This document shows positions 1 to 64,000 of a stretch of DNA of 64,000 nucleotides, piece by piece. Origin of the DNA: Spirochaetota bacterium. GTDB taxonomy: Bacteria > Spirochaetota > Spirochaetia > Treponematales > UBA12059. Position 1 is the stretch's first letter. Every line of letters begins with the position of its first letter. The notes under the pieces were generated by a model. The model saw only the letters and a program-made list of their open reading frames with translations, made no database searches and was not told the origin of the DNA. The position numbers were made by a program, and so were the translations under genes. The DNA is taken from positions 469,389 to 533,388 of the forward strand of contig JAKLDN010000001.1 of assembly GCA_022703505.1 (NCBI GenBank). Reading direction: 5' to 3'.

Positions 1-547
1 CCCAGACCTTCTCGTAGATCTCCTTGGGTGTGGAGGGTCGGCCGCCCGCGGAGGCCAGGAAGACCAGGATGTCGACCTCCTTGCCCGAGAGCCCGACCCT
101 CCGGCCGCCCCGAGTCAGGACGCAGGCTTCCGGATCGAGCTCGAAGTCCCCGAAGCGCAGGAGCCTCCGCGCCGTCGACCCTTCCCGGAGCCGGCGGAGG
201 AGGGCCTGGACCCGGGCGGCCAGGACCCGGGGGGCGACGGGCTTGACGATGAACTCGTCCGCCCCCAGGCCCAGGCCCAGGACCACGTCCTCGTCCGCCT
301 CCCGGGCGGACACGACCACGACGGGCACCCGGTCGTCGCGGCGCAGGCGGCGGAGGAACTCGAAGCCGTCCATGCCCGGCAGGTTGATGTCCAGGATCAC
401 GAGGTCGAAGCGCTCCGAGGCGAGCCGGACGAGGGCGTCCTCGGCGGATGGAGCCAGGGCGCAGGTCATGCCCTCCCGCTCCAGGTACATCCCCGCGAGG
501 CGGGCCAGGTCGGGCTCGTCCTCGATCACCAGTATCCGGGCGTCCAC
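1..547 (-). CDS. OmpR/PhoB-family response regulator, partial (C-terminus outside window)
   Basis: Two-component response regulator that would bind DNA after phosphorylation by a sensor kinase not seen here. About 182 residues are visible. The receiver domain has the acidic pair (E9, D10), a phosphoacceptor Asp in ILDINLPGMDG (about D53), the Ser of VVVVSARE and the Lys of FIVKP; a winged-helix domain begins near residue 130 (LRFGDFELDPE) and runs off the edge. The GTG start at 547 is preceded by AGGAGG at a good distance. It follows the outer-membrane protein gene by 14 bases, so it may be co-transcribed with the exporter operon and regulate it; that is inference. Confidence 0.9.
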   Translation of the reverse strand, partial: MDARILVIEDEPDLARLAGMYLEREGMTCALAPSAEDALVRLASERFDLVILDINLPGMDGFEFLRRLRRDDRVPVVVVSAREADEDVVLGLGLGADEFIVKPVAPRVLAARVQALLRRLREGSTARRLLRFGDFELDPEACVLTRGGRRVGLSGKEVDILVFLASAGGRPSTPKEIYEKVW

Positions 548-561
548 GGCTCGGTGTCCTC

Positions 562-1914
562 CTAGAACGAGAGTCCCGTCGTCTCGACGGAAAGACCCAG
601 CGTGCGCCGGGGACCGGGGAACCCGTACTCGCTCCCCGCCCTTCCGTAGCGCTCCCCGTAGGATAGCGCAATCCGCAGGTTCTTGAAACCCGAGTACGAG
701 GCGGACGCGACGACCTTGCCCGACCGGTCGTCCAGGCTGCCCAGCCAGAGCAGGGAGAGCCCCGCGTCGCTCCGGGCTATGTCCGAGAGCGCGAGGCTCG
801 CGGCCCCGTAGTTCCTTCCCCGGAGGTAGAGGTCCTCCGGGCCGATCTGCCCCGCGGCGGCCAGGGCGGCCACCCCCGCCGCGTAGGTCGTGAAGAGGTC
901 CGGATCGGCGTAGCCCGCCCCGTTCCGGAGGTACTGGGCCGAGGCCGCGAGGTTCCAGGCCTCCGTCTCGTCGCTCCAGGTCCAGGAGAAGCCCAGGGTG
1001 CCCTGGAAGGCCGGTTCGGCCTCCCGGCTCTCCGCGGAGACCCCCAGGGGCGCCCCCCCGTCCTCGACCACGTAGGTCCGTCTTCCTCCGCCCCGGACGA
1101 CCGCCTCGGCGTAGAGGTCCAGACCGAGGGCGGGCCCGGTGGCTGTGGCCGCGACGGCCCAGGGCCGGTCCGGCCGCCAGACCCCGGCCAGGGACAGCTC
1201 TGTCCCCCCGACAAGCCCCTCGGCCTTGGCCGCGATCCCGACGGTGCCGTCCTCCTCCATGCCCTGGAGCAGGGCGTAGGCGTAGAGGTTCGAGGTGCCC
1301 CGGACGGCGTGGAGCCGGGCCGCCACGGGGCCGGCCAGCTCCTCGTCCGGGTGTTCCGGGTCGATCCGCTCCAGGTTGATCACGTTCGCCGGGCTCCAGA
1401 ACCGCCCGACCCCCCAGTTGACCGTCTGCTTGCCCGCCCGGAGCCGGAGCCCGGGTTGGAGGGCGAGGTCCGCGAAGAGTTCCCGCAGGGCCCAGTCCCC
1501 GGCGTCCTCGAAGGGGTAGGCCGCCCGGGCCTTGGCGAGGACGCGGACCTCCTCGCTCGGCCGGGCGTCCAGGAAGAAAGTGCCCGAGAGGTCGAGCTCC
1601 GCGCCGGGAGCCCCGGCCCACTCGCCCCGGGCCAGGGCCTCGGCGTCCGCCGTGCCCGCGGCCTCGAGGCGGAAGGTCCCGCCCCATCGGACCTTCTGGA
1701 ACTCCGGAAGGCCGGCTCCTCCGGAATCCGCGTCCCCGGCCTCGGGCGCCTCGGTCACCAGGTCGTCCCCGGCCCCGAAGAACTCCTCGTCCGCCGGGGA
1801 CGGAGCTGCCGGGATTTCCTGTTCCGGGGACGGAGCCGCCTGGGCGGAGGCGGTCCGGACCGCCAGGGCCAGGAGCAGGGCGGCCAGGGCCCGCCCGAAT
1901 CGCGTCGTGTCCAT
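562..1914 (-). CDS. Outer-membrane beta-barrel protein of exporter operon
   Basis: A 450-residue protein with a clear signal peptide (hydrophobic residues 7-20, Ala-Ser-Ala cleavage region near 24) followed by an acidic linker. It has many short alternating segments rich in Tyr, Trp and Gly, and ends with Phe (TTGLSF), as expected for an outer-membrane barrel. The region around [18 protein letters not shown] resembles porin-like DUF1302-type proteins, but I cannot fix the family by eye. It sits 10 bases after the LolA-like gene and is the last structural gene of the ABC exporter operon, so it may be the outer-membrane exit or acceptor. The ATG at 1914 follows a GGGGGCGGAG ribosome site. Confidence 0.75.
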
Positions 1915-1924
1915 GCTCCGCCCC

Positions 1925-2695
1925 CTACCGGTTCACCCGCTCGACGTAGGCCTTGGTGAAGACCTCGTCCGGAACGGGGCGCAGACTGATCTCCTCCATG
2001 AGGACGGAGGTCTTCTTCCCGGCCACCAGGGCGTCCACGTAGGTGAACCGGTCGCAGATCAGGGACGACCCCACCCGGGCGTAGCTCGTATAGTAGGCGG
2101 TGCGCAGGAGGCGCCCGGACAGGGAATAGTCCTCGCTCTTCAGTAGGAGGCCGTCCTTCTTGGTGATCCAGACCTTCCGGGAGGCGTAGGCCGTCTCGTC
2201 GTGCCGGGCCTTGAGGTCCAGGATCCAGGTCTCGTGGGCGCCGAGCCTGCCCTCCCCGTGCGCAGCGACCGCGTAGTCCTCGGCCAGGGAGGAAAGGCCG
2301 AAGTCCGAGTTCTTCGCGTCCGTGCCCTGGAAGTTCTCCTTGACGGAGCTGTGGGTGAACTTCCGGCTCTCGGGGTCGTAGAACCACAGGGAGTCGTCGA
2401 CCCGCAGGTAACCCTGGCCCAGCTCGCTCTCGGGCTTGAGCACCAGTAAAAGGAGGGTGTCGGCCCGGTCCCTCCGGAAGACCCGGACGCTCCGGGTCTC
2501 GGTCCCCTTCGAGGGATCCTCGGAGACCAGGGTGAGGCGGGCGGAGAAATCGGATGCCCGGAAGTTCGTCCGGCCGTCGACGGCCGCGAGGAGGGCCTTG
2601 AAGTCCGGGGTTCCGGAGGCCTGGGCGGCCAGGGGCGCCGCCCGCAGGAAGGATGCCAGGACCAGCGCGGCCGCGGCGAATGTTCGTAGTCTCAT
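1925..2695 (-). CDS. LolA-like outer-membrane lipoprotein-sorting protein
   Basis: A 256-residue exported protein: signal peptide at 1-24 (ends near LAAQA), then a LolA/LppX-like fold with alternating strands (TNFRASDFSARLTLVSED, TRSVRVFRRDRADTLLLLVL, GQGYLRVDDSLWFYDPES). This COG2834-type family commonly sits beside MacB/FtsX-like permeases and is thought to carry lipids or lipoproteins across the periplasm. The start at 2695 was chosen over an in-frame codon six residues upstream because AAAGGAG lies at the right distance from it. It lies between the permeases and the barrel protein, which fits a periplasmic shuttle. Confidence 0.82.
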   Translation of the reverse strand: MRLRTFAAAALVLASFLRAAPLAAQASGTPDFKALLAAVDGRTNFRASDFSARLTLVSEDPSKGTETRSVRVFRRDRADTLLLLVLKPESELGQGYLRVDDSLWFYDPESRKFTHSSVKENFQGTDAKNSDFGLSSLAEDYAVAAHGEGRLGAHETWILDLKARHDETAYASRKVWITKKDGLLLKSEDYSLSGRLLRTAYYTSYARVGSSLICDRFTYVDALVAGKKTSVLMEEISLRPVPDEVFTKAYVERVNR

Positions 2696-2773
2696 GAAGC
2701 GCTCCTTTGACACAGGTCGAATCGAAGCCCGATACCCCCGGGCCGGGGGATCGGCGGGAAACCGCCGGCTCCG

Positions 2774-4105
2774 CTAGTACGCGGCCCGAAGCGCCGCGGC
2801 CGGCGGAAGCCGGGCCGCCGCGCGGGCGGGGAACGAGACGGCCGCGAGGCTGGCCGCGCACAGGAGGACGAGGTTCCGGACCGTCTCGATCGGATCCACG
2901 GAGAACGGGAGGCGTCCGGAGTCCAGGAAGAACGAGAGCACCGTGCCGCCCGGAAGGACCGCGGCCCGGGAGAGGGCCATGACGGCCAGGGCCGCGGCCA
3001 GCCCCGCCAGTGCACCGTACAGGGAGACGAAGAGGGCCTCCCAGAGAAAGATGTCCCGCACGCCTCCCTTCTGGAGCCCCAGGGCGCGGAGGGTCCCGAT
3101 CTCGGCCGTCCGCTCCACCATGACCATGCGGTAGGAATTGAGGATCCCCACCATGGTGATGGACAGGAGGATCAGGAAGACCCAGAAGGACAGGGCGTCC
3201 GCAATGGACAGGATCGAGGTGAACTGGGCCATGAGGTCGTTCAGGGTCGTGAGGCCGTACCGCGTGCCCTCCCAGCCCTCCCCGTCCCCGACGCTCCGGG
3301 GACCCGAGCCGCCCAGGAGCCGTTCCGCCATCCGCTTCATGGGATCCTCGTCCTCCCGCGGCTCCACCGGGACCTTCCCCGCCAGGTCCGCCAGGATGCG
3401 TCCGGCCGCCGCGTCGATGGCCCGGTCGTCCCGGAGCCAGACGTTCAGGGTCTGGAACTCCTCGGGTCCGAGTCCCAGGAGGGAGTTGACGGTCCCCAGG
3501 CCGGCGTACCCGGCGCTGACCCCGAAGGAGGACTGCCCCTCGTAGGTCGCGATCAGGACGAGCTCGGTGACGTTCCGCTGGCCGTGGACGGTGGACGCCC
3601 GGAAGAGCACGGCCTCCCCCGTCCGGACGCCCAGGCGTTCCGCGGCGTCTTCCGGCAGGACCAGGGCCCCCGGCTCGGACAATCCGTCCAGGGATCCCGA
3701 GACGATCCGCAGGCCCCCGGCGAAATCGGGCTCCCGCCCGAAGTCCACCCCGGTCAAGGTCTGCCGCAGCTCCCGGGTACCGAAGATCAGGGTGCCCGAC
3801 GTCCCGGATCTCCGGTGGATCGACGCTATGTCCCGGGCATGGGCCGCCAGGACCGACTCCAGGGGACCCGGATCCGCCATCACGGCGATCTCCGATCCCC
3901 GGTCCGACACCACGGAGCCGGAGAAGTACAGGTGACCCCCGAACGCCGCGGAGAAGTTCTTCCGGGCCGACGCGGCGATGCCGCCCAGCAGGCTCCCGGA
4001 CAGGGTGATGATGAAGAAGCCGAGCCCGACGGCCCCGGCCAACAGGACGGTCCGCTTCTTCTGCCGCCCCACGTTGCGGAAGGCTATGCGCATGGATTGG
4101 TTCAC
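2774..4105 (-). CDS. FtsX/MacB-type ABC transporter permease
   Basis: A 443-residue inner-membrane permease. An N-terminal membrane span (VLLAGAVGLGFFIITLSGSLL) is followed by a large periplasmic domain (about residues 45-270) and three C-terminal spans, the layout of LolC/E and MacB-like permeases. The motif MVMVERTAEIGTLRALG in the coupling region is typical of the FtsX family. The GTG start at 4105 has GAGGAG upstream; an ATG four codons later is possible. It is the second permease of the operon, probably forming a heterodimer with the product of 4118-5581. Confidence 0.88.
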   Translation of the reverse strand: MNQSMRIAFRNVGRQKKRTVLLAGAVGLGFFIITLSGSLLGGIAASARKNFSAAFGGHLYFSGSVVSDRGSEIAVMADPGPLESVLAAHARDIASIHRRSGTSGTLIFGTRELRQTLTGVDFGREPDFAGGLRIVSGSLDGLSEPGALVLPEDAAERLGVRTGEAVLFRASTVHGQRNVTELVLIATYEGQSSFGVSAGYAGLGTVNSLLGLGPEEFQTLNVWLRDDRAIDAAAGRILADLAGKVPVEPREDEDPMKRMAERLLGGSGPRSVGDGEGWEGTRYGLTTLNDLMAQFTSILSIADALSFWVFLILLSITMVGILNSYRMVMVERTAEIGTLRALGLQKGGVRDIFLWEALFVSLYGALAGLAAALAVMALSRAAVLPGGTVLSFFLDSGRLPFSVDPIETVRNLVLLCAASLAAVSFPARAAARLPPAAALRAAY

Positions 4106-4117
4106 GATCGTTCTCCT

Positions 4118-5581
4118 CTAGGCTTTCTGCAGGGCCCGGACGGGGGTGATCCGGAGGGCGACGGACACGGGGTAGAGGCAGGACAGCACCCCCACCATCG
4201 CCATGGCCGCCAGGGCGCCGGCCACCGCGGCCGCCGATACGGCGGGCCGGAAGACCTCCCCGCCGAACAGGGTCGCCAGGATCTCGTTGGAGCTGGAGAT
4301 GCCCGCCCGGCCCAGGATCCCCACCGCGACGCAGCCCGCCAGGACGCCCAGGGCCCCGAAGGCCAGGGAGACCATGAGGGTCTCCGTCAGGATCATCCGG
4401 CGGACGAAGGCGCGCCCGGCCCCGATGGCCCGCATCGTCCCGATCTCGGGGATGCGTTCGGTGATCGATATGACCAGGGTATTCATTATGATGATGGCGG
4501 CCACGGCCACGACGATGAGGACGATTCCGTTGAAGGCCAGCCGGAGGTACCGGGAGAGGTCCGCCTGGACCCCCGCCCCCCAGCTCCAGTCGGAGACGAC
4601 GAGCCCGGAGGTCCCGGCCCCGATCGCCGCGCCGAGCTCCTCCGCGGCGCGTCCCGCGTCCCGGCCGTCCGCGAGCCGGATGAGCAGGAAGTTCCAGGCG
4701 TCCGAGTCCACGGCCGAGTACCGGGCCCGGGCGCTCGTGTCCCCGAGGATGGAATCGAAGTCCGCCGGACCGGCCGAGGTCTCGGCCGCGGCGATGGAGA
4801 ACCCCGAGAAGAGTGCATCCTCGTCCGTGACGGCCGGGGCGGCCACCGCGGCATCGGCCCCCGTCTCCGAGGACTCCGAAGACGCCGCTTCCCTCCGCGC
4901 CAGGGTCAGGCCCGCCAGGGAGCGCACGGTCCCGGGATCCGTGAGGGAGATCCGGTCCAAGAGGTTATTCCCCCGGCGGAACCGGAACACCCCGGCCAGG
5001 GTTACTTCCCGGATCTTCGTGCCGCCCTCCCCCATGCCGGTAACCAGGAGGCGGTCCCCGACGCGGACCGGGACCTCGGCCTCCGCCTCCGCCTCGCGGC
5101 GGGTGGCCTCGGAGACCAGGATCCAGGCCCCCGGCTCCGCGGGCCAGTCCCCCTCGACCAGCTCGAGGCTCTCCGGGAACATCGCCCGGTACTCCGCGAA
5201 GTCCACCCCCCAGAGCATGGAGAAGCCCGCGGCCGTCTCTCCCGCCGAGAGGGTGGCCATGGAGTTCACCAGGGGAAGGACTGCCGCGACGCCGTCCAGG
5301 GCTTCCGCCCTCTCCCGGACCTCCGGGAACCCCGGCAGTTCCGGGGCGGGGGACCGGGCGGGGCTCACGGTCAGGGAGTAGGCCTCGTCCGATTCGGCCC
5401 GGACGATCAGGTCTCCGGTGAAGCTCTCCACGAAGGTTCGGCGCTGGCCGGCCCGCAGGCTGTCCAGGAAGGAGTTGCCCGCCGTCAGGGTGAAGGCCCC
5501 CAGGGTCACCAGGACCCCCACGATCAGGGTCTTGGCCCGGTGCTCCCTCATGTTCCGGAACGCCAGCCGCAGCAGGATCAT
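4118..5581 (-). CDS. FtsX/MacB-type ABC transporter permease
   Basis: A 487-residue permease with one N-terminal span (residues 15-35), a long periplasmic domain and three C-terminal spans; ITERIPEIGTMRAIGAGRAFVRRMI is the family's cytoplasmic coupling motif. It begins with MILLRLAFRNMREHRAKT, a usual opening for this family. The ATG overlaps the stop codon of the ATPase gene by 4 bases (ATGA), so the two are translationally coupled. With the neighbouring permease and ATPase it makes a LolCDE- or MacB-like extraction/export machine; the substrate (lipoprotein, lipid or drug) cannot be told from sequence. Confidence 0.88.
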   Translation of the reverse strand: MILLRLAFRNMREHRAKTLIVGVLVTLGAFTLTAGNSFLDSLRAGQRRTFVESFTGDLIVRAESDEAYSLTVSPARSPAPELPGFPEVRERAEALDGVAAVLPLVNSMATLSAGETAAGFSMLWGVDFAEYRAMFPESLELVEGDWPAEPGAWILVSEATRREAEAEAEVPVRVGDRLLVTGMGEGGTKIREVTLAGVFRFRRGNNLLDRISLTDPGTVRSLAGLTLARREAASSESSETGADAAVAAPAVTDEDALFSGFSIAAAETSAGPADFDSILGDTSARARYSAVDSDAWNFLLIRLADGRDAGRAAEELGAAIGAGTSGLVVSDWSWGAGVQADLSRYLRLAFNGIVLIVVAVAAIIIMNTLVISITERIPEIGTMRAIGAGRAFVRRMILTETLMVSLAFGALGVLAGCVAVGILGRAGISSSNEILATLFGGEVFRPAVSAAAVAGALAAMAMVGVLSCLYPVSVALRITPVRALQKA

Positions 5582-6279
5582 GCCGCGCCTCCCCGCCGGA
5601 ATTCCTCGGCGATGCGGCCGTCCTTCAGCCGGACGACGTGGTCCGCGAGGTCCACGATCCGGGCGTCGTGGGTGCTGAAGACGAAGGTGGTGCCGAACTC
5701 CCGGTTCATGGCCTGCATCAGGGCCAGGATCGATTCCCCGGTGGCGGAATCCAGGTTGGCGGTCGGCTCGTCCGCCAGGACCACCTCCGGCCGGGTGACC
5801 AGGGCCCGGGCGATCGCCACCCGCTGGCGCTGGCCTCCGGAAAGCTCGTTGGCCTTGTGGCGAGTCCACGTCTCCAGGCCCACCTCCCGGATGAGGCGGC
5901 CCACCCGCTCCCGCCGCTCGGCGGGCTTGGGCACCTCGCGCCCCAGGAGGAGGGGGAACTCGACGTTCTCGTATACGTCCAGGACGGGGATCAGGTTGAA
6001 GGACTGGAAGATGAAGCCCAGGACCCGGTGCCGGAGCCGGGTGAGCTCCCGGTCGGACAGCTTAGCCGTGTCGACCCCGCCCAGGCGGACCGAGCCCCCG
6101 CTGGGCCGGTCGATGCAGCCTATGAGGTTGAGGATGGTCGACTTGCCCGAGCCCGAAGGCCCGGCGATGGATACGAAGTCCCCCTTCTGGATCTCGAGGC
6201 TCACGCCCCGGACCGCGTGGACCTCGGTCTTGCCCAGGGGATAGGTCTTGTGCACGTCGGACAGCTGCAGGATTGCCAT
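5578..6279 (-). CDS. LolD/MacB-like ABC transporter ATPase
   Basis: A 233-residue ATPase that powers the two permeases downstream. Visible motifs: Walker A GPSGSGKST, signature LSGGQRQRVAIARAL, Walker B VVLADEPTANLDS, and the switch His in VFSTHDARI. The length is normal for LolD/MacB-type subunits. The start at 6279 (MAILQLSDVHKTYPLG) has AGGAGAAC just upstream; a longer open frame continues upstream but has no family similarity there. It is the first gene of the exporter operon. The 283 bases to the divergent esterase gene carry the promoters of both, none of which I can assign firmly. Confidence 0.93.
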   Translation of the reverse strand: MAILQLSDVHKTYPLGKTEVHAVRGVSLEIQKGDFVSIAGPSGSGKSTILNLIGCIDRPSGGSVRLGGVDTAKLSDRELTRLRHRVLGFIFQSFNLIPVLDVYENVEFPLLLGREVPKPAERRERVGRLIREVGLETWTRHKANELSGGQRQRVAIARALVTRPEVVLADEPTANLDSATGESILALMQAMNREFGTTFVFSTHDARIVDLADHVVRLKDGRIAEEFRRGGAA

Positions 6280-6562
6280 TGCGTTCTCCTCGCGGCGCGG
6301 GGTGTACGTACCGATTCGATGTCGTCGGCCGGCCCTCGCGTCACGGGAGAACGATACGGATTTGTCCGGAGCGTTCCCATAAACGGGGGATGAAACGGGG
6401 ATAACATTTTGATAGAAGCTCCCCTCCACCTGCCGCGGTTCGAGCCGCCGGTGGCGGGTGCGGTTTCGGACGGCGGAACGCGCAAATCTCCGCTTGACGC
6501 GGGGCCCGGCGGCGTCCAGACTCGTATCCTCTGTCCCTCGGCCGGGACCATCGGAGGCATCC

Positions 6563-7462
6563 ATGTCCGCAAGCCTGCGCAGCCGTTTCTGGAAGGCCGC
6601 GATCCGGGCGGCGTTCCGGGACAAGGGGCTGTCCATTCCGGAACTGCGAGCCCGTTCCGAGAGGAACGGCCGCTTCCACCCGCCCTTCCCGACGGACACG
6701 GGCATCGAGGAGATTGTCCTGGAAGGTCTCCGCTGTGCGGCCATCCGGCCGCCCCGGGAGCGCCCCGAAAAGGTAGTGCTCTACCTGCACGGCGGGGGGT
6801 ACGTGACCGGCTCGATCGAGTCGTACTGGATGCTCTGCGTGCCCCTGGCCCGGGCGCTCGGCCTGAGGGTCGTCCTGCCGGAGTACCGCCTGGCCCCGGA
6901 GCATCCCTACCCGGCGGCTCTCGAGGACGCGTTGAAGGCTTTCCGGGGGCTCCTGGCGGAGGGCCATGCCGCTTCCGACATCGTCCTGGCGGGGGATTCC
7001 GCCGGCGGGGGCCTCTGCCTGGCCGCGGCTCTGTCCCTCCGTGATTCGGGGAGCCCTGCGCCCGCCGCGGTGATCTGCCTGTCCCCCTGGGCGGACCTAT
7101 CGAACTCCGGGGCGTCCCATGCCGCCAACGCGAAGTCGGAAGCCCTCCTGGACACCGGGACGCTTGATCGGTGGGCGGCCTTGTACTCAGGCGGCGCCCG
7201 TCTCGACGATCCCTACATCTCCCCCGTACACGGAGACTTCCGGGGCCTTCCGCCCCTCCTGATCCAGGTCGACCGGGGGGAGATCCTCCTGGACGACAGC
7301 CGGACCGTGGCCGAGAAGGCCGAGGCCGCCGGCGTGGACCTGAGCTTGAGCGTCTGGGACGGGCTCTGGCATGTCTGGCCCGCCCTGGGGGACCTGGTCC
7401 CCGAGAGCGGGGCCGCCTTCGAGGAGATGCGGGAGTTCCTGAAGGCGCGTTCCTTCCTGTAG
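6563..7462 (+). CDS. Alpha/beta hydrolase, hormone-sensitive-lipase family esterase
   Basis: A 299-residue carboxylesterase of the HSL (type IV) family, likely cytoplasmic since no signal peptide is seen. Evidence: oxyanion motif HGGG in YLHGGGYVTGS, nucleophile elbow GDSAGG (LAGDSAGGGL), acid Asp in QVDRGEILLDDS and the catalytic His in GLWHVWP. The ATG at 6563 has CGGAGG six bases upstream, preferred over a codon 35 residues earlier that would add a non-homologous tail. It stands alone, divergent from the ABC operon. The substrate is unknown; short-chain acyl esters are usual for the family. Confidence 0.9.
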   Translation: MSASLRSRFWKAAIRAAFRDKGLSIPELRARSERNGRFHPPFPTDTGIEEIVLEGLRCAAIRPPRERPEKVVLYLHGGGYVTGSIESYWMLCVPLARALGLRVVLPEYRLAPEHPYPAALEDALKAFRGLLAEGHAASDIVLAGDSAGGGLCLAAALSLRDSGSPAPAAVICLSPWADLSNSGASHAANAKSEALLDTGTLDRWAALYSGGARLDDPYISPVHGDFRGLPPLLIQVDRGEILLDDSRTVAEKAEAAGVDLSLSVWDGLWHVWPALGDLVPESGAAFEEMREFLKARSFL

Positions 7463-7529
7463 GAGCGCCCCGCGGCCGCGAAGGTCCCGCCGGCAGGATG
7501 CCAAGCGGCCTCGAGGTTGTCGGCCTCTC

Positions 7530-7665
7530 TAGCAGGGTGTTGAAAAAGGCTAAGGAGCCTTTTTCAACACTACCTTAATGTCGCAATTGCGCAGAGAACC
7601 GTAAGGTTCTCGAGCAATTGCATAGCAGGTTGTTGAAATGCTTCGAGTATTTCAACAACCTGCTA
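7530..7665. repeat. Compound palindromic element with inverted ends (three hairpins)
   Basis: Three nested palindromes: 7537-7570 (15-bp perfect stem GTGTTGAAAAAGGCT, loop AAGG), 7584-7620 (CAATTGC arms with inner GAGAACC/GGTTCTC) and 7623-7665 (17-bp perfect stem TAGCAGGTTGTTGAAAT, 9-base loop). The left boundary TAGCAGGGTGTTGAAA (7530-7545) and the right arm are near-identical inverted copies, like the ends of a small non-autonomous mobile element. The last arm contains the stop codon of the cupin gene. It may also act as a two-way terminator between the convergent esterase and cupin genes. Confidence 0.75.
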
Positions 7666-7998
7666 GATCGCCTTGACCGGGGGCATGTCCCGGGGGTTCG
7701 GGGCCTTCACGACGAAGAACTCCAGGGTCTCGGTCCCCTCGTTCTGGATGGCCATCTTCGTGTTGAAGGGAACGGCCACGATGGTGCCCGCGGGATGCGG
7801 GGTTGCGGGACCGTCCTCCAGGGAGAGGCTCAAAGTCCCCCGCACCACCACCTGGTGGACGAAGGAGTTGGAGACATGGGTGGGGACGGCCTTGCCGGGC
7901 TCCACGACGATGTGGTTGATATTGACCCGCTCGTCGTCCACGATCTTCTCCATGGTCTGGGAATCGGTGCGGGCGAATGGAAAAGCACTCTCGATCAT
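7663..7998 (-). CDS. Small single-domain cupin protein
   Basis: A 111-residue cupin. The beta-barrel motifs are visible: INHIVVEPGKAVPTHVSNSFVHQVVVRGTLSLSL (motif 1, with His residues that could bind metal) and PAGTIVAVPFNTKMAIQNEGTETLEFFVVKAP (motif 2). AAGGAG precedes the ATG at 7998. It is the last gene of the MarR-permease operon and its start overlaps the stop of the preceding permease gene (ATGA). Its stop codon lies inside the arm of the palindromic element, so the extreme C-terminus could have been remodelled by it. Possibly a ligand-binding or small-molecule enzyme partner of the permease; function not known. Confidence 0.85.
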   Translation of the reverse strand: MIESAFPFARTDSQTMEKIVDDERVNINHIVVEPGKAVPTHVSNSFVHQVVVRGTLSLSLEDGPATPHPAGTIVAVPFNTKMAIQNEGTETLEFFVVKAPNPRDMPPVKAI

Positions 7999-8588
7999 GG
8001 TCGCATCTCCTTTCCGTTTGAAGTCGCAGGTGATTCCGGTTCCGACCGGGACGCGACGGAATCCACATACCGTTCCACGAGGAAGGCCGCGGGTACGGCC
8101 AGGGCGACGGTCAGGGCCAGTCGGATCAGCATGAACCGGGGACCCAGGAAGCGGAGCTCGAGAAGCTCCTGTGGAAGCTTGATACAAGCCCAGGCCGTCA
8201 GGAACAGGAAGATATTCGCGGATCGGGCCCCTTTTTCCCGGAGGGCTGCGGCAAGGGGGAACGCCGCGTACAGGGGACCGGTGGGTAGGGAGCCCAGACC
8301 GATGGAGAGAAGCGCCCCCTTCCAGCCGGAGGATTTCCCCAGGATCCTCATCACCAGGTCCTTGGACACGAAGGCTCCGAAGAGCCCCATGAGGACGCAG
8401 ACTGCGGGAAGGATGAACACGACCTCCCGGAGGAATCCGCCGCTTCCCTCGAGGATCGCGGCACGTTTATCCGGGAATGCAAGGGAGAATCCTCCGATCA
8501 GAACCAGAGCAGCGAAGGCGAGGAGAAGCCCTTTACTCCGCTTAGGAGCCTCAACGCCCGTACCCGGGCTTTTCGATTCCCCGTTCAT
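7995..8588 (-). CDS. Permease, YraQ/ArsP-like (COG0701), second half-size subunit
   Basis: A 197-residue membrane protein with about five hydrophobic segments (FAALVLIGGFSLAF, VVFILPAVCVLMGLFGAFV, ANIFLFLTAWACIKLPQELL and others). The stretch LGSLPTGPLYAAFPLAAALREKGARSANIFLF matches the repeat motif of YraQ/DUF318 permeases, in which two pseudo-symmetric halves normally form one chain of about 300-350 residues. Here the halves are two genes overlapping by ATGA. Overlap with the cupin start (7995-7998) continues the coupling. The substrate is unknown; metal- or organo-arsenic efflux is known for ArsP relatives. Confidence 0.8.
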   Translation of the reverse strand: MNGESKSPGTGVEAPKRSKGLLLAFAALVLIGGFSLAFPDKRAAILEGSGGFLREVVFILPAVCVLMGLFGAFVSKDLVMRILGKSSGWKGALLSIGLGSLPTGPLYAAFPLAAALREKGARSANIFLFLTAWACIKLPQELLELRFLGPRFMLIRLALTVALAVPAAFLVERYVDSVASRSEPESPATSNGKEMRP

Positions 8589-9067
8589 ACAAGGACTCCC
8601 ATCAGGACGGCGATGGACAGGGCCAGGGCCGCGCTGACCAGATTCCGGGCCAGGGTGAAACGCCTTCCCAGGATCTTGATCTCCATCGGAATGGTGAATA
8701 CCCCGATCATGGTCAGGGAGGTTATGAATGCAGCTACGGGCCCCGGGGATCCCCCGTTTTGGAGGACCTTGCCGGCCAGGGGGAAGCCCAGCAGGGCAGG
8801 CATATGAACCAAGGCTCCCAGCCCGAGGGCTGCGAGGACACCCGTGAATCCTGCACCTTCGCCAAGAACCAGTCCTACGGTCTCGGCGGGGATGAAAGCC
8901 AGGACGATGCCCACCACCGCCACCACCAGCAGGGTTACGGGAGCGATCCCCATCATCACCTGCAGCCCTTTCCTCAGACCCGCCCGGGCTTTTTCCCGGT
9001 CGCCGACCAAGGCCCATATCAGGGCTGCGACAGCCAAACCGTTGATAATGATCGCCGTCGAGTTCAA
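8585..9067 (-). CDS. Permease, YraQ/ArsP-like (COG0701), first half-size subunit
   Basis: A 160-residue membrane protein with four to five spans. The motif LGLGALVHMPALLGFPLAGKVLQNGGSPGPVAAFITSL is the counterpart of the LPTGPLYAAFPLA motif in the downstream gene, consistent with the two halves of one permease. The start is a TTG at 9067, overlapping the end of the MarR gene (TTGA); GGGAGG lies just upstream. The gene end overlaps the next permease gene. Alternatively the two could be independent small permeases forming a heterodimer. Confidence 0.78.
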   Translation of the reverse strand: MNSTAIIINGLAVAALIWALVGDREKARAGLRKGLQVMMGIAPVTLLVVAVVGIVLAFIPAETVGLVLGEGAGFTGVLAALGLGALVHMPALLGFPLAGKVLQNGGSPGPVAAFITSLTMIGVFTIPMEIKILGRRFTLARNLVSAALALSIAVLMGVLV

Positions 9068-9498
9068 TATTCCTCCCTCTTGCCCATCTTTTCCAAGTAT
9101 TCCAGGAGTCTTTGAGATTCCTCCCTAGACAGCACTTCCATCAGGCTGCGTGCTATTCTGCGCCTGTGAAGGCGTACGGCTTCGGCAAGCTTGGATCCCG
9201 AGGGAGAAGCTCCCACTAAAAGAGCACGCGCATCCACCGGGTCCGGTTTCTTGTTTGCAAGTCCTGCCTGGACAAGCCTGTCGGCCAGTACGCTGGCGCT
9301 GGATTCCTTGATGCCCAGGGATTCCGCGAGCTCGCGCACGCGCAGGTGCCTTTCTCCTCCATCCGTAATCGCCAGGAGGGCCTTGGCCAGGGCGGGGGTG
9401 AGCCCCGAGCTCTCCGCCGGGGATCCTTCGAAGATCCGGGCTCGCAGTACGCAGAGAGCTTCTACGAAGCGATCTTCGACGGGTTCTTCAACAACCAT
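9064..9498 (-). CDS. MarR-family transcriptional regulator
   Basis: A 144-residue winged-helix repressor: recognition region VRELAESLGIKESSASVLADRLVQAGLANKKPDPVDARALLVGAS is classic MarR (helix-turn-helix then wing with DxR). First gene of an operon with the split permease and cupin. No ribosome-binding sequence precedes the ATG at 9498, and a perfect palindrome lies 6-20 bases upstream, so the gene is probably self-regulated and may be translated from a very short leader. Confidence 0.9.
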   Translation of the reverse strand: MVVEEPVEDRFVEALCVLRARIFEGSPAESSGLTPALAKALLAITDGGERHLRVRELAESLGIKESSASVLADRLVQAGLANKKPDPVDARALLVGASPSGSKLAEAVRLHRRRIARSLMEVLSREESQRLLEYLEKMGKREEY

Positions 9499-9503
9499 AT
9501 GTT

Positions 9504-9533
9504 TAGATAGTCTATCTATATATTATTTGTCAA
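9504..9533 (-). promoter_or_regulatory. MarR operator and -35 element
   Basis: A perfect palindrome TAGATAG-T-CTATCTA at 9504-9518 lies directly upstream of the MarR start. On the minus strand a consensus TTGACA (9533-9528) sits 9 bases further upstream; a -10 element would fall inside the palindrome, so bound repressor would block RNA polymerase. The -10 match is poor and is not assigned. Confidence 0.7.
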
Positions 9534-9737
9534 GGTGTCTTTCCGGCAGCCGTTTCACCGGATCCCGGAGCCAAGCCGGGCTTCACACCGACGGCTCCCG
9601 ATCCACCCGGTCGATCGCCGATGTCCGCTTCGCCGCGGGGAGTCCGGCTTTCGCCGGTCTCCCCGGACAAGCTTCGAACCGCCAGGGGCACGCCTCCGTC
9701 AGGATACGACCCGGGGCCGGGCAGTCGCCTCCTCCGT

Positions 9738-10931
9738 CTACTTCACCTTGGCCGCGAAGGCCTTGCCGTAGTCCCGGGCGGCCTTCAAGGCGTCCGTGTC
9801 GGGATTCCACAGGGCCCGGATCCCCTCGTCGACCACTTCGAAGCCGGATTCCCGGAGGGCATCGCCGATGATCTTCACGGACTCCCCGGACCAGCCGTAG
9901 CACCCGAAGGCCGCCGCCTTCTTGCCCTTGAACCGCAGGCCCTTGATCTCCTCGAGAGTTCCCGCCACGGCGGTCAGGATGCCCTTCCCGATGGTGGGAG
10001 AGCCGACGAGGATCGCCTTGGAGCGGAAGACGTCTGTGAGGGCGTCGTTCTTGTCGAACTTGGACAGGCAGTGGGAAACCACGGTCGTGGAGGGCGAGGC
10101 CTCCTGGATGGCCCGGGCCATCTCGTCCGCCAAGGCCCGGGTTCCCTCCCACATGGTGTCGTAGAGGATGGTGATCCGGTCCTCCTTATAGTCCTGGCAC
10201 CACTCCATGTACTTGAGCACGATCTGGGTGGGATCCTTCCGCCAGATCACCCCGTGGCTGGTGGCTATCATGTTCACCGGCAGCTTGAGGGACAGAACCT
10301 GCTCGATCTTGGCCTTCACCAGGGCCGAGAAGGGGGTCAGGATGTTCGCGTAGTACTTGACGCATTCGTCGTAGAGCTCGTCCTGGTCCACCAGGTCGTT
10401 GTAGAGGCGCTCGGTGGCCAGGTGCTGGCCGAAGGCGTCGTTGGAGAAGAGGATGGCGTCCCCGGTCATGTAGGAGAACATGCTGTCCGGCCAGTGGAGC
10501 ATGGGGGCTTCCACGAAGACGAGCTTCTTGCCGTTCCCCAGGTCGAACTCGTCCCCGGTCTTGACCGGGTGGAAGTCCCAGTCCTGGTGGTAGTGGCCCT
10601 TCAGGGACTTGATGCCGTTGGCGGTGCAGTACACGGGCAGGTCCGGACGGCGGCGCAGGAGCTCCGGCAGGGCCCCGGAGTGGTCGATCTCCGCGTGCTG
10701 GGCGATCACCGCGTCCAGCTTGCCCAGAAGTCCCTCGGCCTCCAGGTTGTCCACGAACTCCTTGGCGAAGGGCTTCCAGACCGTGTCGACGAGGACGGTC
10801 TTCCCCTCCTCGATCACGTAGCTGTTGTACGTCGAGCCCTTGTGGGTGGAGTACTCGTCCCCGTGGAACTTCGTGAGCTCCCAGTCCACCTTGCCTACCC
10901 AGGACACCGTCGCGGTCATCTGCTTCTTCAT
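9738..10931 (-). CDS. Flavodiiron protein (A-type flavoprotein; O2 or NO reductase)
   Basis: A 397-residue two-domain enzyme that reduces O2 to water and/or NO to N2O in the cytoplasm using electrons from rubredoxin or a similar partner. The metallo-beta-lactamase-like domain carries the diiron motif H79-x-E81-x-D83-H84 with further ligands in LHWPDSM, SNDAFG and TSHGVIW; the flavodoxin domain begins near residue 255 (ITILYDTMWEGTRALADEMARAI). No rubredoxin domain is fused. Monocistronic, with its own promoter at 10997-11025. The 239 bases downstream to the MarR gene hold only the MarR operator region. Confidence 0.95.
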   Translation of the reverse strand: MKKQMTATVSWVGKVDWELTKFHGDEYSTHKGSTYNSYVIEEGKTVLVDTVWKPFAKEFVDNLEAEGLLGKLDAVIAQHAEIDHSGALPELLRRRPDLPVYCTANGIKSLKGHYHQDWDFHPVKTGDEFDLGNGKKLVFVEAPMLHWPDSMFSYMTGDAILFSNDAFGQHLATERLYNDLVDQDELYDECVKYYANILTPFSALVKAKIEQVLSLKLPVNMIATSHGVIWRKDPTQIVLKYMEWCQDYKEDRITILYDTMWEGTRALADEMARAIQEASPSTTVVSHCLSKFDKNDALTDVFRSKAILVGSPTIGKGILTAVAGTLEEIKGLRFKGKKAAAFGCYGWSGESVKIIGDALRESGFEVVDEGIRALWNPDTDALKAARDYGKAFAAKVK

Positions 10932-10996
10932 CTATGGCTCCTTCTGGCCGCCGTCCTCTTTGTCTGCCCGAGCGGCGGCATCGTGTTCCTGGTAAA

Positions 10997-11025
10997 ATGG
11001 TACTATCGTGCCTTAATTCTGTCAA
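10997..11025 (-). promoter_or_regulatory. Sigma-70 type promoter of flavodiiron gene
   Basis: TTGACA (11025-11020), 17-base spacer, TACCAT (11002-10997, 4 of 6 to TATAAT) on the minus strand, about 65 bases before the start codon. The surrounding DNA (11000-11090) is much AT-richer than the genes. Confidence 0.65.
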
Positions 11026-11112
11026 TAGGGTATTGCGGTACTTTTATACTTTTTATATCAGGAAAGATTCCCATAATCCAAGGGGGCCATCGGGCGCCCC
11101 TGGGTCGCTGAG

Positions 11113-11180
11113 GCTCGAAGAGCTTCCGTGCCGCGATTCGGTCAGCAAAGCCGACCGAAGGCTCCTGAAGATCGACGAAG
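11113..11180. repeat. 68-bp palindromic direct repeat, copy 1
   Basis: Begins GCTCGAAGAGCTTCCGTGCCG and ends CTCCTGAAGATCGACGAAG; contains a hairpin TTCGGTC..AAA..GACCGAA. The second copy at 11307-11374 has paired substitutions in the stem. Lies between the flavodiiron and DUF438 genes (10932-11425, 494 bases without a gene). Confidence 0.85.
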
Positions 11181-11218
11181 CACCATCCGCGCCCAGGGAT
11201 GGGCGCTTGATTGTGGGA

Positions 11219-11239
11219 CAGAATCGCTGCGCGATTCTG
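11219..11239. repeat. Perfect hairpin between the two repeat copies
   Basis: CAGAATCGC-TGC-GCGATTCTG, 9-bp stem with a 3-base loop. Same small-loop style as the other palindromes in this intergenic block; function unknown. Confidence 0.7.
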
Positions 11240-11306
11240 AACCGTCAGGGATGACGCGGATTCGTTGCCGCGCCGGCGGAAGCCGGCGTTGATTAAATTC
11301 GCGGAA

Positions 11307-11374
11307 GCTCGAAGAGCTTCCGTGCCGCCCTTTGGTCGGCTTTGCCGACCAAAGGCTCCTGAAGATCGACGAAG
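11307..11374. repeat. 68-bp palindromic direct repeat, copy 2
   Basis: Same ends as copy 1, 194 bases away. An internal perfect hairpin TTTGGTCGGC-TTT-GCCGACCAAA replaces the C-G pairing of copy 1 by T-A with the stem kept. A second palindrome GGAAGCTC-GAA-GAGCTTCC lies at its left edge. Confidence 0.85.
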
Positions 11375-11390
11375 CCGTAGGCCTCGTTGC

Positions 11391-11423
11391 CGCGAGGGGG
11401 ACGGCTTTGCCGTCCCCCTCGCG
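11391..11423 (-). terminator. Hairpin terminator of DUF438-bfr operon
   Basis: A perfect 15-bp stem (CGCGAGGGGGACGGC, loop TTT) starting 3 bases after the stop codon of the DUF438 gene. No T-run follows, so it may end transcription with help from a factor or protect the 3' end of the mRNA. Confidence 0.6.
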
Positions 11424-11425
11424 CG

Positions 11426-12694
11426 CTACCAGTCCAACAGCCGCCTCTGCCCCGTGAGGCCCCGGACCTCCGTGGCGTCCCAGCTCATCTCCAGGGTGCC
11501 CAGGTACGTCCCGGCGTCGTCGTAGATGGGCTTGTAGGAGATCACGATGAAACGGCCGCCCATCTCGATCCAGAAATCCGCCTTGTCCTTCTCCTTGCGC
11601 TTGAAGGATTCCAGAATTTTCTCCACCACCGCGACGCTCTTGTGGGGGTGGCAATTCTGGACCGAACGGCCGATGATCCCCGGGCTCCGGGGGAAGACCC
11701 GATGGGGTGAATCCGAGTAGTACATCACCTTGTCGTCCGCGTCCACGAAGGAGACGTCGACGGGCAAGCTCTTAAGGATCCGGTCCAATACGTCAAGAGG
11801 CAGGGATCCCGTGGAGAGGGCGATGGCGCCGCCGCCCGGCTTTTCGGGCTCGGAGGTTTCCGAGCCGGCCTTCGCGGCCGCTGCTTCCGCGGCGGTTCTC
11901 AGGGCCGCGTCGAAATTCGAGTACGCGCCGCCCCCGGCCGCCTGCACCGCCAGGGCGGGATCCCACCGGGCGCCGGGCTTGACCCAGGCGAAGCCGATGG
12001 CGTCCTCCCCCCGGCGGACCTCGGCCCAGTCCCGGTCGGTCAGGCGTTTCAGGGCGTTGGGAAGGAGGATCCGCTCCTCCATGAAGATCATCATCCGGAC
12101 GCGCCGGACGAGATCCCGGGCCTTGGCACGCGCCGATCGGACGTCGCCGGCCCCCAGAGCCGCATCCAGGTCCCGGAAGGCGGCTCGGATCTCGTCGTGC
12201 TTGCCCCACATGACCTTGGAGGGTCCCGTGAACCCGGTCCGCTCCAGGTAGGGGAAGAGCTGGTTCTCCTTGCGCTCGTAGTGGACGATGATCGGGCGGA
12301 GGCCGTCCATGGCGGCCTTGACCGCCGGAATGCCGCCCGCGAAGGCGGCCAGGGACAGAGCTCGGGCACGCTTCCGGGCCTCGACGTTCTCCGCCCGGTA
12401 GGTGTGCACCGGGTGGCCGGGCATGCGGTCCGCCCGCTCCCCCCGCTCGAGCCCCGCCTTGAAGACGTCCGCGTGGACCTCGCAGAGCCGCTGGACCTCC
12501 TCCACGGGCATCCCTCCCTCGATCAGGGACTGCTCCAGGGAGGCTACCTCCGAGGCGTCCGCGTCCTTGATTAGATCGTGGAATTCCTTCTTGACCGCCG
12601 AAGGCGGAGCACCGGCGGCCAACTTCTCGATGATGACCTTCAGCCGTCCGGCGCGGTCCTCGGCACCCGGGCCCCTAGAGAGGTACTCGCTCAT
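11426..12694 (-). CDS. DUF438 - hemerythrin - PAS domain protein
   Basis: A 422-residue soluble protein. An N-terminal DUF438 segment (about 15-85) is followed by a hemerythrin-like four-helix domain with His/Glu ligands (HPVHTYRAEN, IIVHYERKENQLFPYLE, MWGKHDEIR, MMIFMEERILLP) and a C-terminal PAS domain (about 300-415: SLPVDVSFVDADDKVMYYSDSPHRVFPRSPGIIGRSVQNCHP). The family probably senses or handles O2 or NO through the diiron site. An Ala-rich linker joins the parts. Its ATG overlaps the bfr stop by 4 bases, so the two are made together in an iron/oxygen operon. Confidence 0.9.
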   Translation of the reverse strand: MSEYLSRGPGAEDRAGRLKVIIEKLAAGAPPSAVKKEFHDLIKDADASEVASLEQSLIEGGMPVEEVQRLCEVHADVFKAGLERGERADRMPGHPVHTYRAENVEARKRARALSLAAFAGGIPAVKAAMDGLRPIIVHYERKENQLFPYLERTGFTGPSKVMWGKHDEIRAAFRDLDAALGAGDVRSARAKARDLVRRVRMMIFMEERILLPNALKRLTDRDWAEVRRGEDAIGFAWVKPGARWDPALAVQAAGGGAYSNFDAALRTAAEAAAAKAGSETSEPEKPGGGAIALSTGSLPLDVLDRILKSLPVDVSFVDADDKVMYYSDSPHRVFPRSPGIIGRSVQNCHPHKSVAVVEKILESFKRKEKDKADFWIEMGGRFIVISYKPIYDDAGTYLGTLEMSWDATEVRGLTGQRRLLDW

Positions 12695-13161
12695 TCCCCG
12701 ACCTGGGTCGTCAGGAAGACCTGGAGGGTCATCTGCTCGATCTTGCTCTGCAGGGCTTCGATGCCGTCCATGTGGGCGTCCTCGTCGTTCAGGATCGACT
12801 GGAGGACGTCCCGGGTCGCGTAGTCCTTGACCTCCCCGGCCAGGATGATGGCCTCGTTGTAGGCCTTGATGGCTCCCGTCTCCGCGGCGTGGTCGTTGTC
12901 CAGCTGCTTCGGGACCGTGGCCCCGATGGTGATCTTGTTCAGGGAGGAGACGATCGGAATGCCCTCCAGGAAGAGGATCCGGCCGATGAGCTTCTCAGCG
13001 TGCTTCATCTCGTCGATGGCCCGCTTCTCGAAGTGCTTGTGGAGCTTCTCGTAACCCCAGTCGTCGCACATCTCCGAGTGGACCATGTACTGGTTGATGG
13101 CGGTGAGCTCGTCCGCCAGGAGCCCGTTCAGGGCCGAAAGCAGCTTCTCGTTTCCTTTCAT
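12691..13161 (-). CDS. bfr: Bacterioferritin
   Basis: A 156-residue ferritin-like protein that oxidises Fe(II) and stores it in a 24-subunit shell. Every ferroxidase ligand is at the position known for E. coli Bfr: E18, E51, H54, E94, E127, H130, and the heme ligand Met52 is present. First gene of the operon with the DUF438-hemerythrin protein, driven by the promoter at 13225-13253. Full length. Confidence 0.97.
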   Translation of the reverse strand: MKGNEKLLSALNGLLADELTAINQYMVHSEMCDDWGYEKLHKHFEKRAIDEMKHAEKLIGRILFLEGIPIVSSLNKITIGATVPKQLDNDHAAETGAIKAYNEAIILAGEVKDYATRDVLQSILNDEDAHMDGIEALQSKIEQMTLQVFLTTQVGE

Positions 13162-13224
13162 GGCATTCCTCCAAGGTTGATGTCGGATGATGGCGGGCGC
13201 CCGGTTTCCCGGCGCCCTCCCTTC

Positions 13225-13253
13225 ACTATAGTACCCGGGATGCGATCTGGCAA
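13225..13253 (-). promoter_or_regulatory. Promoter of bfr operon
   Basis: Minus strand TTGCCA (13253-13248), 17-base spacer, TATAGT (13230-13225): 5 of 6 in each hexamer. About 65 bases upstream of bfr. Confidence 0.8.
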
Positions 13254-13265
13254 TTTGACCCCGGT

Positions 13266-13282
13266 GTCACGATCCTTGTGAC
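13266..13282. repeat. Dispersed GTCAC-N7-GTGAC motif, copy 1
   Basis: GTCAC-GATCCTT-GTGAC, a perfect inverted repeat between the divergent bfr and ferric-reductase promoters. It belongs to a motif family found at 36151, 36221, 42321 and 47566. Its position would suit an operator for both promoters, or a small repeat element. Confidence 0.6.
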
Positions 13283-13293
13283 GAAGGTATTCC

Positions 13294-13323
13294 TTGACCG
13301 GAGTACCTCCTGAGAACGATTAT
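13294..13323 (+). promoter_or_regulatory. Promoter of ferric-reductase-like operon
   Basis: TTGACC, 18-base spacer, GATTAT, ending 30 bases before the ATG of the membrane protein gene. Moderate match. Confidence 0.5.
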
Positions 13324-13353
13324 TAAATCACGTCCCCGCAAGGAGGCCAAAGA

Positions 13354-14019
13354 ATGAAGAAGGTTCTGTTCTACCTGGGATACCTGGTGAGCTTCGCGGT
13401 GCCCCTGTACTTCTACTATCAGTCCGTCGGGGCCTACCTGGACGGCTACACCGCCTCGGTGCTCCTGGGGGTTTCCGCCTTCGTCCTGCTCTGCGACCAA
13501 TTCATCCTGGCCTCCAAGCCGGGCTTCGCGGTCAAGGCCCTGGGCGCCAGGGGTCTTCTGGCTTTGCACCGCACGGCCCCCGCAGCCCTCGTCCTGATCG
13601 TGGCGGCCCACTTCACCCTGAAAAAGGCCGCCGGCTTCGGGACCACCAGCCTCCGGGCCCTGTTGGGCATCGGGGCCTTCACGATCCTCCTGGTCCTGGC
13701 CGCCTTCGCCGCGGTGATCATGGCCAACACGGTCCTGTCCCGGATCGGCTTCCTGGCGGCCTTCAAGAAGCACTTCACCGAGCATACGGGGATGACCTAC
13801 AAGAAGGCCCGGGACCTGCACAACGCCTTCGTCCTGGTGGCGTACCTGGTCCTGATCCACGCCTTGCTGGCGTCCACCGGGGACTTCGGGATGAACCCGA
13901 TCGGAGTCTCCTGGCTGATCTTCTGGTTCGTCCTGTCCCAGGGGATGTACGCCCGGTACCGGCTGACCGGACGGGGAGGGGCGGAGAAAAAAGCCCCGAA
14001 AGAAGGAGGAACGAAATGA
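13354..14019 (+). CDS. Ferric-reductase-like transmembrane cytochrome b protein
   Basis: A 221-residue integral membrane protein with six hydrophobic segments. Histidines in the spans (LLALHRTAPAALVLIVAAHFTL and ARDLHNAFVLVAYLVLIHALL) are spaced like heme b ligands of ferric-reductase-like/YedZ-type domains. No flavin or NAD domain is fused, so electrons must come from or go to a partner, perhaps the DOMON protein encoded next. AGGAGG lies upstream of the ATG. The stop overlaps the next start (ATGA at 14016). Confidence 0.85.
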   Translation: MKKVLFYLGYLVSFAVPLYFYYQSVGAYLDGYTASVLLGVSAFVLLCDQFILASKPGFAVKALGARGLLALHRTAPAALVLIVAAHFTLKKAAGFGTTSLRALLGIGAFTILLVLAAFAAVIMANTVLSRIGFLAAFKKHFTEHTGMTYKKARDLHNAFVLVAYLVLIHALLASTGDFGMNPIGVSWLIFWFVLSQGMYARYRLTGRGGAEKKAPKEGGTK

Positions 14020-14561
14020 ATCGAACAAGGATCCTGAAGCTCGCGGTCCTGGCGGTCGCGGTGCTGGCCGCCGCGGCTCCCTTGGCCGCTCAAGGCGTGG
14101 CGCCTTCCCCGAAAACCCCGGCGGCGGACGGCACGGTGAGCCCCGGGGAGTACTCCTACACCTCCGCCCAGAAGGACATGACGGTCCACCTCTCCCTATC
14201 CCCCGACGGACGGACCCTCTACGCCGCCCTGGAAGCCCCCACCACGGGCTGGGTCTCGGTCGGTCTTGGTTCCCTGCGGATGGACGGGGCCTTCATGGTC
14301 CTGGGCTACGACGCCGCGGGAACGGCCGCGGTCAGCGAGGAAACGGGATCCGGCCGCAGGCATACCCCCAACCCGGCCCGGATCCTCACCGCCCAGGCGG
14401 TCCGGGAGACCGCCGGGAAGACGGTCCTGGAGTTCGCCCTGCCCGCGGCGCCCCATGCCGCCGGCTCCAGTCTCAAGCTCATCCTGGCCTACGGCCGGCG
14501 GGACGACTTCACCTCGATCCACGCCCGGTACGCCCCGGTGGAGGTGCCGATCTCGCGGTAG
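14016..14561 (+). CDS. Exported DOMON-domain protein
   Basis: A 181-residue protein with a signal peptide (LAVLAVAVLAAAAPLAAQ) and one DOMON domain (about 35-180: GEYSYTSAQKDMTVHLSLSPDGRTLYAALEAPTTGWVSVGLGS, then MDGAFMVLGYDAAG). DOMON domains bind heme or sugar and are often paired with cytochrome b561 or ferric-reductase membrane partners, as in the adjacent gene. The likely role is periplasmic electron transfer; the acceptor is unknown. AGAAGGAGGAACGAA precedes the start. Confidence 0.88.
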   Translation: MNRTRILKLAVLAVAVLAAAAPLAAQGVAPSPKTPAADGTVSPGEYSYTSAQKDMTVHLSLSPDGRTLYAALEAPTTGWVSVGLGSLRMDGAFMVLGYDAAGTAAVSEETGSGRRHTPNPARILTAQAVRETAGKTVLEFALPAAPHAAGSSLKLILAYGRRDDFTSIHARYAPVEVPISR

Positions 14562-14603
14562 ATGCCGCGGCGGGCGCCCGATCCCGTTCGCCGGAGAAGC
14601 CGC

Positions 14604-15062
14604 CTACTCGACAGGCCGCCCCTCCGCGGCCCGGGGAAGGATGCGCCGGTGGGCAATGGGCGACAGGATCACGATGGAGGTGGAGACATCCCCGAAGGGC
14701 ATGAGGCGGTCGATGAGGTGACGCATCTCGTCCATGTTGCTGACCGCCGCCTTGATGAGGTAGTCCACCTCCCCGGTGACCCGGTGGCACTCCAGGATGT
14801 CCTGGTCCGCCTCGATCTTGGCCTCGAAGATCCGCGGGGACACCTTCAGGGACGAGAGCCGGATGAGGAGCATGGTGTCCCGGCCGATCGCCTTGAGGGA
14901 GATCCGAGCGGAGTAGCCTTCTATGATCCCGGCATCCTGGAGCCGGGCCATCCGCTCCGAGACGCTCGGACGGCTCAGGTTCAGGCGCTTGGATAGCTCG
15001 CTGATCTTCATGCGGGCGTCCTGCTGGAGCAGGTCCAGAAGGCGTACGTCCAGGGCGTCCAT
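14604..15062 (-). CDS. Lrp/AsnC-family transcriptional regulator
   Basis: A 152-residue regulator. N-terminal helix-turn-helix (LDVRLLDLLQQDARMKISELSKRLNLSRPSVSERMARLQDAGIIEGYSARI) and C-terminal ligand-binding RAM domain (about 70-145, including HRVTGEVDYLIKAAVSNMDEMRHLIDRL). Divergent from ptb-iorAB with a palindromic operator between them, so it probably controls that operon and itself in response to an amino acid or 2-oxoacid. Start at 15062 (MDALDVRLLDLL). Confidence 0.92.
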   Translation of the reverse strand: MDALDVRLLDLLQQDARMKISELSKRLNLSRPSVSERMARLQDAGIIEGYSARISLKAIGRDTMLLIRLSSLKVSPRIFEAKIEADQDILECHRVTGEVDYLIKAAVSNMDEMRHLIDRLMPFGDVSTSIVILSPIAHRRILPRAAEGRPVE

Positions 15063-15075
15063 GGTGACCTCCGTT

Positions 15076-15105
15076 TTGCAGGTGAAGCTACCTAAAAACC
15101 TGCAA
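15076..15105. promoter_or_regulatory. Probable Lrp-type operator
   Basis: Perfect inverted repeat TTGCAGGT-N14-ACCTGCAA in the 129-base gap between the divergent regulator and ptb, 13 bases upstream of the regulator start. A second imperfect pair TATGG...CCATA follows at 15106-15143. Confidence 0.65.
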
Positions 15106-15191
15106 TATGGAATACAGTATAGGAAAAGTGCTTCGGAATACCATAGCGCCCCCGGAAAAACAGGTATATCCTTGCCCGGGGGGACACCGCC

Positions 15192-16109
15192 GTGGCACAG
15201 GAATCCTTCGGAAACTTTACCGACATACTCGCGATCTGCCGTAAGCTCGGAAAGGTCCGGATCAGCGTGGCCGTGGCCCAGGACGAGGACGTCCTCCGGG
15301 CCGTCTGGGCCGCCCGGGACGCGGGCATCGCGGACGCCGTCCTGGTCGGGGACCGGGGCCGGATCGAGGCCATCGCGGCCAAGGCCGAGGTCGGCTCCCT
15401 GGATATCGTCCACGAGCCGGACGAGGTAGCGGCGGCGCGGAGAGCGGCCTCCCTGGTGCGGGAAGGCCGGGCGGACGCCCTCATGAAGGGCCTTGTGAAC
15501 ACCAGCGACTTCCTGCGGGCGGTCCTGGACCCCGACTCGGGGCTCCGCAAAGGTTCCCTCCTTTCCCACCTGGCGGCCTTCGAGGTCCCGGGGCTTTCCA
15601 AGCTGATGTTCCATACCGACGGGGGGATCAACATCGCCCCGGGTCTGGATGAGAAGAAGGCCATACTCCTGAACGCCCTCGGAGCCCTGGCCCGGGTCGG
15701 GATCCGGGAGCCCAAGACGGCCCTCCTGTCCGCCAACGAGCAGGTGAACCCCAAGATGCCCTCCACCACGGACGCCCGGGCCCTGGTGGAGATGCGGGCC
15801 CGGGGGGAGATCCCCGCGGGCATCCTGGAGGGCCCCATCGCCCTGGACGTGGCGGTCAGCCGCCGGGCCGCGGAGCACAAGAAGATTCGGAGCGAGATAT
15901 CCGGGGACGCGGACCTCTTCCTGGTCCCCAACATCGAGGCGGGCAACCTTTTGGGCAAGGCCCTGGTCTACTACGCGAAGGCCAAGATGGCGGGTCTGGT
16001 CCTGGGGGCCGCCTGCCCCATCGTCCTGACGTCCCGGTCCGAGACGGCGGAGGGGAAGCTCCACTCCATCGCCCTGGCCAGTTTGATAGCTCTGTCCCCG
16101 GCTCCCTGA
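15192..16109 (+). CDS. ptb: Phosphate butyryltransferase (acyl-CoA:phosphate acyltransferase)
   Basis: A 305-residue enzyme swapping CoA for phosphate on a short acyl group. Family features: VAVAQDEDVLRAVWAARDAGIADAVLVGDR at the N-terminus, ADALMKGLVNTSDFLRAVLD in the centre, and ALVYYAKAKMAGLVLGAACPIVLTSRSE near the C-terminus. GTG start at 15192. No acyl kinase gene adjoins; instead it heads an operon with iorAB, so it probably takes the aryl- or acyl-CoA made by that enzyme. Butyrate is not implied. Confidence 0.88.
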   Translation: MAQESFGNFTDILAICRKLGKVRISVAVAQDEDVLRAVWAARDAGIADAVLVGDRGRIEAIAAKAEVGSLDIVHEPDEVAAARRAASLVREGRADALMKGLVNTSDFLRAVLDPDSGLRKGSLLSHLAAFEVPGLSKLMFHTDGGINIAPGLDEKKAILLNALGALARVGIREPKTALLSANEQVNPKMPSTTDARALVEMRARGEIPAGILEGPIALDVAVSRRAAEHKKIRSEISGDADLFLVPNIEAGNLLGKALVYYAKAKMAGLVLGAACPIVLTSRSETAEGKLHSIALASLIALSPAP

Positions 16110-16143
16110 GCCGCGCCGGGAACCATAAAGCATGGGAGGCGAC

Positions 16144-17925
16144 ATGAAGAAGCTGATGACGGGAAACGAGGCCGTCGCCCGGGGAGCCTGGGAAGCCGGC
16201 GTGAAGTACGCATCCGCCTATCCCGGCACCCCCAGCACGGAGATCCTGGAGACCATCGCGGAATACAGGGGCGACATCAAGGCCGAATGGGGGGTCAACG
16301 AGAAGGTGGCCTTCGAGGCGGCCATGGGCGCCGCCATCGCGGGAGCCCGGTCCCTGGCGGCCATGAAGCACGTGGGCCTCAACGTGGCCGCGGATCCCCT
16401 GTTCAGCATGGCCTACACGGGCACCAACGGCGGTTTCGTGGTGATCACCGCGGACGAGCCCGGCCAGCACTCCTCCCAGAACGAGCAGGACAACCGCAAC
16501 TACGCCCCCTTCGCCAAGGTCCCCCTCTTCGAGCCCGGGGACAGCCAGGAATGCCGGGACATGGTCAAGGAAGCCTTCCGGGTCAGCGAGGACTACGACA
16601 CCCCTGTCCTTGTGCGCATGACCACCCGGACCAGCCATTCCAAGGGTATCGTGGAGTGCGGGGACCGCGAGGAAGCCGCCATCCGGGAGTACCGCAAGGA
16701 CGCGGTCAAGTACGTCTCCGTCCCGGCCCACGCCCGGGCCCGCCGCCTGGTGGTGGAGGACCGGATGAGGCGCCTTGCGGACTATTCCGAGGCCAGCCCC
16801 TTGAACTACGTGGAGGACAACGGGTCGGAGGTCGGGGTCATCGCCTCGGGAACCGCCTTCTTCTTCGCCAAGGAGGTCTTCGGCTCGACGGCGTCCTACC
16901 TCAAGCTGGGCTTCACGAACCCCATGCCGGTCCGGAGGATCCGGGACTTCTGCGGTTCCGTGAAGAAGATCTACGTGATCGAGGAGAACGACCCGATCAT
17001 CGAGACCCAGGTGCGCCTGCTGGGCTTCGACTGCCTGGGCAAGAAGGTCTTCCCCTTCTGCGGGGAGCTCACCTCGGACATCATCCGGAAGTCCGTGTTC
17101 GGCTCCTGCTTCGACGCCTTGGAGGCGGACCCGGCCAAGATCGTGGCCCGCCCCCCCACCCTCTGCGCGGGCTGTCCCCACCGGGGCTTCTTCTACGAGC
17201 TCGGGCGGCGGCGGAACGTGATGGTCTCCGGGGACATCGGCTGCTATACCCTGGGCTTCGCGGAGCCCTACAACGCCATGGACACCTGCGTCTGCATGGG
17301 CGCCAGCATCAGCGCGGGCCACGGGGCCCAGCAGGTCTTCGACATGCGCAAGGACGAGAAGCCCCGCCGGGTGGTCTCCGTCCTGGGGGACTCCACCTTC
17401 TTCCACACCGGGATCAACTCCCTCCTGATGGTGGGCTACAACCGGAGCCGGACGGTCAACGTGATCCTGGACAACCGGATCACCGGGATGACCGGGCACC
17501 AGCAGAACCCGGGCTCGGGATACGCGCTGGACGGGAGCCGCACCCCGGACCTGGACTTCGAGGCCCTGGTCCGGGCCTGCGGGATCTCCAACGTGCGGAC
17601 CATCGACCCCAACGACCTCAAGCTGGTCAAGGAGACCCTGGACTGGGCCCTGGCCCTGGACGAGCCCTCGGTGATCATCACCCGCTGGCCCTGCGCCCTC
17701 AAGCGCTTCAGCCCCGAGGACAAGAAGGAGTTCGCGGGGGCCTTCCAGTCCCGCTACCGGGTGGACCGCGATCTGTGCATAGGCTGCAAGGCCTGCCTCC
17801 GGAGCGGCTGTCCCGCCCTCGCCTTCGACTTCGCCGGGAAGAAGTCCGGCATCGACCCGGACCAGTGCGTCGGCTGCGGCGTCTGCGCGCAGATCTGCCC
17901 CAAGTCCGCGATCGTCCGGGAATGA
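16144..17925 (+). CDS. iorA: Indolepyruvate:ferredoxin oxidoreductase, alpha subunit
   Basis: A 593-residue catalytic subunit that decarboxylates aryl (or other) 2-oxoacids to acyl-CoA and reduces ferredoxin. It has the pyrimidine domain at the N-terminus (ASAYPGTPSTEILETIAEYR, E for thiamine activation), a thiamine diphosphate domain (GDIGCYTLG... then LGDSTFFHTGINSLLMVGYN) and two C-terminal [4Fe-4S] motifs (CIGCKACLRSGCP and CVGCGVCAQICP). The ATG at 16144 follows GGGAGGCGAC; one four codons earlier lacks a ribosome site. Full length. Confidence 0.95.
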   Translation: MKKLMTGNEAVARGAWEAGVKYASAYPGTPSTEILETIAEYRGDIKAEWGVNEKVAFEAAMGAAIAGARSLAAMKHVGLNVAADPLFSMAYTGTNGGFVVITADEPGQHSSQNEQDNRNYAPFAKVPLFEPGDSQECRDMVKEAFRVSEDYDTPVLVRMTTRTSHSKGIVECGDREEAAIREYRKDAVKYVSVPAHARARRLVVEDRMRRLADYSEASPLNYVEDNGSEVGVIASGTAFFFAKEVFGSTASYLKLGFTNPMPVRRIRDFCGSVKKIYVIEENDPIIETQVRLLGFDCLGKKVFPFCGELTSDIIRKSVFGSCFDALEADPAKIVARPPTLCAGCPHRGFFYELGRRRNVMVSGDIGCYTLGFAEPYNAMDTCVCMGASISAGHGAQQVFDMRKDEKPRRVVSVLGDSTFFHTGINSLLMVGYNRSRTVNVILDNRITGMTGHQQNPGSGYALDGSRTPDLDFEALVRACGISNVRTIDPNDLKLVKETLDWALALDEPSVIITRWPCALKRFSPEDKKEFAGAFQSRYRVDRDLCIGCKACLRSGCPALAFDFAGKKSGIDPDQCVGCGVCAQICPKSAIVRE

Positions 17926-17935
17926 GGAGGCCGTC

Positions 17936-18508
17936 ATGGTGAAGAGCATCCTTCTGGTGGGCGTGGGCGGACAGGGCACCATCCTGGCCGCCAAGCTCCT
18001 GACCACGGGCCTCATGGAGGCCGGCTACGACGTCAAGATGAGCGAGATCCACGGCATGTCCCAGCGGGGCGGCTCGGTGTCCAGCCAGGTCCGGTACGGG
18101 GACGAGAAGGTACACTCCCCGGTCATCGAGGTGGGCGGGGCGGACATCCTGGTCAGCTTCGAGCGGATGGAGGCCCTGCGCTGGCTCCGCTTCCTGAAGC
18201 CCGGGGGCCGGGCCATCGTCAACGACTACCGGATCAACCCGATGCCCGTGGTGTCCGGCAGGGCCGAGTACCCCGAGGGGATCCTGGAGGAGCTCAAATC
18301 CAAGGCCGACGCCTCCGTCGTGGACGCCGCGGCCAAGGCTTCCGAACTCGGGAATCCCAAGGTGATGAACGTCATCCTCCTGGGGGCCGCAATTCGGTCC
18401 ATGGGACTCGGGTCCATCGACTGGGCCCGCATCATCCGGGAGAACGTGAAACCCGCCTTCGTGGAATTGAACCTGAAGGCCCTCGAGGTCGGGTTGGGCT
18501 TGGTCTAG
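17936..18508 (+). CDS. iorB: Indolepyruvate:ferredoxin oxidoreductase, beta subunit
   Basis: A 190-residue subunit matching the gamma-type domain of 2-oxoacid oxidoreductases that binds CoA: SILLVGVGGQGTILAAKLL at the N-terminus and EIHGMSQRGGSVSSQVRYG. Ten bases after iorA with AGGAGG upstream. Completes the ptb-iorA-iorB operon for aromatic amino acid fermentation. Confidence 0.95.
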   Translation: MVKSILLVGVGGQGTILAAKLLTTGLMEAGYDVKMSEIHGMSQRGGSVSSQVRYGDEKVHSPVIEVGGADILVSFERMEALRWLRFLKPGGRAIVNDYRINPMPVVSGRAEYPEGILEELKSKADASVVDAAAKASELGNPKVMNVILLGAAIRSMGLGSIDWARIIRENVKPAFVELNLKALEVGLGLV

Positions 18509-18554
18509 ACAGGCCTTGGAACCATAGTGGGGACAGGATGAACAAGATAAAGAA

Positions 18555-18614
18555 AGGATGAACAGGATAGATCAGGGGGAATGGATCTTCCCCCTCTCTT
18601 CATCCTGTTCATCC
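18555..18614. terminator. Nested inverted repeat between iorB and alcohol dehydrogenase genes
   Basis: Outer stem of 13 bp (GGATGAACAGGAT / ATCCTGTTCATCC) encloses a second stem GGGGGAA / TTCCCCC. Further CCTGTTCATCC- and ATCCTG-like words surround it (18536-18640), a style of short intergenic repeat common in many genomes. Between two convergent genes it could end transcription both ways. Confidence 0.55.
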
Positions 18615-18694
18615 ATTCCGAATCCTGCTAATCCTGTCGATCTTCTGGTTCCAGGGCCTATTCCCCGTTCACTCCGTGGTGATTCCAGAAACCT

Positions 18695-19903
18695 TCATTT
18701 CCCGGCCACCCGCCGAACCACCGCCTCGCAGTCCGCGGCGTCCATGAACTTGGGCACCGGATAGAGGGGGTGGGCCTCCGCCAGGGCGCGTCGTACGATG
18801 AGGGGGATGTCCTCCTCCCGGACGCCGTCCATACGTTCGGGGATGGAAAGACGCCGGGACAGGTCTCGAACGGCCGCGGTGAAGGCCCGGGCCCGGGACT
18901 CCTCGTCCATGCCTGCGGACCCGACCCCGGCTTCTTCCGCCAGCCGGGCCAGGGGCGCGGCGACGGCGTTCCCGTAGAAATCCAGCACGTAGGGCAGGAT
19001 GACCGCGTTGGCCAGGCCGTGGGGGATACCGTACAGGCCCCCCAGCTGGTGGGCTATGGCGTGGACGTACCCCACGTAGGCCCGGGTGAAGGCGGAGCCC
19101 GCGCAGAAAGAAGCCCGGAGCATGGCGGTCCGGGCGGCCAGGTTCCGTCCGTCCTTGTAGGCGGCCTGGAGGTTCGCGAAGACCAGGCGCACCGCCTCCT
19201 CGGCCATGGCCCGGGTCCCGGCGGTGTTGCTCCGGCCCACGTAGGCCTCCACCGCGTGGGTCAGGGCGTCCAGGCCCGTGGTGGAGGTGATGTTGGGGGG
19301 CAGTCCCAGGGTCAGCTCGGGATCCAGAACCGCCCAGCGAGGCATGATCTTGGGGTCCGAGATGGAATACTTCTCGTGGGTTTCCGGGTCCGCGATGACC
19401 GCGGCCACGGTCCCCTCGGAACCCGTGCCCGCGGTGGTCGGCACCGCGAAGAGGGGCTTCGGTTTCCGGCCCGCCCGCAGGAGGCCCCGCATCCGGCGTA
19501 CGGTCCTGCGGGGGTTCGCGGCCCGGGCCGCACAGGCCTTGGCGCAATCCATGGGGGAGCCGCCCCCGAAGGCGACGACCGCCTGGCAGCCCTCCCGGAC
19601 GAAGAGGGACAGAGCCTCTTCGATGTTGCCGATGGTCGGGTTGGGCTGGACCCCGTCGTACAGGACCCGGCCGATCCCCGTCTCGTCCAGCCCGGCCAGG
19701 AGGCCGTCCGGGAGACCCGCGGCCCGAAGGCCCTTGTCCGTGACCACCAGGACCTTGGAAAAGCCCTTTTCCTTGATCAGGGCCGGAAGGCGTTTGACGC
19801 TGCCGGGACCCTCCAGGAGTTCGGGCGGACGGAAGGACATGAAGTAGGAAGTCAGGCGCAGGACGTTCTGGATGACACGGTAGCCGATATGCTTGAGCGC
19901 CAT
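18695..19903 (-). CDS. Iron-containing alcohol dehydrogenase
   Basis: A 402-residue group III dehydrogenase. NAD(P) binding region with GGGSPMDCAKA, and metal ligands in the Asp/His-rich stretch ending YVHAIAHQLGGLYGIPHGLANAVILPYVLDFYG. The chosen ATG (MALKHIGYRVIQNVL) at 19903 has GAGGAG upstream; an open frame ten residues longer lacks one. It could reduce aldehydes derived from amino acids to alcohols. Monocistronic and convergent with iorB. Confidence 0.92.
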   Translation of the reverse strand: MALKHIGYRVIQNVLRLTSYFMSFRPPELLEGPGSVKRLPALIKEKGFSKVLVVTDKGLRAAGLPDGLLAGLDETGIGRVLYDGVQPNPTIGNIEEALSLFVREGCQAVVAFGGGSPMDCAKACAARAANPRRTVRRMRGLLRAGRKPKPLFAVPTTAGTGSEGTVAAVIADPETHEKYSISDPKIMPRWAVLDPELTLGLPPNITSTTGLDALTHAVEAYVGRSNTAGTRAMAEEAVRLVFANLQAAYKDGRNLAARTAMLRASFCAGSAFTRAYVGYVHAIAHQLGGLYGIPHGLANAVILPYVLDFYGNAVAAPLARLAEEAGVGSAGMDEESRARAFTAAVRDLSRRLSIPERMDGVREEDIPLIVRRALAEAHPLYPVPKFMDAADCEAVVRRVAGK

Positions 19904-20008
19904 GGAAGGCTCCTCGATGCGGGATGCCTCCATTGTACGCCCTACGGTCGGAAACGCAAGAACCGGCAGGGGGACGGTCCCGATCCGGCGGCCGCCCCCC
20001 TCGCTATC

Positions 20009-20173
20009 TCATTTCTTCTTCCTTTGCCGGACGCACTCGGTCAGGAGGTACTCGATCTGGCCGTTGATGGAGCGGAAATCGTCCTCGGCCCAGGCCGCCA
20101 GCTCCCTCCACAGGCTCGGGGAGAGCCTCAAGAGGATCTGCTTCTTGCCGCCTTCCTTGTCCGTGCCGTCCAT
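20009..20173 (-). CDS. Small ribbon-helix-helix (Arc-like) protein
   Basis: A 54-residue protein: KKQILLRLSPSLWRELAAWAEDDFRSINGQIEYLLTECVRQRKKK. The strand QILLRLS followed by two helices with SINGQIEYLL is the Arc/MetJ fold; such proteins bind DNA as dimers. It starts 20 bases after the SPFH gene stop, with a weak GGGGGAT site. It could be a small regulator of the SPFH gene or an antitoxin-like protein, but no toxin gene is next to it. Confidence 0.78.
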   Translation of the reverse strand: MDGTDKEGGKKQILLRLSPSLWRELAAWAEDDFRSINGQIEYLLTECVRQRKKK

Positions 20174-20192
20174 GCCGATCCCCCGGAATATC

Positions 20193-21215
20193 TCAGTAGA
20201 TGGAGCCCGAGTTTACCACGGGTTGGGCGTCCTTGTTGCCGCACAGGACCACCAGGAGGTTGCTGACCATGGCGGCCTTCCGCTCCTCGTCCAGGTTAAC
20301 GATGTTCTTGTCCGAGAGCTTCTCCAGGGCCATCTCCACCATCCCGACGGCCCCCTCCACGATCATCTGTCGGGCGGCGATGATGGCCGTGGCCTGCTGG
20401 CGCTGGAGCATGGCCGCCGCGATCTCCGGGGCGTAGGAAAGGTGGGTGATCCGGGCCTCCAGGATCTCCAGGCCCGCCAGGTCCACCTTGCGCTGGATCT
20501 CCTCCTTGAGCCGCTCCGCGATCTCCTGGCTGGATCCCCGCAGGGACTTCTCCCCCTCCTCGTCCGTGGCGTCGTAGGGGTAGAGGCGGACGATATTGCG
20601 CAGGGCCGAGTCGCACTGGATGGAGAGGTATTCGACGAAGTTGTCCACGTTGAAGACCGCCTTGGCGGTGTTCACGACCTTCCAGACCACCACGATGCCG
20701 ATGATGATGGGGTTGCCCAGGGCGTCGTTGACTTTCTGCTTGTCGTTGCTCAGGGTCATGGCCTTGAGGGAGATCCTGCGGGCCGGCTTCCGGGCTCCCC
20801 AGGCCGACGCGGCCGCGCTCCCGGGCTTGGAGGGAGGCTTGCCCTCGCCGGGAACGGCCCCCGTCGTGGGTTCCAGATCCGGGGGATTGGCCGCCGTCGA
20901 GAAGGGGTTCACGAAGAAGAACCCCGGTCCCCGCAGGGTGCCGTGGTACCTCCCGAAAAGCGTCAGGACCAGGGCCTCGTTGGGTTTCAGGATCCTGAGC
21001 CCCCCGAAGAGGACGGGCCCGATCACCGAAGCGTACAGGCCGCACGCGATCGTCAGGGCCAGGGCGCCGAAGCCGCCGTCCCCGCGGTCCAGGGCTATGA
21101 TTCCCAGGACGGTCCCGGCAGTCGAGGCCAGGGTCAGGACGACATTCAGCGCCAGGGCGGCCATGCCGTCCGCCCGGGTTGCCGGTTTCTCCTCCATCAA
21201 AGGTTCGGTATTCAT
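20193..21215 (-). CDS. SPFH/Band 7 membrane protein
   Basis: A 340-residue protein with two N-terminal membrane spans ([25 protein letters not shown] and [22 protein letters not shown]) and an SPFH domain (from about 85: [31 protein letters not shown] ... [35 protein letters not shown]) with a helical C-terminal part. Such proteins scaffold membrane microdomains. A Pro/Ala insertion sits near residues 115-145. The start at 21215 follows GGGAGG; an in-frame ATG six codons upstream covers that site. Forms a pair with the ribbon-helix-helix gene. Confidence 0.9.
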
Positions 21216-21414
21216 GCTATGCCTCCCGCCCACCTGGGCGATATGTTTGTGATATCAATTTGATAGTATCTCGATATAAGAAAGTCGTCAAGGGTTCCTG
21301 GGCGAATTTCACGGAATTCGGCCGATTTCCGGCCTCGGGCCGGGAGGTCCGGGGAGTAGGCCGTACCGTAGCGGGGAACTTCCCTTCCCGGCCGGGATGT
21401 GCTGTACTGTCGAT

Positions 21415-22284
21415 ATGAAGCTTTGCCTGGTAGTGGCCGAGGAGACCGTGGACCAAGCCGCCGAAACCCTGGGCCGATACGACAAGGTCGTCCCGATCTT
21501 CGAGGTGCGCGCCGATTTCCTGGCCGACCTGGGACCGGATTCCGCGGCGCTGCTGCGAAGCAGCACGGACCGGAGCCTGATCTTCACGGCCCGGCTGCCC
21601 GCGGACGGGGGCCGGTGGACCGCCGGTCCGGCCGCCCGGCGGAGGGCCTACGAGCGGGCCGTCGCCGCGGGCTTCGACTACGTGGACCTGGAGATCGGCG
21701 CCTTCCCGGACCTGGATACCGGCGGGCGGACTCGGGTGATACGGTCCTTCCACGACATGGGCGGGATGCCCCGGAACATCCGGGAGATCTTCGCCCGGGC
21801 TTGCGGGAATCCCGGGGAGATCCCCAAGATCGCGGTGACCCTGAACCGCCCGGAGGACACGGTCCGATTCCTGGAATGGAACGCGGAACTCCGCGCATCC
21901 GGCCCCGCTCCCAGGGTCGTCACGGCCATGGGCCGCAAAGGGGCGTTCTCACGGATCCTGGGGAGTCGCCTGGGCATCGAACATACCTACGTCCCGGTCC
22001 CCGGGAAACTCCTCCTGCCCGGCATGGTGGGCCTCGACGCCATGACCGAGGGGTACGGGGCCGACCGGATCGGCGACCGGACCGAGGTGTACGGCCTGGT
22101 CGAGCCGTCCTCGACCTACGTCCCCCCGGAGACGACGGATCCCGAAGAGGACCGCCCCGGGACGGATCCCGGGGCGGATGCGGTCCGGGTCCCCTTCGTC
22201 CTGGACTCCGAGGAGGAGTGCCGGGCCCTCCGGGACTTCTTCCGGATCGAGCGGTTCTACAGCCGGAACAACAGGTCCTCGTAG
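21415..22284 (+). CDS. aroD: Type I 3-dehydroquinate dehydratase
   Basis: A 289-residue shikimate-pathway enzyme making 3-dehydroshikimate through a Schiff base. Catalytic His in RSFHDM and Lys in IPKIAVTLN are present, with VDLEIGA and the C-terminal loop AMGRKGAFSRILGSRLG. The family is usually 225-255 residues; the extra C-terminal part (about 235-289, acidic and Pro-rich, then PFVLDSEEECRALRDFFRIERF) is unusual. No clear ribosome site precedes either ATG at 21397 or 21415; the latter matches the family start. Its last 28 bases overlap the end of glnN on the other strand. Confidence 0.87.
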   Translation: MKLCLVVAEETVDQAAETLGRYDKVVPIFEVRADFLADLGPDSAALLRSSTDRSLIFTARLPADGGRWTAGPAARRRAYERAVAAGFDYVDLEIGAFPDLDTGGRTRVIRSFHDMGGMPRNIREIFARACGNPGEIPKIAVTLNRPEDTVRFLEWNAELRASGPAPRVVTAMGRKGAFSRILGSRLGIEHTYVPVPGKLLLPGMVGLDAMTEGYGADRIGDRTEVYGLVEPSSTYVPPETTDPEEDRPGTDPGADAVRVPFVLDSEEECRALRDFFRIERFYSRNNRSS

Positions 22285-24377
22285 GTCGGGAGGGGCCAGG
22301 CGTCCTTGGCCACCAGCTTCTCCACGGCGTCGACCCGGGAACGGAGGGCGGACATCTGGGTCGTGACCTTCTCCCGGTAGACCTTGGCCTGGGAAAGGGC
22401 GTCCTCGGTCTCCTGGGCTTCGACCAGGACTTTTTCCAGCTTCTCCGTCTCCTCGCTGATCTCCGCGGTCAGCTCCGCGATCCGCTTGGCCCTCTTTTCC
22501 TGGGGAGCGCTGACCGCCCCGATGGCCGCCAGGCTGGCGGATTCCCGGGCCAGGGCCCCCGCGAAGGCCGTGGCCGCGGGGAAGATGGAGCGGCGGACCA
22601 TGTCGATCATGACCCCCGCCTCGATGTTGATCTGCTTGGAGTACTTCTCCAGGTAGATGTGGTACCGGCTCTCCAGCTCGGCCTTGGACAGGACCTTGTG
22701 GCCCTCGAAGAGGCTCACGATCTCCGGCTGGGTCAGGATTCCGAAGGTCTCGATGGAAGCCCGGATGTTCGGCAGGCCCCGGCGCTCGGCCTCCTTGACC
22801 CATTCCTCGGAGTAGCCGTTGCCGTTGAAGGTCACCCTGCGGTGCCGGGCGTACGAATCCTTCACGATGGCCTGGATCGCGGCGGTTCTGTCCGAGGCGG
22901 CCTCCAGCCTGTCCGCGAACTCCGAGAGGACCTGGGCCACCGCCAGGTTGAGGTAGGTGTTGGGGGTGGCGATGGACTGGGAGGAACCGACCATGCGGAA
23001 CTCGAATTTGTTGCCCGTGAAGGCGAAGGGGCTCGTGCGGTTGCGGTCCGAGAGGTCCCGGGGAAGGCTGGGAAGGCTCGTGACCCCCAGCTTGATCTTG
23101 TCCCCGTTGCTCTGGGACTGGGCCTTTCCCTCCACGATGGCGTCCAGGATGCCGCAGAGCTGGGAGCCCAGGAAGACCGAGATGATGGCCGGAGGGGCCT
23201 CGTTGGCCCCCAGGCGGTGGTCGTTGCCGGCAGTGGCCGCGGCGGAGCGGATGAGCACCGCGTACCGGTCCACCGCCTCCACCACGGCGGTCATGAACAG
23301 GAGGAACCGGGCGTTGGACTCGGGGTTCTCCCCGGGTTCCAGGAGGTTGAGCCCGTCGTCGGTGGCCATGGACCAGTTGTTGTGCTTGCCCGAGCCGTTG
23401 ACCCCCGCGAAGGGCTTCTCGTGGAGCAGGGCCTCCATCCCGTGCCGTCGGGCCACCTTCTGCAGGGTCTCCATGACCAGCTGGTTGCCGTCCACCGCCA
23501 CGTTGGTGGTGGTGAAGATGGGGGCCAGCTCGAACTGGTTCGGGGCCACCTCGTTGTGCTGGGTCTTGGCGGAAACCCCTACCTTCCAGAGTTCGAAGTT
23601 GACCTCCCGCATGAAGGAGGCCACCCGCTCCTTGATGGCCCCGAAGTAGTGGTCCTCCATCTCCTGGCCCTTGGCGGGCATGGACCCGAAGACCGTCCGC
23701 CCCGTGAGCATGAGGTCCGGCCGCCGCTCGAAGTACTTCGAGTCCACAAGGAAATACTCCTGCTCGGGCCCCACGGTGGTGATGACCCTCCGGGAGGTCT
23801 CGTTGCCCAGGGCCCGGAGCACCCTAAGGGCCTGGGCGCCCAGGGCGTCCATGGACCTTAGGAGGGGGACCTTCTTGTCCAGGGCGTGGCCGTAGTACCC
23901 GATGAAGGCCGTGGGGATGCACAGGGTCGTGCCCGTCGGATCCTGCTTCAGGAAGGCCGGGCTGGTGGTGTCCCAGGCGGTGTAGCCCCGGGCCTCGAAG
24001 GTGGCCCGGAGGCCTCCGGAGGGGAAGCTGGAGGCGTCGGGCTCGCCCTTGATCAGCTCCTTGCCCGAGAACTCCATCAGGATCTTCCCGTCCGGGGTCG
24101 GAGATATGAAGGAATCGTGCTTTTCCGCGGTGAGCCCCGTGAGGGGGTGGAACCAGTGGGTATAGTGGGTGGCTCCCTTCTCCAGGGCCCAGTCCTTCAT
24201 CGCGCTGGCCACCACCTCCGCTAGCTCCAGGGAAAGCTCCTTCTCACCCGCCTGGACCTCCAGGAGTTCCTTGTAGACGTTCTTGGGAAGCCGTTCCCGC
24301 ATGACCGCGTTGGAAAAGGAATTGATCCCGTACAGGCTCGTCACGGGGGTCTCGGAAAAATCGATGGACTTGCTCAT
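22257..24377 (-). CDS. glnN: Type III glutamine synthetase (GlnN)
   Basis: A 706-residue enzyme making glutamine from glutamate, ammonia and ATP. It has the type III signature regions: FPSGGLRATFEARGYTAWD, TVGPEQEYFLVD (metal-binding Glu), KTQHNEVAPNQFELAPIF, EKPFAGVNGSGKHNNWS, ANEAPPAIISVFLG and NRTSPFAFTGNKFEFRMVGSS. Length (about 700) fits GlnN. The start at 24377 has GAGGAGAG upstream. A strong sigma-54 promoter lies about 60 bases upstream and a NifA-like activator gene is adjacent, so it is probably nitrogen-regulated. Confidence 0.96.
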   Translation of the reverse strand: MSKSIDFSETPVTSLYGINSFSNAVMRERLPKNVYKELLEVQAGEKELSLELAEVVASAMKDWALEKGATHYTHWFHPLTGLTAEKHDSFISPTPDGKILMEFSGKELIKGEPDASSFPSGGLRATFEARGYTAWDTTSPAFLKQDPTGTTLCIPTAFIGYYGHALDKKVPLLRSMDALGAQALRVLRALGNETSRRVITTVGPEQEYFLVDSKYFERRPDLMLTGRTVFGSMPAKGQEMEDHYFGAIKERVASFMREVNFELWKVGVSAKTQHNEVAPNQFELAPIFTTTNVAVDGNQLVMETLQKVARRHGMEALLHEKPFAGVNGSGKHNNWSMATDDGLNLLEPGENPESNARFLLFMTAVVEAVDRYAVLIRSAAATAGNDHRLGANEAPPAIISVFLGSQLCGILDAIVEGKAQSQSNGDKIKLGVTSLPSLPRDLSDRNRTSPFAFTGNKFEFRMVGSSQSIATPNTYLNLAVAQVLSEFADRLEAASDRTAAIQAIVKDSYARHRRVTFNGNGYSEEWVKEAERRGLPNIRASIETFGILTQPEIVSLFEGHKVLSKAELESRYHIYLEKYSKQINIEAGVMIDMVRRSIFPAATAFAGALARESASLAAIGAVSAPQEKRAKRIAELTAEISEETEKLEKVLVEAQETEDALSQAKVYREKVTTQMSALRSRVDAVEKLVAKDAWPLPTYEDLLFRL

Positions 24378-24762
24378 GGTCTCTCCTCGAAGTATGGGCC
24401 GGTCCCGCGGAGCCGCGGACCTGCATATCCCAATGCATAGCAGGAGTCGTGCCGGATCGGGTGCGGATAGAAGAATATGTCCGACTTCGGGCAGACTTAG
24501 CCCCTTTGGAATGAATAAACAGGTAGAACCACAGAGACACAGAGGCACGGAGAAACGAGGGAGGGAAATTAGGAAAGCAAGGAACCTTATAGGCGGGAAC
24601 GCACGATTGAGTTACTGTCTTTATGAGTATAGAAATACTGGGTTCGCCTCAACCCTGCGCATCGCATCCGACCGATCCCGGCGATCGGCGTCGCCGGAAG
24701 CTTTTCCGAGTCTTCGGCAGGTTTTCCTACATAATTGTATTTAGGAGTAATATCTCCTACAT
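24378..24762. other. Intergenic region between glnN and activator gene
   Basis: 385 bases without a gene. It holds the sigma-54 promoter (24439-24454), a purine-rich stretch at 24526-24556 (GAACCACAGAGACACAGAGG and onward) that resembles a simple repeat common in unrelated bacterial genomes, and the inverted activator-like sites at 24727-24770. GC content drops well below the genes. Confidence 0.6.
24439..24454 (-). promoter_or_regulatory. glnN: Sigma-54 (-24/-12) promoter of glnN
   Basis: Minus strand CGGCACGACTCCTGCT: GGCACG and TGCT match the -24/-12 consensus TGGCACG-N4-TTGCW with exact GG-to-GC spacing; only two positions differ. Predicted transcript start near 24428, about 50 bases before the ATG. 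Confidence 0.8.
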
Positions 24763-24770
24763 TTATGTAG
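24727..24770. promoter_or_regulatory. Paired inverted sites, candidate enhancer-binding sites
   Basis: CTACATAATTGTA (24727-24739) and, inverted, TACATTTATGTAG (24758-24770); 12 of 13 bases agree. AGGAG/CTCCT lies between them, so the whole could also fold as a hairpin at the 3' end of the activator gene. A further TACATAAATGTA is upstream of the activator start. Confidence 0.55.
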
Positions 24771-26445
24771 CTTTCATGGACAATCTGGGCGCCCGATACA
24801 ATCTCCAGTTGACCGCGTAGTGCCGGACCCGCAGACCCATCTGCCGCTCCGTGATGCCCAGGGAACGGGCCGCCGCGGCCATGTTGCCTCCGGTGATCTT
24901 CAGGGCTTCCACGATCAGCTCCTTCTCAAGGCGCGAAAGGGCGGCGTCCAGGGTGGAAGTCGGCTCCGTCCGGGTCGACACGGCGGACTGGAGGCTGGGG
25001 GGCAGGTGATAGGAGTGGATGACCATGTCCGTGGACAGGATGACCGCCCGCTCGATGCAGTTTTCCAGCTCCCGGACATTGCCCGGCCAGTGATAGCTGG
25101 TCAAGAGGTCGATGGCCGGGCTGGAGATGCGCTTGACCGCCTTGCCGTTCCGGGCCGCGTACTTCTCCGTGAAGTGGTCCGCCAGAAGGACGATGTCGCT
25201 CTTCCGCTCCCGGAGGGGCGGAACGCGGATCGGAAAGACGTTGAGCCGGTAATACAGGTCCTCCCGGAAGCGACCCGCGGCCAGCTCCTCCTCCAGGCTG
25301 CGGTTCGTGGCGGCGATCACGCGGACATCCACCTTGACCGCCCCGGAGCCGCCCACCCGCTCGATCTCCCTCTCCTGCAGGACCCGGAGGAGCTTGACCT
25401 GGACCTGGGAGGAGAGCTCCCCGATCTCGTCCAGGAAGACCGTGCCCCCGTGGGCCAGCTCGAAGCGGCCCTTGCGCCGGCCCGCGGCCCCGGTGAAGGC
25501 CCCTTTCTCGTGGCCGAAGAGCTCGCTCTCGATGATCGATTCCGGCAGGGCCGCGCAGTTCACCTTGACGAAGGGGCCGCCCGCCCGCCGGGACTTCCGG
25601 TGGATCTCCGCCGCCACGAGCTCCTTGCCGGTGCCGCTCTCCCCGGTGATCAGGACCGTGGCGTCGCTGGGGGCCACCCGGTCCACCAGGGCCAGGACGG
25701 CCCGCAGGGCGTCGCTGGTGCCGACCAGGGAGCCCGATAAGGCCTCGTCCCCCGCGCAGGCCGCGGCGAGAGGCTCCGTCCCGGTCGGATCCGGTCCGGC
25801 CCGGGAGGACCGCTCCCGGATCCGTTCCCGGAGTTTGGCGGAGTCCGCGATCAGGGCGGCCGCCCTCTCCAGGAGGTCCAGGTCCGCAGCCTCCCGGCCC
25901 CGCCCGGCCGCTTCCGGGTCTCCGGCCCTGCCCGGTCCGGTCCCGGGGGATACGGCGCGGACCTTGCGTTCGGCGCTCAGGGTGCCCGTGACCGCCCCCC
26001 CCTGCCGTATGGGCACGCAATAGTACGCCTTCCCGGCCAGGTCCGCTCGGGAACGAGCCCCGGCGCGGTTCAGGAATCGGGGCTCCTCGGCGAGGTCGGG
26101 CACGACGATCGGGTCCCCGGATTCGAAGACCCGGCCCACGATGCCCTCGCCCAGGCGGTATCTCCCCCGGAGTATGTCCTCGGCACTGTATCCCCGGGCT
26201 TCCTCGATCCGGAGGACGCCCTCCGCCCGGTCCAGGAGGGTCACCATGCCCCGGGCCAGGCCCGCCCGGATTTCCAGGAGCTCCAGCACGGGACCCAGGG
26301 CGTCCCTCAGGTCCACATGGCGGTCCAGGGTCCGGGCCAGGTCGAAGAGGAGACCGAGGGTCTCGAGCTCCCCGGCCCGGGAGTCCGGATTCCCGGTCCC
26401 GCCCGGTTTCCCTGCGGCCGTTTCTACGTATGCATCCCGTCCCAT
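24763..26445 (-). CDS. NifA-like sigma-54-dependent activator (GAF - AAA+ - Fis HTH)
   Basis: A 560-residue enhancer-binding protein. N-terminal GAF sensor domain (about 25-195), AAA+ domain with Walker A GESGTGKE, sigma-54 contact loop GAFTGA, Walker [11 protein letters not shown] and arginine fingers in [22 protein letters not shown], and a C-terminal Fis-type helix-turn-helix ([22 protein letters not shown]). It resembles NifA most, but no nitrogenase genes are seen. Upstream of glnN on the same strand, so glnN is the natural target. A palindrome ends 11 bases before the ATG, suggesting self-regulation; no ribosome site is visible. Confidence 0.92.
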
Positions 26446-26456
26446 GCATCAATAGT

Positions 26457-26468
26457 TACATAAATGTA
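26457..26468. promoter_or_regulatory. Palindrome TACATAAATGTA upstream of activator gene
   Basis: Perfect 12-base palindrome in the 39-base gap between ilvB and the activator gene, matching the sites at 24727-24770. A partial third half-site (AATGTAAG) follows. Confidence 0.55.
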
Positions 26469-26484
26469 TGAAAATGTAAGCCCC

Positions 26485-28176
26485 CTAATTGACCACCTCC
26501 ATGATCTGCTCCTCTATGGGCTTCCCGGGCAGGACCATGGGCAGGACGCACTCGTCGATCCCGATCCGAAGGTCGATCAGGGCCGGGGAACGTTCGGACA
26601 GGGCTTCCGCGAGGGCCGCCCGGAAGGACGGGAGGTCCTCCGCCCGCCAGGCCCGGATGCCGAAGGCGTCCGCGAGCTTCACGAAATCCGGCGGCCGGTC
26701 CAGGTCCGTCTGGGCGTAGCGCCGCTGGCAGAGCATGGTCTGCCACTGCCGGACCATCCCCAGGGTGCGGTTGTTCATCACCACCACCAGGACAGGCAGG
26801 CCGTAGCGCACCATGGTGGCGAGCTCCGTGAAATTCATGCGGAAGGAGCCGTCCCCGGCGATGTGGACCACCTGCCGGTCCGGCCGGGCCAGCTGGGCCC
26901 CGATGGCGGCGCCGGTGCCGTACCCCATGGTCCCGAGGCCCCCGGAGGACAGGAAGGTCCGGGGAACGGAGAACCCGAAGTACTGGGCCGTCCAGATCTG
27001 GTGCTGGCCGACCTCGGTGGTCACGATCGTGTCCCGGGGAACCGCCGCCCGGATCGCCTCCAGGGCGGCCCGGGGGGCCGTTCCGTCGGGGGACCGGCCC
27101 GCCGGGGGCTCCTCCCGCCACCCGTCCACCCGGTCCCTCCACCCGGGGCGGGAGCCGCGCTCCAGCCGCGGCAGGAGCCGGGACAGGAGCTCCCCGGCGT
27201 CCCCCACCAGGGAGTGGAAACAGGGCACGTTCTTGCCGATCTCCGCGGGATCGATGTCCAGGTGGAGGATCTGGGTGTCCCGGATGAAGCTCGAGGTGTC
27301 GCTGACCACCCGGTCGGAAAAGCGGGTCCCCACGGCGATGAGGAGGTCCGAGTTGCGGACTGCCGCGTTGGAGGCCCGGGTGCCGTGCATGCCCACCATG
27401 CCCGTGCATAGGGGATGATCGGCGGGGAAGGCGCCCTGCCCCATGAGGGTCAGGGCCACGGGGGCGTCGATCCGTTCCGCCAGCTCCCGGAGGGCCTCGG
27501 ACGCACCGGAGGCGATGACCCCGCCCCCGGCCACGATGAAGGGCCGCCGGGACGAGGCGATCAGGGCGGCCGCCTCGTCGACCTCCCCGTCGGTCGCCGA
27601 CCGGGTTCCCCGGGGCGGGGCGGGCACGAAGCTCTTATCCGCCGACAGGGGCAGGGGCTCCCAGTTCGCGGAGGCGGAGCAGAGGTTCTTGGGGATGTCC
27701 ACCAGGACCGGCCCGGGACGGCCGAACCGGGCGATGTCGAAGGCCCGACGCAGGGTGGAGGCCAGGGCGGCGACGTCCTTCACGATGAAGTTGTGCTTGG
27801 TGACGGACATGGTGATCCCCGTGATGTCCACCTCCTGGAAGGAGTCCTTGCCCAGGAGGTTCGTGGGAACGTTCCCGGTAATCGCCACCAGGGGAACCGA
27901 ATCCATGTAGGCCGTGGCCAGACCCGTCACCAGGTTCGTGGCGCCGGGCCCGCTGGTGGCGATCACGACCCCCGTCTTGCCGGAGGCCCGGGCGTAGCCG
28001 TCCGCCGCGTGGGCGGCCCCCTGCTCGTGGGAGGTCAGGATGTGGCGGATCCGGTCCGCGTTCCGGTAGAGCTCGTCGTAGATCCCGATGACCGAACCCC
28101 CGGGAAACCCGAAGACCGTGTCCACCCCCTGTTCCGCCAAACACTCGATCACGATTCGCGCGCCGCTCATCATCAT
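26485..28176 (-). CDS. ilvB: Acetolactate synthase, large (catalytic) subunit
   Basis: A 563-residue thiamine diphosphate enzyme condensing pyruvate to acetolactate (or with 2-oxobutyrate). Activating Glu in TSHEQGAAHAADGYARASGK, FAD/central region DIPKNLCSA, thiamine motif GDGSFRMNFTELATMVRYGLPVLVVVMNN and VLPMVLPGKPIEEQI at the end are as in IlvB/IlvI. The start is the first of three tandem ATGs, with GGAGGAAGG upstream, overlapping the leuB stop. Last gene of the ilv-leu operon, unusually far from ilvN, the first structural gene. Confidence 0.95.
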   Translation of the reverse strand: MMMSGARIVIECLAEQGVDTVFGFPGGSVIGIYDELYRNADRIRHILTSHEQGAAHAADGYARASGKTGVVIATSGPGATNLVTGLATAYMDSVPLVAITGNVPTNLLGKDSFQEVDITGITMSVTKHNFIVKDVAALASTLRRAFDIARFGRPGPVLVDIPKNLCSASANWEPLPLSADKSFVPAPPRGTRSATDGEVDEAAALIASSRRPFIVAGGGVIASGASEALRELAERIDAPVALTLMGQGAFPADHPLCTGMVGMHGTRASNAAVRNSDLLIAVGTRFSDRVVSDTSSFIRDTQILHLDIDPAEIGKNVPCFHSLVGDAGELLSRLLPRLERGSRPGWRDRVDGWREEPPAGRSPDGTAPRAALEAIRAAVPRDTIVTTEVGQHQIWTAQYFGFSVPRTFLSSGGLGTMGYGTGAAIGAQLARPDRQVVHIAGDGSFRMNFTELATMVRYGLPVLVVVMNNRTLGMVRQWQTMLCQRRYAQTDLDRPPDFVKLADAFGIRAWRAEDLPSFRAALAEALSERSPALIDLRIGIDECVLPMVLPGKPIEEQIMEVVN

Positions 28177-29258
28177 GGTTCCTTCCTCCCCAGGACCCGG
28201 ACGACCCGGTCTCCCATGGCCTCCGTGCCCACGACCTTCTCCGAGGGATCCCCGGAGGCTATGTCCGCGCAGCGGTATCCCTCCGCCAGGACCCGGGACA
28301 CCGCGGACTCCACGGCCCTGGCGCAGGGCTCCAGGGCCAGGGAATGCCGGAGGAGCAGGGCCGCCGAGAGGATCGCCGCCAGGGGGTTGGCCGTTCCGCT
28401 GCCCGCGATGTCCGGCGCCGAGCCGTGGATGGGCTCGTACAGCCCCGGACCGGAGTCGCCGAGGCTGGCGCTGGCCAGCATCCCGATGGAGCCCGTGATC
28501 ATGGAGGCCTCGTCCGACAGGATGTCCCCGAACATGTTGCTGGTGGCGATAACGTCGAACTGGCTGGGATTCCGGACCAGCTGCATGGCGCAGTTGTCCA
28601 CGTACATGTACGAGACCTCCACGTCCGGCCAAGCGGGGGACAGAGCTCGGGAGGTCTCCCGCCAGAGGCGGCTGGACTCCAGGACGTTGGCCTTGTCCAC
28701 CACGCAGAGCCTTCCGGACCGGCTCCGGGCGGCCCGGAAGGCCATGGTCAGGAGGCGGGTGATTTCCTTGCGGGAATACCTCTCCGTATCCCAGGCCACC
28801 TCCCCGTCGGGACTGCGGCCCCGGTCCCCGAAGTACATGCCCCCGGTGAGCTCCCGCACGATCAGGAGGTCGAAGCCCTTCCCCGCGATCTCGTCCTTCA
28901 AGGGACAGGCGGAGCGGAGTTCCGGGAAAAGCCGGGCGGGCCTGAGGTTGGCGTACACCCCCAGGCCAGCCCGGAGCCCCAGGAGCCCGGCCTCGGGTCT
29001 GCGGGCTCCGGAAAGGTCGTCCCAGCGGGGCCCCCCGACCGCGCCCAGGAGCACCGCGTCCGCGGCCTTGCAGGCCGCCAGGGTCTCCGCGGGCAGGGGA
29101 ACTCCCTTCTCGTCGATGGCCGCGCCCCCCAGGAGGACGGTCTCGAAGCGGAAGGAGACGCCGAACTGGGCCCCGACAGCCTCCAGGACCCGGACCGCCT
29201 GGGCGGTCACCTCGAGGCCGATCCCGTCCCCGGGCACCAGGGTTATGGCGTTCTTCAT
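28173..29258 (-). CDS. leuB: 3-isopropylmalate dehydrogenase
   Basis: A 361-residue NAD-dependent enzyme of leucine synthesis. Motifs: [10 protein letters not shown] at the start, substrate loop [18 protein letters not shown], Tyr/Lys region [13 protein letters not shown] and [15 protein letters not shown], metal Asp in [15 protein letters not shown], and [12 protein letters not shown]. Overlaps leuD and ilvB by 4 bases each side. May also act in the citramalate route to isoleucine. Confidence 0.96.
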
Positions 29259-29782
29259 GACCCGCCTCCCTCGGCGCCGGAATCCCCGGCCTCGGTCAGA
29301 CGGGCGCGCACGTACTCCGTGAGGCCCCCGGCTTCCATGATGCGCCGCATGAAGGGCGGGAAGGGGGCGGACCGCCAGGAGGAGTTCTTCGTCCCGTCCG
29401 AGATGGTTCCCGATCCGAAATCCAGGGACAGCCGGTCCCCGGCCTCGATCCCGGCGGCGGCCTCGGGGGATTCCAGGATGGGAAGCCCGATGTTCACCGC
29501 GTTGCGGTAGAAGATCCGGGCGAAGGAAGCCGCGATCACGCAGGAGACTCCTGCGGCCTTGATAGCCACCGGGGCATGCTCCCGGCTGGAGCCGCAACCG
29601 AAGTTCCGGCCCCCCACGAGGACGTCCCCGGGCCGCACCGCCCCCGCGAAGGAGGGGTCCAGGTCCTCCATGCAGTGGGCGGCCAACTCTGCGGGATCGC
29701 TGGTATTGAGGTATCGGGCGGGGATGATGGCGTCGGTGTCCACGTTGTCCCCGTACTTGAAGGCACGTCCCGCGGCGGTCAT
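29255..29782 (-). CDS. leuD: 3-isopropylmalate dehydratase, small subunit
   Basis: A 175-residue subunit: [65 protein letters not shown] are diagnostic. Works with LeuC to isomerise 2- to 3-isopropylmalate (and probably citramalate to methylmalate). ATGA overlaps with leuC and leuB. Confidence 0.96.
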
Positions 29783-31152
29783 CGTGCGCCTCCCGCCGGG
29801 ACGGCATCCCGGGACCTGCCGCGGCTCGCGGCCCGGCCGCCGCCCCACCCGGGCTCCGGCGTCGAGAGGAGCCGCTCCCGGTCCGGGGCTTCCAGGACCT
29901 CCGAGGGGTCGCGGATCCGGCCCGTCACCGCGGCGGCCGCGGCCACGGCGGGACCCGCCAGGTAGATCTCCGACTCGGGATGGCCCATGCGGCCCACGAA
30001 GTTGCGGTTCGTCGTGGCCACGGCCCGCTCCCCCGCGGCCAGGATGCCCATGTGGCCCCCCAGGCAGGGCCCGCAGGTCGGGGTGGACAGTACGGCCCCG
30101 GCCTCCACGAAGTCCTCCGCCAGGCCTTCCCGGATCGCCTGGAGGTAGATCCTCTGGGTGGCCGGGATGACGATGCACCGGACGGTCCGGGCCACCCTCC
30201 GGCCCCGGAGGATGGCCGCCGCGATCCTGAGGTCCTCGATCCGGCCGTTCGTGCAGGATCCGATCACCACCTGGTCCACCGGGACGTCCCCCGCCTCCGA
30301 CGCCGGCCGGACGTTGGACGGCAGATGGGGGAAGGCGACCACCGGGACGAGCCGGGACAGGTCGATCCGGACCTCCCGGGCGTAGACGGCGTCCGGATCC
30401 GCCCGGTACTCCCGGTACGGCCGCTCCGAAACGGAGGCCGCCCAGGCGCGGGTGGCCTCGTCCACCGGGAAGATCCCGTTCTTGGCCCCCGCCTCGATGG
30501 CCATGTTGGACACCGTCAGGCGCTCTTCCATCGTGAGGGCAGCCACCCCGGCCCCCTGGAATTCCAGCGATTGATAGAGGGCGCCGTCCACCCCGATCAT
30601 CCCGATCAGGGTCAGGATGAGGTCCTTGCCCCCGGCCCACCCCGAAGGCTTCCCGGTCAGGACGACCCGTATCGCCTCGGGGACCTTGAACCAGAGCCGC
30701 CCCAGAGCCATGCCCGCGGCCATGTCCGTGGACCCCACCCCCGTGGAGAAGGCGCCTGCGGCCCCGTAGGTGCAGGTATGGGAGTCCGCCCCGATCACCA
30801 GGTCTCCCGGGAGCACGAGCCCCCGTTCGGGCAGGAGGGCGTGCTCGATCCCCATCTCGCCCACCTCGAAGTAGTGGGTGACCTCCTGTTCCCGGGCGAA
30901 ATCCCGCATGCACTTGCACTGCTCGGCGGCCTTGATGTCCTTGTTCGGCGCGAAGTGGTCCGGCACCAGGACCACCCGATCCCGGTCGAAGACCGTACGG
31001 GCGCCCATCTTCCGGAACTCCCGGATCGCCGGGGGCGCTGTGATGTCGTTCCCCAGGACCAGGTCGAGCCCCGCCTCGAGAAGCTGCCCCGGCTCCACGG
31101 ACTCAAGCCCCGCATGCGCGGCCAAGATCTTCTGCGTCATCGTCATCGGCAT
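29779..31152 (-). CDS. leuC: 3-isopropylmalate dehydratase, large subunit
   Basis: A 457-residue aconitase-type [4Fe-4S] subunit. Cluster Cys residues in [14 protein letters not shown] and [36 protein letters not shown] is the substrate region. The C-terminal 30 residues (after [12 protein letters not shown]) are a low-complexity extension beyond the family core. The ATG at 31152 has GGAG upstream and lies inside the end of cimA: the genes share 50 bases in different frames. Confidence 0.95.
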
Positions 31153-32755
31153 GTTCGTCTCCAGTCTCCCGTCGGGTCTCGGATTGCGTGTCCTTGCTAA
31201 GCTTGTACTCGTAGGAATCCACCAGGGCGATCCAGCTGGCCTCCAGGATGTCCGCGGACACCCCGACGGTGGTCCAGACGTCCCGGGAATCGGAGCTGTC
31301 GATCAGCACCCGCACCACCGAGGCCGTCGCGCCCGTGCCGGGCAGGACCCGGACCTTGTAGTCCGCGAGGCGCATCCCGGCCAGGGAGGGATAGAACCCG
31401 ACCAGGGCCTTCCGCAGGGCGAGGTCCAGGGCGTGGACAGGTCCGCACCCCTCGGCGGCGGAGATCTCCCGCCGTCCCTCCACCTCCAGCTGTACCATGG
31501 CGTGGGCGCATGCCGAGGGATCCTCCGCGGGGTGCTCCCCGGTGGTCCGGTAGCGGCGAAGCTTGAAGCTGGGAACATAGGATCCGGCGGCCTTGCGCAG
31601 GAGGATTTCCAGGCTGGCCTCGGCCCCCTCGTACTGATACCCCAACCCCTCCATCTTCTTGAGCGCTTCCGCGGCCCGGACCACCTCGGGCGAATCCTTG
31701 GCGGCGTCCGGCAGGATCCTCCGGAACCGGTCCATCAACACGGACCGGCCTCCCACCTCGGAAGCCAGGAACCGTCGCTCGTTGCCCACGGCCCCCGGGG
31801 GAACGTGCTCGAAGGAGGCCGGATCCTTCCGGACCGCGTCCACGTGCATCCCCGCCTTGTGGGCGAAGGCCCGGCGGCCGACGTAGGGCATGCCCTCGTC
31901 CGGGGTGAGGTTGGCGATCTCCGTCACCCGACGCACCGCCCCGGCCAAGCCGGCCAGGGCGCCCGGGCCCAGGCAGTCCCGTCCCATCTTGAGCTGGAGG
32001 TCCGCCGCCACGGTGGAGAGGTTGGCGTTCCCGCAGCGCTCCCCGAAGCCCGCCAGGGTGCCCTGGACGTGCACGGCGCCTGCCTCGACGGCGGTCAGGG
32101 AGTTGGCCACTCCGAGGCCCGAATCGTTGTGGGCGTGGATTCCCAGGGGCGCGCCGACGACGGCAGCCCGCCGGGTGAACTCCGCCACCCGGGACGGAAG
32201 GCTTCCCCCGTTGGTGTCGCAGAGCACCATGCATTCCGCCCCGGCGTCCCGGGCGGACCGGAGGCAGGCCAGGGCATAGTCCGGGTCCGCCGCGAAGCCG
32301 TCGAAGAAGTGCTCCGCGTCGAAGATCACCCGACGCCCGGCGGAGCGCAGGAAGGCCACGCTGTCGCCGATCATCGCCAGGTTCTCCTCGAGCGAGACCC
32401 CCAGGACGGCGCGGACGTGGAAAGTCCAGGACTTCCCGAAGAGGACGACGATCCCGGTGTCCGCGGCCAGGAGGCTCGCCAACTGGGCGTCCGATTCGGG
32501 ACGGGTGTCCCTGCGCCGGGTGGAGCCGAAGGCGGCCAGGGTCGACCGCGCCAAGCGCAGGCCCCGGGCCTCCCGGAAAAACTCCGCGTCCTTGGGGTTC
32601 GACCCGGGGTTGCCCGCCTCGATGATGTCCACCCCCAAGGCGTCCAGGGCCCGGACTACGGAGATCTTGTCCGTCACCGAGAAGCTCACCCCCTCGCCCT
32701 GGGCCCCGTCCCGGAGGGTGGAATCAAGAAGCGTTACGCGCGGAAGCCTGTCCAT
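31103..32755 (-). CDS. cimA: (R)-citramalate synthase
   Basis: A 550-residue enzyme that joins pyruvate and acetyl-CoA, opening the threonine-independent route to isoleucine. [22 protein letters not shown] and [15 protein letters not shown] mark the CimA branch rather than Leu[41 protein letters not shown] is the catalytic region; a C-terminal allosteric domain starts near 400. Its start lies 32 bases inside leuA and its end 50 bases inside leuC. The last 20 residues, read through the leuC start, are an acidic tail. Confidence 0.92.
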
Positions 32756-34316
32756 CGGCGTCCTCCTCCGCCCCGGCGGAGGAAGGGCCCGGGCCACCCT
32801 CCGCGTCCAGGTCCTCCGCCATGGCGTTGATGGCGTCGATATAGGCCCGGACGCTGGCCTCGATGACGTCCGTGGACACCCCGTGCCCGTTGTAAGCTCT
32901 GTCCCCCAGGCGCACCCGCACGTGGGCCTCACCCTGGGCGTCCTTGCCGCCGGTGACGGAATCCAGGGAGAAATCCTCCAGCACCGGATCCCGGCCCACG
33001 ATCTTGTCGATGGCCTTGAAGGACGCGTCGATGGGTCCGTCCCCGGTGGCCACCCGCTCCTCCTTCCTGCCGTCCCGGGAAGCCAGGCTGACCGCGCTGG
33101 TGGAGGTTATGGAGTTGCCGGAGTTGATGATGAAACGCTCCAGCTTCCAGGCCGCCTTCCGGTCCGGAGCCCAGCCCCGAGCCAGGGCCTCGATGTCCCG
33201 GTCGCTCACGGTCTTCTTCTTGTCCGCCAGGGCCTTGAAGGCCTTGAAGAGCTCCGCGGTCCGGGCCGGACCGAGATGGAAGCCCAGCTCGGCCAATCGA
33301 TCGTCGAAGGCGTGGCGTCCCGAGTGCTTGCCCAGGACCATCTTGTTCCGGGGCAGACCCACGGACTCGGGGGTCATGATCTCGTAGGTGTCCGCGCGGG
33401 CCAGTACCCCGTGCTGGTGGATCCCCGACTCGTGGGCGAAGGCGTTCTCCCCGACCACGGCCTTGTTCGGCTGGACCCGGCAGCCCGTGACCTGGACGAC
33501 CAGGCGGCTGGCGGCGTAGATCCGGGTGGTGTCGATCCGGCACCGGGCGTCCAGGGAGTCGGCCCGGGTCCGAAGGATCATGGCGATCTCCTCCAGGGAT
33601 GCGTTCCCCGCCCTCTCCCCGATCCCGTTGACCGTGCACTCCACCTGATCCGCCCCGGCCTCCACGGCAGCCAGGGAGTTGGCCACCGCCAGGCCCAGGT
33701 CGTCGTGGCAGTGCACCGAGAAGACGGCCTTGCCCATGTCCGGGACCCCGGCCTTGACCCTCCGCACCAGGTCCCCGAACTGACGGGGCAGGGCGTAGCC
33801 CACCGTGTCCGGCAGGTTGACCGTGGAAGCCCCCGCCTCGATGGCGGCCTGGAAGATCCGGCACAGGAAGTCCGGGTCCGAACGGGAGGCGTCCTCGGCG
33901 GAGAACTCCACGTCCGGGCAGAGCTTCCGGGCATAGCGGACCATGGCGACGGCCTGTTCCACCACCTCGTCGGGCTTCATGCGGAGCTTGTACTCCATGT
34001 GCACCGGCGAGGTAGCGATGAAGGTGTGGATCCGGGGGCGCTCCGCGGGCCTCAGGGCCTCCCAGGCGGCGTCGATATCCCCGGGCACCGCCCGGGCAAG
34101 GCCCGCCACGGCGCAGAGGCGCACCTGGCGCGCGATCTCGCGCACCGAGGCCAGGTCCCCGGGGCTTGCGATCGGAAAGCCCGCCTCGATGACGTCCACG
34201 CCGAGCTTCTCGAGCTGCCGGGCCACCTCGAGTTTTTCGCCCAGGTTCATGCTGCAGCCCGGAGCCTGCTCGCCGTCCCGCAGGGTCGTGTCGAAGATCG
34301 CGATTTCGCGTGCCAT
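32724..34316 (-). CDS. leuA: 2-isopropylmalate synthase
   Basis: A 530-residue enzyme, first step of leucine synthesis. DTTLRDGEQAPGCSMN, VHCHDDLGLAVANSLAAVEAGADQVECTVNGIGERAGN and HESGIHQHGVL are present, with the regulatory domain from about 390 (SGNSITSTSAVSL ... AYIDAINAM), which probably senses leucine. The C-terminal 25 residues are an acidic, Ala/Ser-rich extension formed where the frame enters cimA. Confidence 0.96.
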   Translation of the reverse strand: MAREIAIFDTTLRDGEQAPGCSMNLGEKLEVARQLEKLGVDVIEAGFPIASPGDLASVREIARQVRLCAVAGLARAVPGDIDAAWEALRPAERPRIHTFIATSPVHMEYKLRMKPDEVVEQAVAMVRYARKLCPDVEFSAEDASRSDPDFLCRIFQAAIEAGASTVNLPDTVGYALPRQFGDLVRRVKAGVPDMGKAVFSVHCHDDLGLAVANSLAAVEAGADQVECTVNGIGERAGNASLEEIAMILRTRADSLDARCRIDTTRIYAASRLVVQVTGCRVQPNKAVVGENAFAHESGIHQHGVLARADTYEIMTPESVGLPRNKMVLGKHSGRHAFDDRLAELGFHLGPARTAELFKAFKALADKKKTVSDRDIEALARGWAPDRKAAWKLERFIINSGNSITSTSAVSLASRDGRKEERVATGDGPIDASFKAIDKIVGRDPVLEDFSLDSVTGGKDAQGEAHVRVRLGDRAYNGHGVSTDVIEASVRAYIDAINAMAEDLDAEGGPGPSSAGAEEDADGQASARNAS

Positions 34317-34325
34317 GGCTCTCTC

Positions 34326-35907
<1,582 letters not shown>

Positions 35908-36150
35908 GCCTACAGGCTCTCGCAGAGGGACCATACGTCGAGGACCGGCTCCCTGCGGGACTTTCGGGAGACCTCGAATCTCGAAGGTGCGGTCCCGTGC
36001 CTGGGGCAAGCTCCATCACCGTGTTCGCGGGACCGAAGGTGTCCCGCGGGGCAGTTCGTTCGATTCGTTCGGGCATACAATCGCGCGTCCATGACGGCTC
36101 CTCCTAGGGCGCGGCCCGGTCCGGATGGTTCCGGGCGATCCGGGGTGAGT

Positions 36151-36257
36151 GTCACGAAGCTTGTGAAAGGTTTCGGTCCCGCCGAAGGACGGCAAAAAGG
36201 AAGGCCGTCCGGCGCCGCGGACCTTTCACAAGGTTCGTACCACCAGGGACGGCCTAG
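36151..36257 (-). promoter_or_regulatory. Structured leader of ilv-leu operon (possible attenuator)
   Basis: On the minus strand three segments A (GGCCGTCC, 36254-36247), B (GGACGGCC, 36210-36203) and C (GCCGTCC, 36193-36187) allow two exclusive stems, A:B or B:C. An 18-base near-perfect inverted repeat (36154-36171 with 36221-36238, 17 of 18 pairs) encloses B:C. It lies between a hydrophobic leader ORF and ilvN. The T-run is in the B:C loop, not after a stem, so a standard terminator is not evident. Confidence 0.5.
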
Positions 36258-36302
36258 TACGGTCGGGCTCTCTCCGCCCGGCCGTCATCCAGCGAAGGAG
36301 CC

Positions 36303-36467
36303 CTACATGCCCAGGATAAGGAGGAGGACGATAATGGTGAGGATGTAGAGGGAGGATAGGGTGGGATTCTGTGCGGCGAAGGCTGCCCGGACGCGGGCCG
36401 CGGAGGCGAGACGCCCGCGGCGGTCGAGGGCGATTCCCCGGAGGGAGTGCGCCATTTCACCGGCCAT
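36303..36467 (-). CDS. Leader peptide rich in Ile/Leu/Val, or small membrane protein
   Basis: A 54-residue frame upstream of ilvN. It ends with YILTIIVLLLIL-GM-stop, in which 10 of 12 residues are branched-chain, directly before a structured region and the branched-chain operon. This fits an attenuation leader whose stalling senses Ile/Leu/Val. The Arg-rich stretch before it (LDRRGRLASAARVRAAF) would equally suit a single-span membrane protein with positive-inside topology, and 54 residues is long for a leader. An internal ATG at 36455 is possible; the ribosome site is weak. Confidence 0.6.
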   Translation of the reverse strand: MAGEMAHSLRGIALDRRGRLASAARVRAAFAAQNPTLSSLYILTIIVLLLILGM

Positions 36468-36473
36468 GGGCGG

Positions 36474-36503
36474 ACCCTAGCACGCCGAAAAAACGAGTGT
36501 CAA
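36474..36503 (-). promoter_or_regulatory. Candidate promoter of leader and ilv-leu operon
   Basis: TTGACA (36503-36498), 18-base spacer, extended -10 TGC-TAGGGT (36482-36474). The transcript would start almost at the leader ATG. Upstream, palindromes AATTCG-TT-CGAATT (36519-36532) and TGAAATATTTCA (36534-36545) could bind regulators of this operon and of the divergent azlCD. Confidence 0.4.
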
Positions 36504-36682
36504 GCTGCTATGCATAGAATTCGTTCGAATTGTTGAAATATTTCAGTAAAAATGTAGGATTCTATTCGACTTTTGCTCGATTCCCTCTACAATATCCAAG
36601 AAATTAAATCCCGAGAGCCGCCGCGAGTCGGTCCATCCCGGCCCTTGCGGCCGCCCGCCGGACCGGTATAGAGTCCCTTCCC

Positions 36683-37402
36683 ATGGAGAGTACGGATCGA
36701 GGCGGGGCCGCCGGTGCCCCGAGAGCGGCCCTTCGGGCGGCCCTGCCCGCGACCTTCCCGGTCTTCCTGGGCTACACGACCATCGGGGCGGCCTTCGGCC
36801 TGCTCCTGGCCAGCTCGGGACTTCCCCTCTGGGCCGCTCCGGCGATGAGCCTGTTCGTGTACGCCGGGGCCGCGCAGTTCATGGGAGTGGGGATCATCGC
36901 CTCGGGCGCGGGTCTTGCGGAGCTCGCCGCGGCCACCTTCCTGCTCAACCTGCGCCACATGGTCTACGGCCTATCGTTCCTGGAGCTCTACTCCCGGGCG
37001 GGTGCGCGGAAACCCTACCTGGTCTTCACACTGACCGACGAGACCTACGCCCTGCTCTCCACGGTCTCCGTTCCCCCGGGGGTCGACCCGGACCGGTTCC
37101 GGTTCTGGGTGTCCGCCCTGAACCAGTCCTACTGGGTCCTGGGCACCCTGGCCGGGACCCTGGCGGGGGGACTCGCCGCCTTCGACACCCGGGGCCTGGA
37201 GTTCTCCCTGACCGCCCTGTTCACGGTCCTCCTGATCGAGCAGACCCGGAAGGTCCGCAGCCCCCTGCCCTACCTGGCCTCGGGGGCCTGCGCCGCGGCC
37301 GCCTACCTGGCCCTGGGTCCGTCCCGGATGCTCCTTCCGGCCATCGGGGCCGCGGGGGTCCTCCTCTTCGCCCTGAGGAAAAGGCTGGAAGCCCGTGGAT
37401 AG
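36683..37402 (+). CDS. azlC: AzlC-family branched-chain amino acid exporter subunit
   Basis: A 239-residue inner-membrane protein with seven to eight spans. AALPATFPVFLGYTTIGAAFGLLLASSGL, SLFVYAGAAQFMGVG and LLNLRHMVYGLSF are family hallmarks. With AzlD it exports branched-chain amino acids or analogues. Divergent from the ilv-leu operon, which fits a role in controlling the same pool. A TACAAT -10 box is at 36588-36593. Confidence 0.94.
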   Translation: MESTDRGGAAGAPRAALRAALPATFPVFLGYTTIGAAFGLLLASSGLPLWAAPAMSLFVYAGAAQFMGVGIIASGAGLAELAAATFLLNLRHMVYGLSFLELYSRAGARKPYLVFTLTDETYALLSTVSVPPGVDPDRFRFWVSALNQSYWVLGTLAGTLAGGLAAFDTRGLEFSLTALFTVLLIEQTRKVRSPLPYLASGACAAAAYLALGPSRMLLPAIGAAGVLLFALRKRLEARG

Positions 37403-37715
37403 CCTCCGGATCCTGGCCTCCATCGCGGTGATGGTCGCGGCCACGGCGGCCACCCGGGCCTTGCCCTTCCTGGTCTTCCGGGACCGGAAGGTCCCGGGAT
37501 TCGTCCCCTTCCTGGCGGGCTACGGACCCCCGGCGATCCTGACGATCCTGACCCTGTACTGCTTCAAGGACGTCGACTGGACCGCCGCCCCCCACGGAGC
37601 CCCGGAGTTGGCGGCGGCCGCCCTGACCGCGGTCCTGCACCTTTGGAGGAGGAACACCCTCCTGTCCATCGTCGGGGGAACCGCCCTCTACATGGTCCTC
37701 ATCCGGATGGTGTGA
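37395..37715 (+). CDS. azlD: AzlD-family branched-chain amino acid exporter subunit
   Basis: A 106-residue membrane protein with three to four spans (LASIAVMVAATAATRALPFLVF, FVPFLAGYGPPAILTILTLYCF, NTLLSIVGGTALYMVLIRMV), normal size for AzlD. GTG start at 37395, overlapping azlC by 8 bases. Confidence 0.92.
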   Translation: MDSLRILASIAVMVAATAATRALPFLVFRDRKVPGFVPFLAGYGPPAILTILTLYCFKDVDWTAAPHGAPELAAAALTAVLHLWRRNTLLSIVGGTALYMVLIRMV

Positions 37716-37863
37716 AGCTCCGGCCGCAGCCTTTCTCGAGCCTCCGACGCCCGGGCTGGTATCGGGCGCGGCCCGCATCCCCACCTTGCGCCCCGCCCGG
37801 CATCGGCTATACTCGAAGCGACGGCTTCCGGGCGCCCGCGCCGGGGCCGGGAGAGGAAAAACC

Positions 37864-39333
37864 GTGGACGAGACGAAAATTTTTGGAAACCGGCTGCCCG
37901 GACGAGCCCTGAAGAGCGCCGAACGGACCTTCCGCCGCTACGCCCGCCGCTTTGCCTTCTCCCCGGACGACTCGCCCGTACTGGGAGCCGTGCCCATGGG
38001 CCCCGCCTACGACCTCTTCGGGGTCCGCAAGCTGGAGGAGCGGAGCCCGGACGGGGGTCCCTACGAGGAGATCGACCGGGAGAAGGGCATCGTCCTGGGC
38101 ACGATCCGCATGGGCTTCGGGCATTACCGGATCGGGCTGGCCCTGGCCTCCGCGGCCCGGTCCATGGGGCTCACCCCCTACTGGATGGACCTGATGTCCT
38201 TCCCGGACACCGCCGCCAGCCGGACCATCGACTACCTGGAGGACCTCTACAACCTAGGCTCCCGGGTATCCCAGCGCTTCAAGTGGTTCGACAAGTACGT
38301 GTGGGAGAAGATCACCTCCGACATGGCCAAACGGCTTTCCTATACCGCCCGGGACCGGGCCCTGGCCCGGCTCTTCGCGCCCCTGCTGGGCGGCGTCCCC
38401 CGGGACATTCCCTTCCTGTCCACACACCCCTGGACCGGCCACGCCGCGGTGAAGGCGGGGATGGGGGACGTGGTCACCCTCATCCCGGACAACTATCCCC
38501 TGGCCTTCCATCTGGTCGAGGGGAGCGTACACGTAGTGCAGACCCCCTCGGCCTACATGGGGTATCGAACCCTCCGGGACATGGGCGGCCAGGAGGAGTT
38601 GATGTATGCCCTTCCCCGGGACGACATCCGCTACGTGGGGCACTACGTGGACCACGAGATCGTATCCGCGGTGGAGGAGGACTGCTCCTACCGCCTGCGC
38701 CGCCTGCGGGACAAGGAGACCCGGCGCTTCCTCCTGACCATGGGCGGCGCCGGTGCCCAGGCGCGGCGCTTCGCGGACATCGCCCGGGCCTGCAAGGGGG
38801 CTATCGAGGAGGGGAAGTTGGCCCTCCTGGTGAACATGGGGGATCACGCGGGCCGCTGGGCCGAGCTCCGCTCCTCTCTGGACGCCGACGGCATCCGCTA
38901 CACCCTGCACTCGGACTGGACGGAAACCCAGGCCTTCGCCCAGGAGATCCGGACGGGCTCCGTCTCGGGGGTCCACGTCTTCCTGCACGAGGCCTTCTTC
39001 GCGGCGGTATACACCACGAACCTGCTCATGCGGGCCTCGGACATCATGATCACCAAGCCCAGCGAGCTCGCCTTCTACCCGGTTCCCAAGCTCTTCATCC
39101 AGCGGGTGGGCCGGCACGAGGCCTGGGGCGCCATCCGGGGCTCCGAGATCGGGGACGGGACCCTGGAGACCGCCTCGGACGCAAGCCTCCACCAGGCCCT
39201 GCGCCTCCTGGTGGAGGAGAACGACCTATTGGAGATGTACATCGGGAACATCCTGAGGAACGCCCGGGCGGGGATCTACGACGGGGCCTACGGGGCCGTC
39301 CACCTGGCACTGGAGCGCCGGAATCGTACCTGA
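37864..39333 (+). CDS. Glycosyltransferase-like protein of unknown function
   Basis: A 489-residue soluble protein. Two features recall GT-B enzymes of the MurG/MGDG-synthase type: GTIRMGFGHYRIGLALASAARSMG near residue 75, like their N-terminal glycine loop, and ASDIMITKPSELAFYPVPKLFIQRVGRHE near 395, like the donor-binding motif. No signal peptide or membrane span. The GTG start follows AGAGGAAAAACC. It stands alone between azlCD and tRNA-Leu. I do not recognise a characterised homologue; a lipid or sugar transferase role is a guess from fold motifs. Confidence 0.6.
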   Translation: MDETKIFGNRLPGRALKSAERTFRRYARRFAFSPDDSPVLGAVPMGPAYDLFGVRKLEERSPDGGPYEEIDREKGIVLGTIRMGFGHYRIGLALASAARSMGLTPYWMDLMSFPDTAASRTIDYLEDLYNLGSRVSQRFKWFDKYVWEKITSDMAKRLSYTARDRALARLFAPLLGGVPRDIPFLSTHPWTGHAAVKAGMGDVVTLIPDNYPLAFHLVEGSVHVVQTPSAYMGYRTLRDMGGQEELMYALPRDDIRYVGHYVDHEIVSAVEEDCSYRLRRLRDKETRRFLLTMGGAGAQARRFADIARACKGAIEEGKLALLVNMGDHAGRWAELRSSLDADGIRYTLHSDWTETQAFAQEIRTGSVSGVHVFLHEAFFAAVYTTNLLMRASDIMITKPSELAFYPVPKLFIQRVGRHEAWGAIRGSEIGDGTLETASDASLHQALRLLVEENDLLEMYIGNILRNARAGIYDGAYGAVHLALERRNRT

Positions 39334-39386
39334 ACACCAAGCTTGACCGCCGGACCGGACACGGGTACCATGCGAATCCGATGATA

Positions 39387-39424
39387 GGGGCTGTCCAATA
39401 AGCAACCGACCTATTGGACACCCC
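39387..39424 (+). terminator. Hairpin after glycosyltransferase-like gene
   Basis: GGGG-C-TGTCCAATA ... TATTGGACA-CCCC: 9-bp perfect stem extended by G/C pairs, 53 bases after the stop and just before tRNA-Leu. No T-run. Confidence 0.5.
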
Positions 39425-39432
39425 GGAGACGC

Positions 39433-39515
39433 GCCGGGATGGTGGAATGGTAGACACCGGGGACTTAAAATCCCCTGGCCGCGAGGCCGTGCCAGTTCAA
39501 GTCTGGTTCCCGGCA
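39433..39515 (+). tRNA. tRNA-Leu (anticodon UAA)
   Basis: 83 bases with a 7-bp acceptor stem (GCCGGGA / TCCCGGC, discriminator A), D-loop TGGAATGGTAGACA, anticodon arm GGGGACTTAAAATCCCC with TAA, a long variable arm (CTGGCCGCGAGGCCGT) as in class II tRNAs, and T-loop GTTCAAGTC. CCA is not encoded. Confidence 0.96.
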
Positions 39516-39636
39516 ACCGAAATCCGCCGAGCCGCGGGCGGAAACACTCAAGGTTTGGATATATATCTGCCGATAAGAAACTGAACAACTCTGTCCCCGG
39601 GGCCGGGACAAGCGCCTACAAGGATGGAAGCGCCGG

Positions 39637-41166
39637 ATGACGTCTGCAACGAAGAGCCAGGAAGGCAAGACAACTCTTGTTTCGTCCATCTCGGAGGAAA
39701 ACACCCGGCTCCGCGCCCAGGTACAAGTCCTCGAGACCAAAGTAGCCCACCTCGAGCGGAAGATCTCCTTCCAGGCCCAGTCGGGCCTGCCCACCCACTT
39801 CCGGCTGGAGATCGACCTGGACGATCTGATCGAATCCGAGAACGCGAAACCGGACACCCGGGGGTTCACGGTCCTCATCGTCCAGCTGGGACAGACCTAC
39901 TCCATGGTCCGCAAGACCCTGAGGTCCAGCATCAGCGAATGGATCCTGTACCAGACGGGTTGCCGGGTGAACGCGGTCCTGGGACCCGAGGACCGGGTCT
40001 ACCACACCCGGGAGGACGAGTTCGTCCTGGTGCTCCGGGGAGCCAAGGGGCAGGAGCTCAAGAAGGTCCTACGTCGACTTCTGTCCTCCCTCTGTGAACC
40101 CCACGTCTTCGCGGGCTTCACGGTCTCCCTGCCGGTCACCTCCGGGGCGGCGTACTTCCCCGAGCACGGCCGGACCCGGTCCAACCTCCTGCACTACGCG
40201 GATGTTGCCGCGGGCTCCGCCCAGGAGCGGAAGAAGAGCTTCGTACTGTTCCGTCAGAACCTGTTGCAGACCGTGGTGGAGCGGGTGGAGCTCCAGAACT
40301 CTATCATCCGGGCCATCGAGGCCCCCGCCATCCGCCACCTGGGGGAGCAGTTCTCCCTAGTCTTCCAGCCCAAGCTGATCGTGTCCGGGATCGAAGGCAG
40401 GGTGCTTCAGGTGGAGAGGATCGAGGCGGAGGCCCTGATCCGGTGGAACCACCCGACCCGGGGTCCCATAGCGCCCGCGACCTTCATACCCCTGGCGGAG
40501 GAGACGGGGCTCATCGAGCCCCTGGGCAAGTGGCTGGTCTACCAGTGCGTGCGCAGGTTGTCGAGCTGGCACAAATCCGGCCGGGCCGACATCGGCCTGT
40601 CCGTGAACCTCTCGCCCCGCCAGTTCCGGTCCGGAGCGGTGGAAGAAACCCTGGCGGGGCTGATCTCGTCCTCCAAGATCCCCGAACGGGCGCTGACCGT
40701 GGAGCTCACGGAGACGAGCCTTTTCGAGGACGCCGAGGCCACCACGCGGATCCTCCAGCGCTTCGCGGCCATGGGCGTGCGGGTCTCGGTGGACGACTTC
40801 GGGACGGGGTATTCCTCCCTGAGCCACCTGCACCGCTTCCCCCTGGACGAGATCAAGATCGACCGTCTATTCGTGGAAAACCTGCACCAGAACCACCAGG
40901 ACCGATCCATCGTCCGGTCCCTGGTCGGAATAGCCCGGGACCTGGGCCTGGACCTGATCGCGGAGGGCGTGGAGCGCGCGGACGCGCTCCGACACCTCTA
41001 CCGCATGGGCTGCCGGGGCTTCCAGGGATTCCTGTTGTCCGTACCCCTGTCCGACGAGGAGCTCCTGAAGTTCCGGGACCGCATCGTCCGGGACGGCATG
41101 ACCTTCCGCATCCCCGCGGGGGCCGCCGGGGACTCCGCGGAGACCGTGGAGACCGCCGACACGTAG
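39637..41166 (+). CDS. EAL-domain protein with degenerate GGDEF domain
   Basis: A 509-residue cytoplasmic protein. A short coiled-coil start ([26 protein letters not shown]), a diguanylate-cyclase-like domain where GGDEF has become REDEF ([12 protein letters not shown]), so it is probably inactive, and an EAL phosphodiesterase domain. The EAL part keeps EALIRW, the Asn of [43 protein letters not shown] and GFQGF, so it should hydrolyse cyclic di-GMP. No membrane span or sensor domain. Its last 169 bases overlap the rhlE end on the other strand. Confidence 0.93.
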
Positions 41167-42296
41167 GGGTGGTCCGCCTCGACCGGCACCGGCCGGCCCA
41201 GGAGGCGCTCGATCTGGCGCAGGAGGGGCCGCTCCTCGGCATCGCAGAAGGACAAGGCCGAGCCCGAGGCGCCCGCGCGGGCCGTCCGGCCGATGCGGTG
41301 CACGTAGGTCTCCGGCTCGTTGGGCAGCTCGTAGTTGAAGACATGGGTGATCCCGTCCACGTCGATCCCCCGGGCCGCCAGGTCCGTGGCCACCAGGACC
41401 CGGATCTCCCCGCGCTTGAACCCGTCCAGGGCCCGGATCCGGGCGTTCTGGCTCTTGTTCGCGTGGATGGCCTCGGAGGAGATTCCCTCCGCACCCAGGG
41501 CCGCGGAGAGGCGATTGGCGCCGTGCTTGGTCCGGGTGAAGACCACGGCCCGGCGCACGTCCGCCTTGCGGAGAAGGTGGGCCAGCAGGTCCTTCTTGTT
41601 TTCCTTGCGCACGTGCAGGATATGCTGGTCCACCTTGTCCACCGTCGGCTTCTCGGGCTCCACGTCCACCCGCGTAGGGTTGTCCAGGATGGACGAGGCC
41701 AGGACGGCTATGTCCCGGGGCATGGTCGCGGAGAAGAGGAGGGTCTGCCGCTTCTTCGGGAGCAGGGCGACGATGCGCCGCACGTCGTGGATGAAGCCCA
41801 TGTCGAGCATGCGGTCCGCCTCGTCCAGGACCACCGTCTCCACCCGGTCCAGGCGGATATAGCCCTCGCCGTGCAGGTCCAGAAGCCGGCCCGGGGTGGC
41901 GGTCAGGACGTCGACCCCCCGGGAGAGGGCCTTGATCTGGGGATTCTTGCCGACCCCCCCGAAGACGCAGGCCCGGGAGAAGCGGAACCGCCGGCCGTAG
42001 GTGCCGAAGCTCTCGTCGATCTGGGCGGCCAACTCCCGGGTGGGGGCCACGACCAGGACCCGGGCGGCCCGGGGCTCCGGCCTCGCCGGGAAGGCGGCCA
42101 GGCGCTGGAGGATGGGCAGGGCGAAGGCCGCGGTCTTGCCGGTGCCCGTCTGGGCCACGCCCAGGAGGTCCTTTCCGGCCAGGAGGCTGGGGATGGTCTT
42201 TTGCTGGATGGGCGTGGGAGAGGCGTAGCCTTCCTCGGCCAGGGTCGAGAGGAGGGACTCGGCGAGCCCCAGGGAGCGGAAATCGGAATCGTTCAT
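40998..42296 (-). CDS. rhlE: DEAD-box RNA helicase, RhlE type
   Basis: A 432-residue ATP-dependent RNA helicase. Q motif FRSLGLAESLL...PTPIQQKTIP, Walker A AQTGTGKT, PTRELAAQI, TPGRLLD, DEADRMLDMGF, SAT, and the second domain VFTRTKHGANRL, ATDLAARGIDVDGITHVFNYELP, HRIGRTARAG. The core ends near residue 370; the remaining basic, Ser/Arg-rich tail ([13 protein letters not shown]) is encoded antisense to the EAL gene end. Such tails bind RNA in this family. Confidence 0.94.
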   Translation of the reverse strand: MNDSDFRSLGLAESLLSTLAEEGYASPTPIQQKTIPSLLAGKDLLGVAQTGTGKTAAFALPILQRLAAFPARPEPRAARVLVVAPTRELAAQIDESFGTYGRRFRFSRACVFGGVGKNPQIKALSRGVDVLTATPGRLLDLHGEGYIRLDRVETVVLDEADRMLDMGFIHDVRRIVALLPKKRQTLLFSATMPRDIAVLASSILDNPTRVDVEPEKPTVDKVDQHILHVRKENKKDLLAHLLRKADVRRAVVFTRTKHGANRLSAALGAEGISSEAIHANKSQNARIRALDGFKRGEIRVLVATDLAARGIDVDGITHVFNYELPNEPETYVHRIGRTARAGASGSALSFCDAEERPLLRQIERLLGRPVPVEADHPYVSAVSTVSAESPAAPAGMRKVMPSRTMRSRNFRSSSSDRGTDNRNPWKPRQPMR

Positions 42297-42320
42297 GGAA
42301 ATCCTTGTCGTGACCTATGT

Positions 42321-42335
42321 GTCACGAAGCTTGTG
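42321..42335. repeat. Dispersed motif GTCACGAAGCTTGTG
   Basis: Identical over 15 bases to the copy at 36151-36165; lies 25 bases upstream of the rhlE start. Confidence 0.6.
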
Positions 42336-42609
42336 GTGTGGATGGTGAACGGTGAATCGCGAAGGTTAATTCGGACGCGATCCCTCTCGGGAACGCGGCG
42401 GGCGGCTCTTCAGGATTCGGCTACCATATCCGGACCCGTTCCGTCAGCCCGACGGGCCCGCGGATCGGATCGGCGCCGATGTTTTACATTCTCCGGGCGC
42501 GCATCGGCGGCACGTCCGGTTCGAAAGTACTATACAGGAAACGGGCGGTCGTGGATAGCGGGGGGACCGGCGCCGTTCCCGCACGGGCTGCCGCGGCGGT
42601 GCGGGCCGT

Positions 42610-42647
42610 CCGGAAGCCGGCCGGGCTTCCGGGCGGCTCCGCCGCCC
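42610..42647 (-). terminator. Double hairpin after pdhC
   Basis: Adjacent stems GGGCGGC-TCC-GCCGCCC (42631-42647) and CCGGAAGCC...GGCTTCCGG (42610-42632, sharing two bases with the first) begin 2 bases after the pdhC stop. No T-run, but stable enough to end or protect the operon transcript. Confidence 0.55.
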
Positions 42648-42649
42648 GC

Positions 42650-44011
42650 CTACGCCAGGGCCCGGCCGGGCTCCTCGATCATCCCCGCCAGGTCCCGCAG
42701 GAAGGCCGCGCCCACGGCCCCGTCGATCACCCGATGGTCGCAGCCCAGGGTCAGACGCATCCGCTTCCGCACCGCCACGGTCCCGTCCGGCAGGGCTACG
42801 GGCTCGTCCAGGGCCGCACCCACGGCCAGGATGGCCGATCCGGGGGGATTGATGATGGCGGTGAACTCCTCCACCCCGAAGCCTCCCAGGTTGGTGATCG
42901 TGAAGGTGGCCCCGGTGTACTCCTCGGGACTCAGCCCCGAGCCCTTGGCCTTGGCGACCAGGTCCGACATCTCCGCGTCGATCCGAGAGATCCCCTTGGA
43001 CCCGCAGTCCCGGACAACCGGGGTGATGAGCCCGTCCGGCAGGGCCACGGCCAGGCCGATGTCGACCCGGGACCGGTATTCGACGGACGCCTTCCCCGCC
43101 CCCTCGTCCTTCCAGCCCGCGTTCACGGCGGGATGCCCCGCCAGGGCCGCGGCGGCCAGCTTAGCCAACAGGGCGTTGATCGAGGGCTTGCGCCCCTCCG
43201 GATCCGCCAGGGCCTCCCGCAGGGCCAGGAGGCGGCCGGCGTCCACGGTCCGCTTGAGGTAGTAGTGGGGCGCCGAGAAGAAACTCTCCGAGAGGCGCCG
43301 GGCGATGACCGCCCGCTTGCCCGCCACGGGCTCCATCCGGACCGTCTGTTCTCCCGTGGGTCCCCGTGGAACGGCCGACGACGAGGGGCCCGACCCGGGG
43401 CGAGCACCCGCCGGGACAGGACCCGCCCGGCCCGGGGCCGGGCCGCCGGATCCGCCCGCCGCGGCGGCCTCCACGTCCCGCTTGACCACCCGGCCGCCGG
43501 GGCCCGTGCCTCGGAGAGTCCGGATGTCCACCCCCAGCTCCGCGGCCAGGACCCGGGCCAGGGGCGATGAGGGGGCCGGACCCGCGTGCGCGGCGACGGG
43601 CGGCTCTACCGGGCGCGAAAGCCCCGGGCCCGCGGTGCCGGGTACCGGGGAGGCGCTTGCCGCCGAGGCGGCGACGGTCGGAGCCGCGGCGGCCGCCTCG
43701 GTACCCCCCGCTTTCGAGCCCGCTCCGCCCGCCCCCGGGGAGAGCTGGGCCAGCAGGGCGTCCGGGCTCTCCCCGGCCTTGCCGATGATCCCGATCACGT
43801 CCCCTACGGCGGCCCGGCCGCCCTCGGCCAGGAGGACCTTGAGCAGGACCCCGTCCTTGGGGGCCTCGTAGTCCATGGAGGCTTTGTCGGTCTCCACCTC
43901 GCAGAGCACCGAGCCGGCCTTGAAGGCCTGGCCCTCGGACACCTTCCACCGGGCCAGGGTCCCCTCGGTCATGGTCGGGGACAGAGCTATCATGTAGAGT
44001 TTTTCCGCCAT
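42650..44011 (-). CDS. pdhC: Pyruvate dehydrogenase complex E2 (dihydrolipoamide acetyltransferase)
   Basis: A 453-residue core enzyme. One lipoyl domain (residues 1-80, lipoylated Lys in VETDKASMDYEAP), Ala/Pro linker, E1/E3-binding domain (about 148-183: SPLARVLAAELGVDIRTLRGTGPGGRVVKRDVE), second linker and catalytic domain ending in the active site DHRVIDGA. Last gene of the pdhABC operon. No E3 (lipoamide dehydrogenase) gene is in the window. Confidence 0.95.
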   Translation of the reverse strand: MAEKLYMIALSPTMTEGTLARWKVSEGQAFKAGSVLCEVETDKASMDYEAPKDGVLLKVLLAEGGRAAVGDVIGIIGKAGESPDALLAQLSPGAGGAGSKAGGTEAAAAAPTVAASAASASPVPGTAGPGLSRPVEPPVAAHAGPAPSSPLARVLAAELGVDIRTLRGTGPGGRVVKRDVEAAAAGGSGGPAPGRAGPVPAGARPGSGPSSSAVPRGPTGEQTVRMEPVAGKRAVIARRLSESFFSAPHYYLKRTVDAGRLLALREALADPEGRKPSINALLAKLAAAALAGHPAVNAGWKDEGAGKASVEYRSRVDIGLAVALPDGLITPVVRDCGSKGISRIDAEMSDLVAKAKGSGLSPEEYTGATFTITNLGGFGVEEFTAIINPPGSAILAVGAALDEPVALPDGTVAVRKRMRLTLGCDHRVIDGAVGAAFLRDLAGMIEEPGRALA

Positions 44012-44012
44012 C

Positions 44013-44996
44013 TCATCCCTCCGCGTACAGGACGCGCCGGGCCGCGGCCACGACCTTGGGCACGTTCGGCTGGGCCGCCAGCTCCAGGGCGTGGTTGTAG
44101 GGCATGGGCACGTCCTCTCCCGAGACCAGCTCCACCGGGGCGTCCAGGCGGTCGAAGCAGTTCCGGGATACCAGCCAGGCCACGTGGGAGGCGACGCTGG
44201 CCTGGGGCCAGGACTCGGTCACCACCACGCAGCGGTTGGTCTTCCGCACGCTGGCGTAGATCGCCTCCTCGTCCAGGGGGCGGAGGGTCCGGAGGTCCAG
44301 GACCTCGGCCGAGAAGCCCTGCCGGGCCAGCTCCTCGGCGGCCTCCAGGACGGTCCACAGGGGCTTGGAGTAGGTGATCAAGGTGACGTCGGATCCCGGG
44401 CGCCGCACTTCGGCCTTGCCGATGGGCACCAGGAACTCCCCGTCGGGGACCTCGCCCTTGAGCCCGTACATCATCTCGGCCTCCAGCATCACCACGGGAT
44501 CGTCGTCCCGGATAGCACTCTTCAAGAGACCGTAGGCGTCCGCGGGGGTGGCCGGGGCCACTACCTTGAGGCCCGGGACGTGGGCCCAGTAGCTCTCCAG
44601 GGCCTGGGAGTGCTGGCTGGCCAGGTACTCCGCCGGGCCGTTGGGACCCCGGAAGACGATGGGAACCGAAAACTGGCCGCCGGACATGTAGCGCATCTTG
44701 GCGGCCTCGTTGACCACCTGGTCCAGGGCCAGGAGGGCGAAGTTGTGGGTCATCCACTCCACCACCGGCCGCAGACCCGCCATGGCGGCCCCCACCCCCA
44801 GGCCCGTGAAGCCCAGCTCCGTGATGGGAGTGTCCAGGACCCGGTTCGGACCGTACTTGGCCAGGAGGCCCTTGGAGACCTTGTAGGCCCCGTCGTACTC
44901 CCCGACCTCCTCCCCCATGAGGAGGACCCGGTCGTCCCGGGCGAGCTCCTCGTCCAGGGCCCGGTTCAGGGCCTCTCGATATGTCAGGACTGCCAT
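44013..44996 (-). CDS. pdhB: Pyruvate dehydrogenase E1, beta subunit
   Basis: A 327-residue subunit. LTYREALNRALDEELARDDRVLLMGEEVGEYDGAYKVSKGLL, TPITELGFTGLGVGAAMAGLRPV and the C-terminal YNHALELAAQPN are typical of PDH E1 beta. The start at 44996 overlaps the end of pdhA by 13 bases; pdhC starts 1 base after its stop. Confidence 0.95.
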   Translation of the reverse strand: MAVLTYREALNRALDEELARDDRVLLMGEEVGEYDGAYKVSKGLLAKYGPNRVLDTPITELGFTGLGVGAAMAGLRPVVEWMTHNFALLALDQVVNEAAKMRYMSGGQFSVPIVFRGPNGPAEYLASQHSQALESYWAHVPGLKVVAPATPADAYGLLKSAIRDDDPVVMLEAEMMYGLKGEVPDGEFLVPIGKAEVRRPGSDVTLITYSKPLWTVLEAAEELARQGFSAEVLDLRTLRPLDEEAIYASVRKTNRCVVVTESWPQASVASHVAWLVSRNCFDRLDAPVELVSGEDVPMPYNHALELAAQPNVPKVVAAARRVLYAEG

Positions 44997-46033
44997 GATG
45001 CCTCCGAGGGAGCCGTTTCGCCGGACTCCCGATCCGCGTAGACGTCGGTGTAGAGCTCGTCGGCCGCCGGCTCGGGGCTGGCCTCCGCGAAAGCCGCGGC
45101 CTCTTCGGCTATCGCCTCCGCCTCGGCCCGGAGGGCCTCCTTCTCCCGGGCGGACAGGAGCCCCGCCTCCTCCATGCGTCCTTCCAGGAGGAGGATGGGA
45201 TCCCGGGCGCGGTAGGTTTCGACCTCCTCCCGGGTGCGGTACTTCTGGGGATCGCTCATGGAGTGGCCCTTGTACCGGTAGGTCCGGGCCTCCAGGAGGG
45301 CCGGCTCGCCGGCCGCTTTGGCCCGCTTCACGGCCCGCACGGCCGCGTCGTGGACCGCCAGCACGTCCATGCCGTCCACCGCCTCGCCATGGGCCGCGTA
45401 GGCCCCGGCCATGGCGGAGAAGTCCTCGTTGGAGGAGACCTTCTTCCAGCTGGTGCCCATACCCCACTGGTTGTTCTCCACCACCAGGATCAGGGGGAGC
45501 TTCCAGATCCCCGCCAGGTTGAAGGCCTCGTGGAAGGCCCCCTGGTGGATAGCCCCGTCCCCGAAGAAGCAGACCGTGGCGCCCGTAGGCTGGGAGCCGG
45601 ACAGACGGCCCCGGTAGGCCTGGGCGAAGGCCACGCCCGCGGCCACGGGGATCTGGGCCCCCACGATGCCATTGCCTCCGAGCATGTGCTTTCCGGCGTC
45701 GAAGAAGTGCATGGACCCGCCCTTCCCCTTGGAGCAGCCCGCGGCTTTCCCATAGAGCTCCGCCATGGCGGCCTTGGGGTCCATGCCGCAGGCCAGGGCG
45801 TGGCCGTGGTCCCGATAGCCCGTCAGAACGTAATCCGTGGAGAGGTCCAGGGCCGAGATCACCCCGACCGCCACGGCCTCCTGGCCGCTGTAGAGGTGGC
45901 AGAAGCCCCCGATCTTCCGGAGTCCGTACATCTGCCCCGCCTTCTCCTCGAAGGCCCGTATGCGGTGCATCGACTCGAGCAGGCCCATCAGGAATTTCTT
46001 GTCGTGCCCGCCGAGGGTTTTCTTGTCAGCCAT
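44984..46033 (-). CDS. pdhA: Pyruvate dehydrogenase E1, alpha subunit
   Basis: A 349-residue thiamine diphosphate subunit: GQEAVAVGVISAL, YRDHGHALACGMDP, GKGGSMHFFD, thiamine motif GDGAIHQGAFHEAFNLAGIWKLPLILVVENN and the phosphorylation-loop region RYKGHSMSDPQKYRTREEVE. Overlaps the PPOX-like gene end by 8 bases and pdhB by 13. An aerobic-type PDH beside ferredoxin-dependent enzymes suggests two redox outlets for pyruvate. Confidence 0.95.
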   Translation of the reverse strand: MADKKTLGGHDKKFLMGLLESMHRIRAFEEKAGQMYGLRKIGGFCHLYSGQEAVAVGVISALDLSTDYVLTGYRDHGHALACGMDPKAAMAELYGKAAGCSKGKGGSMHFFDAGKHMLGGNGIVGAQIPVAAGVAFAQAYRGRLSGSQPTGATVCFFGDGAIHQGAFHEAFNLAGIWKLPLILVVENNQWGMGTSWKKVSSNEDFSAMAGAYAAHGEAVDGMDVLAVHDAAVRAVKRAKAAGEPALLEARTYRYKGHSMSDPQKYRTREEVETYRARDPILLLEGRMEEAGLLSAREKEALRAEAEAIAEEAAAFAEASPEPAADELYTDVYADRESGETAPSEASWQS

Positions 46034-46472
46034 GGCTCGCCTCCACCCGGTGGGACTCCCGCTTGAGCGGCAGGAAGAGGGTCGCCTCCTCGATCTCCGT
46101 CTCCAGGACCACCAGATCCCCGGGCTTGGGGTTGATCCTCCAGAAGATCTGGAGGTTCGGACCGATCGCCTCCAGGACCTCGACCTTGAGCTCCGGCTCG
46201 TCCACCACGAAGGCGTTCCCCTTCAGGGAGACGACGCGGTCCAGGGTGCGGCTCTGGAAGGCCCACTCCACCTTCGGATTCGCCCGGATATTCTCGACCT
46301 TCCCGAACCCGGAGCCCGTCACGGCGAAGAGCCTTCCCGGAAACCGGGGAAGGAGGGCGGGGGTCATCCACCGGGAATGGGGGTAGCCCCGGCCGTCGAT
46401 CGTGGTGAGCACCCCCACCTTGGATTCCTCCAGGAGCGAATGCAGGACGGATACGATTTCCTTGAACTCCAT
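46026..46472 (-). CDS. Pyridoxamine 5'-phosphate oxidase-like flavin-binding protein
   Basis: A 148-residue split-barrel protein (VGVLTTIDGRGYPHSRWMTPALL then GRLFAVTGSGFGKVENIRANPKVEWAFQ). General-stress-type PPOX relatives bind FMN or F420; the small size argues against true PdxH. Lies between lplA and pdhA in the same operon and overlaps pdhA by 8 bases. The role in the PDH operon is unknown. GGAGAGGAG precedes the start. Confidence 0.85.
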   Translation of the reverse strand: MEFKEIVSVLHSLLEESKVGVLTTIDGRGYPHSRWMTPALLPRFPGRLFAVTGSGFGKVENIRANPKVEWAFQSRTLDRVVSLKGNAFVVDEPELKVEVLEAIGPNLQIFWRINPKPGDLVVLETEIEEATLFLPLKRESHRVEASHG

Positions 46473-46521
46473 AGTAAATCTCCTCTCCGAGTACGAATCC
46501 GGGTCGTCGAATCTCCGCCCC

Positions 46522-47517
46522 TCATCCGGTTTCCGGCACAACCGAGGCGTCCCGGGGAATCCCGGCCTCGGTCGCTTCGGCCGCCCAGGCCCGGAGCTCC
46601 CCGAGCAGGGCCGCGTCGAAGGGCCTGCCCGCCCAGGCTTCCGGAAGCGGACCAAAGCTCGGGTCCTCCGCGGCGGCCCCTTGTTCGTCGGCTACGGAGG
46701 CGCAATCCGGGCAGGACTGGACGCGGTCCGCCCTCCCCCCCCGCACCCGAAGGTAAAGCGTCCCGTCGCCCTGCGCTCGAGTCGGCCCGAGAGCCACGGT
46801 GAAAGGCATCGTGGAGCCGAAGACCCAATCCCAGGATCCGTGCTCCCGCTCCCGGTCCGCCCAGGAGTCCACGGGCAGGACTCGACCCGGGTCTTCCGGT
46901 TCGCATGCCCCGTACCGGGCTGCCAGCTCCGCGAAGAGGACGTCCCGGACGTCCCGCACCGTCAGGCCCGGCAGGACATCCGCCAGGTTGCGCACCCGGG
47001 AGGGCACGGATGCCACCGCCCGGTCCCCGGCCGAGGGAATCCCGGCCAGGGAGGCCCGGAGGGCGTCCAGGTCCGAGCATACCAGGAGGGTCCCGTGGAT
47101 CAGCACCGAGGGTCCGAAGTACCTCCGGGCCGTCCCGCAGACCTTGCCGCCCTCCACGAAGAGGGCTCCCCGGGGATCGCGGACCGTCTCGAGCCCCAGG
47201 CGGCGGAGGGCCGTCCCGACGAAATCCAGGGCATCGTCCACGACCCAGGCGTCCCGGTCCACCAGGAAGGACCAGTTCAGGTTCCCCCCGTCGTGGTAGA
47301 CCGTCCCGCCTCCGCTCCGGCGCCGGAACACCGAAAAACCCGCCCCCGTCAACGCCTCCCTCCAGGGGTTCTGGTTCCGGCCGATCACCACGCAGGGATC
47401 GTCACGGTAGACCAGGAACACGGAGGACCCCCGTTCCCGGGATTCCAGGAGGGCGTCCTCCCAGGCGAGGTTCCTTGCGGGAGAGCGCTGTGTAGACTCG
47501 TAGGGTGTCCAGCTCAC
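46522..47517 (-). CDS. lplA: Lipoate-protein ligase
   Basis: A 331-residue ligase that attaches lipoate to E2. RNLAWEDALLESRERGSSVFLVYRDDPCVVIGRNQNPW, FRRRSGGGTVYHDGGNLNWSFLV (lipoyl-AMP site) and GGKVCGTARRYFG are diagnostic. The GTG at 47517 gives the usual short N-terminus; a TTG 12 codons upstream (47553) is possible. First gene of lplA-PPOX-pdhABC, so the operon makes and lipoylates the complex. Confidence 0.92.
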   Translation of the reverse strand: MSWTPYESTQRSPARNLAWEDALLESRERGSSVFLVYRDDPCVVIGRNQNPWREALTGAGFSVFRRRSGGGTVYHDGGNLNWSFLVDRDAWVVDDALDFVGTALRRLGLETVRDPRGALFVEGGKVCGTARRYFGPSVLIHGTLLVCSDLDALRASLAGIPSAGDRAVASVPSRVRNLADVLPGLTVRDVRDVLFAELAARYGACEPEDPGRVLPVDSWADREREHGSWDWVFGSTMPFTVALGPTRAQGDGTLYLRVRGGRADRVQSCPDCASVADEQGAAAEDPSFGPLPEAWAGRPFDAALLGELRAWAAEATEAGIPRDASVVPETG

Positions 47518-47565
47518 GTCTTCCAAGATACTGGAACCAGGAAGGAAACGCAAAATCCGTATAGT

Positions 47566-47583
47566 GTTACGAACCTTGTGAAG
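47566..47583. repeat. Dispersed motif GTTACGAACCTTGTGAAG
   Basis: Relative of the copies at 13266, 36151, 36221 and 42321; lies about 50 bases upstream of lplA. Confidence 0.55.
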
Positions 47584-47609
47584 CCAAGGGCTGGATCTCC
47601 AGGCATGAC

Positions 47610-48356
47610 CTAAGCCGCCGCATAGGAAGGGAGGTAGTCGACCTCCAGCTTGAGAGGTGTCGGATACCCCTTCACCCAGATCCTCCGTTGGGATTCCGTC
47701 AGGAAAGTCCGGCTCAGGAACGCCCTCCGGCTGAACATCTCCGTGAGGGCTTGCTCGATCCTTCTTCGGGGTATCCCCGCCGCCTCCCCGTGGACTCTAT
47801 CCTGATCAGCCCTCCCTCCGATCCTGTACCGTTTCCTATAGTTGTGATGCACAAGGTAGCACAGGAGCCGGGACATCCCGTTGGCCACATTGCGGCTAAA
47901 GCAGACCGTCTCACGATGGAGGTTGGCCAGGTCCTTCCGGATCTCCCGATCCAGGTAGTTCGATGCGAACAGTGGATTAGAGAAAGTCCTCGGGAGCTCG
48001 GAATGGACCCGGAGGTGGGCGACCCTGTGGACCTCATCCTGGTTTCGGAAGAGTGGATTGTTGAAAAGGGCGTGCTGGTATTCCTTTTTCTCATCGGTGA
48101 TTAGCACCAGAGGGAATCCTTCCCGGGCAGCCCTGTCCTCATGTATCCCGTCGAGAATGTCCCGGAAGGTCCTGCCGACCGCTCCCCGCTCGAAAGATAC
48201 CCGGGGGTAGAGCTCCTCGGCCCGGGCTCTCTGGGAGGGCGTCATGGTGCCGGAGCGTCTGCGGGTGGCGTGGCTCGCGTCCAGGACGAACCGGGAGCCC
48301 GAGGTGATCGACAGGGTGATCTCACTAGGAAAGAATCGGGAGACCGTGAAAGACAA
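47610..48356 (-). pseudogene. Truncated DDE-type transposase remnant
   Basis: A 248-residue frame resembling the C-terminal part of an IS transposase: SGSRFVLDASHATRRRSG, LVLITDEKKEYQHALF and especially HSELPRTFSNPLFASNYLDREIRKDLANLHRETVCFSRNVANGMSRLLCYLVHHNYRKRYR, with Asp, Asp and Glu candidates for a DDE triad. The N-terminal DNA-binding part expected of such proteins is absent and the DNA upstream turns AT-rich at once. No terminal repeats are obvious. The exact IS family is not certain. Confidence 0.65.
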
Positions 48357-48774
48357 GAGGAATTATTACTGCCAAACAGTCGCCTTCTAAGCAATAGCAA
48401 ATTGAAGTTTTACTCAATATATGTTATTAATCATATCTAATGAGGAATCCAACCTCAAACAGGTAAAATTAGACATCATAAAGATAGCCATGAGATAAGC
48501 GAACCCAACTATATAATACTTCGTGATATATGCGGAATCTCCTAACCTGAGGTTTGTATTTCCTACTCGAAAACACTTCGAAAACCACTTCCACGGATTG
48601 AATGAGGTTGCTGCTAACATGATACCAATATGGTGAAAACAGAAGGGATTTCATTCACTATGTAACATTTATTTGATTTAGCTATACATTATGTAGGTTC
48701 CTTGCCTTTTTTGCTTGCGTCATTCTCGGATCCGTTCTATACTCGGCACTACCAATTCCCAGGGAGCGCGCCGA
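48357..48774. other. AT-rich region upstream of microcompartment operon
   Basis: 418 bases without a convincing gene. Much lower GC than anywhere else in the window (about 48370-48720). Short frames on the minus strand have no recognisable features. It must hold the promoter of the microcompartment operon; a good AGGGAG ribosome site is at 48760-48765. The composition suggests foreign DNA or a regulatory platform. Confidence 0.65.
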
Positions 48775-50196
48775 ATGATCAATTACGTCACGGGTGAGGA
48801 TATAGAGGCACTGGCCAAGTCGGGGAACAGCCGGCTCGTCCTGGGCCCGAACGACAGGCTTACGGGCATAGCCCGGGAAAACTGCGAGCGCTACGGGATC
48901 AGCATCGTCGCACCGGGATCCGACACTTCGGCGGCTTCGCCTCGAAGCGGCGCCGGATCCCATGCCTCGCCCGCGGCTTCTTTCGTGCCCGAGTCCTTCC
49001 GCCCCTCAAGCGCCCCCGCCCGTGTCCCGAGAGCCGGGTCCGGCGGCTCCGGCCCCGAGGGCTACGACATCGAAGCCTGGAGAGCCGAGTTCCCGATCCT
49101 CAAGGAGGCCGTCCACCTGGCCAACTGCTCCCAGTCCCCCCAATGCGACCGGACCCGGGCCGCCGCGGAGGCCTACCTGGACAGCTGGGGCCACATGGGC
49201 ATGGACTGGGACCGCTGGGTCCAGGAGGTCAACCTGGCCAAGGCGGAGTTCGCGCGGATCATCAACGCGGATCCCGAGGAGGTCGCGGTCGGGACTTCGG
49301 TGTCCGAGATCACCAGCACCATCGCCTCGGCCCTGGACTTCGGGGGCAAGCGGCGGAAGGTGGTCGTCACGGACGTGGAGTTCCCGACGGTGGGCCTGGT
49401 GTGGCTGGCCAACGAGAAGTACGGGGCCAAGGTCCAGTTCATCCCCGCCAAGAACGGGATGATCGAGCTGGACGACTACTCCCGGACGGTGGATAAGGAC
49501 ACCCTGATCACCTCCTTCTGCGACGTCTACTACTACAACGGCTTCAAGCAGGACATCGCCGCGATCACCGAGATGGTCCATGCCCAGGGCTCCCTGGCCT
49601 ACCTGGACGCCTACCAGGGCATCGGCACCCACCCGATCGACGTGAAGGCCCTGGACGTGGACATCCTGAGCTCCGGAAACCTGAAATACCTTTTGGGCAT
49701 CCCCGGTATCGCCTTCGTCTACGTGAAGAAGGAGCTGATCCCCTACATGCGCCCGGCCTTCACGGGCTGGTTCGGCCAGGAAAACCCCTTCGCCTTCGAC
49801 ATCCACCACCTGGACTACGCCAGCGACGCCCGGCGCTTCGACAACGGGACCCCCCCGGTCCTGACCTCCTACATAGCCCGGGCGGGTATGGCGATCATCA
49901 ACGAGATCGGGACCGAGGCCATCCAGGCCTGGACGGACAGGCTTTCCGAACACAGCCTGGAGGGCGGCCGCCGCAGGGGCTTCGATATCGCCAGCCCCCA
50001 GGACGTGCGACGCAAGGCGCCGACCACGGCCTTCCGGGTGGGTTCCGACTCCCACGCCGTGGAGGTGGCCCTCCGGGAACGCGGGATCGTGGCCTCCGCC
50101 CGGGGGGACGTCATCCGCTTCGCCCATCATTTCTTCACGAAACCCGAGGATCTGGATTACGCTCTGGACTGTCTGGCGGAGATCCTGAAGCGCTGA
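48775..50196 (+). CDS. Microcompartment-associated class V aminotransferase with N-terminal targeting-like domain
   Basis: A 473-residue PLP enzyme. Residues 1-50 (YVTGEDIEALAKSG then LGPNDRLTGIARENCERYGISIV) resemble the N-terminal region of EutT and similar add-on domains of microcompartment enzymes; a Ser/Ala/Pro-rich linker (about 51-96) joins it to a class V aminotransferase/CsdA-like domain. The PLP Lys is in SSGNLKYLLGIPG, and LAYLDAYQGIGTHPIDV carries the cofactor Asp. First gene of the shell-protein operon. The N-terminal domain probably directs it into the compartment. Substrate unknown; a ureidoglycine-glyoxylate-type transaminase or a desulfurase/epimerase relative are options. 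Confidence 0.88.
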   Translation: MINYVTGEDIEALAKSGNSRLVLGPNDRLTGIARENCERYGISIVAPGSDTSAASPRSGAGSHASPAASFVPESFRPSSAPARVPRAGSGGSGPEGYDIEAWRAEFPILKEAVHLANCSQSPQCDRTRAAAEAYLDSWGHMGMDWDRWVQEVNLAKAEFARIINADPEEVAVGTSVSEITSTIASALDFGGKRRKVVVTDVEFPTVGLVWLANEKYGAKVQFIPAKNGMIELDDYSRTVDKDTLITSFCDVYYYNGFKQDIAAITEMVHAQGSLAYLDAYQGIGTHPIDVKALDVDILSSGNLKYLLGIPGIAFVYVKKELIPYMRPAFTGWFGQENPFAFDIHHLDYASDARRFDNGTPPVLTSYIARAGMAIINEIGTEAIQAWTDRLSEHSLEGGRRRGFDIASPQDVRRKAPTTAFRVGSDSHAVEVALRERGIVASARGDVIRFAHHFFTKPEDLDYALDCLAEILKR

Positions 50197-50215
50197 AGGC
50201 GCGGGAGGTAAAGCT

Positions 50216-50515
50216 ATGCTTCTGGCCCAGGTCGTCGGAAAGGCCGACTCGTCGGTGAAATCCCCGGGCATCTCGGGGTCCAAGCTCCTCGTGGTGCGGG
50301 GGCTAGGACCGGCCGGGGAGCCGGAGGGGGGACTGGTCATCGCGGTCGACGCGGTGGGCGCGGGCCCCGGGGACACGGTGGCCGTGGCCCAGGGGGGAGC
50401 GGCCCTCAGGGCGGCGGGACTGGAAAAGATCCCCTGCGACGCCGCGGTGGTGGCCATTTTGGATCATGTGTTCTTGAACGGCAAGGAGATAATTTCGAAC
50501 AGGAGGACGAGTTGA
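50216..50515 (+). CDS. Microcompartment vertex protein, EutN/CcmL (BMC-P) family
   Basis: A 99-residue pentamer-forming shell protein that caps the compartment vertices. MLLAQVVGKADSSVKSPGISGSKLLVVRGL and VIAVDAVGAGPGDTVAVAQGGAALRAAG, then CDAAVVAILDHVFLNGKEI are typical of the family. GGGAGG lies upstream. Its stop overlaps the next start (TGATG). Confidence 0.95.
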   Translation: MLLAQVVGKADSSVKSPGISGSKLLVVRGLGPAGEPEGGLVIAVDAVGAGPGDTVAVAQGGAALRAAGLEKIPCDAAVVAILDHVFLNGKEIISNRRTS

Positions 50516-50793
50516 TGAAAGCGTTGGGAATGATCGAGACCCGCGGCTACGTGGCCGCGATCGAGGCCGTGGATACGATGGTCAAGTCCGCCAGCGTCGA
50601 GGTCCTAGGGACCAAGGAAGTGGGCGGCGGACTCGTCTCCGTGTTCGTCCAGGGCGACGTCGGGGCCGTGAAGGCCGCTGTGGACGCCGCAGCCGCTTCC
50701 GTCAAGAAGCTCGGGGAATTGGTGTCCGTGCACATCATCCCCAAGCCCAGCGACGAGACGGTCGCACTGATCCCCGCGGTCCCGAAGAAATAA
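50515..50793 (+). CDS. Microcompartment hexameric shell protein (BMC-H)
   Basis: A 92-residue single-BMC-domain protein of the PduA/EutM type forming shell facets: ALGMIETRGYVAAIEAVDTMVKSASVEVLGTKEVGGGLVSVFVQGDVGAVKAAVDAA and GELVSVHIIPKP. The stretch KEVGGGLVSV places glycines at the central pore, suggesting a small polar pore. The only BMC-H gene in the window. Confidence 0.97.
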   Translation: MKALGMIETRGYVAAIEAVDTMVKSASVEVLGTKEVGGGLVSVFVQGDVGAVKAAVDAAAASVKKLGELVSVHIIPKPSDETVALIPAVPKK

Positions 50794-50805
50794 GGAGAGA
50801 TCAGG

Positions 50806-51426
50806 ATGCCGGATTCGGGATTCCAGCTGCGCTCCTACGTCTTCATCGACAGCATGCAGCCCCAGTACGCCGCCTTCTTGGGCTCCGAGCTGGACGGCGA
50901 CGTGCCTCTGGCGGGGATGGCGGAGCTGTGGCTGGAGCTGGCCCCGGGCAGCGAGGTCTACAACCTCCTGGACGCGGCCCTGAAATCGACCCTGGCCAAG
51001 CCGGGGCTCCAGATGGTGGAACGGGAGTTCGGCCTCCTGGAACTCCACTCCGAGTCCGTGGACTCGGTCAAGGACGCGGGCCAGTCGATCCTGGCGGCCT
51101 GCGGACTGACCGCGTCGGACCGGATACGGCCTTCGGTGGTTTCCTCAAAAATCATCAGCAAGGTGAACCCCTACCAGGCCCAGCAGATCAACAAGACCCG
51201 GAAGGGCGCCCTGCTCCTGCCCGGCAAGACCCTGCTGGTGATGGAAGTGGAACCCGCGGCCAACATAGTCCTGGCGGCCAACGCCGCCGAGAAGGCCTCG
51301 GAGATCCAGCTGGTTCATTTCAATCCGTTCGGACGTTTCGGCCGGCTCTTCCTCTCGGGCACGGAGTCCGAGGTGCGGGCCGCGTCGGAAGCGGCCCACG
51401 CCGCGGTCTCGGCGAACGCGGGCTGA
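50806..51426 (+). CDS. Microcompartment tandem-domain shell protein (BMC-T)
   Basis: A 206-residue protein with two BMC folds that would form pseudohexameric trimers. Domain 1 about 10-105 (SYVFIDSMQPQYAAFLGSEL...LLELHSESVDSVKDAGQSIL), domain 2 about 108-206 (IRPSVVSSKIISKVNPYQAQQINKTRKGALLLPGKTLLVMEVEPAANIVLAANAAEKAS ... GRLFLSGTESEVRAASEAA). No Cys cluster for an Fe-S pore is present. AGGAG ribosome site. Confidence 0.88.
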   Translation: MPDSGFQLRSYVFIDSMQPQYAAFLGSELDGDVPLAGMAELWLELAPGSEVYNLLDAALKSTLAKPGLQMVEREFGLLELHSESVDSVKDAGQSILAACGLTASDRIRPSVVSSKIISKVNPYQAQQINKTRKGALLLPGKTLLVMEVEPAANIVLAANAAEKASEIQLVHFNPFGRFGRLFLSGTESEVRAASEAAHAAVSANAG

Positions 51427-51427
51427 C

Positions 51428-53035
51428 ATGGCCGTAAGGAAGGGCCCCTTCCTGCCCGACTGGATAGGCGGGGACCACGGCCGGAGGCCCGCCGGCGAAC
51501 CCGTCTCAAGCCCCCGGGGAGCCCGCTTCCTTCCCGACTGGATACCCTCCGGCCGGGCGGAGGACGCGGCCGCTGCCCCGCCGGCGGGCTACCCGCCCCC
51601 GGCGCGGGGCTTCTCACCGGGCTGGGCCCGGGCGCCCGCCCGAGGGCCCCTGGACGAAGAACCCCCCGGCGGGCGTGGACGGCCCCTGGTCGTCAAGGGG
51701 GGACACTGCGTCGTGCCCTACGCGGGCATCGTCACCCAGGACCTCCTCATCGAGGACGGACGCATCAAGGCCATGGGCCGGGACCTGGATACCGCGGACC
51801 GGGATGTGATCCGGGCGGAAGGCAAGTACGTCCTGCCCGGGCTTGTGGATCCCCATGTCCACCTGGGCATCTTCGCCCCTCTGGACGAGGAGATGGCCAC
51901 GGAAACCTCGTCGGCCCTGGTCAACGGGGTGACCACCGTGGGGCTCTACCTGGGGGGCAAGGGCTCCTACGTGCCCGCCCTGGAAAGCCTCATCGATCTG
52001 ATCCAGACGAAATCCCGGGCGGACGCCTTCGTCCACCTCGTGCTGTTCGACCGGGACCAGCTGGCGGAAGTGCCCCTGTACGCGGACCGCTACGGGGTAC
52101 GCTCCTTCAAGGTCTACATGGCCGGCATCCCCGGGCTCATACCCAGCGCGGACGATGGTTTCCTCCTAGACGCAATGGAGACCGTGGCCGCCCTGGGCGA
52201 GGGGGCGGTGCTCAACATCCACGCGGAGAACTCCCGGGTCCTTGAATGGGCGGACGCCCGGGCCCGGATGGAATTCCCCCAGGGCGGCCTGCGCGCCTGG
52301 GAGGCCAGCCACCCGGCCTTCGCGGAGCGGGAGGCGGTCCAGCGAGCTCTTCTGCTCGCGGAGCGCAGCGGGGCCCGATTATATTTTGTCCACGTTTCAG
52401 CCGCGGAAACCGCGGACCTCATCCGCCGGGCCAAGGCGGAGCGTCCCGGCCGCTTCTACGCGGAGACCACATCACCCTACCTCTCCACGGACTTCGACAG
52501 CCCCCAAGGACCCCTGGCCCTGATGAGCCCTCCTATCCGGAGCGCCCAGGACCGGGCCGCTCTCTGGAGGGCCCTGGAGGACGGCACCCTCGACACGATC
52601 GGAACGGACCACACTCCCCTGACCGCGGAACAGAAGACCGGCGGCCGGAGTTTCTGGGAGACCATGCCCGGGTACCCCGCCGTAGGAACCCACCTGCCCC
52701 TGCTCCTAGACGGCGCCCGGAAACACCACATGAGCGTGGAGCGCCTGGTAGAGAAAGTTTCCGCCAATCCCGCCCGGGTCTTCGGAGTCTACCCCCGCAA
52801 GGGGACGATCCTGGCGGGCTCCGACGCGGATCTGGTCATCGTGGACATGGACCGGATGAAGAGGATCAGCGTGGAGGGCGCCCGGTCCCGGTCGGACTTC
52901 GCCCTGCACCAGGGCGAGTTGGGGATCGGCTGGCCCGTGGCGGTGGTCAAGGGCGGACGAGTCCTGTATCCCGAGGATCCCCGGCTGGACCTGGAGAAGT
53001 TTTCCGGTGCCGCCTACCTGCCCCGCCGCCGCTGA
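51428..53035 (+). CDS. Microcompartment-associated cyclic amidohydrolase (hydantoinase/allantoinase family)
   Basis: A 535-residue ring-opening hydrolase. A metal site typical of the superfamily: VDPHVHLG (two His), carboxylated-Lys candidate in SFKVYMAG, HAEN, YFVHVSA, and Asp in IGTDHTPL. Substrates could be hydantoin, dihydropyrimidine or allantoin. The N-terminal 85 residues are an extra, Pro/Gly-rich extension with FLPDWI at 8-13, FLPDWI at 34-39 and FSPGW at 62-66, like repeated encapsulation signals. It starts one base after the BMC-T stop and depends on coupling. Last gene before the terminator. Confidence 0.88.
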   Translation: MAVRKGPFLPDWIGGDHGRRPAGEPVSSPRGARFLPDWIPSGRAEDAAAAPPAGYPPPARGFSPGWARAPARGPLDEEPPGGRGRPLVVKGGHCVVPYAGIVTQDLLIEDGRIKAMGRDLDTADRDVIRAEGKYVLPGLVDPHVHLGIFAPLDEEMATETSSALVNGVTTVGLYLGGKGSYVPALESLIDLIQTKSRADAFVHLVLFDRDQLAEVPLYADRYGVRSFKVYMAGIPGLIPSADDGFLLDAMETVAALGEGAVLNIHAENSRVLEWADARARMEFPQGGLRAWEASHPAFAEREAVQRALLLAERSGARLYFVHVSAAETADLIRRAKAERPGRFYAETTSPYLSTDFDSPQGPLALMSPPIRSAQDRAALWRALEDGTLDTIGTDHTPLTAEQKTGGRSFWETMPGYPAVGTHLPLLLDGARKHHMSVERLVEKVSANPARVFGVYPRKGTILAGSDADLVIVDMDRMKRISVEGARSRSDFALHQGELGIGWPVAVVKGGRVLYPEDPRLDLEKFSGAAYLPRRR

Positions 53036-53064
53036 GAGTTCAGTCACGGGTCCGGCAAAACAGA

Positions 53065-53099
53065 CGGCCGCCGGTCATCCCGGCGGCCGCGTCTTTTTT
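53065..53099 (+). terminator. Intrinsic terminator of microcompartment operon
   Basis: Perfect 10-bp GC stem CGGCCGCCGG / CCGGCGGCCG with loop TCATC, then CGTC and six T residues. Separates the shell operon from the convergent acd-por operon. Confidence 0.9.
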
Positions 53100-53109
53100 C
53101 AAGCCATGA

Positions 53110-53766
53110 TCAGCGGTACTTGAACAATGCGTCCAGGGCCCGGCCCCCCGAGGGAGTCAGCACGAAGGGGTTCACGTCGAACTCCGCGATTTCCTCGGAC
53201 TCCGACATCATCCGGGAGAGTTCCGCGATCGCGGAGCAGAGGGGACCCAGGTCGAGGGGTGGAGCTCCCCGGAATCCCCCTGCCAGCACCCGGGCCCGGG
53301 TTTCCAGGACCATGCGGCGGGCCTCCGCCTCGTCGACGGGAGCCAGCCGGAAGGCGGCCTCCTTGAGGAGTTCCGTGAAGATCCCGCCCAGGCCGACCAT
53401 CACCACCGGACCGAAACCGGGGTCCCGGTATCCTCCCAGGATGAATTCCACCCCGCCCTTGACCATCTCCTGGACCAGAACTCCCCGGAGTCCGGACATC
53501 CGCACGATACCGGCGGCGGCGGCCCGCTCCAGGATGCCCCGGTACGCGGCCCGGGCCTCCGCCTCGTCCCGGATCCCGACGGCGACGCCGCCGATCTCGG
53601 TCTTGTGCAGGGCCGAAGGCGCGGAAATCTTGAACACGACGGGGTAGCCGATCCGGGCGGCCGCGGCGACTGCGGCCTCCTCGCTATCCGCCAGTTCCCG
53701 GGCGGCGGCGGGGATGCCCCGGCTCTCCAGGAGGTCCAGGGCGGGGTATTCGTCCAGGGTCCTCAT
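53110..53766 (-). CDS. acdB: ADP-forming acyl-CoA synthetase, beta (ATP-grasp) subunit
   Basis: A 218-residue ATP-grasp subunit: YPVVFKISAPSALHKTEIGGVAVGIRDEAEARAAY, GVLVQEMVKGGVEFILGGYRDPGFGPVVMVGLGGIFTELLKEAAFRLAPV and EIAEFDVNPFVL. With the alpha subunit it makes ATP from acyl-CoA, ADP and phosphate. Separate subunits are the arrangement known from archaeal peptide fermenters. Start overlaps the alpha stop (ATGA). Confidence 0.94.
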   Translation of the reverse strand: MRTLDEYPALDLLESRGIPAAARELADSEEAAVAAAARIGYPVVFKISAPSALHKTEIGGVAVGIRDEAEARAAYRGILERAAAAGIVRMSGLRGVLVQEMVKGGVEFILGGYRDPGFGPVVMVGLGGIFTELLKEAAFRLAPVDEAEARRMVLETRARVLAGGFRGAPPLDLGPLCSAIAELSRMMSESEEIAEFDVNPFVLTPSGGRALDALFKYR

Positions 53767-55184
53767 GAAGGCCTCCTTCCGCGGAACTCGGCATAGCTTC
53801 GAAGGGCGGCCAAGGCGCGCACGGCCCTCTCGGGGCTCTCGAAGGTGGGGATGCCCGCCTTCTCCAGGATCCCCCGGGACTCCCGGGTCCAGTCCCCGGA
53901 AAGGACCGCGGGCAGGACCGGCTTGGAAACGCCCTCGCCCTGGAGGCGTTCCACGACCTCCGCCATGCCACGGGCCATGGCGGCCAGGTCCAGGAAGAGG
54001 GTCGCCACGGTGATGAAGAGGACTGCGTCCACCCCGGGATCCCGCAGGAGGATCTCCAGGGATTCCACGTGCTCCCGGGCCCCCGCGGCGGCGGTGATGT
54101 CCGCGTGACCCTCGGGGTGGCAGATCGAGGCGATGGGGGGCAGGCAGTCCTTGAGGGCGGACTTGGTAGCGTCCGAGACCCGGGCGGGTTGGAAGATGCC
54201 GGCCGATGCCAGCTCGTCCACGCAGAGGATACCCGGGCCGCCGGCCTGGGTCAGGATGAAGACCCGGTTTCCAGCCGGCAGGGGCAGGGAGTCGAAGGCC
54301 CGGAGTACGTCCGAGAGCTCCTCCACCGAGCGCACCCTGGTGATCCCGTGCTGGCGGAAGGCCCCGTCGTAGAGTGCATCGGTCCCAGCCAGGGATCCCG
54401 TGTGGGAGCTGGCCGCCTGGGCGCCCTCGTCGGTGCGGCCGACCTTGAGGATCGCCACGGGCTTATCCCGGGCCACCTCGCCCGCGGCCTCCACCAGGCG
54501 CCGTGCCTCCGCGGATCCCTCCACGTACACCCCGAGCACCCGGGTCGCGGGATCGGCGCCCGCGTAGGATACGGACTCGATGATGTCCACGTCCGCCATG
54601 TTCCCCACGGTCACGAACTTGTTGAAACCCACTCCCCCGGCGGGGGAGGCGGCCCAGTTCATGAGGAGCCAGGCGCCTACGGCCCCGCTCTGGGACACGA
54701 AGGAAATCCCTCCCGGCACGTGGGTGATCCCGGCGATGAAGGTGGTGTCCACCTTCCGGTTGACGTCGATGACCCCCACGCAATTGGGCCCCAAAAGGCG
54801 GATCCCCCGGGAACGGCAGAACTCGGTCAGGGACTTCTGCCAGGCGGTCCCCTCGGGAGTCTTCACCTCCGCGAAGCCCGCGGCCGCGCAGACCACGGCC
54901 CGGATGTCGCCCTGCTTCCGCATGCGCCGGTCCATCTGGGCCAGGATGTCCGGGGTGGCCGCAGCCGGCGCGGAGAGCACCACGAGGTTCACCTCGTTCT
55001 CTATGGCATCCAGGGACGGGCGGCTCGGGCGGCCCAGGATCTCCCCGCCGGAGGCGTTCACGGGATAGAGGCCCCCCGGGTATCCCGCGGCGACCATGTT
55101 GGCCAGGATCTGGTATCCCGCCTTGGAAGGATTCGCGGACGCGCCGATCACGGCGCAGCCCGCGGAGTCGAAGAAGGAATCCAT
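53763..55184 (-). CDS. acdA: ADP-forming acyl-CoA synthetase, alpha subunit
   Basis: A 473-residue subunit with a CoA-binding domain (GCAVIGASANPSKAGYQILANMVAAGYPGGLYPVNAS), LLGPNCVGVIDVNRK, succinyl-CoA-ligase-like region with the phosphohistidine candidate in ASSHTGSLAGTDALYDGAFRQHG and C-terminal ligase fold. Starts one base after the porB stop (TAGCATG), so coupled to the oxidoreductase that supplies acyl-CoA. Confidence 0.94.
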   Translation of the reverse strand: MDSFFDSAGCAVIGASANPSKAGYQILANMVAAGYPGGLYPVNASGGEILGRPSRPSLDAIENEVNLVVLSAPAAATPDILAQMDRRMRKQGDIRAVVCAAAGFAEVKTPEGTAWQKSLTEFCRSRGIRLLGPNCVGVIDVNRKVDTTFIAGITHVPGGISFVSQSGAVGAWLLMNWAASPAGGVGFNKFVTVGNMADVDIIESVSYAGADPATRVLGVYVEGSAEARRLVEAAGEVARDKPVAILKVGRTDEGAQAASSHTGSLAGTDALYDGAFRQHGITRVRSVEELSDVLRAFDSLPLPAGNRVFILTQAGGPGILCVDELASAGIFQPARVSDATKSALKDCLPPIASICHPEGHADITAAAGAREHVESLEILLRDPGVDAVLFITVATLFLDLAAMARGMAEVVERLQGEGVSKPVLPAVLSGDWTRESRGILEKAGIPTFESPERAVRALAALRSYAEFRGRRPS

Positions 55185-55185
55185 G

Positions 55186-56103
55186 CTAGGCACGGCCGCC
55201 GCCCCCGGCGCTGACCGCCTCCAGGAAGCGGTACCGTTCCTCGGCCAGGTCCTTGAGCTCCGCGATCCGCTCCGGCCCCAGGTGGGAGAACTTCTTGATC
55301 CGGGAGGTGTAGTCCTCGAGCGGAAGGGGATTCGGCACGGGTACGGTGATCTTGAACTTTCGGTTCCGGGCCTCGTAGAGTGGGAAAAACCGGGTCTTGA
55401 CGGCCAGGCGGGCGACGGAGATCGACTCCTCCGCCCGGATCCCCCAGCCCGTCAGGCACGGGTTGTACACGTGGATGTAGGCCAGGCCCTCCTTGACCTT
55501 CATGGCCTCCTCGACCTTCCGTACCAGGTCGGGGATGTAGGCGGGAGACGCCGTGGCCACGTAGGGCACGTCGTGCATGGCCATGATCATGGGGAAGTCC
55601 TTGCCGTGCTGGCGCTTCCCGCCCTGCCCCTCCTTGCTGACCGGGGTCGTGCTGGTCCAGGACCCCTTGGAGGTCGAGGAACTGCGCTGGTACCCGGTGT
55701 TCATGTAGCCTTCGTTGTCGTAGCAGATGTAGATGATCCGGTCCCCCCGCTCGGCGACCCCGGAGAGGGCCTGGAAGCCCGCGTCCACGGTGGCGCCGTC
55801 GCCGGCGAAGGCCACCACGTGGGCGTCCCGGCCCTTGGCGTCCAGGGCCAGCCGGATGCCGGCCAGCATGCTGGCCGTGTTGTCCAGGAGGGGGAAGAAG
55901 ACGGGAACCTTGGCCCCGGACTGCTTGTTCCAGCCGACCACCCCGACGCCGCCCATGCAGCCCGGGGGTATGGCCAGGATCGAGTTGGGGCCCAGGACCT
56001 TCATCACGGTCCTCAGGGTGAGTTCCACGTTGCACCCCACGCAGGCGGAGATGCCAGGGGATATCATGTCCTCGCGCTCGGCGAGGAGGTCCAGGGCGCT
56101 CAT
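55186..56103 (-). CDS. porB: 2-oxoacid:ferredoxin oxidoreductase, beta subunit (thiamine diphosphate)
   Basis: A 305-residue subunit of the pyruvate-type oxidoreductase. It has Cys residues for a [4Fe-4S] cluster (ACVGCN, PPGCMGG, YNPCLTGW) and the thiamine motif GDGATVDAGFQALSGVAERGDRIIYICYDNEGYMNTGYQRSSST. ATGA overlap with porA. Substrate (pyruvate or branched 2-oxoacid) cannot be settled. Confidence 0.92.
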   Translation of the reverse strand: MSALDLLAEREDMISPGISACVGCNVELTLRTVMKVLGPNSILAIPPGCMGGVGVVGWNKQSGAKVPVFFPLLDNTASMLAGIRLALDAKGRDAHVVAFAGDGATVDAGFQALSGVAERGDRIIYICYDNEGYMNTGYQRSSSTSKGSWTSTTPVSKEGQGGKRQHGKDFPMIMAMHDVPYVATASPAYIPDLVRKVEEAMKVKEGLAYIHVYNPCLTGWGIRAEESISVARLAVKTRFFPLYEARNRKFKITVPVPNPLPLEDYTSRIKKFSHLGPERIAELKDLAEERYRFLEAVSAGGGGRA

Positions 56104-57299
56104 GCTTTCACTCCTTTCCGGGGCGCCCAGAGCCAGACCGCGCTTTGGGGGGTCCGGCCCGCGTCCACGGCGGCCACGATCTCGTCGAAGGCCTTCGATA
56201 CGAGACCCAGGGTGATGTCCTCGCCTCCGAGCCCGCCGACGAAGGGGACCGAGGGGAGGGTCCTGCCGGATTCGTACAGGGCGGAACGGACTTCCTGGTA
56301 CACGATTCCGGTGTTCCATCCGAACGACACGTTCCGGTCGATCACGCCGAAGCCCTTGACCCGGGCCAGGGCCGCGGCGACCGCCGCCTTCGGGAAGGGC
56401 CGGAGGCAGCGCACCTTCACGAGGCCGATCCGGACTCCCGCGGCGCGCTTCTCGTCCACCATCTCCCGGCAGGCCCCGGTGACGGAACCGAGGGTGACCA
56501 CCGCGTACTCGGCGTCCTCCATGCGGTAGAGGTCCAGGGCGCCGCCCCAGGAACGGCCGGTTAACGCCGCGTAGGCCTTGTCCGTCTCCTCGACGACCCC
56601 CAGGGCCGCGGCCATGGAGTCCATGTGCTTCTTGCGGTACTCCATGACCAGGTAGCCGCTGGTGAGCGGATCGATCGCCATGGGCTTGCGGGGGTCCAGG
56701 ATCTGATGCTTCGCCTCGTAGGGAGGTAGGAAGGCGTCGATCTCAGCCTGTTCCGGAACCTCCACGCGCTCGGTCATGTGGGATAGGTAGAAACCGTCGT
56801 AGCAGACGTTGATGGGCAGGAGGACCCGGGGATCCTCGGCGATGCGGAAGGCCTGGATAGTCTGGTCCAGGATCTCCTGGTTGTCCTCCACGTAGATTTG
56901 GATCCATCCCGCGTCCCGGAGGGTCAGGGAATCCTGGGGTCCGCCCCAGACCGACTGGGGGGATATCATCTCCCGGTTCACGATGTTCATCACGATGGGA
57001 AGTCGGAGGGTGGAAGCCCGGAAATAGGGCTCGTACATCAGGGCCAATCCCTGGGAGGAGGTGGCGGTGTAGCAGCGCGCTCCGGCCAGGGACGCCCCGC
57101 TCAGGATGGACATGGCGGAGTGCTCGGACTCCACCTCCGTCATTCGGCTGGACAGGGAGCCCTCCGCGGCGAAGAGGGTCAAATACTCCACGACAGGAGT
57201 CTGGGGGGTGATGGGGTACGCGGCGATCACCTCCGGCCGAGCCAACCGGGCGGCCGTGGCGGCGGCGTAGTTCCCGTTCATGACGGCTACGGTGCTCAT
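56100..57299 (-). CDS. porA: 2-oxoacid:ferredoxin oxidoreductase, alpha subunit
   Basis: A 399-residue subunit: AYPITPQTPVVEYL, EVESEHSAMSILSGASLAGARCYTATSSQGLALMYEPYFRAS and VWGGPQDSLTLRDAGWIQIYVEDNQEILDQTIQAFRIAED. Closest in pattern to PorA-type subunits. ATGA overlaps with porD and porB. Confidence 0.93.
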   Translation of the reverse strand: MSTVAVMNGNYAAATAARLARPEVIAAYPITPQTPVVEYLTLFAAEGSLSSRMTEVESEHSAMSILSGASLAGARCYTATSSQGLALMYEPYFRASTLRLPIVMNIVNREMISPQSVWGGPQDSLTLRDAGWIQIYVEDNQEILDQTIQAFRIAEDPRVLLPINVCYDGFYLSHMTERVEVPEQAEIDAFLPPYEAKHQILDPRKPMAIDPLTSGYLVMEYRKKHMDSMAAALGVVEETDKAYAALTGRSWGGALDLYRMEDAEYAVVTLGSVTGACREMVDEKRAAGVRIGLVKVRCLRPFPKAAVAAALARVKGFGVIDRNVSFGWNTGIVYQEVRSALYESGRTLPSVPFVGGLGGEDITLGLVSKAFDEIVAAVDAGRTPQSAVWLWAPRKGVKA

Positions 57300-57562
57300 T
57301 TCCTTCCCTCCCGGATCATGGCTATGCACTGCTTCGGGCATTCGGCGGCACAGACCGCGCAGCCCTTGCAGTAGCCCAGGTCGATCACGAAACGGCCTTC
57401 GACCCTCCGGACGGAGTTGGTCGGACAGTAGAGGAGGCAGGTGCCACAGCGGCTGCACTTCTCCTGGTCTATCTCCGGACGCTGGGTCCGCCAATCCCCG
57501 GTGTTGGCGGCGTAGATGCCCTCGCCCACCGGACATACGTAGTCTTTTTCCAACGTGCTCAT
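57296..57562 (-). CDS. porD: 2-oxoacid:ferredoxin oxidoreductase, delta (ferredoxin-like) subunit
   Basis: An 88-residue 2[4Fe-4S] subunit: CSRCGTCLLYCP and CKGCAVCAAECP. It passes electrons from the thiamine site to free ferredoxin. The N-terminal VCPVGEGIYAANTGDWRTQRPEID is typical of PorD. Confidence 0.95.
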   Translation of the reverse strand: MSTLEKDYVCPVGEGIYAANTGDWRTQRPEIDQEKCSRCGTCLLYCPTNSVRRVEGRFVIDLGYCKGCAVCAAECPKQCIAMIREGRK

Positions 57563-57574
57563 GATTTCGCTCCC

Positions 57575-58123
57575 TCAACGCAACCGGATGACCTGGGCCG
57601 CCTCGAACGCTTCGCCGAGGAGGTCCGCGTTCTCCCTGCCCCAGAACTCCTCCACCTTGGAGGCCACGTCCGAAAGCTCAACCCACCCCGTGCCCTTCAC
57701 GAAGGCGCCCAGCATCGCCGTGTTCGTGATGGGCTTGCCCAACCTGCGAAGGGCAAGTCCCGTGGCGTCCACCAGGACGACTGTCCCAACGCTACGAGGC
57801 AGGTCCAGATCCTCCACCCGGGATCCCGGTTCGGAGTTCAAGATGAGCCACCCGCCGTCTTTGAGGCCCTCGAACACGTCGACGGCCTTGCGAAGGGTCC
57901 CGTCCAGGACTATGACGCAGTCCGGGGTATAGACCTGTGTCTTGGGACGGATGGGTCGTTCGTCCAGGCGCACGAAGGAGCTGACCGGCGCGCCTTGCCG
58001 CTCGAATCCGAAAAAGGGGATGGAATTGCCGTAACCGCCCTCGAGCACCTTGGCGGTGACGATTATCTCGGCGGCCTTGACGGTTCCCATCCCTCCGCGG
58101 CCGTGAAGCCGTATTTCTTTCAT
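57575..58123 (-). CDS. porG: 2-oxoacid:ferredoxin oxidoreductase, gamma subunit
   Basis: A 182-residue subunit: EIRLHGRGGMGTVKAAEIIVTAKVLEGGYGNSIPFFGFERQGAPVSSFVRLD. First gene of porG-porD-porA-porB-acdA-acdB. AGGAGGAG lies upstream of the ATG at 58123; the longer frame above it crosses the promoter and is rejected. Confidence 0.94.
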   Translation of the reverse strand: MKEIRLHGRGGMGTVKAAEIIVTAKVLEGGYGNSIPFFGFERQGAPVSSFVRLDERPIRPKTQVYTPDCVIVLDGTLRKAVDVFEGLKDGGWLILNSEPGSRVEDLDLPRSVGTVVLVDATGLALRRLGKPITNTAMLGAFVKGTGWVELSDVASKVEEFWGRENADLLGEAFEAAQVIRLR

Positions 58124-58167
58124 CTGGATACTCCTCCTGATATCAGGAACATCACACGATTTCACTT

Positions 58168-58196
58168 AATGTATCACGATTACCGATTATGATCAA
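58168..58196 (-). promoter_or_regulatory. Promoter of por-acd operon
   Basis: Minus strand TTGATC (58196-58191), 17-base spacer, TACATT (58173-58168), about 45 bases before porG. Its -35 overlaps that of the opposite promoter. Confidence 0.6.
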
Positions 58197-58221
58197 CATA
58201 TAGTTTGATTGGTGCTATAAT
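58193..58221 (+). promoter_or_regulatory. Promoter of Lrp-type regulator gene
   Basis: TCAACA (58193-58198), 17-base spacer, perfect TATAAT (58216-58221). A CTTTC-N5-GAAAG inverted repeat follows at 58225-58239. Confidence 0.7.
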
Positions 58222-58361
58222 ATCTTTCATTCTGAAAGCCGATGTCTCCCACGGAAGACTTTTCGACAATTCAACGCCCGGGAGCCGGACGATTGCGTTA
58301 CCGGCCCGAGGCACGTACAATGCCCAAGAACCATTCCGGAAACATGGAAGGCGGTTGCGCT

Positions 58362-58850
58362 ATGAACGAAAGCCTCATTCCCAAAAAAGGCCCCGGCGCG
58401 GATACGGTGGATGATATCGACCGAAAGATCCTGGCGGTCCTGATCCAGGACAGCCGGATCACCTATTCCGAACTGGCGGGTATCGTCGGAATTTCCCGCA
58501 TCAGCGTCAAGGAGCGAGTCCTGGCCATGCAGAAGCGGGAGATCATCGAGAAATTCACGATCCAGATCCCCGCGAAATTCCTGGGAAAACCCCTGCCCGT
58601 CTTCTTCGAGATCCAAGTTTCCCCGGAGACCATCCACAAAGTCGCGGAAGCACTCTCGGAACACCCGGACATCACCATCGTCTACCAGATGACCGGGATG
58701 AACTGCCTCCACGTCCACGCCTTTTTCGTGAACGTGGAGGACGTGTCCGCCTTCATCAACGAGTTCCTGTCGAGCCTCCCCGGAATCCAGAGCGTCAACA
58801 CCCAGTTCCTGCTCAAGCGGTACAAGGCCGACCGGAGCATGGTGGTCTAG
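58362..58850 (+). CDS. Lrp/AsnC-family transcriptional regulator
   Basis: A 162-residue regulator: DTVDDIDRKILAVLIQDSRITYSELAGIVGISRISVKERVLAMQKREIIEKFTIQI (helix-turn-helix) then a RAM-type domain (LPVFFEIQVSPETIHKVAEALSEHPDITIVYQMTGMNCLHVHAFF). The ATG at 58362 is 11 bases after GGAAGG; an ATG at 58320 (with GAGG) would add 14 residues. Divergent from por-acd with overlapping promoters, so a likely regulator of that operon. Confidence 0.88.
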   Translation: MNESLIPKKGPGADTVDDIDRKILAVLIQDSRITYSELAGIVGISRISVKERVLAMQKREIIEKFTIQIPAKFLGKPLPVFFEIQVSPETIHKVAEALSEHPDITIVYQMTGMNCLHVHAFFVNVEDVSAFINEFLSSLPGIQSVNTQFLLKRYKADRSMVV

Positions 58851-58864
58851 CGGATCCCTACGGC

Positions 58865-59752
58865 TTAAGCCAGGAGTCTCCCCCGGAAGATCGCGCACGC
58901 GCCCCCCCCCACGATCATCCTTCCGCCTGGGGTCCGTTCCACTCGAACCTCGCCGCCCCGCCCCATCTCGACGCCTTGGCGAGCCTGAAGGTATCCGGCC
59001 GAAGGCCACCGGCCCTTCGCGAAGAGGAACGCGCCTAGCGCCCCGCAGGCGGTTCCCGTTACGGGATCCTCCTCGATGCCGAATTTAGGCGGCACGAAAA
59101 AACGCCCCCGGGTCGTTCGGGCATCCTCAAAGGCGAAGGGATAGATGCCGGTCAAGTCAGGATTGTCGGGCCATAGTTCCTGGATCCGATTTCTGTCTGC
59201 CCGGATCCGCCCGAGACACTCCACGGATCGTAGAGGGACGAAACATGCCCATAAGCCGGAGAAGGCGCAGCCCACCGGCAGATCCAGATCCAGGAGTTCA
59301 GGTTCCAAACCCAGTATACCCGCGGCGAGGTCCGCGCGAGGGGCAGGTGCCGTCCGGGGCTCCGGCTGCTCCAGGAACGCCCGCACCGGCATGCCCCGCC
59401 GGAAGGCAAGGCCCGTGTTCAGGATGCCCGCACGGGTCGCGATCCTCAGAGGAACCGTTCCCTCGGATCCCCGGATGCGCCCGGACCAAGCCAGAACGAA
59501 GAGACCCGCGATCGTCGCGTGGCCGCATAAATCCACCTCGCAGGAGGAGGTGAAATACCGGAACCGGTAATCCCACTCTCCTCCTCCCCCCAGGATGAAA
59601 ACGGTCTCGGATACGTCATTCAGTTCCCGGGCCGCGCTCTGCATGTACGCGTCACTAAGCCCCGCCGCATCCGGCACGACACCCGCGGGATTCCCGGAAA
59701 ACGGCCGGGACGTGAAGGCGCCCACCTTCCAGGCTTCATGGTGTCCTGTCAT
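58865..59752 (-). CDS. PhzF-family isomerase/epimerase-like protein
   Basis: A 295-residue protein with the two-lobed PhzF fold. VGAFTSRPFSGNPAGVV, the catalytic Glu in LNDVSETVFIL, RYFTSSCEVDLCGHATIAGLFVL, and FGIEEDPVTGTACGALGAFL are the family signatures. Isomerases of this family act on small acids or amino acids. The start overlaps the threonine aldolase stop by 4 bases. Confidence 0.93.
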   Translation of the reverse strand: MTGHHEAWKVGAFTSRPFSGNPAGVVPDAAGLSDAYMQSAARELNDVSETVFILGGGGEWDYRFRYFTSSCEVDLCGHATIAGLFVLAWSGRIRGSEGTVPLRIATRAGILNTGLAFRRGMPVRAFLEQPEPRTAPAPRADLAAGILGLEPELLDLDLPVGCAFSGLWACFVPLRSVECLGRIRADRNRIQELWPDNPDLTGIYPFAFEDARTTRGRFFVPPKFGIEEDPVTGTACGALGAFLFAKGRWPSAGYLQARQGVEMGRGGEVRVERTPGGRMIVGGGACAIFRGRLLA

Positions 59753-60792
59753 GCGCGCCGCTCCCGGAGCAGGCTCGCGATCGTGTCCGCCGCCCGTTCG
59801 CAGTCCCCGTCGTCCAGGTTCAGGTACGTGACCAGACGGATCCGGTCCCCCACCCGAAAGGCCAGGATACCCTCCCGGGCCATCCGGATGCGCAAGTCTT
59901 CCGCCGCTGCCTCCCCGGCCCGGATGCGCAGGTAGAGGATGTTCGTCTGAACCGCCGCTAGATCAATTTCAAGCTCCGCACAGTCCGTCAATCGTTCCGC
60001 TATACGCCGGCATCGTGCATGGTCCTCCCGGAGGCGTCCGAGATTGTTCCGAAGGGCATACAGTCCCGCGGCGGCCATGAATCCAACCTGCCGCATGACC
60101 CCGCCCAAAAGCTGTTGCACACGCCGGGCCTCCTCGACGAATCCATCCGATCCCGCGAGGATGCTCCCCATGGGGGCTCCCAGCCCCTTGGAAAGGCAGG
60201 CGGATACGGATCCACCCTGCGGAATCAGGCTCCCGGGTTCCTCTCCCGTGGCGGCCAGGGCGTTCCATATCCGCGCTCCGTCGACGTGGACGGGTATCCC
60301 GAGCTCCCCGGAGAGCCGGAACATCCCCTCCAACACCTCGCGGGGGTAGATCGTTCCACCCCCGAAGTTGGATGTGTTTTCCAGGACGATGCACGAAACC
60401 CGGGCCCCGTGGTCCCTCGCGGAGGTCACGGCTGTGCGGACCCGCCCCGGATCCATGATTCCCCGGTCCCCCCGCACGGTCAGAGCCTGGGTGCCGGATA
60501 CCAGAGCCATGGATCCTGCCTCGAACCTCAGGTTGTGGCCGTTTTCCTCGATGGCCACGAGGTCCCCGGGGCGGGATCTCACGTTCAACGCTATTTGGCC
60601 GGCCATGGTACCGGAGGGCAGGAAGACCGCGGCCTCCAGTCCGAAGAATGCCGCGCACGCCTCCTCGAGCTTCCGCACCGACGGATCCTCCCGGAACCCC
60701 GAGTTCCCTACCTCGGCGTCCCGGATTGCCCGCCGCATCCCTTCGTCGGGAAGGGAGAACGTATCCGATCGAAGGTCTATGATCCTGTTCAC
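59749..60792 (-). CDS. ltaE: Low-specificity threonine aldolase
   Basis: A 347-residue PLP enzyme cleaving threonine (and beta-hydroxy amino acids) to glycine and an aldehyde. IDLRSDTFSLPDEGMRRAI, GNSGFREDPSVRKLEE, VHVDGARIWNALAATG and the PLP Lys in SACLSKGLGAPMGS are diagnostic. GTG start at 60792 with GGGAG upstream, overlapping the previous stop (GTGA). Middle gene of a three-gene amino-acid operon. Confidence 0.93.
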   Translation of the reverse strand: MNRIIDLRSDTFSLPDEGMRRAIRDAEVGNSGFREDPSVRKLEEACAAFFGLEAAVFLPSGTMAGQIALNVRSRPGDLVAIEENGHNLRFEAGSMALVSGTQALTVRGDRGIMDPGRVRTAVTSARDHGARVSCIVLENTSNFGGGTIYPREVLEGMFRLSGELGIPVHVDGARIWNALAATGEEPGSLIPQGGSVSACLSKGLGAPMGSILAGSDGFVEEARRVQQLLGGVMRQVGFMAAAGLYALRNNLGRLREDHARCRRIAERLTDCAELEIDLAAVQTNILYLRIRAGEAAAEDLRIRMAREGILAFRVGDRIRLVTYLNLDDGDCERAADTIASLLRERRA

Positions 60793-61919
60793 GATCGTTT
60801 CTCCCCCAGGGCGTCCAGGCATTCCCCGAGCTTGAGGAGCCCCCGGGAGATGCCGTCCGGACCGGAGCCCCCGGCCCCGACTCGGACATGGTCCGGATAC
60901 CCGTACGCGGACCCGGACATGACGAAGGTGCGATAGGGCTCCCGCAGGAGAATCCGTGAAAGCTCGTCCCCGTCAAGGGGAGGCTCGAGCCGGCAAAACC
61001 CGATCAAGCCCGCCTGGGGACGCTCCCAGGACAACTCCCGTCTGGACGCCACGAACTCGTCGATCCGGTCCAGATTCGCGCTCCCGATCGACCGGGCCCT
61101 CTCCACCGCCGTCCGGTACCGATCCTCGTTCAGGGCAAGGTCCGCCACGTATTCGCCCAAAACGTTCATGATCTCGCTCGTGTCCTCCCGAAGGACCATG
61201 GCGTCCAAGACCAGACTCGGATCCCTGCAGACCAACCACCCGGTCCGCAGCCCCTGGAGACCCAAGACCTTGGAAACGGATCCCGTGGAGATCCCTCGCT
61301 CGTAGATGTCCGCCGCCCGGGGGGTGGACTGCCCGTCCCATTCGAGTCCGGAATAGACCTCGTCGCAGAGGAGATAGGCCCCCACTCGGTCCGCTATCCC
61401 CGCGGCCCGCTCGAGCTCCGGGCGGGAAAGGACCCGGCCGGTGGGATTGTTGGGATTGCAGAGGAAGATGAGCCGCGTTCGATCCGTCACCAGGGATTCG
61501 AGCTCGTCCAGGTCGAGCCGCCAGCCTTCCGCCTCCCGTCTCCGAATCCGGACGACGTCCGCGCCGATCGCCTCTCCCAGGACCAGGGGCTGGGGCCAGC
61601 CCGGAACGTCCACGACCATCCTGTCCCCCGGGCGGACGAGCTGGGAGATCGCCAGGAAGTTCGCTTCCGCGGTGCCCGCGGTCACGAGGACGTCCCCGGG
61701 ACCGGACCGGAACCCTCCCCGGGCGAGGATTTTTTCTCGGAGGGAGGGCAGGCCTTGGAAGGACTTACCCGACCAGTCCAGGGGCAGGGACGGATCCAGG
61801 TCCCCCAAAAATTCCCCGAGAGTCGGGGCCGGAGCCATGGAAAACACGACGGATTCGCGGGGCTCCGCCGCATGGGCTTCCAAAAACGACTTGAACAGGG
61901 CATGCATCTCGACTCGCAC
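60789..61919 (-). CDS. Class I/II PLP-dependent aminotransferase
   Basis: A 376-residue enzyme: LFLCNPNNPTGRVLSRPELE, LLCDEVYSGLEWDG and the PLP Lys in STGSVSKVLGLQGLRTGWLVC; RVGAGG near the end supplies the carboxylate-binding Arg. The GTG at 61919 is preceded by GGGAGG at good spacing; an ATG four codons later is the other option. Heads the aminotransferase-ltaE-phzF operon, divergent from the DauR-like regulator. Confidence 0.92.
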   Translation of the reverse strand: MRVEMHALFKSFLEAHAAEPRESVVFSMAPAPTLGEFLGDLDPSLPLDWSGKSFQGLPSLREKILARGGFRSGPGDVLVTAGTAEANFLAISQLVRPGDRMVVDVPGWPQPLVLGEAIGADVVRIRRREAEGWRLDLDELESLVTDRTRLIFLCNPNNPTGRVLSRPELERAAGIADRVGAYLLCDEVYSGLEWDGQSTPRAADIYERGISTGSVSKVLGLQGLRTGWLVCRDPSLVLDAMVLREDTSEIMNVLGEYVADLALNEDRYRTAVERARSIGSANLDRIDEFVASRRELSWERPQAGLIGFCRLEPPLDGDELSRILLREPYRTFVMSGSAYGYPDHVRVGAGGSGPDGISRGLLKLGECLDALGEKRS

Positions 61920-62135
61920 GGCGATCCTCCCGCGCCCGACAGGACGCTGATCGACACCATAGGGGCATACGCGGCCGCCGTCAAGTTCGATTTCGCCGGA
62001 TCCCGGCCGCGGGAAGGGGGAGGAGGGGCAGCACCCTCGGAAAGCGATTGACGCCCGCGAATCCGGACCGATACAATTCCCACTCCCGTATAAAACCTGC
62101 CCGACCCCGGCGCGGGCGAGACGCCAGGAGCCGAA

Positions 62136-62900
62136 GTGAACAAGAACGACCGTGGAGCGGACCCGAATCCCCCGATGCCCGATTTGCCGGCGATTGGACC
62201 GTTTTCGCCCGCGGACCGCAGGCTCCTCAAGCGGTATGAAGGGGTCGCCGATGCCGTGGCTACCCTCTTCGGCCGGGGCTGCGAGATCGTACTCCACTCC
62301 CTGGAGGATCTTTCTCATTCGGTCGTCAAGATCGTGAACGGGCATGTCACGGGCAGGGGCCTCGGCTCTCCGATCACGGACCTGGGTCTCAAGGTCCTGC
62401 GCTGCTCTTTTGAGGGCACCGAGGACGTGATCGGCAGCTACTTCGCCTTCACGGATTCGGGCCGTCCGATCAAGTCCGTCACACTCCTGATCCGGAACGA
62501 CCGCGGGATCCCCATCGGAATGCTCTGCATCAATTTCGACCTTTCGACGCCGTTGGCAAGCTTCATCAAGGAGTTCTCCCCGTTCCAGGATCTGCCGGCG
62601 TCCTCCGAGCACTTTCCTGCGGGTGTGGGAGACCTTGTCCAGCACGCCCTCGCCGAGGAAGCGGAACACCTCGCAAGGGCGAACGGCATTCCCATCCAGG
62701 AGAAGAATCGGAGAATCGTCGAAGGCCTGGAAAATCGGGGCTTATTCGAGATCAAGGGAGCCGTGGAATCGGTGAGCAAGGGGCTCGGCATTACCAAATA
62801 CACTATATACAAATACTTGCGGGAATTCCGGAAATCCCGGCTTCCGGCGGACGGATCCGGAGCAATGAATCCCGGAACCTCGTGGAGCTCTCCGGATTAG
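62136..62900 (+). CDS. DauR/YheO-like transcriptional regulator (PAS-like sensor + HTH)
   Basis: A 254-residue regulator. YheO-type PAS-like domain (about 30-150: KRYEGVADAVATLFGRGCEIVLHSLEDLSHSVVKIVNGHVTGRGLGSPITDLGL, GSYFAFTDSGRPIKSVTLLIRNDRGIPIGMLCINFDLS) and C-terminal helix-turn-helix (RRIVEGLENRGLFEIKGAVESVSKGLGITKYTIYKYLRE). Relatives control D-amino acid use. GTG start with AGGAG upstream. Divergent from the aminotransferase operon, its likely target. Confidence 0.92.
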   Translation: MNKNDRGADPNPPMPDLPAIGPFSPADRRLLKRYEGVADAVATLFGRGCEIVLHSLEDLSHSVVKIVNGHVTGRGLGSPITDLGLKVLRCSFEGTEDVIGSYFAFTDSGRPIKSVTLLIRNDRGIPIGMLCINFDLSTPLASFIKEFSPFQDLPASSEHFPAGVGDLVQHALAEEAEHLARANGIPIQEKNRRIVEGLENRGLFEIKGAVESVSKGLGITKYTIYKYLREFRKSRLPADGSGAMNPGTSWSSPD

Positions 62901-62930
62901 AAAAATATTGTCATTCGTTAACTTTTTTTA

Positions 62931-62958
62931 TTGACAGCCTCCACATTCGGTCCCAGTA
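62931..62958 (+). promoter_or_regulatory. Candidate promoter of terminal aminotransferase gene
   Basis: Perfect TTGACA at 62931-62936 after a T-run; a TATACA lies 20 bases further (62957-62962), wider than ideal. It is 80-110 bases before the ATG. Confidence 0.4.
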
Positions 62959-63040
62959 TACACCTAGATTCTCCCGGGAAGATCCGGCGCATCCCGCTCC
63001 GGAACCGGCGGGGTCGTTACCGAAGATCGGGAGGCGAAAC

Positions 63041-64000
63041 ATGGCACGGACAGGGAATTACATCGACGAACACATCGGGGAGATCCGCAAAGAATTTAAG
63101 CTGCTGGATTACTGGGTTTACCTGAATTCGGGAGACCAGATGATCCCGGGCAACTACTGGCTCAAGGCCGCACGGGAATTCTACGACTTCGTGGAGTTCG
63201 GACGGATGGAGGACATCCCCGTAGCGGACATCGCGACCCACCCGTTCCTGACGACTGCTTGGAACGACTGTATCGAACTAGGTGCCCGATTCATCAACGC
63301 GGACCCGGAAGAGGTCACCAACACCTATCGCCCAGCGATCACCGCTAACCTCCTTTTGTACAATTGCTTCGACTGGAAAGCCGGGGACAATGTGGTGATC
63401 ACGGACCTCAATTACCCTTCCATCGTCTATATCCTGATGGATATCCGGAAACGATACGGAGTCGAACTTCGGGTCGTGAAGAACGTCGGGGGTGAGATAC
63501 TCTTGGAGGACATGGAGAAGGCGATCGACGGCCGCACCCGTATGGTCTGCGTGGACAGGACCGCGGCCTTCGGGGGATTCACCTACGACATGAAGGCGCT
63601 ATGCAAGATCGCCCACGCGAAGGGCGCCCTGGTCTTCGACGACGCCATCCAGGCCTTGGGAGCGATCAAGATCGACGTCAAGGACGACGACGTGGACATC
63701 CTTGTTTCCGGCGCCTACAAGTGGCAGTGCGGACCGGAGGGAGCGGGCCTGCTCTACGTGAAGAAGGATCTCATCCGAAAGCTGGATCCGAGATACCGCG
63801 ACTATCTCTGGGCCGACATCCCGACGGGGATTCCCTTCGCCCTGAAGGACCACGACAACATGCGCCACTGGGATTTCCCGCCGGCGGAAACCGCCAACAA
63901 ATTCTCCCAGGACGTCACGATCGGGCCCGCCCTCTTCGGCTGGAAGGAGACTCTCCGGTTCTACGAGAAGATCGGAATGGAGAACGCGGAGGAGAGGATC
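63041..64000 (+). CDS. Class V aminotransferase family protein, partial (C-terminus outside window)
   Basis: 320 residues are visible. Same family as the enzyme at 48775: LNSGDQMIPGNYW matches LANCSQSPQCDRT in position, ARFINADPEEVTN matches ARIINADPEEVAV, ALVFDDAIQALGAIKIDV holds the cofactor Asp and SGAYKWQCGPEGAGLLYVKKDL the PLP Lys. It begins directly with the catalytic domain and lacks the N-terminal EutT-like domain. GGGAGG lies upstream of the ATG. It probably heads a further operon beyond the edge. Confidence 0.9.
   Translation, partial: MARTGNYIDEHIGEIRKEFKLLDYWVYLNSGDQMIPGNYWLKAAREFYDFVEFGRMEDIPVADIATHPFLTTAWNDCIELGARFINADPEEVTNTYRPAITANLLLYNCFDWKAGDNVVITDLNYPSIVYILMDIRKRYGVELRVVKNVGGEILLEDMEKAIDGRTRMVCVDRTAAFGGFTYDMKALCKIAHAKGALVFDDAIQALGAIKIDVKDDDVDILVSGAYKWQCGPEGAGLLYVKKDLIRKLDPRYRDYLWADIPTGIPFALKDHDNMRHWDFPPAETANKFSQDVTIGPALFGWKETLRFYEKIGMENAEERI

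Follow-up and report, generated by a model that had tools for sequence, protein, structure and literature searches.

The ilvN-ilvC-leuA-cimA-leuC operon in the 64,000-nucleotide stretch of Spirochaetota DNA analysed here (the window) is probably controlled by a ribosome-position (leader peptide) attenuator that senses codons. Several comparative observations point to this reading: a leader ORF, predicted to be translatable, carries codons for the end products of the pathway near its end; the leader lies ahead of the cognate biosynthetic or tRNA-synthetase gene, with an inverted gene between the two in about 10 Phe/Tyr loci; and alternative helices (A:C and B:D, which covary) lie just 3′ of the control codons. 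A hairpin with a U-tract before the gene, as in classical attenuators, was not found. The first-pass annotation had recognized the logic of attenuation at this site, and its control codons, alternative pairings and branched-chain amino acid (BCAA) operon are strongly supported by the comparison, whereas assignment to the classical type is not supported, since no terminator was found.

The Leader and Its Operon

The features of the region, all on the minus strand, are as follows.

36498–36519, minus strand: upstream motif TTCTATGCATAGCAGC plus the −35 hexamer TTGACA (first base 36503), conserved before nearly all BCAA and Phe/Tyr leaders
36474–36479, minus strand: extended −10 hexamer TAGGGT (TGC ahead), with an 18-nt spacer and 6 nt to the ATG; sequence and spacing conserved in relatives
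36303–36467, minus strand: leader peptide ORF, 54 aa, with control codons near its end and a stop codon (TAG) that touches arm A
36292–36303, minus strand: arm A, GGGCTCCTTCGC (RNA GGGCUCCUUCGC), pairs with C, from pair counts
36280–36286, minus strand: arm B, GACGGCC, inside the A:C loop, pairs with D, from pair counts
36265–36277, minus strand: arm C, GCGGAGAGAGCCC, with one bulged A, pairs with A, from pair counts
36248–36254, minus strand: arm D, GGCCGTC (RNA GGCCGUC), pairs with B across C (pseudoknot order)
36154–36246, minus strand: large hairpin region that also holds a further B-like segment with the potential to pair with D, in the window's genus only (G000, G001, G002)
35910–36092, minus strand: second small ORF, 60 aa, with a strong Shine-Dalgarno sequence (SD) AGGAGGAG, read directly
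35335–35908, minus strand: ilvN, opening the operon and encoding the small subunit of acetolactate synthase (NCBIfam NF008864, E 1.4e-58)
34326–35324, minus strand: ilvC, gene confirmed
32724–34316, minus strand: leuA, gene confirmed
31103–32758, minus strand: cimA, citramalate synthase (TIGR00977, E 1.1e-187)
29779–31152, minus strand: leuC, gene confirmed

Direct reading of the leader ORF gives an ATG start and a C-terminal end of YILTIIVLLLILGM before the stop. Its control codons run Tyr-Ile-Leu-Thr-Ile-Ile-Val-Leu-Leu-Leu-Ile-Leu, so that Ile, Leu or Val (I/L/V) make up 10 of the 12 residues in YILTIIVLLLIL, and the ilvN ATG (35908) lies 394 nt downstream, followed by ilvC, leuA, cimA and leuC. 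Both a 54-residue frame ahead of an ilv-leu operon and the 10 I/L/V residues among its last 12 are thus as first described. Runs of this kind are rare: of 9,924 other positions taken from the collected loci, 7 had at least 10 I/L/V in 14 codons (best frame). The 60-aa ORF stops 2 nt ahead of the ilvN ATG, making translational coupling to ilvN possible; at the matching position G002 carries an unrelated 19-codon ORF.

Distribution of the Element

In a DNA search of relatives, conservation beyond the genus covered the end of the ORF and roughly the next 60 nt; it did not take in the stems that lie further on. The core in these relatives lies ahead of ilvN or leuA, each time after an ORF end rich in I/L/V, and a weak match on contig 5 of G016 showed the same RNA core behind a frame ending in SFYFYYHYNS and a stop. 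A covariance model built from 9 sequences, and then rebuilt from 26, found further members, and chance matches were removed by reading every locus. The 34 retained elements rejoin one alignment and come from 26 genomes, all within two Treponematales (Spirochaetota) families. Model searches across the class and phylum, in which 14 candidates were scored per genome, added no further genomes, a weak absence. Matches at G088/L022, L055-L059, L052-L053, L065 and L067-L076 lay in coding DNA or lacked a matching leader and were taken as chance; exact matches outside the spirochaetes (Streptomyces, Methylobacterium, Bosea and others) lay inside long open frames and were judged likewise.

Promoter and Probable Leaderless Start

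The window promoter consists of TTGACA, 18 nt ending in TGC, TAGGGT and a further 6 nt before the ATG. The extended −10, the short distance to the ATG and the spacing kept in relatives lend support to the leaderless start that had been raised as a possibility, and the leader of the window is probably leaderless. Of the 30 leaders in which a −35 motif was detected, 24 have 35–38 nt from −35 to start codon, and the motif around the −35, ATAGYARCTTGAY, is common to BCAA and Phe/Tyr leaders. In the 3.66 Mb of the window's own genome the pattern AGYARCTTGAYN{14,19}TAG matches exactly twice, at the window leader and at the genome's Phe/Tyr leader (L038). Leaderless starts appear usual and not universal, because the two serS leaders have an upstream sequence that differs from the rest and four further members have a longer 5′ region. 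A promoter scanner run on the window region did not list the leader promoter, which it missed because the −10 is TAGGGT.

The shared promoter motif suggests either that the module was inherited or copied as promoter, leader and RNA core together, or that its members share a regulator site; ATAGYARCTTGAY is possibly an operator for some regulator. Divergent from the leader promoter region, at 36683–37715 on the plus strand, lie azlC and azlD, of a branched-chain amino acid transport family.

Two Crossing Helices in the RNA Core

The conserved RNA core (36248–36303) follows the leader stop codon directly, and its arms, in the order A-B-C-D, pair in crossing order, A with C over 12 bp and B with D over 7 bp. 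In the alignment of all 34 sequences, paired cells make up 94.1% for A:C, compared with 26.7–69.2% when slid, and 87.4% for B:D, compared with 13.4–56.8%; both helices also exceed shuffled controls. B:D shows 20 two-sided changes against 7.4 in shuffled data, and column pair 20-66 alone holds A-U 12 times, C-G 8 times and G-C 6 times. The alignment was guided by a model structure with A:C but without B:D, making B:D the cleaner test of covariation. Judged from this alignment, both helices covary and both exist. Their single-helix energies in the window are similar in size (−25.9 kcal/mol for A:C, −18.4 kcal/mol for B:D with A masked), so that occupancy of A by a ribosome could tip the balance; the two helices may coexist as a pseudoknot or exclude each other.

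The wider region (36130–36320) folds more stably than shuffles (z −4.28), and the large hairpin region shows some compensatory changes by eye within the window's genus. The first-pass annotation had proposed alternative stems after the leader. Pairing alternatives do exist, but the stems it named are mostly specific to the genus, and the conserved helices, A:C and B:D, are largely different ones. A second D-pairing segment downstream was rejected as a general feature, being clear only in the window's genus and in one isolated case.

Control Codons Track the Downstream Gene

Leaders of the BCAA class (n = 15), found before ilvN, leuA or ilvE, average 11.1 I/L/V codons in 14, and those of the Phe/Tyr class (n = 17) average 6.7 Phe or Tyr codons in 14. 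The two Ser leaders, MGRVDVAGITKPSSSSSSSR and MGRTSLASAARSSSPSSSSSR, precede serS and carry 7 and 9 Ser codons in 14. The observed class difference was reached in 0 of 20,000 label permutations, with codon counts taken from the best of three frames and relatives that are not independent. Class was taken from downstream genes where these were readable; a few loci were classed by leader or aminotransferase because the downstream gene was unreadable or the contig short, among them the BCAA-type locus on G055 contig 360 (L063), where leader and core are present and the following 1 kb or so shows no readable sense gene, and some Phe/Tyr loci on short contigs. The identities of ilvN, ilvC, leuA, cimA, leuC and serS are confirmed, while DAHP synthase and ilvE are supported from N-terminal parts, as is aroF in the window's own genome. 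In distant members the peptide differs and the amino acid class stays constant. From this comparison, codon content matches the pathway of the downstream gene. Conservation of the peptide in preference to its I/L/V codons had been named in advance as a result that would count against attenuation; when checked, distant relatives had retained the codons and lost the peptide, and attenuation was not refuted.

The aroF gene lies directly behind the Phe/Tyr leader in G006, G014, G018, G021, G055, G064 and G079. Elsewhere the Phe/Tyr leader is followed by an aminotransferase gene in convergent orientation, an arrangement that counts against the proposed attenuation, as at L095 (G000 contig 10, element 110222–110273) and in G001, G005, G007, G016, G019, G020, G022, G041 and G070. 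In the window's own genome, G016 and G041, an aroF operon lies beyond the inverted gene, so that transcription running on past the leader would yield RNA antisense to the aminotransferase before reaching aroF, as in a noncontiguous operon.

Individual loci carry further features. At L035 (G007 C312), an insertion of about 130 nt with inverted repeats TTGTTGAAATA and TTTCAACA separates the leader stop from arm A; the Phe/Tyr leader of the window's own genome (L038) has a similar hairpin, AGGTTGTCGAAATGC...GCATTTCAACAACCT, immediately 5′ of it. A MITE-like element is possible. L063 has a clear intrinsic terminator, GCCGCCGCC...GGCGGCGGC followed by TTTTTTT, about 45 nt past D, which may belong to a convergent gene.

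Proposed Mechanism and Read-Out

We propose that transcription would start at or beside the leader ATG and that ribosomes would translate the 54 codons. With charged Ile, Leu and Val tRNAs scarce, the ribosome would stall on the terminal control codons just ahead of arm A and leave A free, so that A:C could form once C is made and D might add B:D to give a pseudoknot. With charged tRNAs plentiful, a ribosome at the TAG would cover A, leaving B:D available with C in its loop. The A:C fold would favour expression of ilvN-ilvC-leuA-cimA-leuC and its loss would favour shut-off, a direction of switching that we infer. Fitted with other control codons, the same module would serve Phe/Tyr and Ser genes in this bacterial order. 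The leader stop varies in place: immediately ahead of A, within the loop, past C, short of D or, in three cases, beyond D. A ribosome that has reached it would thus not mask A uniformly, which counts against the model.

The window region has 0 U-tract terminators, in keeping with the original remark that no clear T-run terminator is present, and none was seen by eye between D and the controlled gene at the other loci. The Rho gene is present, and in 19 of 23 loci the stretch from D to the gene holds more C than G. Rho-loading sites tend toward C over G, making this uncontrolled count a weak sign of Rho loading. The read-out that we favour over translation control, at roughly an even chance, is premature termination without a U-tract, either Rho-assisted or at B:D.

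Translation control is a distinctly less probable output, and some of our expectation falls on neither of the two. In that scheme the leader would still sense codons, and after full translation A (GCUCCUUCG, anti-SD-like) would pair with the SD of the gene, while under starvation C, as an SD mimic, would lock A and the gene would be translated. Such an output accounts for the absent terminator and for distances from D to the gene as short as 32–55 nt; moreover, an anti-SD-like arm A is common to nearly all members, with duplexes between A and the SD averaging −9.7 kcal/mol, and a stem on the leuA SD is proposed for the actinobacterial LEU element (PMC1262725). When each element's own SD was compared with swapped ones, however, the fractions (0.41 for A, 0.47 for the control codons, 0.19 for C and 0.14 for D) indicated no tuning to the own gene, although a generic anti-SD needs none, and at the loci with an inverted aminotransferase aroF is 1.4 kb away and not plausibly reached. 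The idea that A or the control codons sequester the SD was therefore set aside in the form that expects own-gene specificity, which this comparison did not show.

A more daring variant, which we regard as rather improbable, makes the A:C/B:D pseudoknot an active antiterminator that would form ahead of the stalled ribosome and either protect the RNA against Rho or alter RNA polymerase itself. If so, polymerase could read through stops for long distances without translation, among them the 1.3 kb of antisense sequence from the Phe/Tyr leader to aroF, with the codons as exchangeable sensor and the knot as universal output.

Other Explanations for the Conserved Core

A ligand-binding riboswitch or a protein-binding site, to which the leader peptide would be secondary, is unlikely. 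It would explain why A and C are highly conserved in sequence beyond what pairing needs, and a protein has been suggested for the LEU element (PMC1262725), but three unrelated amino acid classes share one core, specificity tracks the codons, and the core has no Rfam match at gathering score. A T-box, considered from GGTGGTAC at about 36240, was rejected with no Rfam support and only low-scoring chance matches.

The first-pass annotation had allowed that the frame might instead encode a small membrane protein; such a protein would be conserved for a role of its own. The hydrophobic C-terminus and the persistence of the peptide among close relatives fit such a protein, which nevertheless is very unlikely: distant BCAA members change the peptide and retain its I/L/V content, the same RNA core stands behind FYFYY and poly-Ser peptides, and the leader frame has no Pfam match. 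A chance I/L/V run beside unrelated hairpins, conceivable where GC-rich sequence folds easily, is refuted by the agreement of codons with genes and the covariation of the helices across 34 loci.

Comparison With Known Systems

The closest counterpart to the codon-sensing attenuator proposed here is actinobacterial, the LEU element ahead of leuA, which Seliverstov et al. (2005, PMC1262725) describe with Leu codons only and before leuA only. In Streptomyces leuA leaders, which we take to be this element, a Leu-codon ORF is followed by CCGCGGCGAGGG, GGCCGAC, CCCUCCCCGCGG and GUCGGCC, arms that we assigned from sequence and that at L103 give A:C of 12 bp and B:D of 7 bp in crossing order. Like the spirochaete core, the LEU element has an upstream ORF ending in control codons and four arms in crossing A:C/B:D order; its ORF in the Streptomyces loci is probably near-leaderless; and no classical terminator is described for it in PMC1262725. 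The arm sequences differ from those of spirochaetes, sequence homology between the two elements is not apparent, and they may have converged. The base stem of LEU (Leu codons with the SD, in PMC1262725) finds no support in spirochaetes (own-versus-swapped fraction 0.473). Whereas LEU joins Leu codons to leuA, the window has mixed I/L/V codons before ilvN, and spirochaete elements serve ilvN, leuA, ilvE, aroF and serS, with a codon class that switches with the gene, a switch that the LEU case does not offer. Mutations of the Leu codons in the Streptomyces leuA leader departed from the classical attenuation prediction, according to PMC1262725, which is a warning for the spirochaete element too.

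Classical attenuators (E. coli trp, ilvGMEDA, pheA and thr; M. tuberculosis ilvB1NC, PMC13236596) likewise combine codons for the pathway product and alternative helices with an operon 3′ of them. Their arms are shared in a chain (1:2, 2:3, 3:4), in contrast to the interleaved A:C and B:D, and the spirochaete element differs further in having no U-tract terminator and in reusing one conserved core with different codons. Mycobacterial Cys leader ORFs, proposed to be Rho-dependent, resemble it in having control codons near the stop and no intrinsic terminator, and differ in that no conserved RNA structure was found for them (PMC1262725). T-boxes and other riboswitches of BCAA genes likewise place these genes under RNA control, but the present core finds no T-box or other Rfam match at gathering score. 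Among spirochaetes, a Leptospira ilvB motif has 7 representatives (PMC8632094); the freely accessible literature searched held no spirochaete report of the element.

Set against these systems, the spirochaete element would be an amino-acid-swappable form of the known ribosome-position attenuation, its swappability apparently new. It points to modular codon-sensing attenuation in spirochaetes, in which members have a single RNA core and a promoter motif in common, the leader is probably leaderless, and the codons alone would set the amino acid. Such a module could be a ready-made base for amino acid sensors, and it offers a natural test of the ribosome-position reading for pseudoknot attenuators such as the LEU element, unexplained in the 2005 paper.

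Follow-up and report, generated by a model that had tools for sequence, protein, structure and literature searches.

A candidate EutQ-type shell-docking domain and a second shared motif on a putative PLP enzyme of a small spirochaete microcompartment locus

What do a short N-terminal domain and a flexible linker contribute to an enzyme encoded beside bacterial microcompartment (BMC) shell genes? The question is raised by a gene in a Spirochaetota bacterium (assembly GCA_022703505.1, contig JAKLDN010000001.1), where we analysed a window of 64,000 nucleotides, positions 469,389 to 533,388. The original prediction had recognised on this gene an EutT-like domain of about 50 residues and a Ser/Ala/Pro-rich linker of about 45, and had proposed a targeting or shell-docking role. 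Both elements proved real, the domain being conserved at 34-55% identity across genomes and the linker counting 49 residues (48-96, with S12 A9 G8 P7), and the proposed role gains support from published EutQ experiments (PMC12487888), from co-occurrence with shell genes and from decay in orthologues without a detected shell.

The protein of 473 residues (48775-50196, plus strand) consists of the domain, the linker and a class-V PLP-dependent core. Its reading frame is open from a TTG at 48715, and the ATG at 48775 is the likely start codon because AGGGAG (48761-48766) lies 8 nt upstream and homologues begin at the same residue. Directly upstream of the operon runs a strikingly AT-rich stretch (48360-48720), the window having 67% GC. 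The score of 130.6 bits for PF00266, against a cut-off of 21.5, places the enzyme in the class-V PLP family, the sole Pfam family above cut-off; K304 (49684-49686) is probably the PLP lysine, and the nearest solved structures to the core are IscS and kynureninase. The word aminotransferase is used for this putative class-V PLP enzyme and its homologues as a label only. The Pfam scan found in it neither the PF06249 cupin of EutQ nor the PF01923 adenosyltransferase of EutT, so that the protein belongs to neither family; it appears to be a new kind of carrier for a EutQ-type docking domain.

Genes for the three types of shell protein follow directly downstream (Table 1), which places the domain within a BMC locus. 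The length of the BMC-T type protein suggests two BMC domains, and the hydantoinase-like amidohydrolase is likely a second cargo. This five-gene order is identical in seven genomes from three lineages. Further neighbours encode a 2-oxoacid:ferredoxin oxidoreductase, a ligase of the ADP-forming acyl-CoA synthetase type, an AsnC regulator, a PhzF-like protein and a protein of the beta-eliminating lyase family. No aldehyde dehydrogenase was present among the proteins scanned, so that the BUF type (shell genes without this enzyme) is a possible assignment, and no gene for EutQ, PduM or another linker protein was seen in this small locus. Two BMC-H genes form another BMC locus elsewhere in the source genome (contig C7, 291491-292695), where the docking-domain profile gave no match.

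Table 1. Features of the microcompartment locus and of the paralogue in the window.
Feature	Position	Strand	Evidence or remark
EutQ H1/H2-type docking domain (putative), aa 1-47 of PLP enzyme	48775..48915	+	profile from 29 non-aminotransferase carriers E = 4.2e-5; hhalign vs EutQ 3e-5
Ser/Ala/Gly/Pro-rich linker, aa 48-96	48916..49062	+	composition; identity only 14-31%
F-x-P-x-x-F motif FVPESF, aa 70-75, in linker	48982..48999	+	F, P, F invariant in three spirochaete homologues
Class-V PLP-dependent catalytic core, aa 97-473	49063..50196	+	PF00266 E = 9e-38
BMC-P pentamer shell protein (EutN/CcmL)	50216..50515	+	PF03319 7e-23
BMC-H hexamer shell protein	50515..50793	+	PF00936 2e-26
BMC-T type shell protein, 206 aa	50806..51426	+	PF00936 1e-7, C-terminal half
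Hydantoinase-like amidohydrolase	51428..53035	+	PF01979 3e-19; L-hydantoinase 1gkr E = 7e-64
Hydantoinase N-terminal extension, aa 1-89	51428..51694	+	2-3 motif copies per shell-linked homologue (spirochaetes, Deltaproteobacteria)
FLPDW copy 1, hydantoinase extension	51449..51463	+	
FLPDW copy 2, hydantoinase extension	51527..51541	+	
FSPGW copy 3, hydantoinase extension	51611..51625	+	
Distant paralogue without domain or linker	63041..64000	+	31% identity; extends past window end

Compared with homologues in other genomes, the domain (MINYVTGEDIEALAKSGNSRLVLGPNDRLTGIARENCERYGISIVAP) is 34-55% identical, the linker 14-31% and the core 64-84%. The resemblance to EutT holds (hhalign E = 0.006 for an alignment of aminotransferase domains only against E. 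coli EutT), but the original prediction had overlooked the stronger match to E. coli EutQ (3e-5), and EutQ rather than EutT seems to be the informative relative. With a profile built solely from the 29 other carriers, a non-circular test over 1293 open reading frames, we retrieved all seven shell-linked aminotransferases (E from 7e-4 to 5e-12); the enzyme studied here was the best open reading frame of the window (4.2e-5), the next reaching 0.5. In the reverse direction, a profile of aminotransferase domains only found EutQ homologues down to 6e-11 among 1948 open reading frames. The match extends over the full length of the EutQ H1/H2-type domain. Searched alone against Pfam and NCBIfam, the domain gave no significant match, and NCBIfam contains it solely as the terminal part of larger families (EutQ, EutT and TIGR02536). 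Comparison with solved structures left no convincing homologue: the overall score of 1.6e-5 for a designed TIM barrel was discarded, as none of its stretches passed alone. In the open-access literature that we searched, we met no previous account of the shared domain, nor of the F-x-P-x-aromatic motif described below.

The functional reading comes from EutQ of S. Typhimurium, whose H1/H2 region (residues 9-41) lies within the homologous domain and interacts with the shell (PMC12487888). When residues 9-41 are deleted, shell and cargo come apart and EutQ remains with the cargo; when residues 62-99 are deleted, EutQ remains with the shell, and residues 1-99 direct the targeting of sfGFP (PMC12487888). 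We therefore regard as probable, with good confidence, that the PLP enzyme carries a built-in shell-docking domain of the EutQ H1/H2 type together with a second docking motif. By homology to EutQ, residues 1-47 would bind the inner face of the shell and, by way of the flexible linker, hold the PLP enzyme there. In so small a locus, with a single shell gene of each type (P, H and T) and two enzymes, the PLP enzyme could serve both as cargo and as connector of shell and core. We infer here the physical binding, the shell partner and the cooperation of the two elements.

The same domain is found at the N-terminus of many EutQ proteins and of EutT, and at the C-terminus of PduL and of TIGR02536-like proteins. 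Two BMC loci (L067:12777-13376 and L070:8864-9457) encode a protein of about 200 residues, likely a dedicated linker protein, that carries the domain twice and has a helical tail at its C-terminus. The domain is also borne by a protein at two further loci (L162, L168) which, from its motif, we take to be BFD-like. PduM, stated to be without known homologues outside Pdu (PMC12108088), may be added to this list. In PduM of E. coli E24377A (L160:29625-30116), the C-terminal end (LLSYADIAQLSSGILVLQRKCCVTALAREAAITRNIQLIRQE) reached a score of 23.1 against the domain by hhalign (E = 3.4e-4; 200 shuffles gave at most 15.2) and only E = 0.15 by plain hmmsearch. In three genomes, the last 42 positions of the PduM model match TIGR02536-like proteins within this domain, and the C-terminal 42 residues of PduM are probably the same docking domain.

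The behaviour of PduM bears on both the favoured reading and a rival. Its loss partly separates the shell from the core, and once the N-terminus of PduB (PduB1-37) is removed, PduM associates with the core and not with the shell (PMC9132943). This second result would suit a module that scaffolds the core, with other cargo or encapsulation peptides and not the shell as its ligands, the enzyme entering within a condensed core, and BMC cores are able to form without shells. However, the core association of PduM is perhaps explained by the N-terminal signal that it also carries (PMC12108088). EutQ binds peptides through H3/H4, its assigned H1/H2 residues are not shifted by the EutC peptide, and the protein without H3/H4 remains with the shell (PMC12487888), while no H3/H4 counterpart is recognised in the aminotransferase. 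We judge core scaffolding rather unlikely, and shell docking remains our preferred reading.

A shell-docking domain should keep company with shells. Of 241 genomes in the window's order, 14 have the domain, and each of these 14 belongs to the 34 genomes that possess BMC genes (p = 8e-14), a test that is partly circular as several profile seeds come from BMC-bearing genomes of that order; with an earlier profile, seeded by aminotransferases and E. coli EutQ/EutT only, BMC genes were likewise present in 8 of 8 carriers there. In the phylum of Aneurinibacillus, the domain occurs in 65 of 299 genomes, 59 of which have BMC genes (out of 87 such genomes in the phylum; p = 1e-33). The phylum to which the Deltaproteobacteria homologue belongs gave 8 full-length matches, a criterion applied after the matches were seen, and all of them fall among the 12 genomes with BMC genes over the cut-off (p = 2e-12). 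Carriers and shell genes lie mostly on the same contigs. On the whole the domain is not widespread in organisms without microcompartments, a point on which the original prediction had staked its proposal: shell-less genomes with a counted match number 0 of 207, 6 of 212 and 0 of 235 in the three sets, respectively. Eight partial matches in shell-less genomes of the last phylum were set aside as chance, since the proteins are very long (presumably NAD-glutamate dehydrogenases) and the matches cover 22-28 of 49 positions, and a match in genome G302 was rejected as short and partial.

Five of the six shell-less exceptions belong to one ACT-domain fusion family. Five shell-less Bacillota genomes (loci L150 to L154) encode this protein of about 155 residues, in which the domain is joined to an ACT domain, with ileS adjacent where the context was read. 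The domain is thus not strictly exclusive to microcompartments, and on the ACT fusion it can serve another purpose. The family favours a second rival, namely a general small module for protein interaction or regulation, of an origin unrelated to compartments and reused by BMC proteins. A weak resemblance points the same way: the second helix is similar to the domain by which 2-oxoacid dehydrogenases bind E3 (best E = 1.5e-4), and the two halves of the docking domain align with a solved structure of the E3-binding type, but with their order swapped. Against the E3-binding family PF02817, the copy in the window has no match and other carriers give partial matches below cut-off (profile positions 2-20 of 36), and we retain this similarity merely as a lead. 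An E2-like acyltransferase of the window (42653-44011, minus strand) is the second-best open reading frame for the docking profile, at a non-significant E = 0.5; with the swapped-order matches, this score hints at a possible circularly permuted relationship. Against a general module stand the close link to shells seen in all three phyla, with carrier and shell genes usually sharing a contig, and the decay in orthologues without shells. Such a module may be true of the deep origin yet compatible with docking; as an account of the domain in this enzyme it is improbable.

Relatives of the enzyme provide natural controls. The original prediction had pointed to the paralogue at 63041, which indeed has neither domain nor linker; at 31% identity it is a weak control, and better ones exist. 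Orthologues in two genomes where no BMC domain was found (G243 and G244) share about 60% identity over the core, but their domain is decayed and the linker is missing, although the absence of a shell rests here on metagenome assemblies. The domain is unrecognised by the profile at locus L090 and reaches E = 0.02 at L091, where the core is intact and the N-terminus degraded. The L090 copy, from a genome without a detected shell, has an in-frame stop near 4152; with this internal stop it may be a pseudogene, or reflect a sequencing error. Another relative (L092, 39% identity over the core), whose genome has BMC genes elsewhere, begins directly at the core. Full-length relatives without the domain (L092, and L091 in part) make it unlikely that PLP catalysis requires it, a requirement that would have told against docking. 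A role of the domain in catalysis or folding, for which we found no supporting point, is extremely improbable given that L092 starts at the core and that the core of L091 has outlived its N-terminus. The operon of the window recurs at a Bacillota locus (L156), where the domain is retained.

The linker contains a further element that the original prediction overlooked, a F-x-P-x-aromatic motif common to the PLP enzyme and the hydantoinase. The form F-x-P-x(1,2)-F occurs in the linkers of 5 of 5 independent shell-linked aminotransferases from spirochaetes and Deltaproteobacteria, where 0.07 occurrences would be expected overall, and F-x-P-x-[WY] in 12 copies in the N-terminal extensions of five independent hydantoinases, against 0.30 in shuffles and a rate of 0.26 per 1000 residues in the rest of the window, the pattern having been formulated after the sequences were seen. 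A hydantoinase relative in shell-less G243 has no such extension, though this relative is perhaps a paralogue, its identity being 39%; in G244 the contig ends at the gene start. In the Bacillota operon, the motif is absent from both enzymes and is therefore lineage-specific. The hydantoinase of that operon (L156:6258-7676), devoid of the repeats, has a short N-terminal segment resembling an amphipathic helix. Judging from these sequence patterns, the motif is most likely a second docking signal common to both cargo enzymes. It would provide a weak additional contact, either of both enzymes with the same shell-protein groove or between the two, and the hydantoinase would be drawn in by such a contact. 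Targeting by this motif only, with a vestigial N-terminal domain, would also fit an element shared by both enzymes far above chance; it is very improbable, since the domain is conserved across three lineages and the linker is not, and since the Bacillota operon retains the domain without the motif. The analysis itself established homology, shell co-occurrence, operon conservation, motif enrichment and loss where no shell is detected.

Known systems resemble this arrangement in part. EutQ of S. Typhimurium, for which shell association has been shown, shares with the aminotransferase a homologous N-terminal domain of about 47 residues followed by a flexible region; in EutQ, the next parts are H3/H4, where encapsulation peptides bind, and a cupin, whereas here a linker with F-x-P-x-x-F leads to a PLP enzyme. 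EutT, a cobalamin adenosyltransferase, has a less similar copy at its N-terminus. In PduL, the TIGR02536 proteins and the two-copy protein, the domain is C-terminal or duplicated and has other partners. PduM, with its probable C-terminal copy, bears a signal at its N-terminus and is not joined to an enzyme. Encapsulation peptides are likewise terminal, joined by flexible linkers and target cargo, but they are amphipathic helices of 15-20 residues, unlike the domain of about 47 residues with its conserved T..DI...G...T..AR....G. The CsoS2 repeats of the alpha-carboxysome are, as here, short motifs repeated in disordered regions (PMC10484944); the F-x-P-x-aromatic motif differs in sitting on enzymes.

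These observations could be extended to a wider proposal, which we advance tentatively and at somewhat less than even chances: that one uncatalogued domain is a general connector of metabolosome shell and core, carried by EutQ, PduM, EutT, PduL, TIGR02536 proteins and the PLP enzyme, and that the F-x-P-x-aromatic repeat is a new cargo-loading signal co-recruiting two enzymes into a minimal two-enzyme compartment. The attachment of cargo to the shell is known for only few compartments, and EutQ and PduM have so far been described as unrelated proteins, each implicated in linking the shell to the core. If true, the proposal would offer a tag of about 47 residues for engineering. In Gram-positive Eut compartments, EutQ is without its first helices (PMC12487888), and the shared domain may bear on their assembly since other proteins can carry it. 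Should EutQ and PduM share the module, and enzymes bear it directly, this would provide a testable loading rule for many uncharacterised compartments.

Follow-up and report, generated by a model that had tools for sequence, protein, structure and literature searches.

Organization of the microcompartment locus

The stretch of DNA analysed here, referred to as the window, comprises 64,000 nucleotides of a Spirochaetota genome and contains a set of bacterial microcompartment (BMC) genes flanked by two candidate cargo enzymes. A class V aminotransferase-fold PLP enzyme (48775..50196, plus strand) is followed on the same strand by the shell vertex protein BMC-P of the EutN/CcmL type (50216..50515), an EutM/PduA-like BMC-H shell protein (50515..50793) and a BMC-T shell protein of the CcmP-like double-domain type (50806..51426). 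Downstream of these lies, again on the plus strand, the gene of a hydantoinase/dihydropyrimidinase-like amidohydrolase of 535 amino acids (51428..53035). Convergent to this group, on the minus strand, are genes for the beta and alpha subunits of an ADP-forming acyl-CoA synthetase-like enzyme (53110..55193) and for the beta, alpha, delta and gamma subunits of a 2-oxoacid:ferredoxin oxidoreductase (55186..58165), none of which carries an extension. A regulator of the Lrp/AsnC family (58242..58850, plus strand) is also found in the orthologous loci.

Wherever the available sequence reaches far enough, which is the case at four loci (the window, L015, L016 and L017), the oxidoreductase and synthetase genes are present, convergent at two loci and divergent at the other two. 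This co-occurrence in differing arrangements points to a functional linkage with the microcompartment. Of the genes at 48.7–58.9 kb that were scanned with Pfam, none matched aldehyde dehydrogenase (PF00171). Our guess at a pathway would lead from a cyclic amide to an amino acid, then to a keto acid and an acyl-CoA, and finally to ATP. Two neighbouring genes of the orthologous loci are to be noted: a xanthine dehydrogenase-type molybdoenzyme gene (L015:53-2512) adjoins the closest orthologous locus, and in L039 the aminotransferase gene is immediately preceded by another class V aminotransferase gene, which the end of the contig truncates (L039:4441-5229).

The locus resembles the BUF (BMC of unknown function) loci in its complete shell set, in its amidohydrolase and in the absence of an aldehyde dehydrogenase among the identified genes (PMC4207490). 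However, BUF as described in 2014 was restricted to Firmicutes and contained deaminases, a carboxy-lyase and formiminotransferases (PMC4207490), whereas the present locus has the class V aminotransferase, the 2-oxoacid oxidoreductase and the acyl-CoA synthetase.

A repeated motif in the N-terminal extension of the amidohydrolase

The amidohydrolase belongs to the hydantoinases/dihydropyrimidinases by its catalytic fold and its metal-site residues; the HxH motif, the region of the carboxylated lysine, the histidine and the aspartate are all kept. It stays below every curated equivalog cut-off. The catalytic domain starts near residue 87, where the hydantoinase profiles begin (87–88). Residues 1–86 (51428..51685, plus strand) form an N-terminal extension with 36% proline plus glycine. 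The start codon lies 1 bp after the BMC-T stop codon in the window, and in the closest orthologue (L006/L015) the amidohydrolase start overlaps the BMC-T stop as TGATG, which rules out a mis-called start.

Three copies of an F-x-P-x-W motif are located in this tail: FLPDWI at residues 8–13 (51449..51466), the same FLPDWI at residues 34–39 (51527..51544) and FSPGWA at residues 62–67 (51611..51628). Their start-to-start spacing is 26 and then 28 residues, exactly as the preliminary description had it. That description had also taken the copies for a short linear motif repeated along a Pro/Gly-rich linker, and the reading holds. At least three F-x-P-x-W motifs appeared 0 times in 200,000 shuffles of the enzyme's own extension. 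The longest run free of proline and glycine is 8 residues, which leaves no helix-capable stretch in the tail and bears out the earlier view that it is not a standard helical encapsulation peptide. The tail appears to be disordered, to judge by a low-confidence model and by its composition, for which the Uversky values lie close to the boundary; the single-sequence AlphaFold model of the amidohydrolase has a mean pLDDT of 39 and is too poor for use.

At the DNA level the strict form F-[x]-P-[DE]-W occurs at 6 sites in the whole genome. Two of them are the amidohydrolase tail copies. The remaining sites each stand alone: unrelated proteins, among them a TrkH-like transporter, account for three, and a frame of 32 codons holds the fourth. 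This rules out that the motif is widespread in the genome. Recent tandem duplication of a longer unit was likewise rejected: the copies are alike only over the six-residue motif, and the spacing differs in every orthologue.

Conservation of the motif among orthologues

Orthologues were sought in 1,718 genome searches within the phylum, many genomes being covered repeatedly, and four further loci were obtained. Their amidohydrolases are 67–68% (L006/L015), about 50% (L007/L016), 48% (L008/L017) and 51% (L039) identical to the window enzyme. All four belong to one class, with a patchy distribution, and L039 comes from a different family of that class. The five enzymes come from three families in all, two of which share an order. 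The BMC-P/-H/-T trio directly adjoins the amidohydrolase and aminotransferase genes at all five loci. Outside the phylum, one genome-contig scan with strict peptides gave only a dihydroorotase; two viral-contig scans yielded no matches.

Every one of the five amidohydrolases beside shell genes carries the motif in its tail. The copies are FVPDWV, FLPDWI and FLPEWA in L015, FRPGWA and FLPPWV in L016, FVPDWV and FLPSWA in L017, and FLPDWL and FLPEWI in L039. Together with the window these make 12 copies of F-[LV]-P-x-W-[IVLA] in five tails of about 50–86 residues. Phe, Pro and Trp are invariant in 12/12 copies; position 2 is Leu or Val in 10, position 4 is Asp or Glu in 8, and position 6 is Ile, Val, Leu or Ala in all 12. 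The third copy of the window tail is found in the closest orthologue, as FLPEWA, and is missing from the other three. Although the enzymes are 48–67% identical overall, their tails are unalignable except at the motifs. The only residues invariant after Met1 in the five-way alignment are F8, P10, W12, F34, L35, P36 and W38, all within motifs, and all Phe and Trp residues of the five extensions fall within motif copies. The shuffle p values of the orthologue tails are <5e-6 (L015), 2e-5 (L016), 1e-5 (L017) and 3e-5 (L039). Such shuffles, together with the invariance across orthologues, rule out chance in a low-complexity sequence as the origin of the motif. Across the five tails, the longest stretches lacking proline and glycine measure 8, 6, 6, 5 and 6 residues, and the incompatibility with a helix is common to them all.

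The preliminary description had asked whether motif number and spacing are kept. They are not: the copy number is 2–3 and the copies lie 13–29 residues apart, and the motif alone is preserved. Conserved motifs in varying number and at varying spacing are what one would expect of a short linear motif recognised by a binding pocket, and not of a folded repeat.

Nor was the motif seen in the more distant relatives compared. F-x-P-x-W was found within the first 110 residues in none of 31 amidohydrolase homologues (about 27–37% identity to the window enzyme), a control set that represents homologues outside the family rather than proven shell-free genomes. Thirty of the 31 have at most 35 residues ahead of the catalytic domain, and the remaining one, L002, comes from an over-extended frame. 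The contrast of five out of five with none out of 31 is strong but not phylogenetically independent, because the five orthologues form one clade of one class. Neither of the outcomes that the preliminary description had named as refuting its reading was observed, be it orthologues of the locus lacking the motifs or an equal presence of the motifs in homologues outside.

A related motif and an EutQ-like domain in the aminotransferase

The second candidate cargo enzyme carries a related motif. In the linker of the five aminotransferases (about residues 47–95), Phe70, Pro72 and Phe75 in the window numbering are the only invariant residues (5/5). They belong to FVPESF at residues 70–75 (48982..48999, plus strand) in the window protein, and the five sequences read FVPESF, FTPAEF, FMPNF, FIPSF and FVPEF. 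The linker motif is thus F-x-P-x(1-2)-F, present in one copy per aminotransferase. The single-protein shuffle p values are modest (0.006–0.026), unlike the invariance in all five proteins. Equating this variant with F-x-P-x-W is our judgement from the sequences, since it ends in Phe and has an extra residue in two of the five proteins.

Ahead of the linker, residues 1–46 (48775..48912, plus strand) form a compact mini-domain homologous to residues 2–46 of EutQ. Two aminotransferase orthologues match the start of the EutQ model NF012001 with E values of 3.5e-6 and 3.6e-6, and an HMM built from the five mini-domains picks EutQ among 11 E. coli Eut proteins (E 6.7e-9). The mini-domain is predicted with confidence without an alignment (block pLDDT about 91); the linker has a pLDDT of about 50, and no helix is present in the model beyond residue 46. 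Foldseek returned nothing significant for the mini-domain. The EutQ protein of Salmonella binds the shell through H1/H2 (residues 9–41); a flexible segment comes next, and then H3/H4, which binds cargo peptides (PMC12487888). Residues 2–46 of the aminotransferase match EutQ 2–46 with its shell-binding H1/H2, and a flexible linker follows in both proteins; the cargo-peptide-binding helices H3/H4, however, are replaced here by the F-x-P-x(1-2)-F linker and the PLP enzyme, and the cupin domain is absent. Judging by the homology to the shell-binding segment of EutQ, the aminotransferase can probably attach to the shell by itself. Of the EutM residues implicated in EutQ binding (K53, D57 and Q64), the five BMC-H proteins keep K53 and D57, while Q64 is replaced by Lys. 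We found no description of an EutQ-like mini-domain fused to a PLP enzyme.

Because the aminotransferase carries both the related motif and the EutQ-like N-terminal domain, the repeated-motif reading of the amidohydrolase tail is strengthened and reaches beyond the preliminary description.

A second microcompartment in the same genome

Elsewhere in this genome, outside the window, lies another microcompartment, of SPU-like type (C7:291491-296641; L025, L026). By reading of the sequences rather than by a family scan, its genes are two BMC-H, a BMC-T, EutN, an aldehyde dehydrogenase and DeoC, with an ABC-transporter cluster downstream. Its aldehyde dehydrogenase and DeoC start with ordinary amphipathic helices, and their longest runs free of proline and glycine are 14 and 19 residues. 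Three of the other genomes that carry the hydantoinase-type locus have the microcompartment of that locus and no second one.

The shell proteins of the two types also differ. In the BMC-H of the window (50515..50793) the residues of the encapsulation-peptide groove are small (T, S, A, A, A), and across the five shells of this type small residues occupy every groove position that accommodates PduL-type peptides. The position equivalent to PduA residue 63 is Ala in these five shells and Arg in the SPU-like BMC-H proteins; the exchange A63R abolishes peptide binding in PduA (PMC11157265). This suggests that the two BMC types of the genome differ in their docking chemistry.

Possible function of the motif

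The tail motif probably serves to collect the enzymes in the shell, and as a signal it differs from the usual helix. As to how, we would give about an even chance to a disordered tail whose several docking motifs recruit the enzymes by multivalent binding, with the shell as the most likely receptor. Each copy of F-[LV]-P-x-W-[IVLA] would act as a short linear motif for a common binding site within the microcompartment, for which the lumenal side of the BMC-H or BMC-T tiles is the likeliest place. Characterised hydantoinase relatives are tetrameric, and two to three copies on a tetramer would provide 8–12 weak sites per enzyme. Avidity, and not one helical encapsulation peptide, would then hold and cluster the amidohydrolase. 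The aminotransferase would use the same code, with its single F-x-P-x(1-2)-F variant beside the EutQ-like mini-domain. We infer here that the motif binds a partner, that this partner is the shell and that avidity is its purpose; shell docking is our first choice because a repetitive surface suits the avidity of an oligomeric enzyme with two to three weak motifs. Next come mutual sticking of the tails or docking on the aminotransferase as an adaptor.

Mutual sticking would follow a stickers-and-spacers scheme. The aromatic motifs would associate with one another or with a site on the partner enzyme, the amidohydrolase and the aminotransferase would thereby condense into a joint core, and the EutQ-like domain of the aminotransferase would bring this core to the shell. 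We regard this as possible but on the improbable side, and the same holds for its corollary that the motif is a cargo–cargo and not a cargo–shell signal. Several features fit: aromatic stickers stand within Gly/Pro/Ser/Ala/Arg spacers, both enzymes carry the same type of motif, and the EutQ-like shell-binding domain is found only on the aminotransferase. Since this domain would already give the aminotransferase a route to the shell, its F-x-P-x(1-2)-F motif could serve otherwise. Known precedents agree with the condensation scheme, as the EutQ segment after the shell-binding part binds cargo peptides (PMC12487888) and encapsulation peptides can themselves drive condensation (PMC12339742). However, F-x-P-x-W with its proline in 12/12 copies is tighter than a generic aromatic sticker requires, and a binding site has been identified on neither enzyme.

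An intramolecular role is unlikely. Here the motifs would pack on the surface of the amidohydrolase itself, as a lid or an inter-subunit strap, unrelated to the shell; in favour of this, the polypeptide that bears them is that of a large oligomeric enzyme. But the free variation in copies (2–3) and spacing (13–29 residues) does not suit docking in a fixed geometry, an unrelated fold in the same operon carries a related motif, and homologues of the same fold manage without the motif. We consider it less probable still that the motif fastens the enzymes to the outer face of the shell, or to the oxidoreductase or the acyl-CoA synthetase, without packaging. At 4/4 loci where the sequence reaches far enough, the oxidoreductase and synthetase genes adjoin the shell genes, in differing arrangements and without an extension, which would suit such docking; against it, no precedent was found in the literature searched, and the cargo-type extension is found precisely on those enzymes that are encoded to either side of the shell genes. 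That the motif has no function, its aromatics being kept by chance in a low-complexity, high-GC linker, is very improbable: the tail is indeed rich in Pro, Gly, Ala and Arg and the genome GC-rich, but the shuffle p is at most 3e-5 in five separate proteins, every Phe and Trp lies inside a motif, and the motifs are invariant across three families of the class.

Going beyond shell docking, we tentatively propose, as a possibility that we hold to be doubtful, a second, non-helical class of BMC targeting, in which a multivalent F-x-P-x-[WF] code of one shell type is orthogonal to the helical peptides of the second BMC. If so, two organelles of one cell would sort their cargo by different sequence languages. 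The known single helical signals are hard to recognise; a motif that is defined by its sequence and can be repeated would allow cargo to be searched for by signature, would offer a compact tool for enzyme loading with tunable valency, and would provide a test case for cargo separation where one cell has two microcompartments. It also marks a BMC locus with a hydantoinase-like enzyme, a class V PLP enzyme, a 2-oxoacid oxidoreductase and an acyl-CoA synthetase, and with no aldehyde dehydrogenase among the genes identified.

Comparison with known shell-loading systems

Canonical BMC encapsulation peptides are single amphipathic helices of 15–20 residues (PMC11157265, PMC12339742) and have been described as single helical domains (PMC12339742, PMC12108088). 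The present tail shares with those of PduP/PduD/PduL, EutC/EutE and CcmN the terminal extension, the flexible linker, the location on an enzyme of the shell operon and the absence from outside homologues. It differs in having two to three F-x-P-x-W linear motifs and no helix-capable stretch.

A search of the main text of open-access papers found no description of repeated F-x-P-x-W tails on BMC enzymes. The statement in the preliminary description that no signal of this form had been described thus stands for an enzyme-borne BMC signal in the searchable papers; it does not stand in general, in view of CsoS2 (PMC10484944) and the family 2 encapsulins (PMC8049743, PMC8346489). The cargo of the latter, the cysteine desulfurase CyD and terpene cyclases, is targeted to the shell by disordered N-terminal tails with several motifs (PMC8049743, PMC8346489). 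Like the tail described here, these are long and disordered and carry more than one short conserved motif, and CyD also has a class V aminotransferase fold. However, their shell is of the HK97 type and their motifs (LARLANEFFS, AASPYYFLDG, GPTGLGT) are unlike F-x-P-x-W; the neighbours of the amidohydrolase gene are BMC-P, BMC-H and BMC-T, not an encapsulin shell gene.

In CsoS2, repeated disordered short linear motifs bind the shell proteins of the alpha-carboxysome multivalently (PMC10484944), and the likeness lies in the repetition of short linear motifs along a disordered-looking chain. CsoS2 is a stand-alone scaffold of about 900 residues with an [IV]TG motif about every 8 residues, whereas the present tail is fused to an enzyme; neither [IV]TG motifs nor the N/M/C repeat architecture was found in the 85 residues read of the window tail. 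Since motif-based multivalent shell loading is known from CsoS2, it is not new in principle, and the F-x-P-x-W enzyme tail would be a new form of it.
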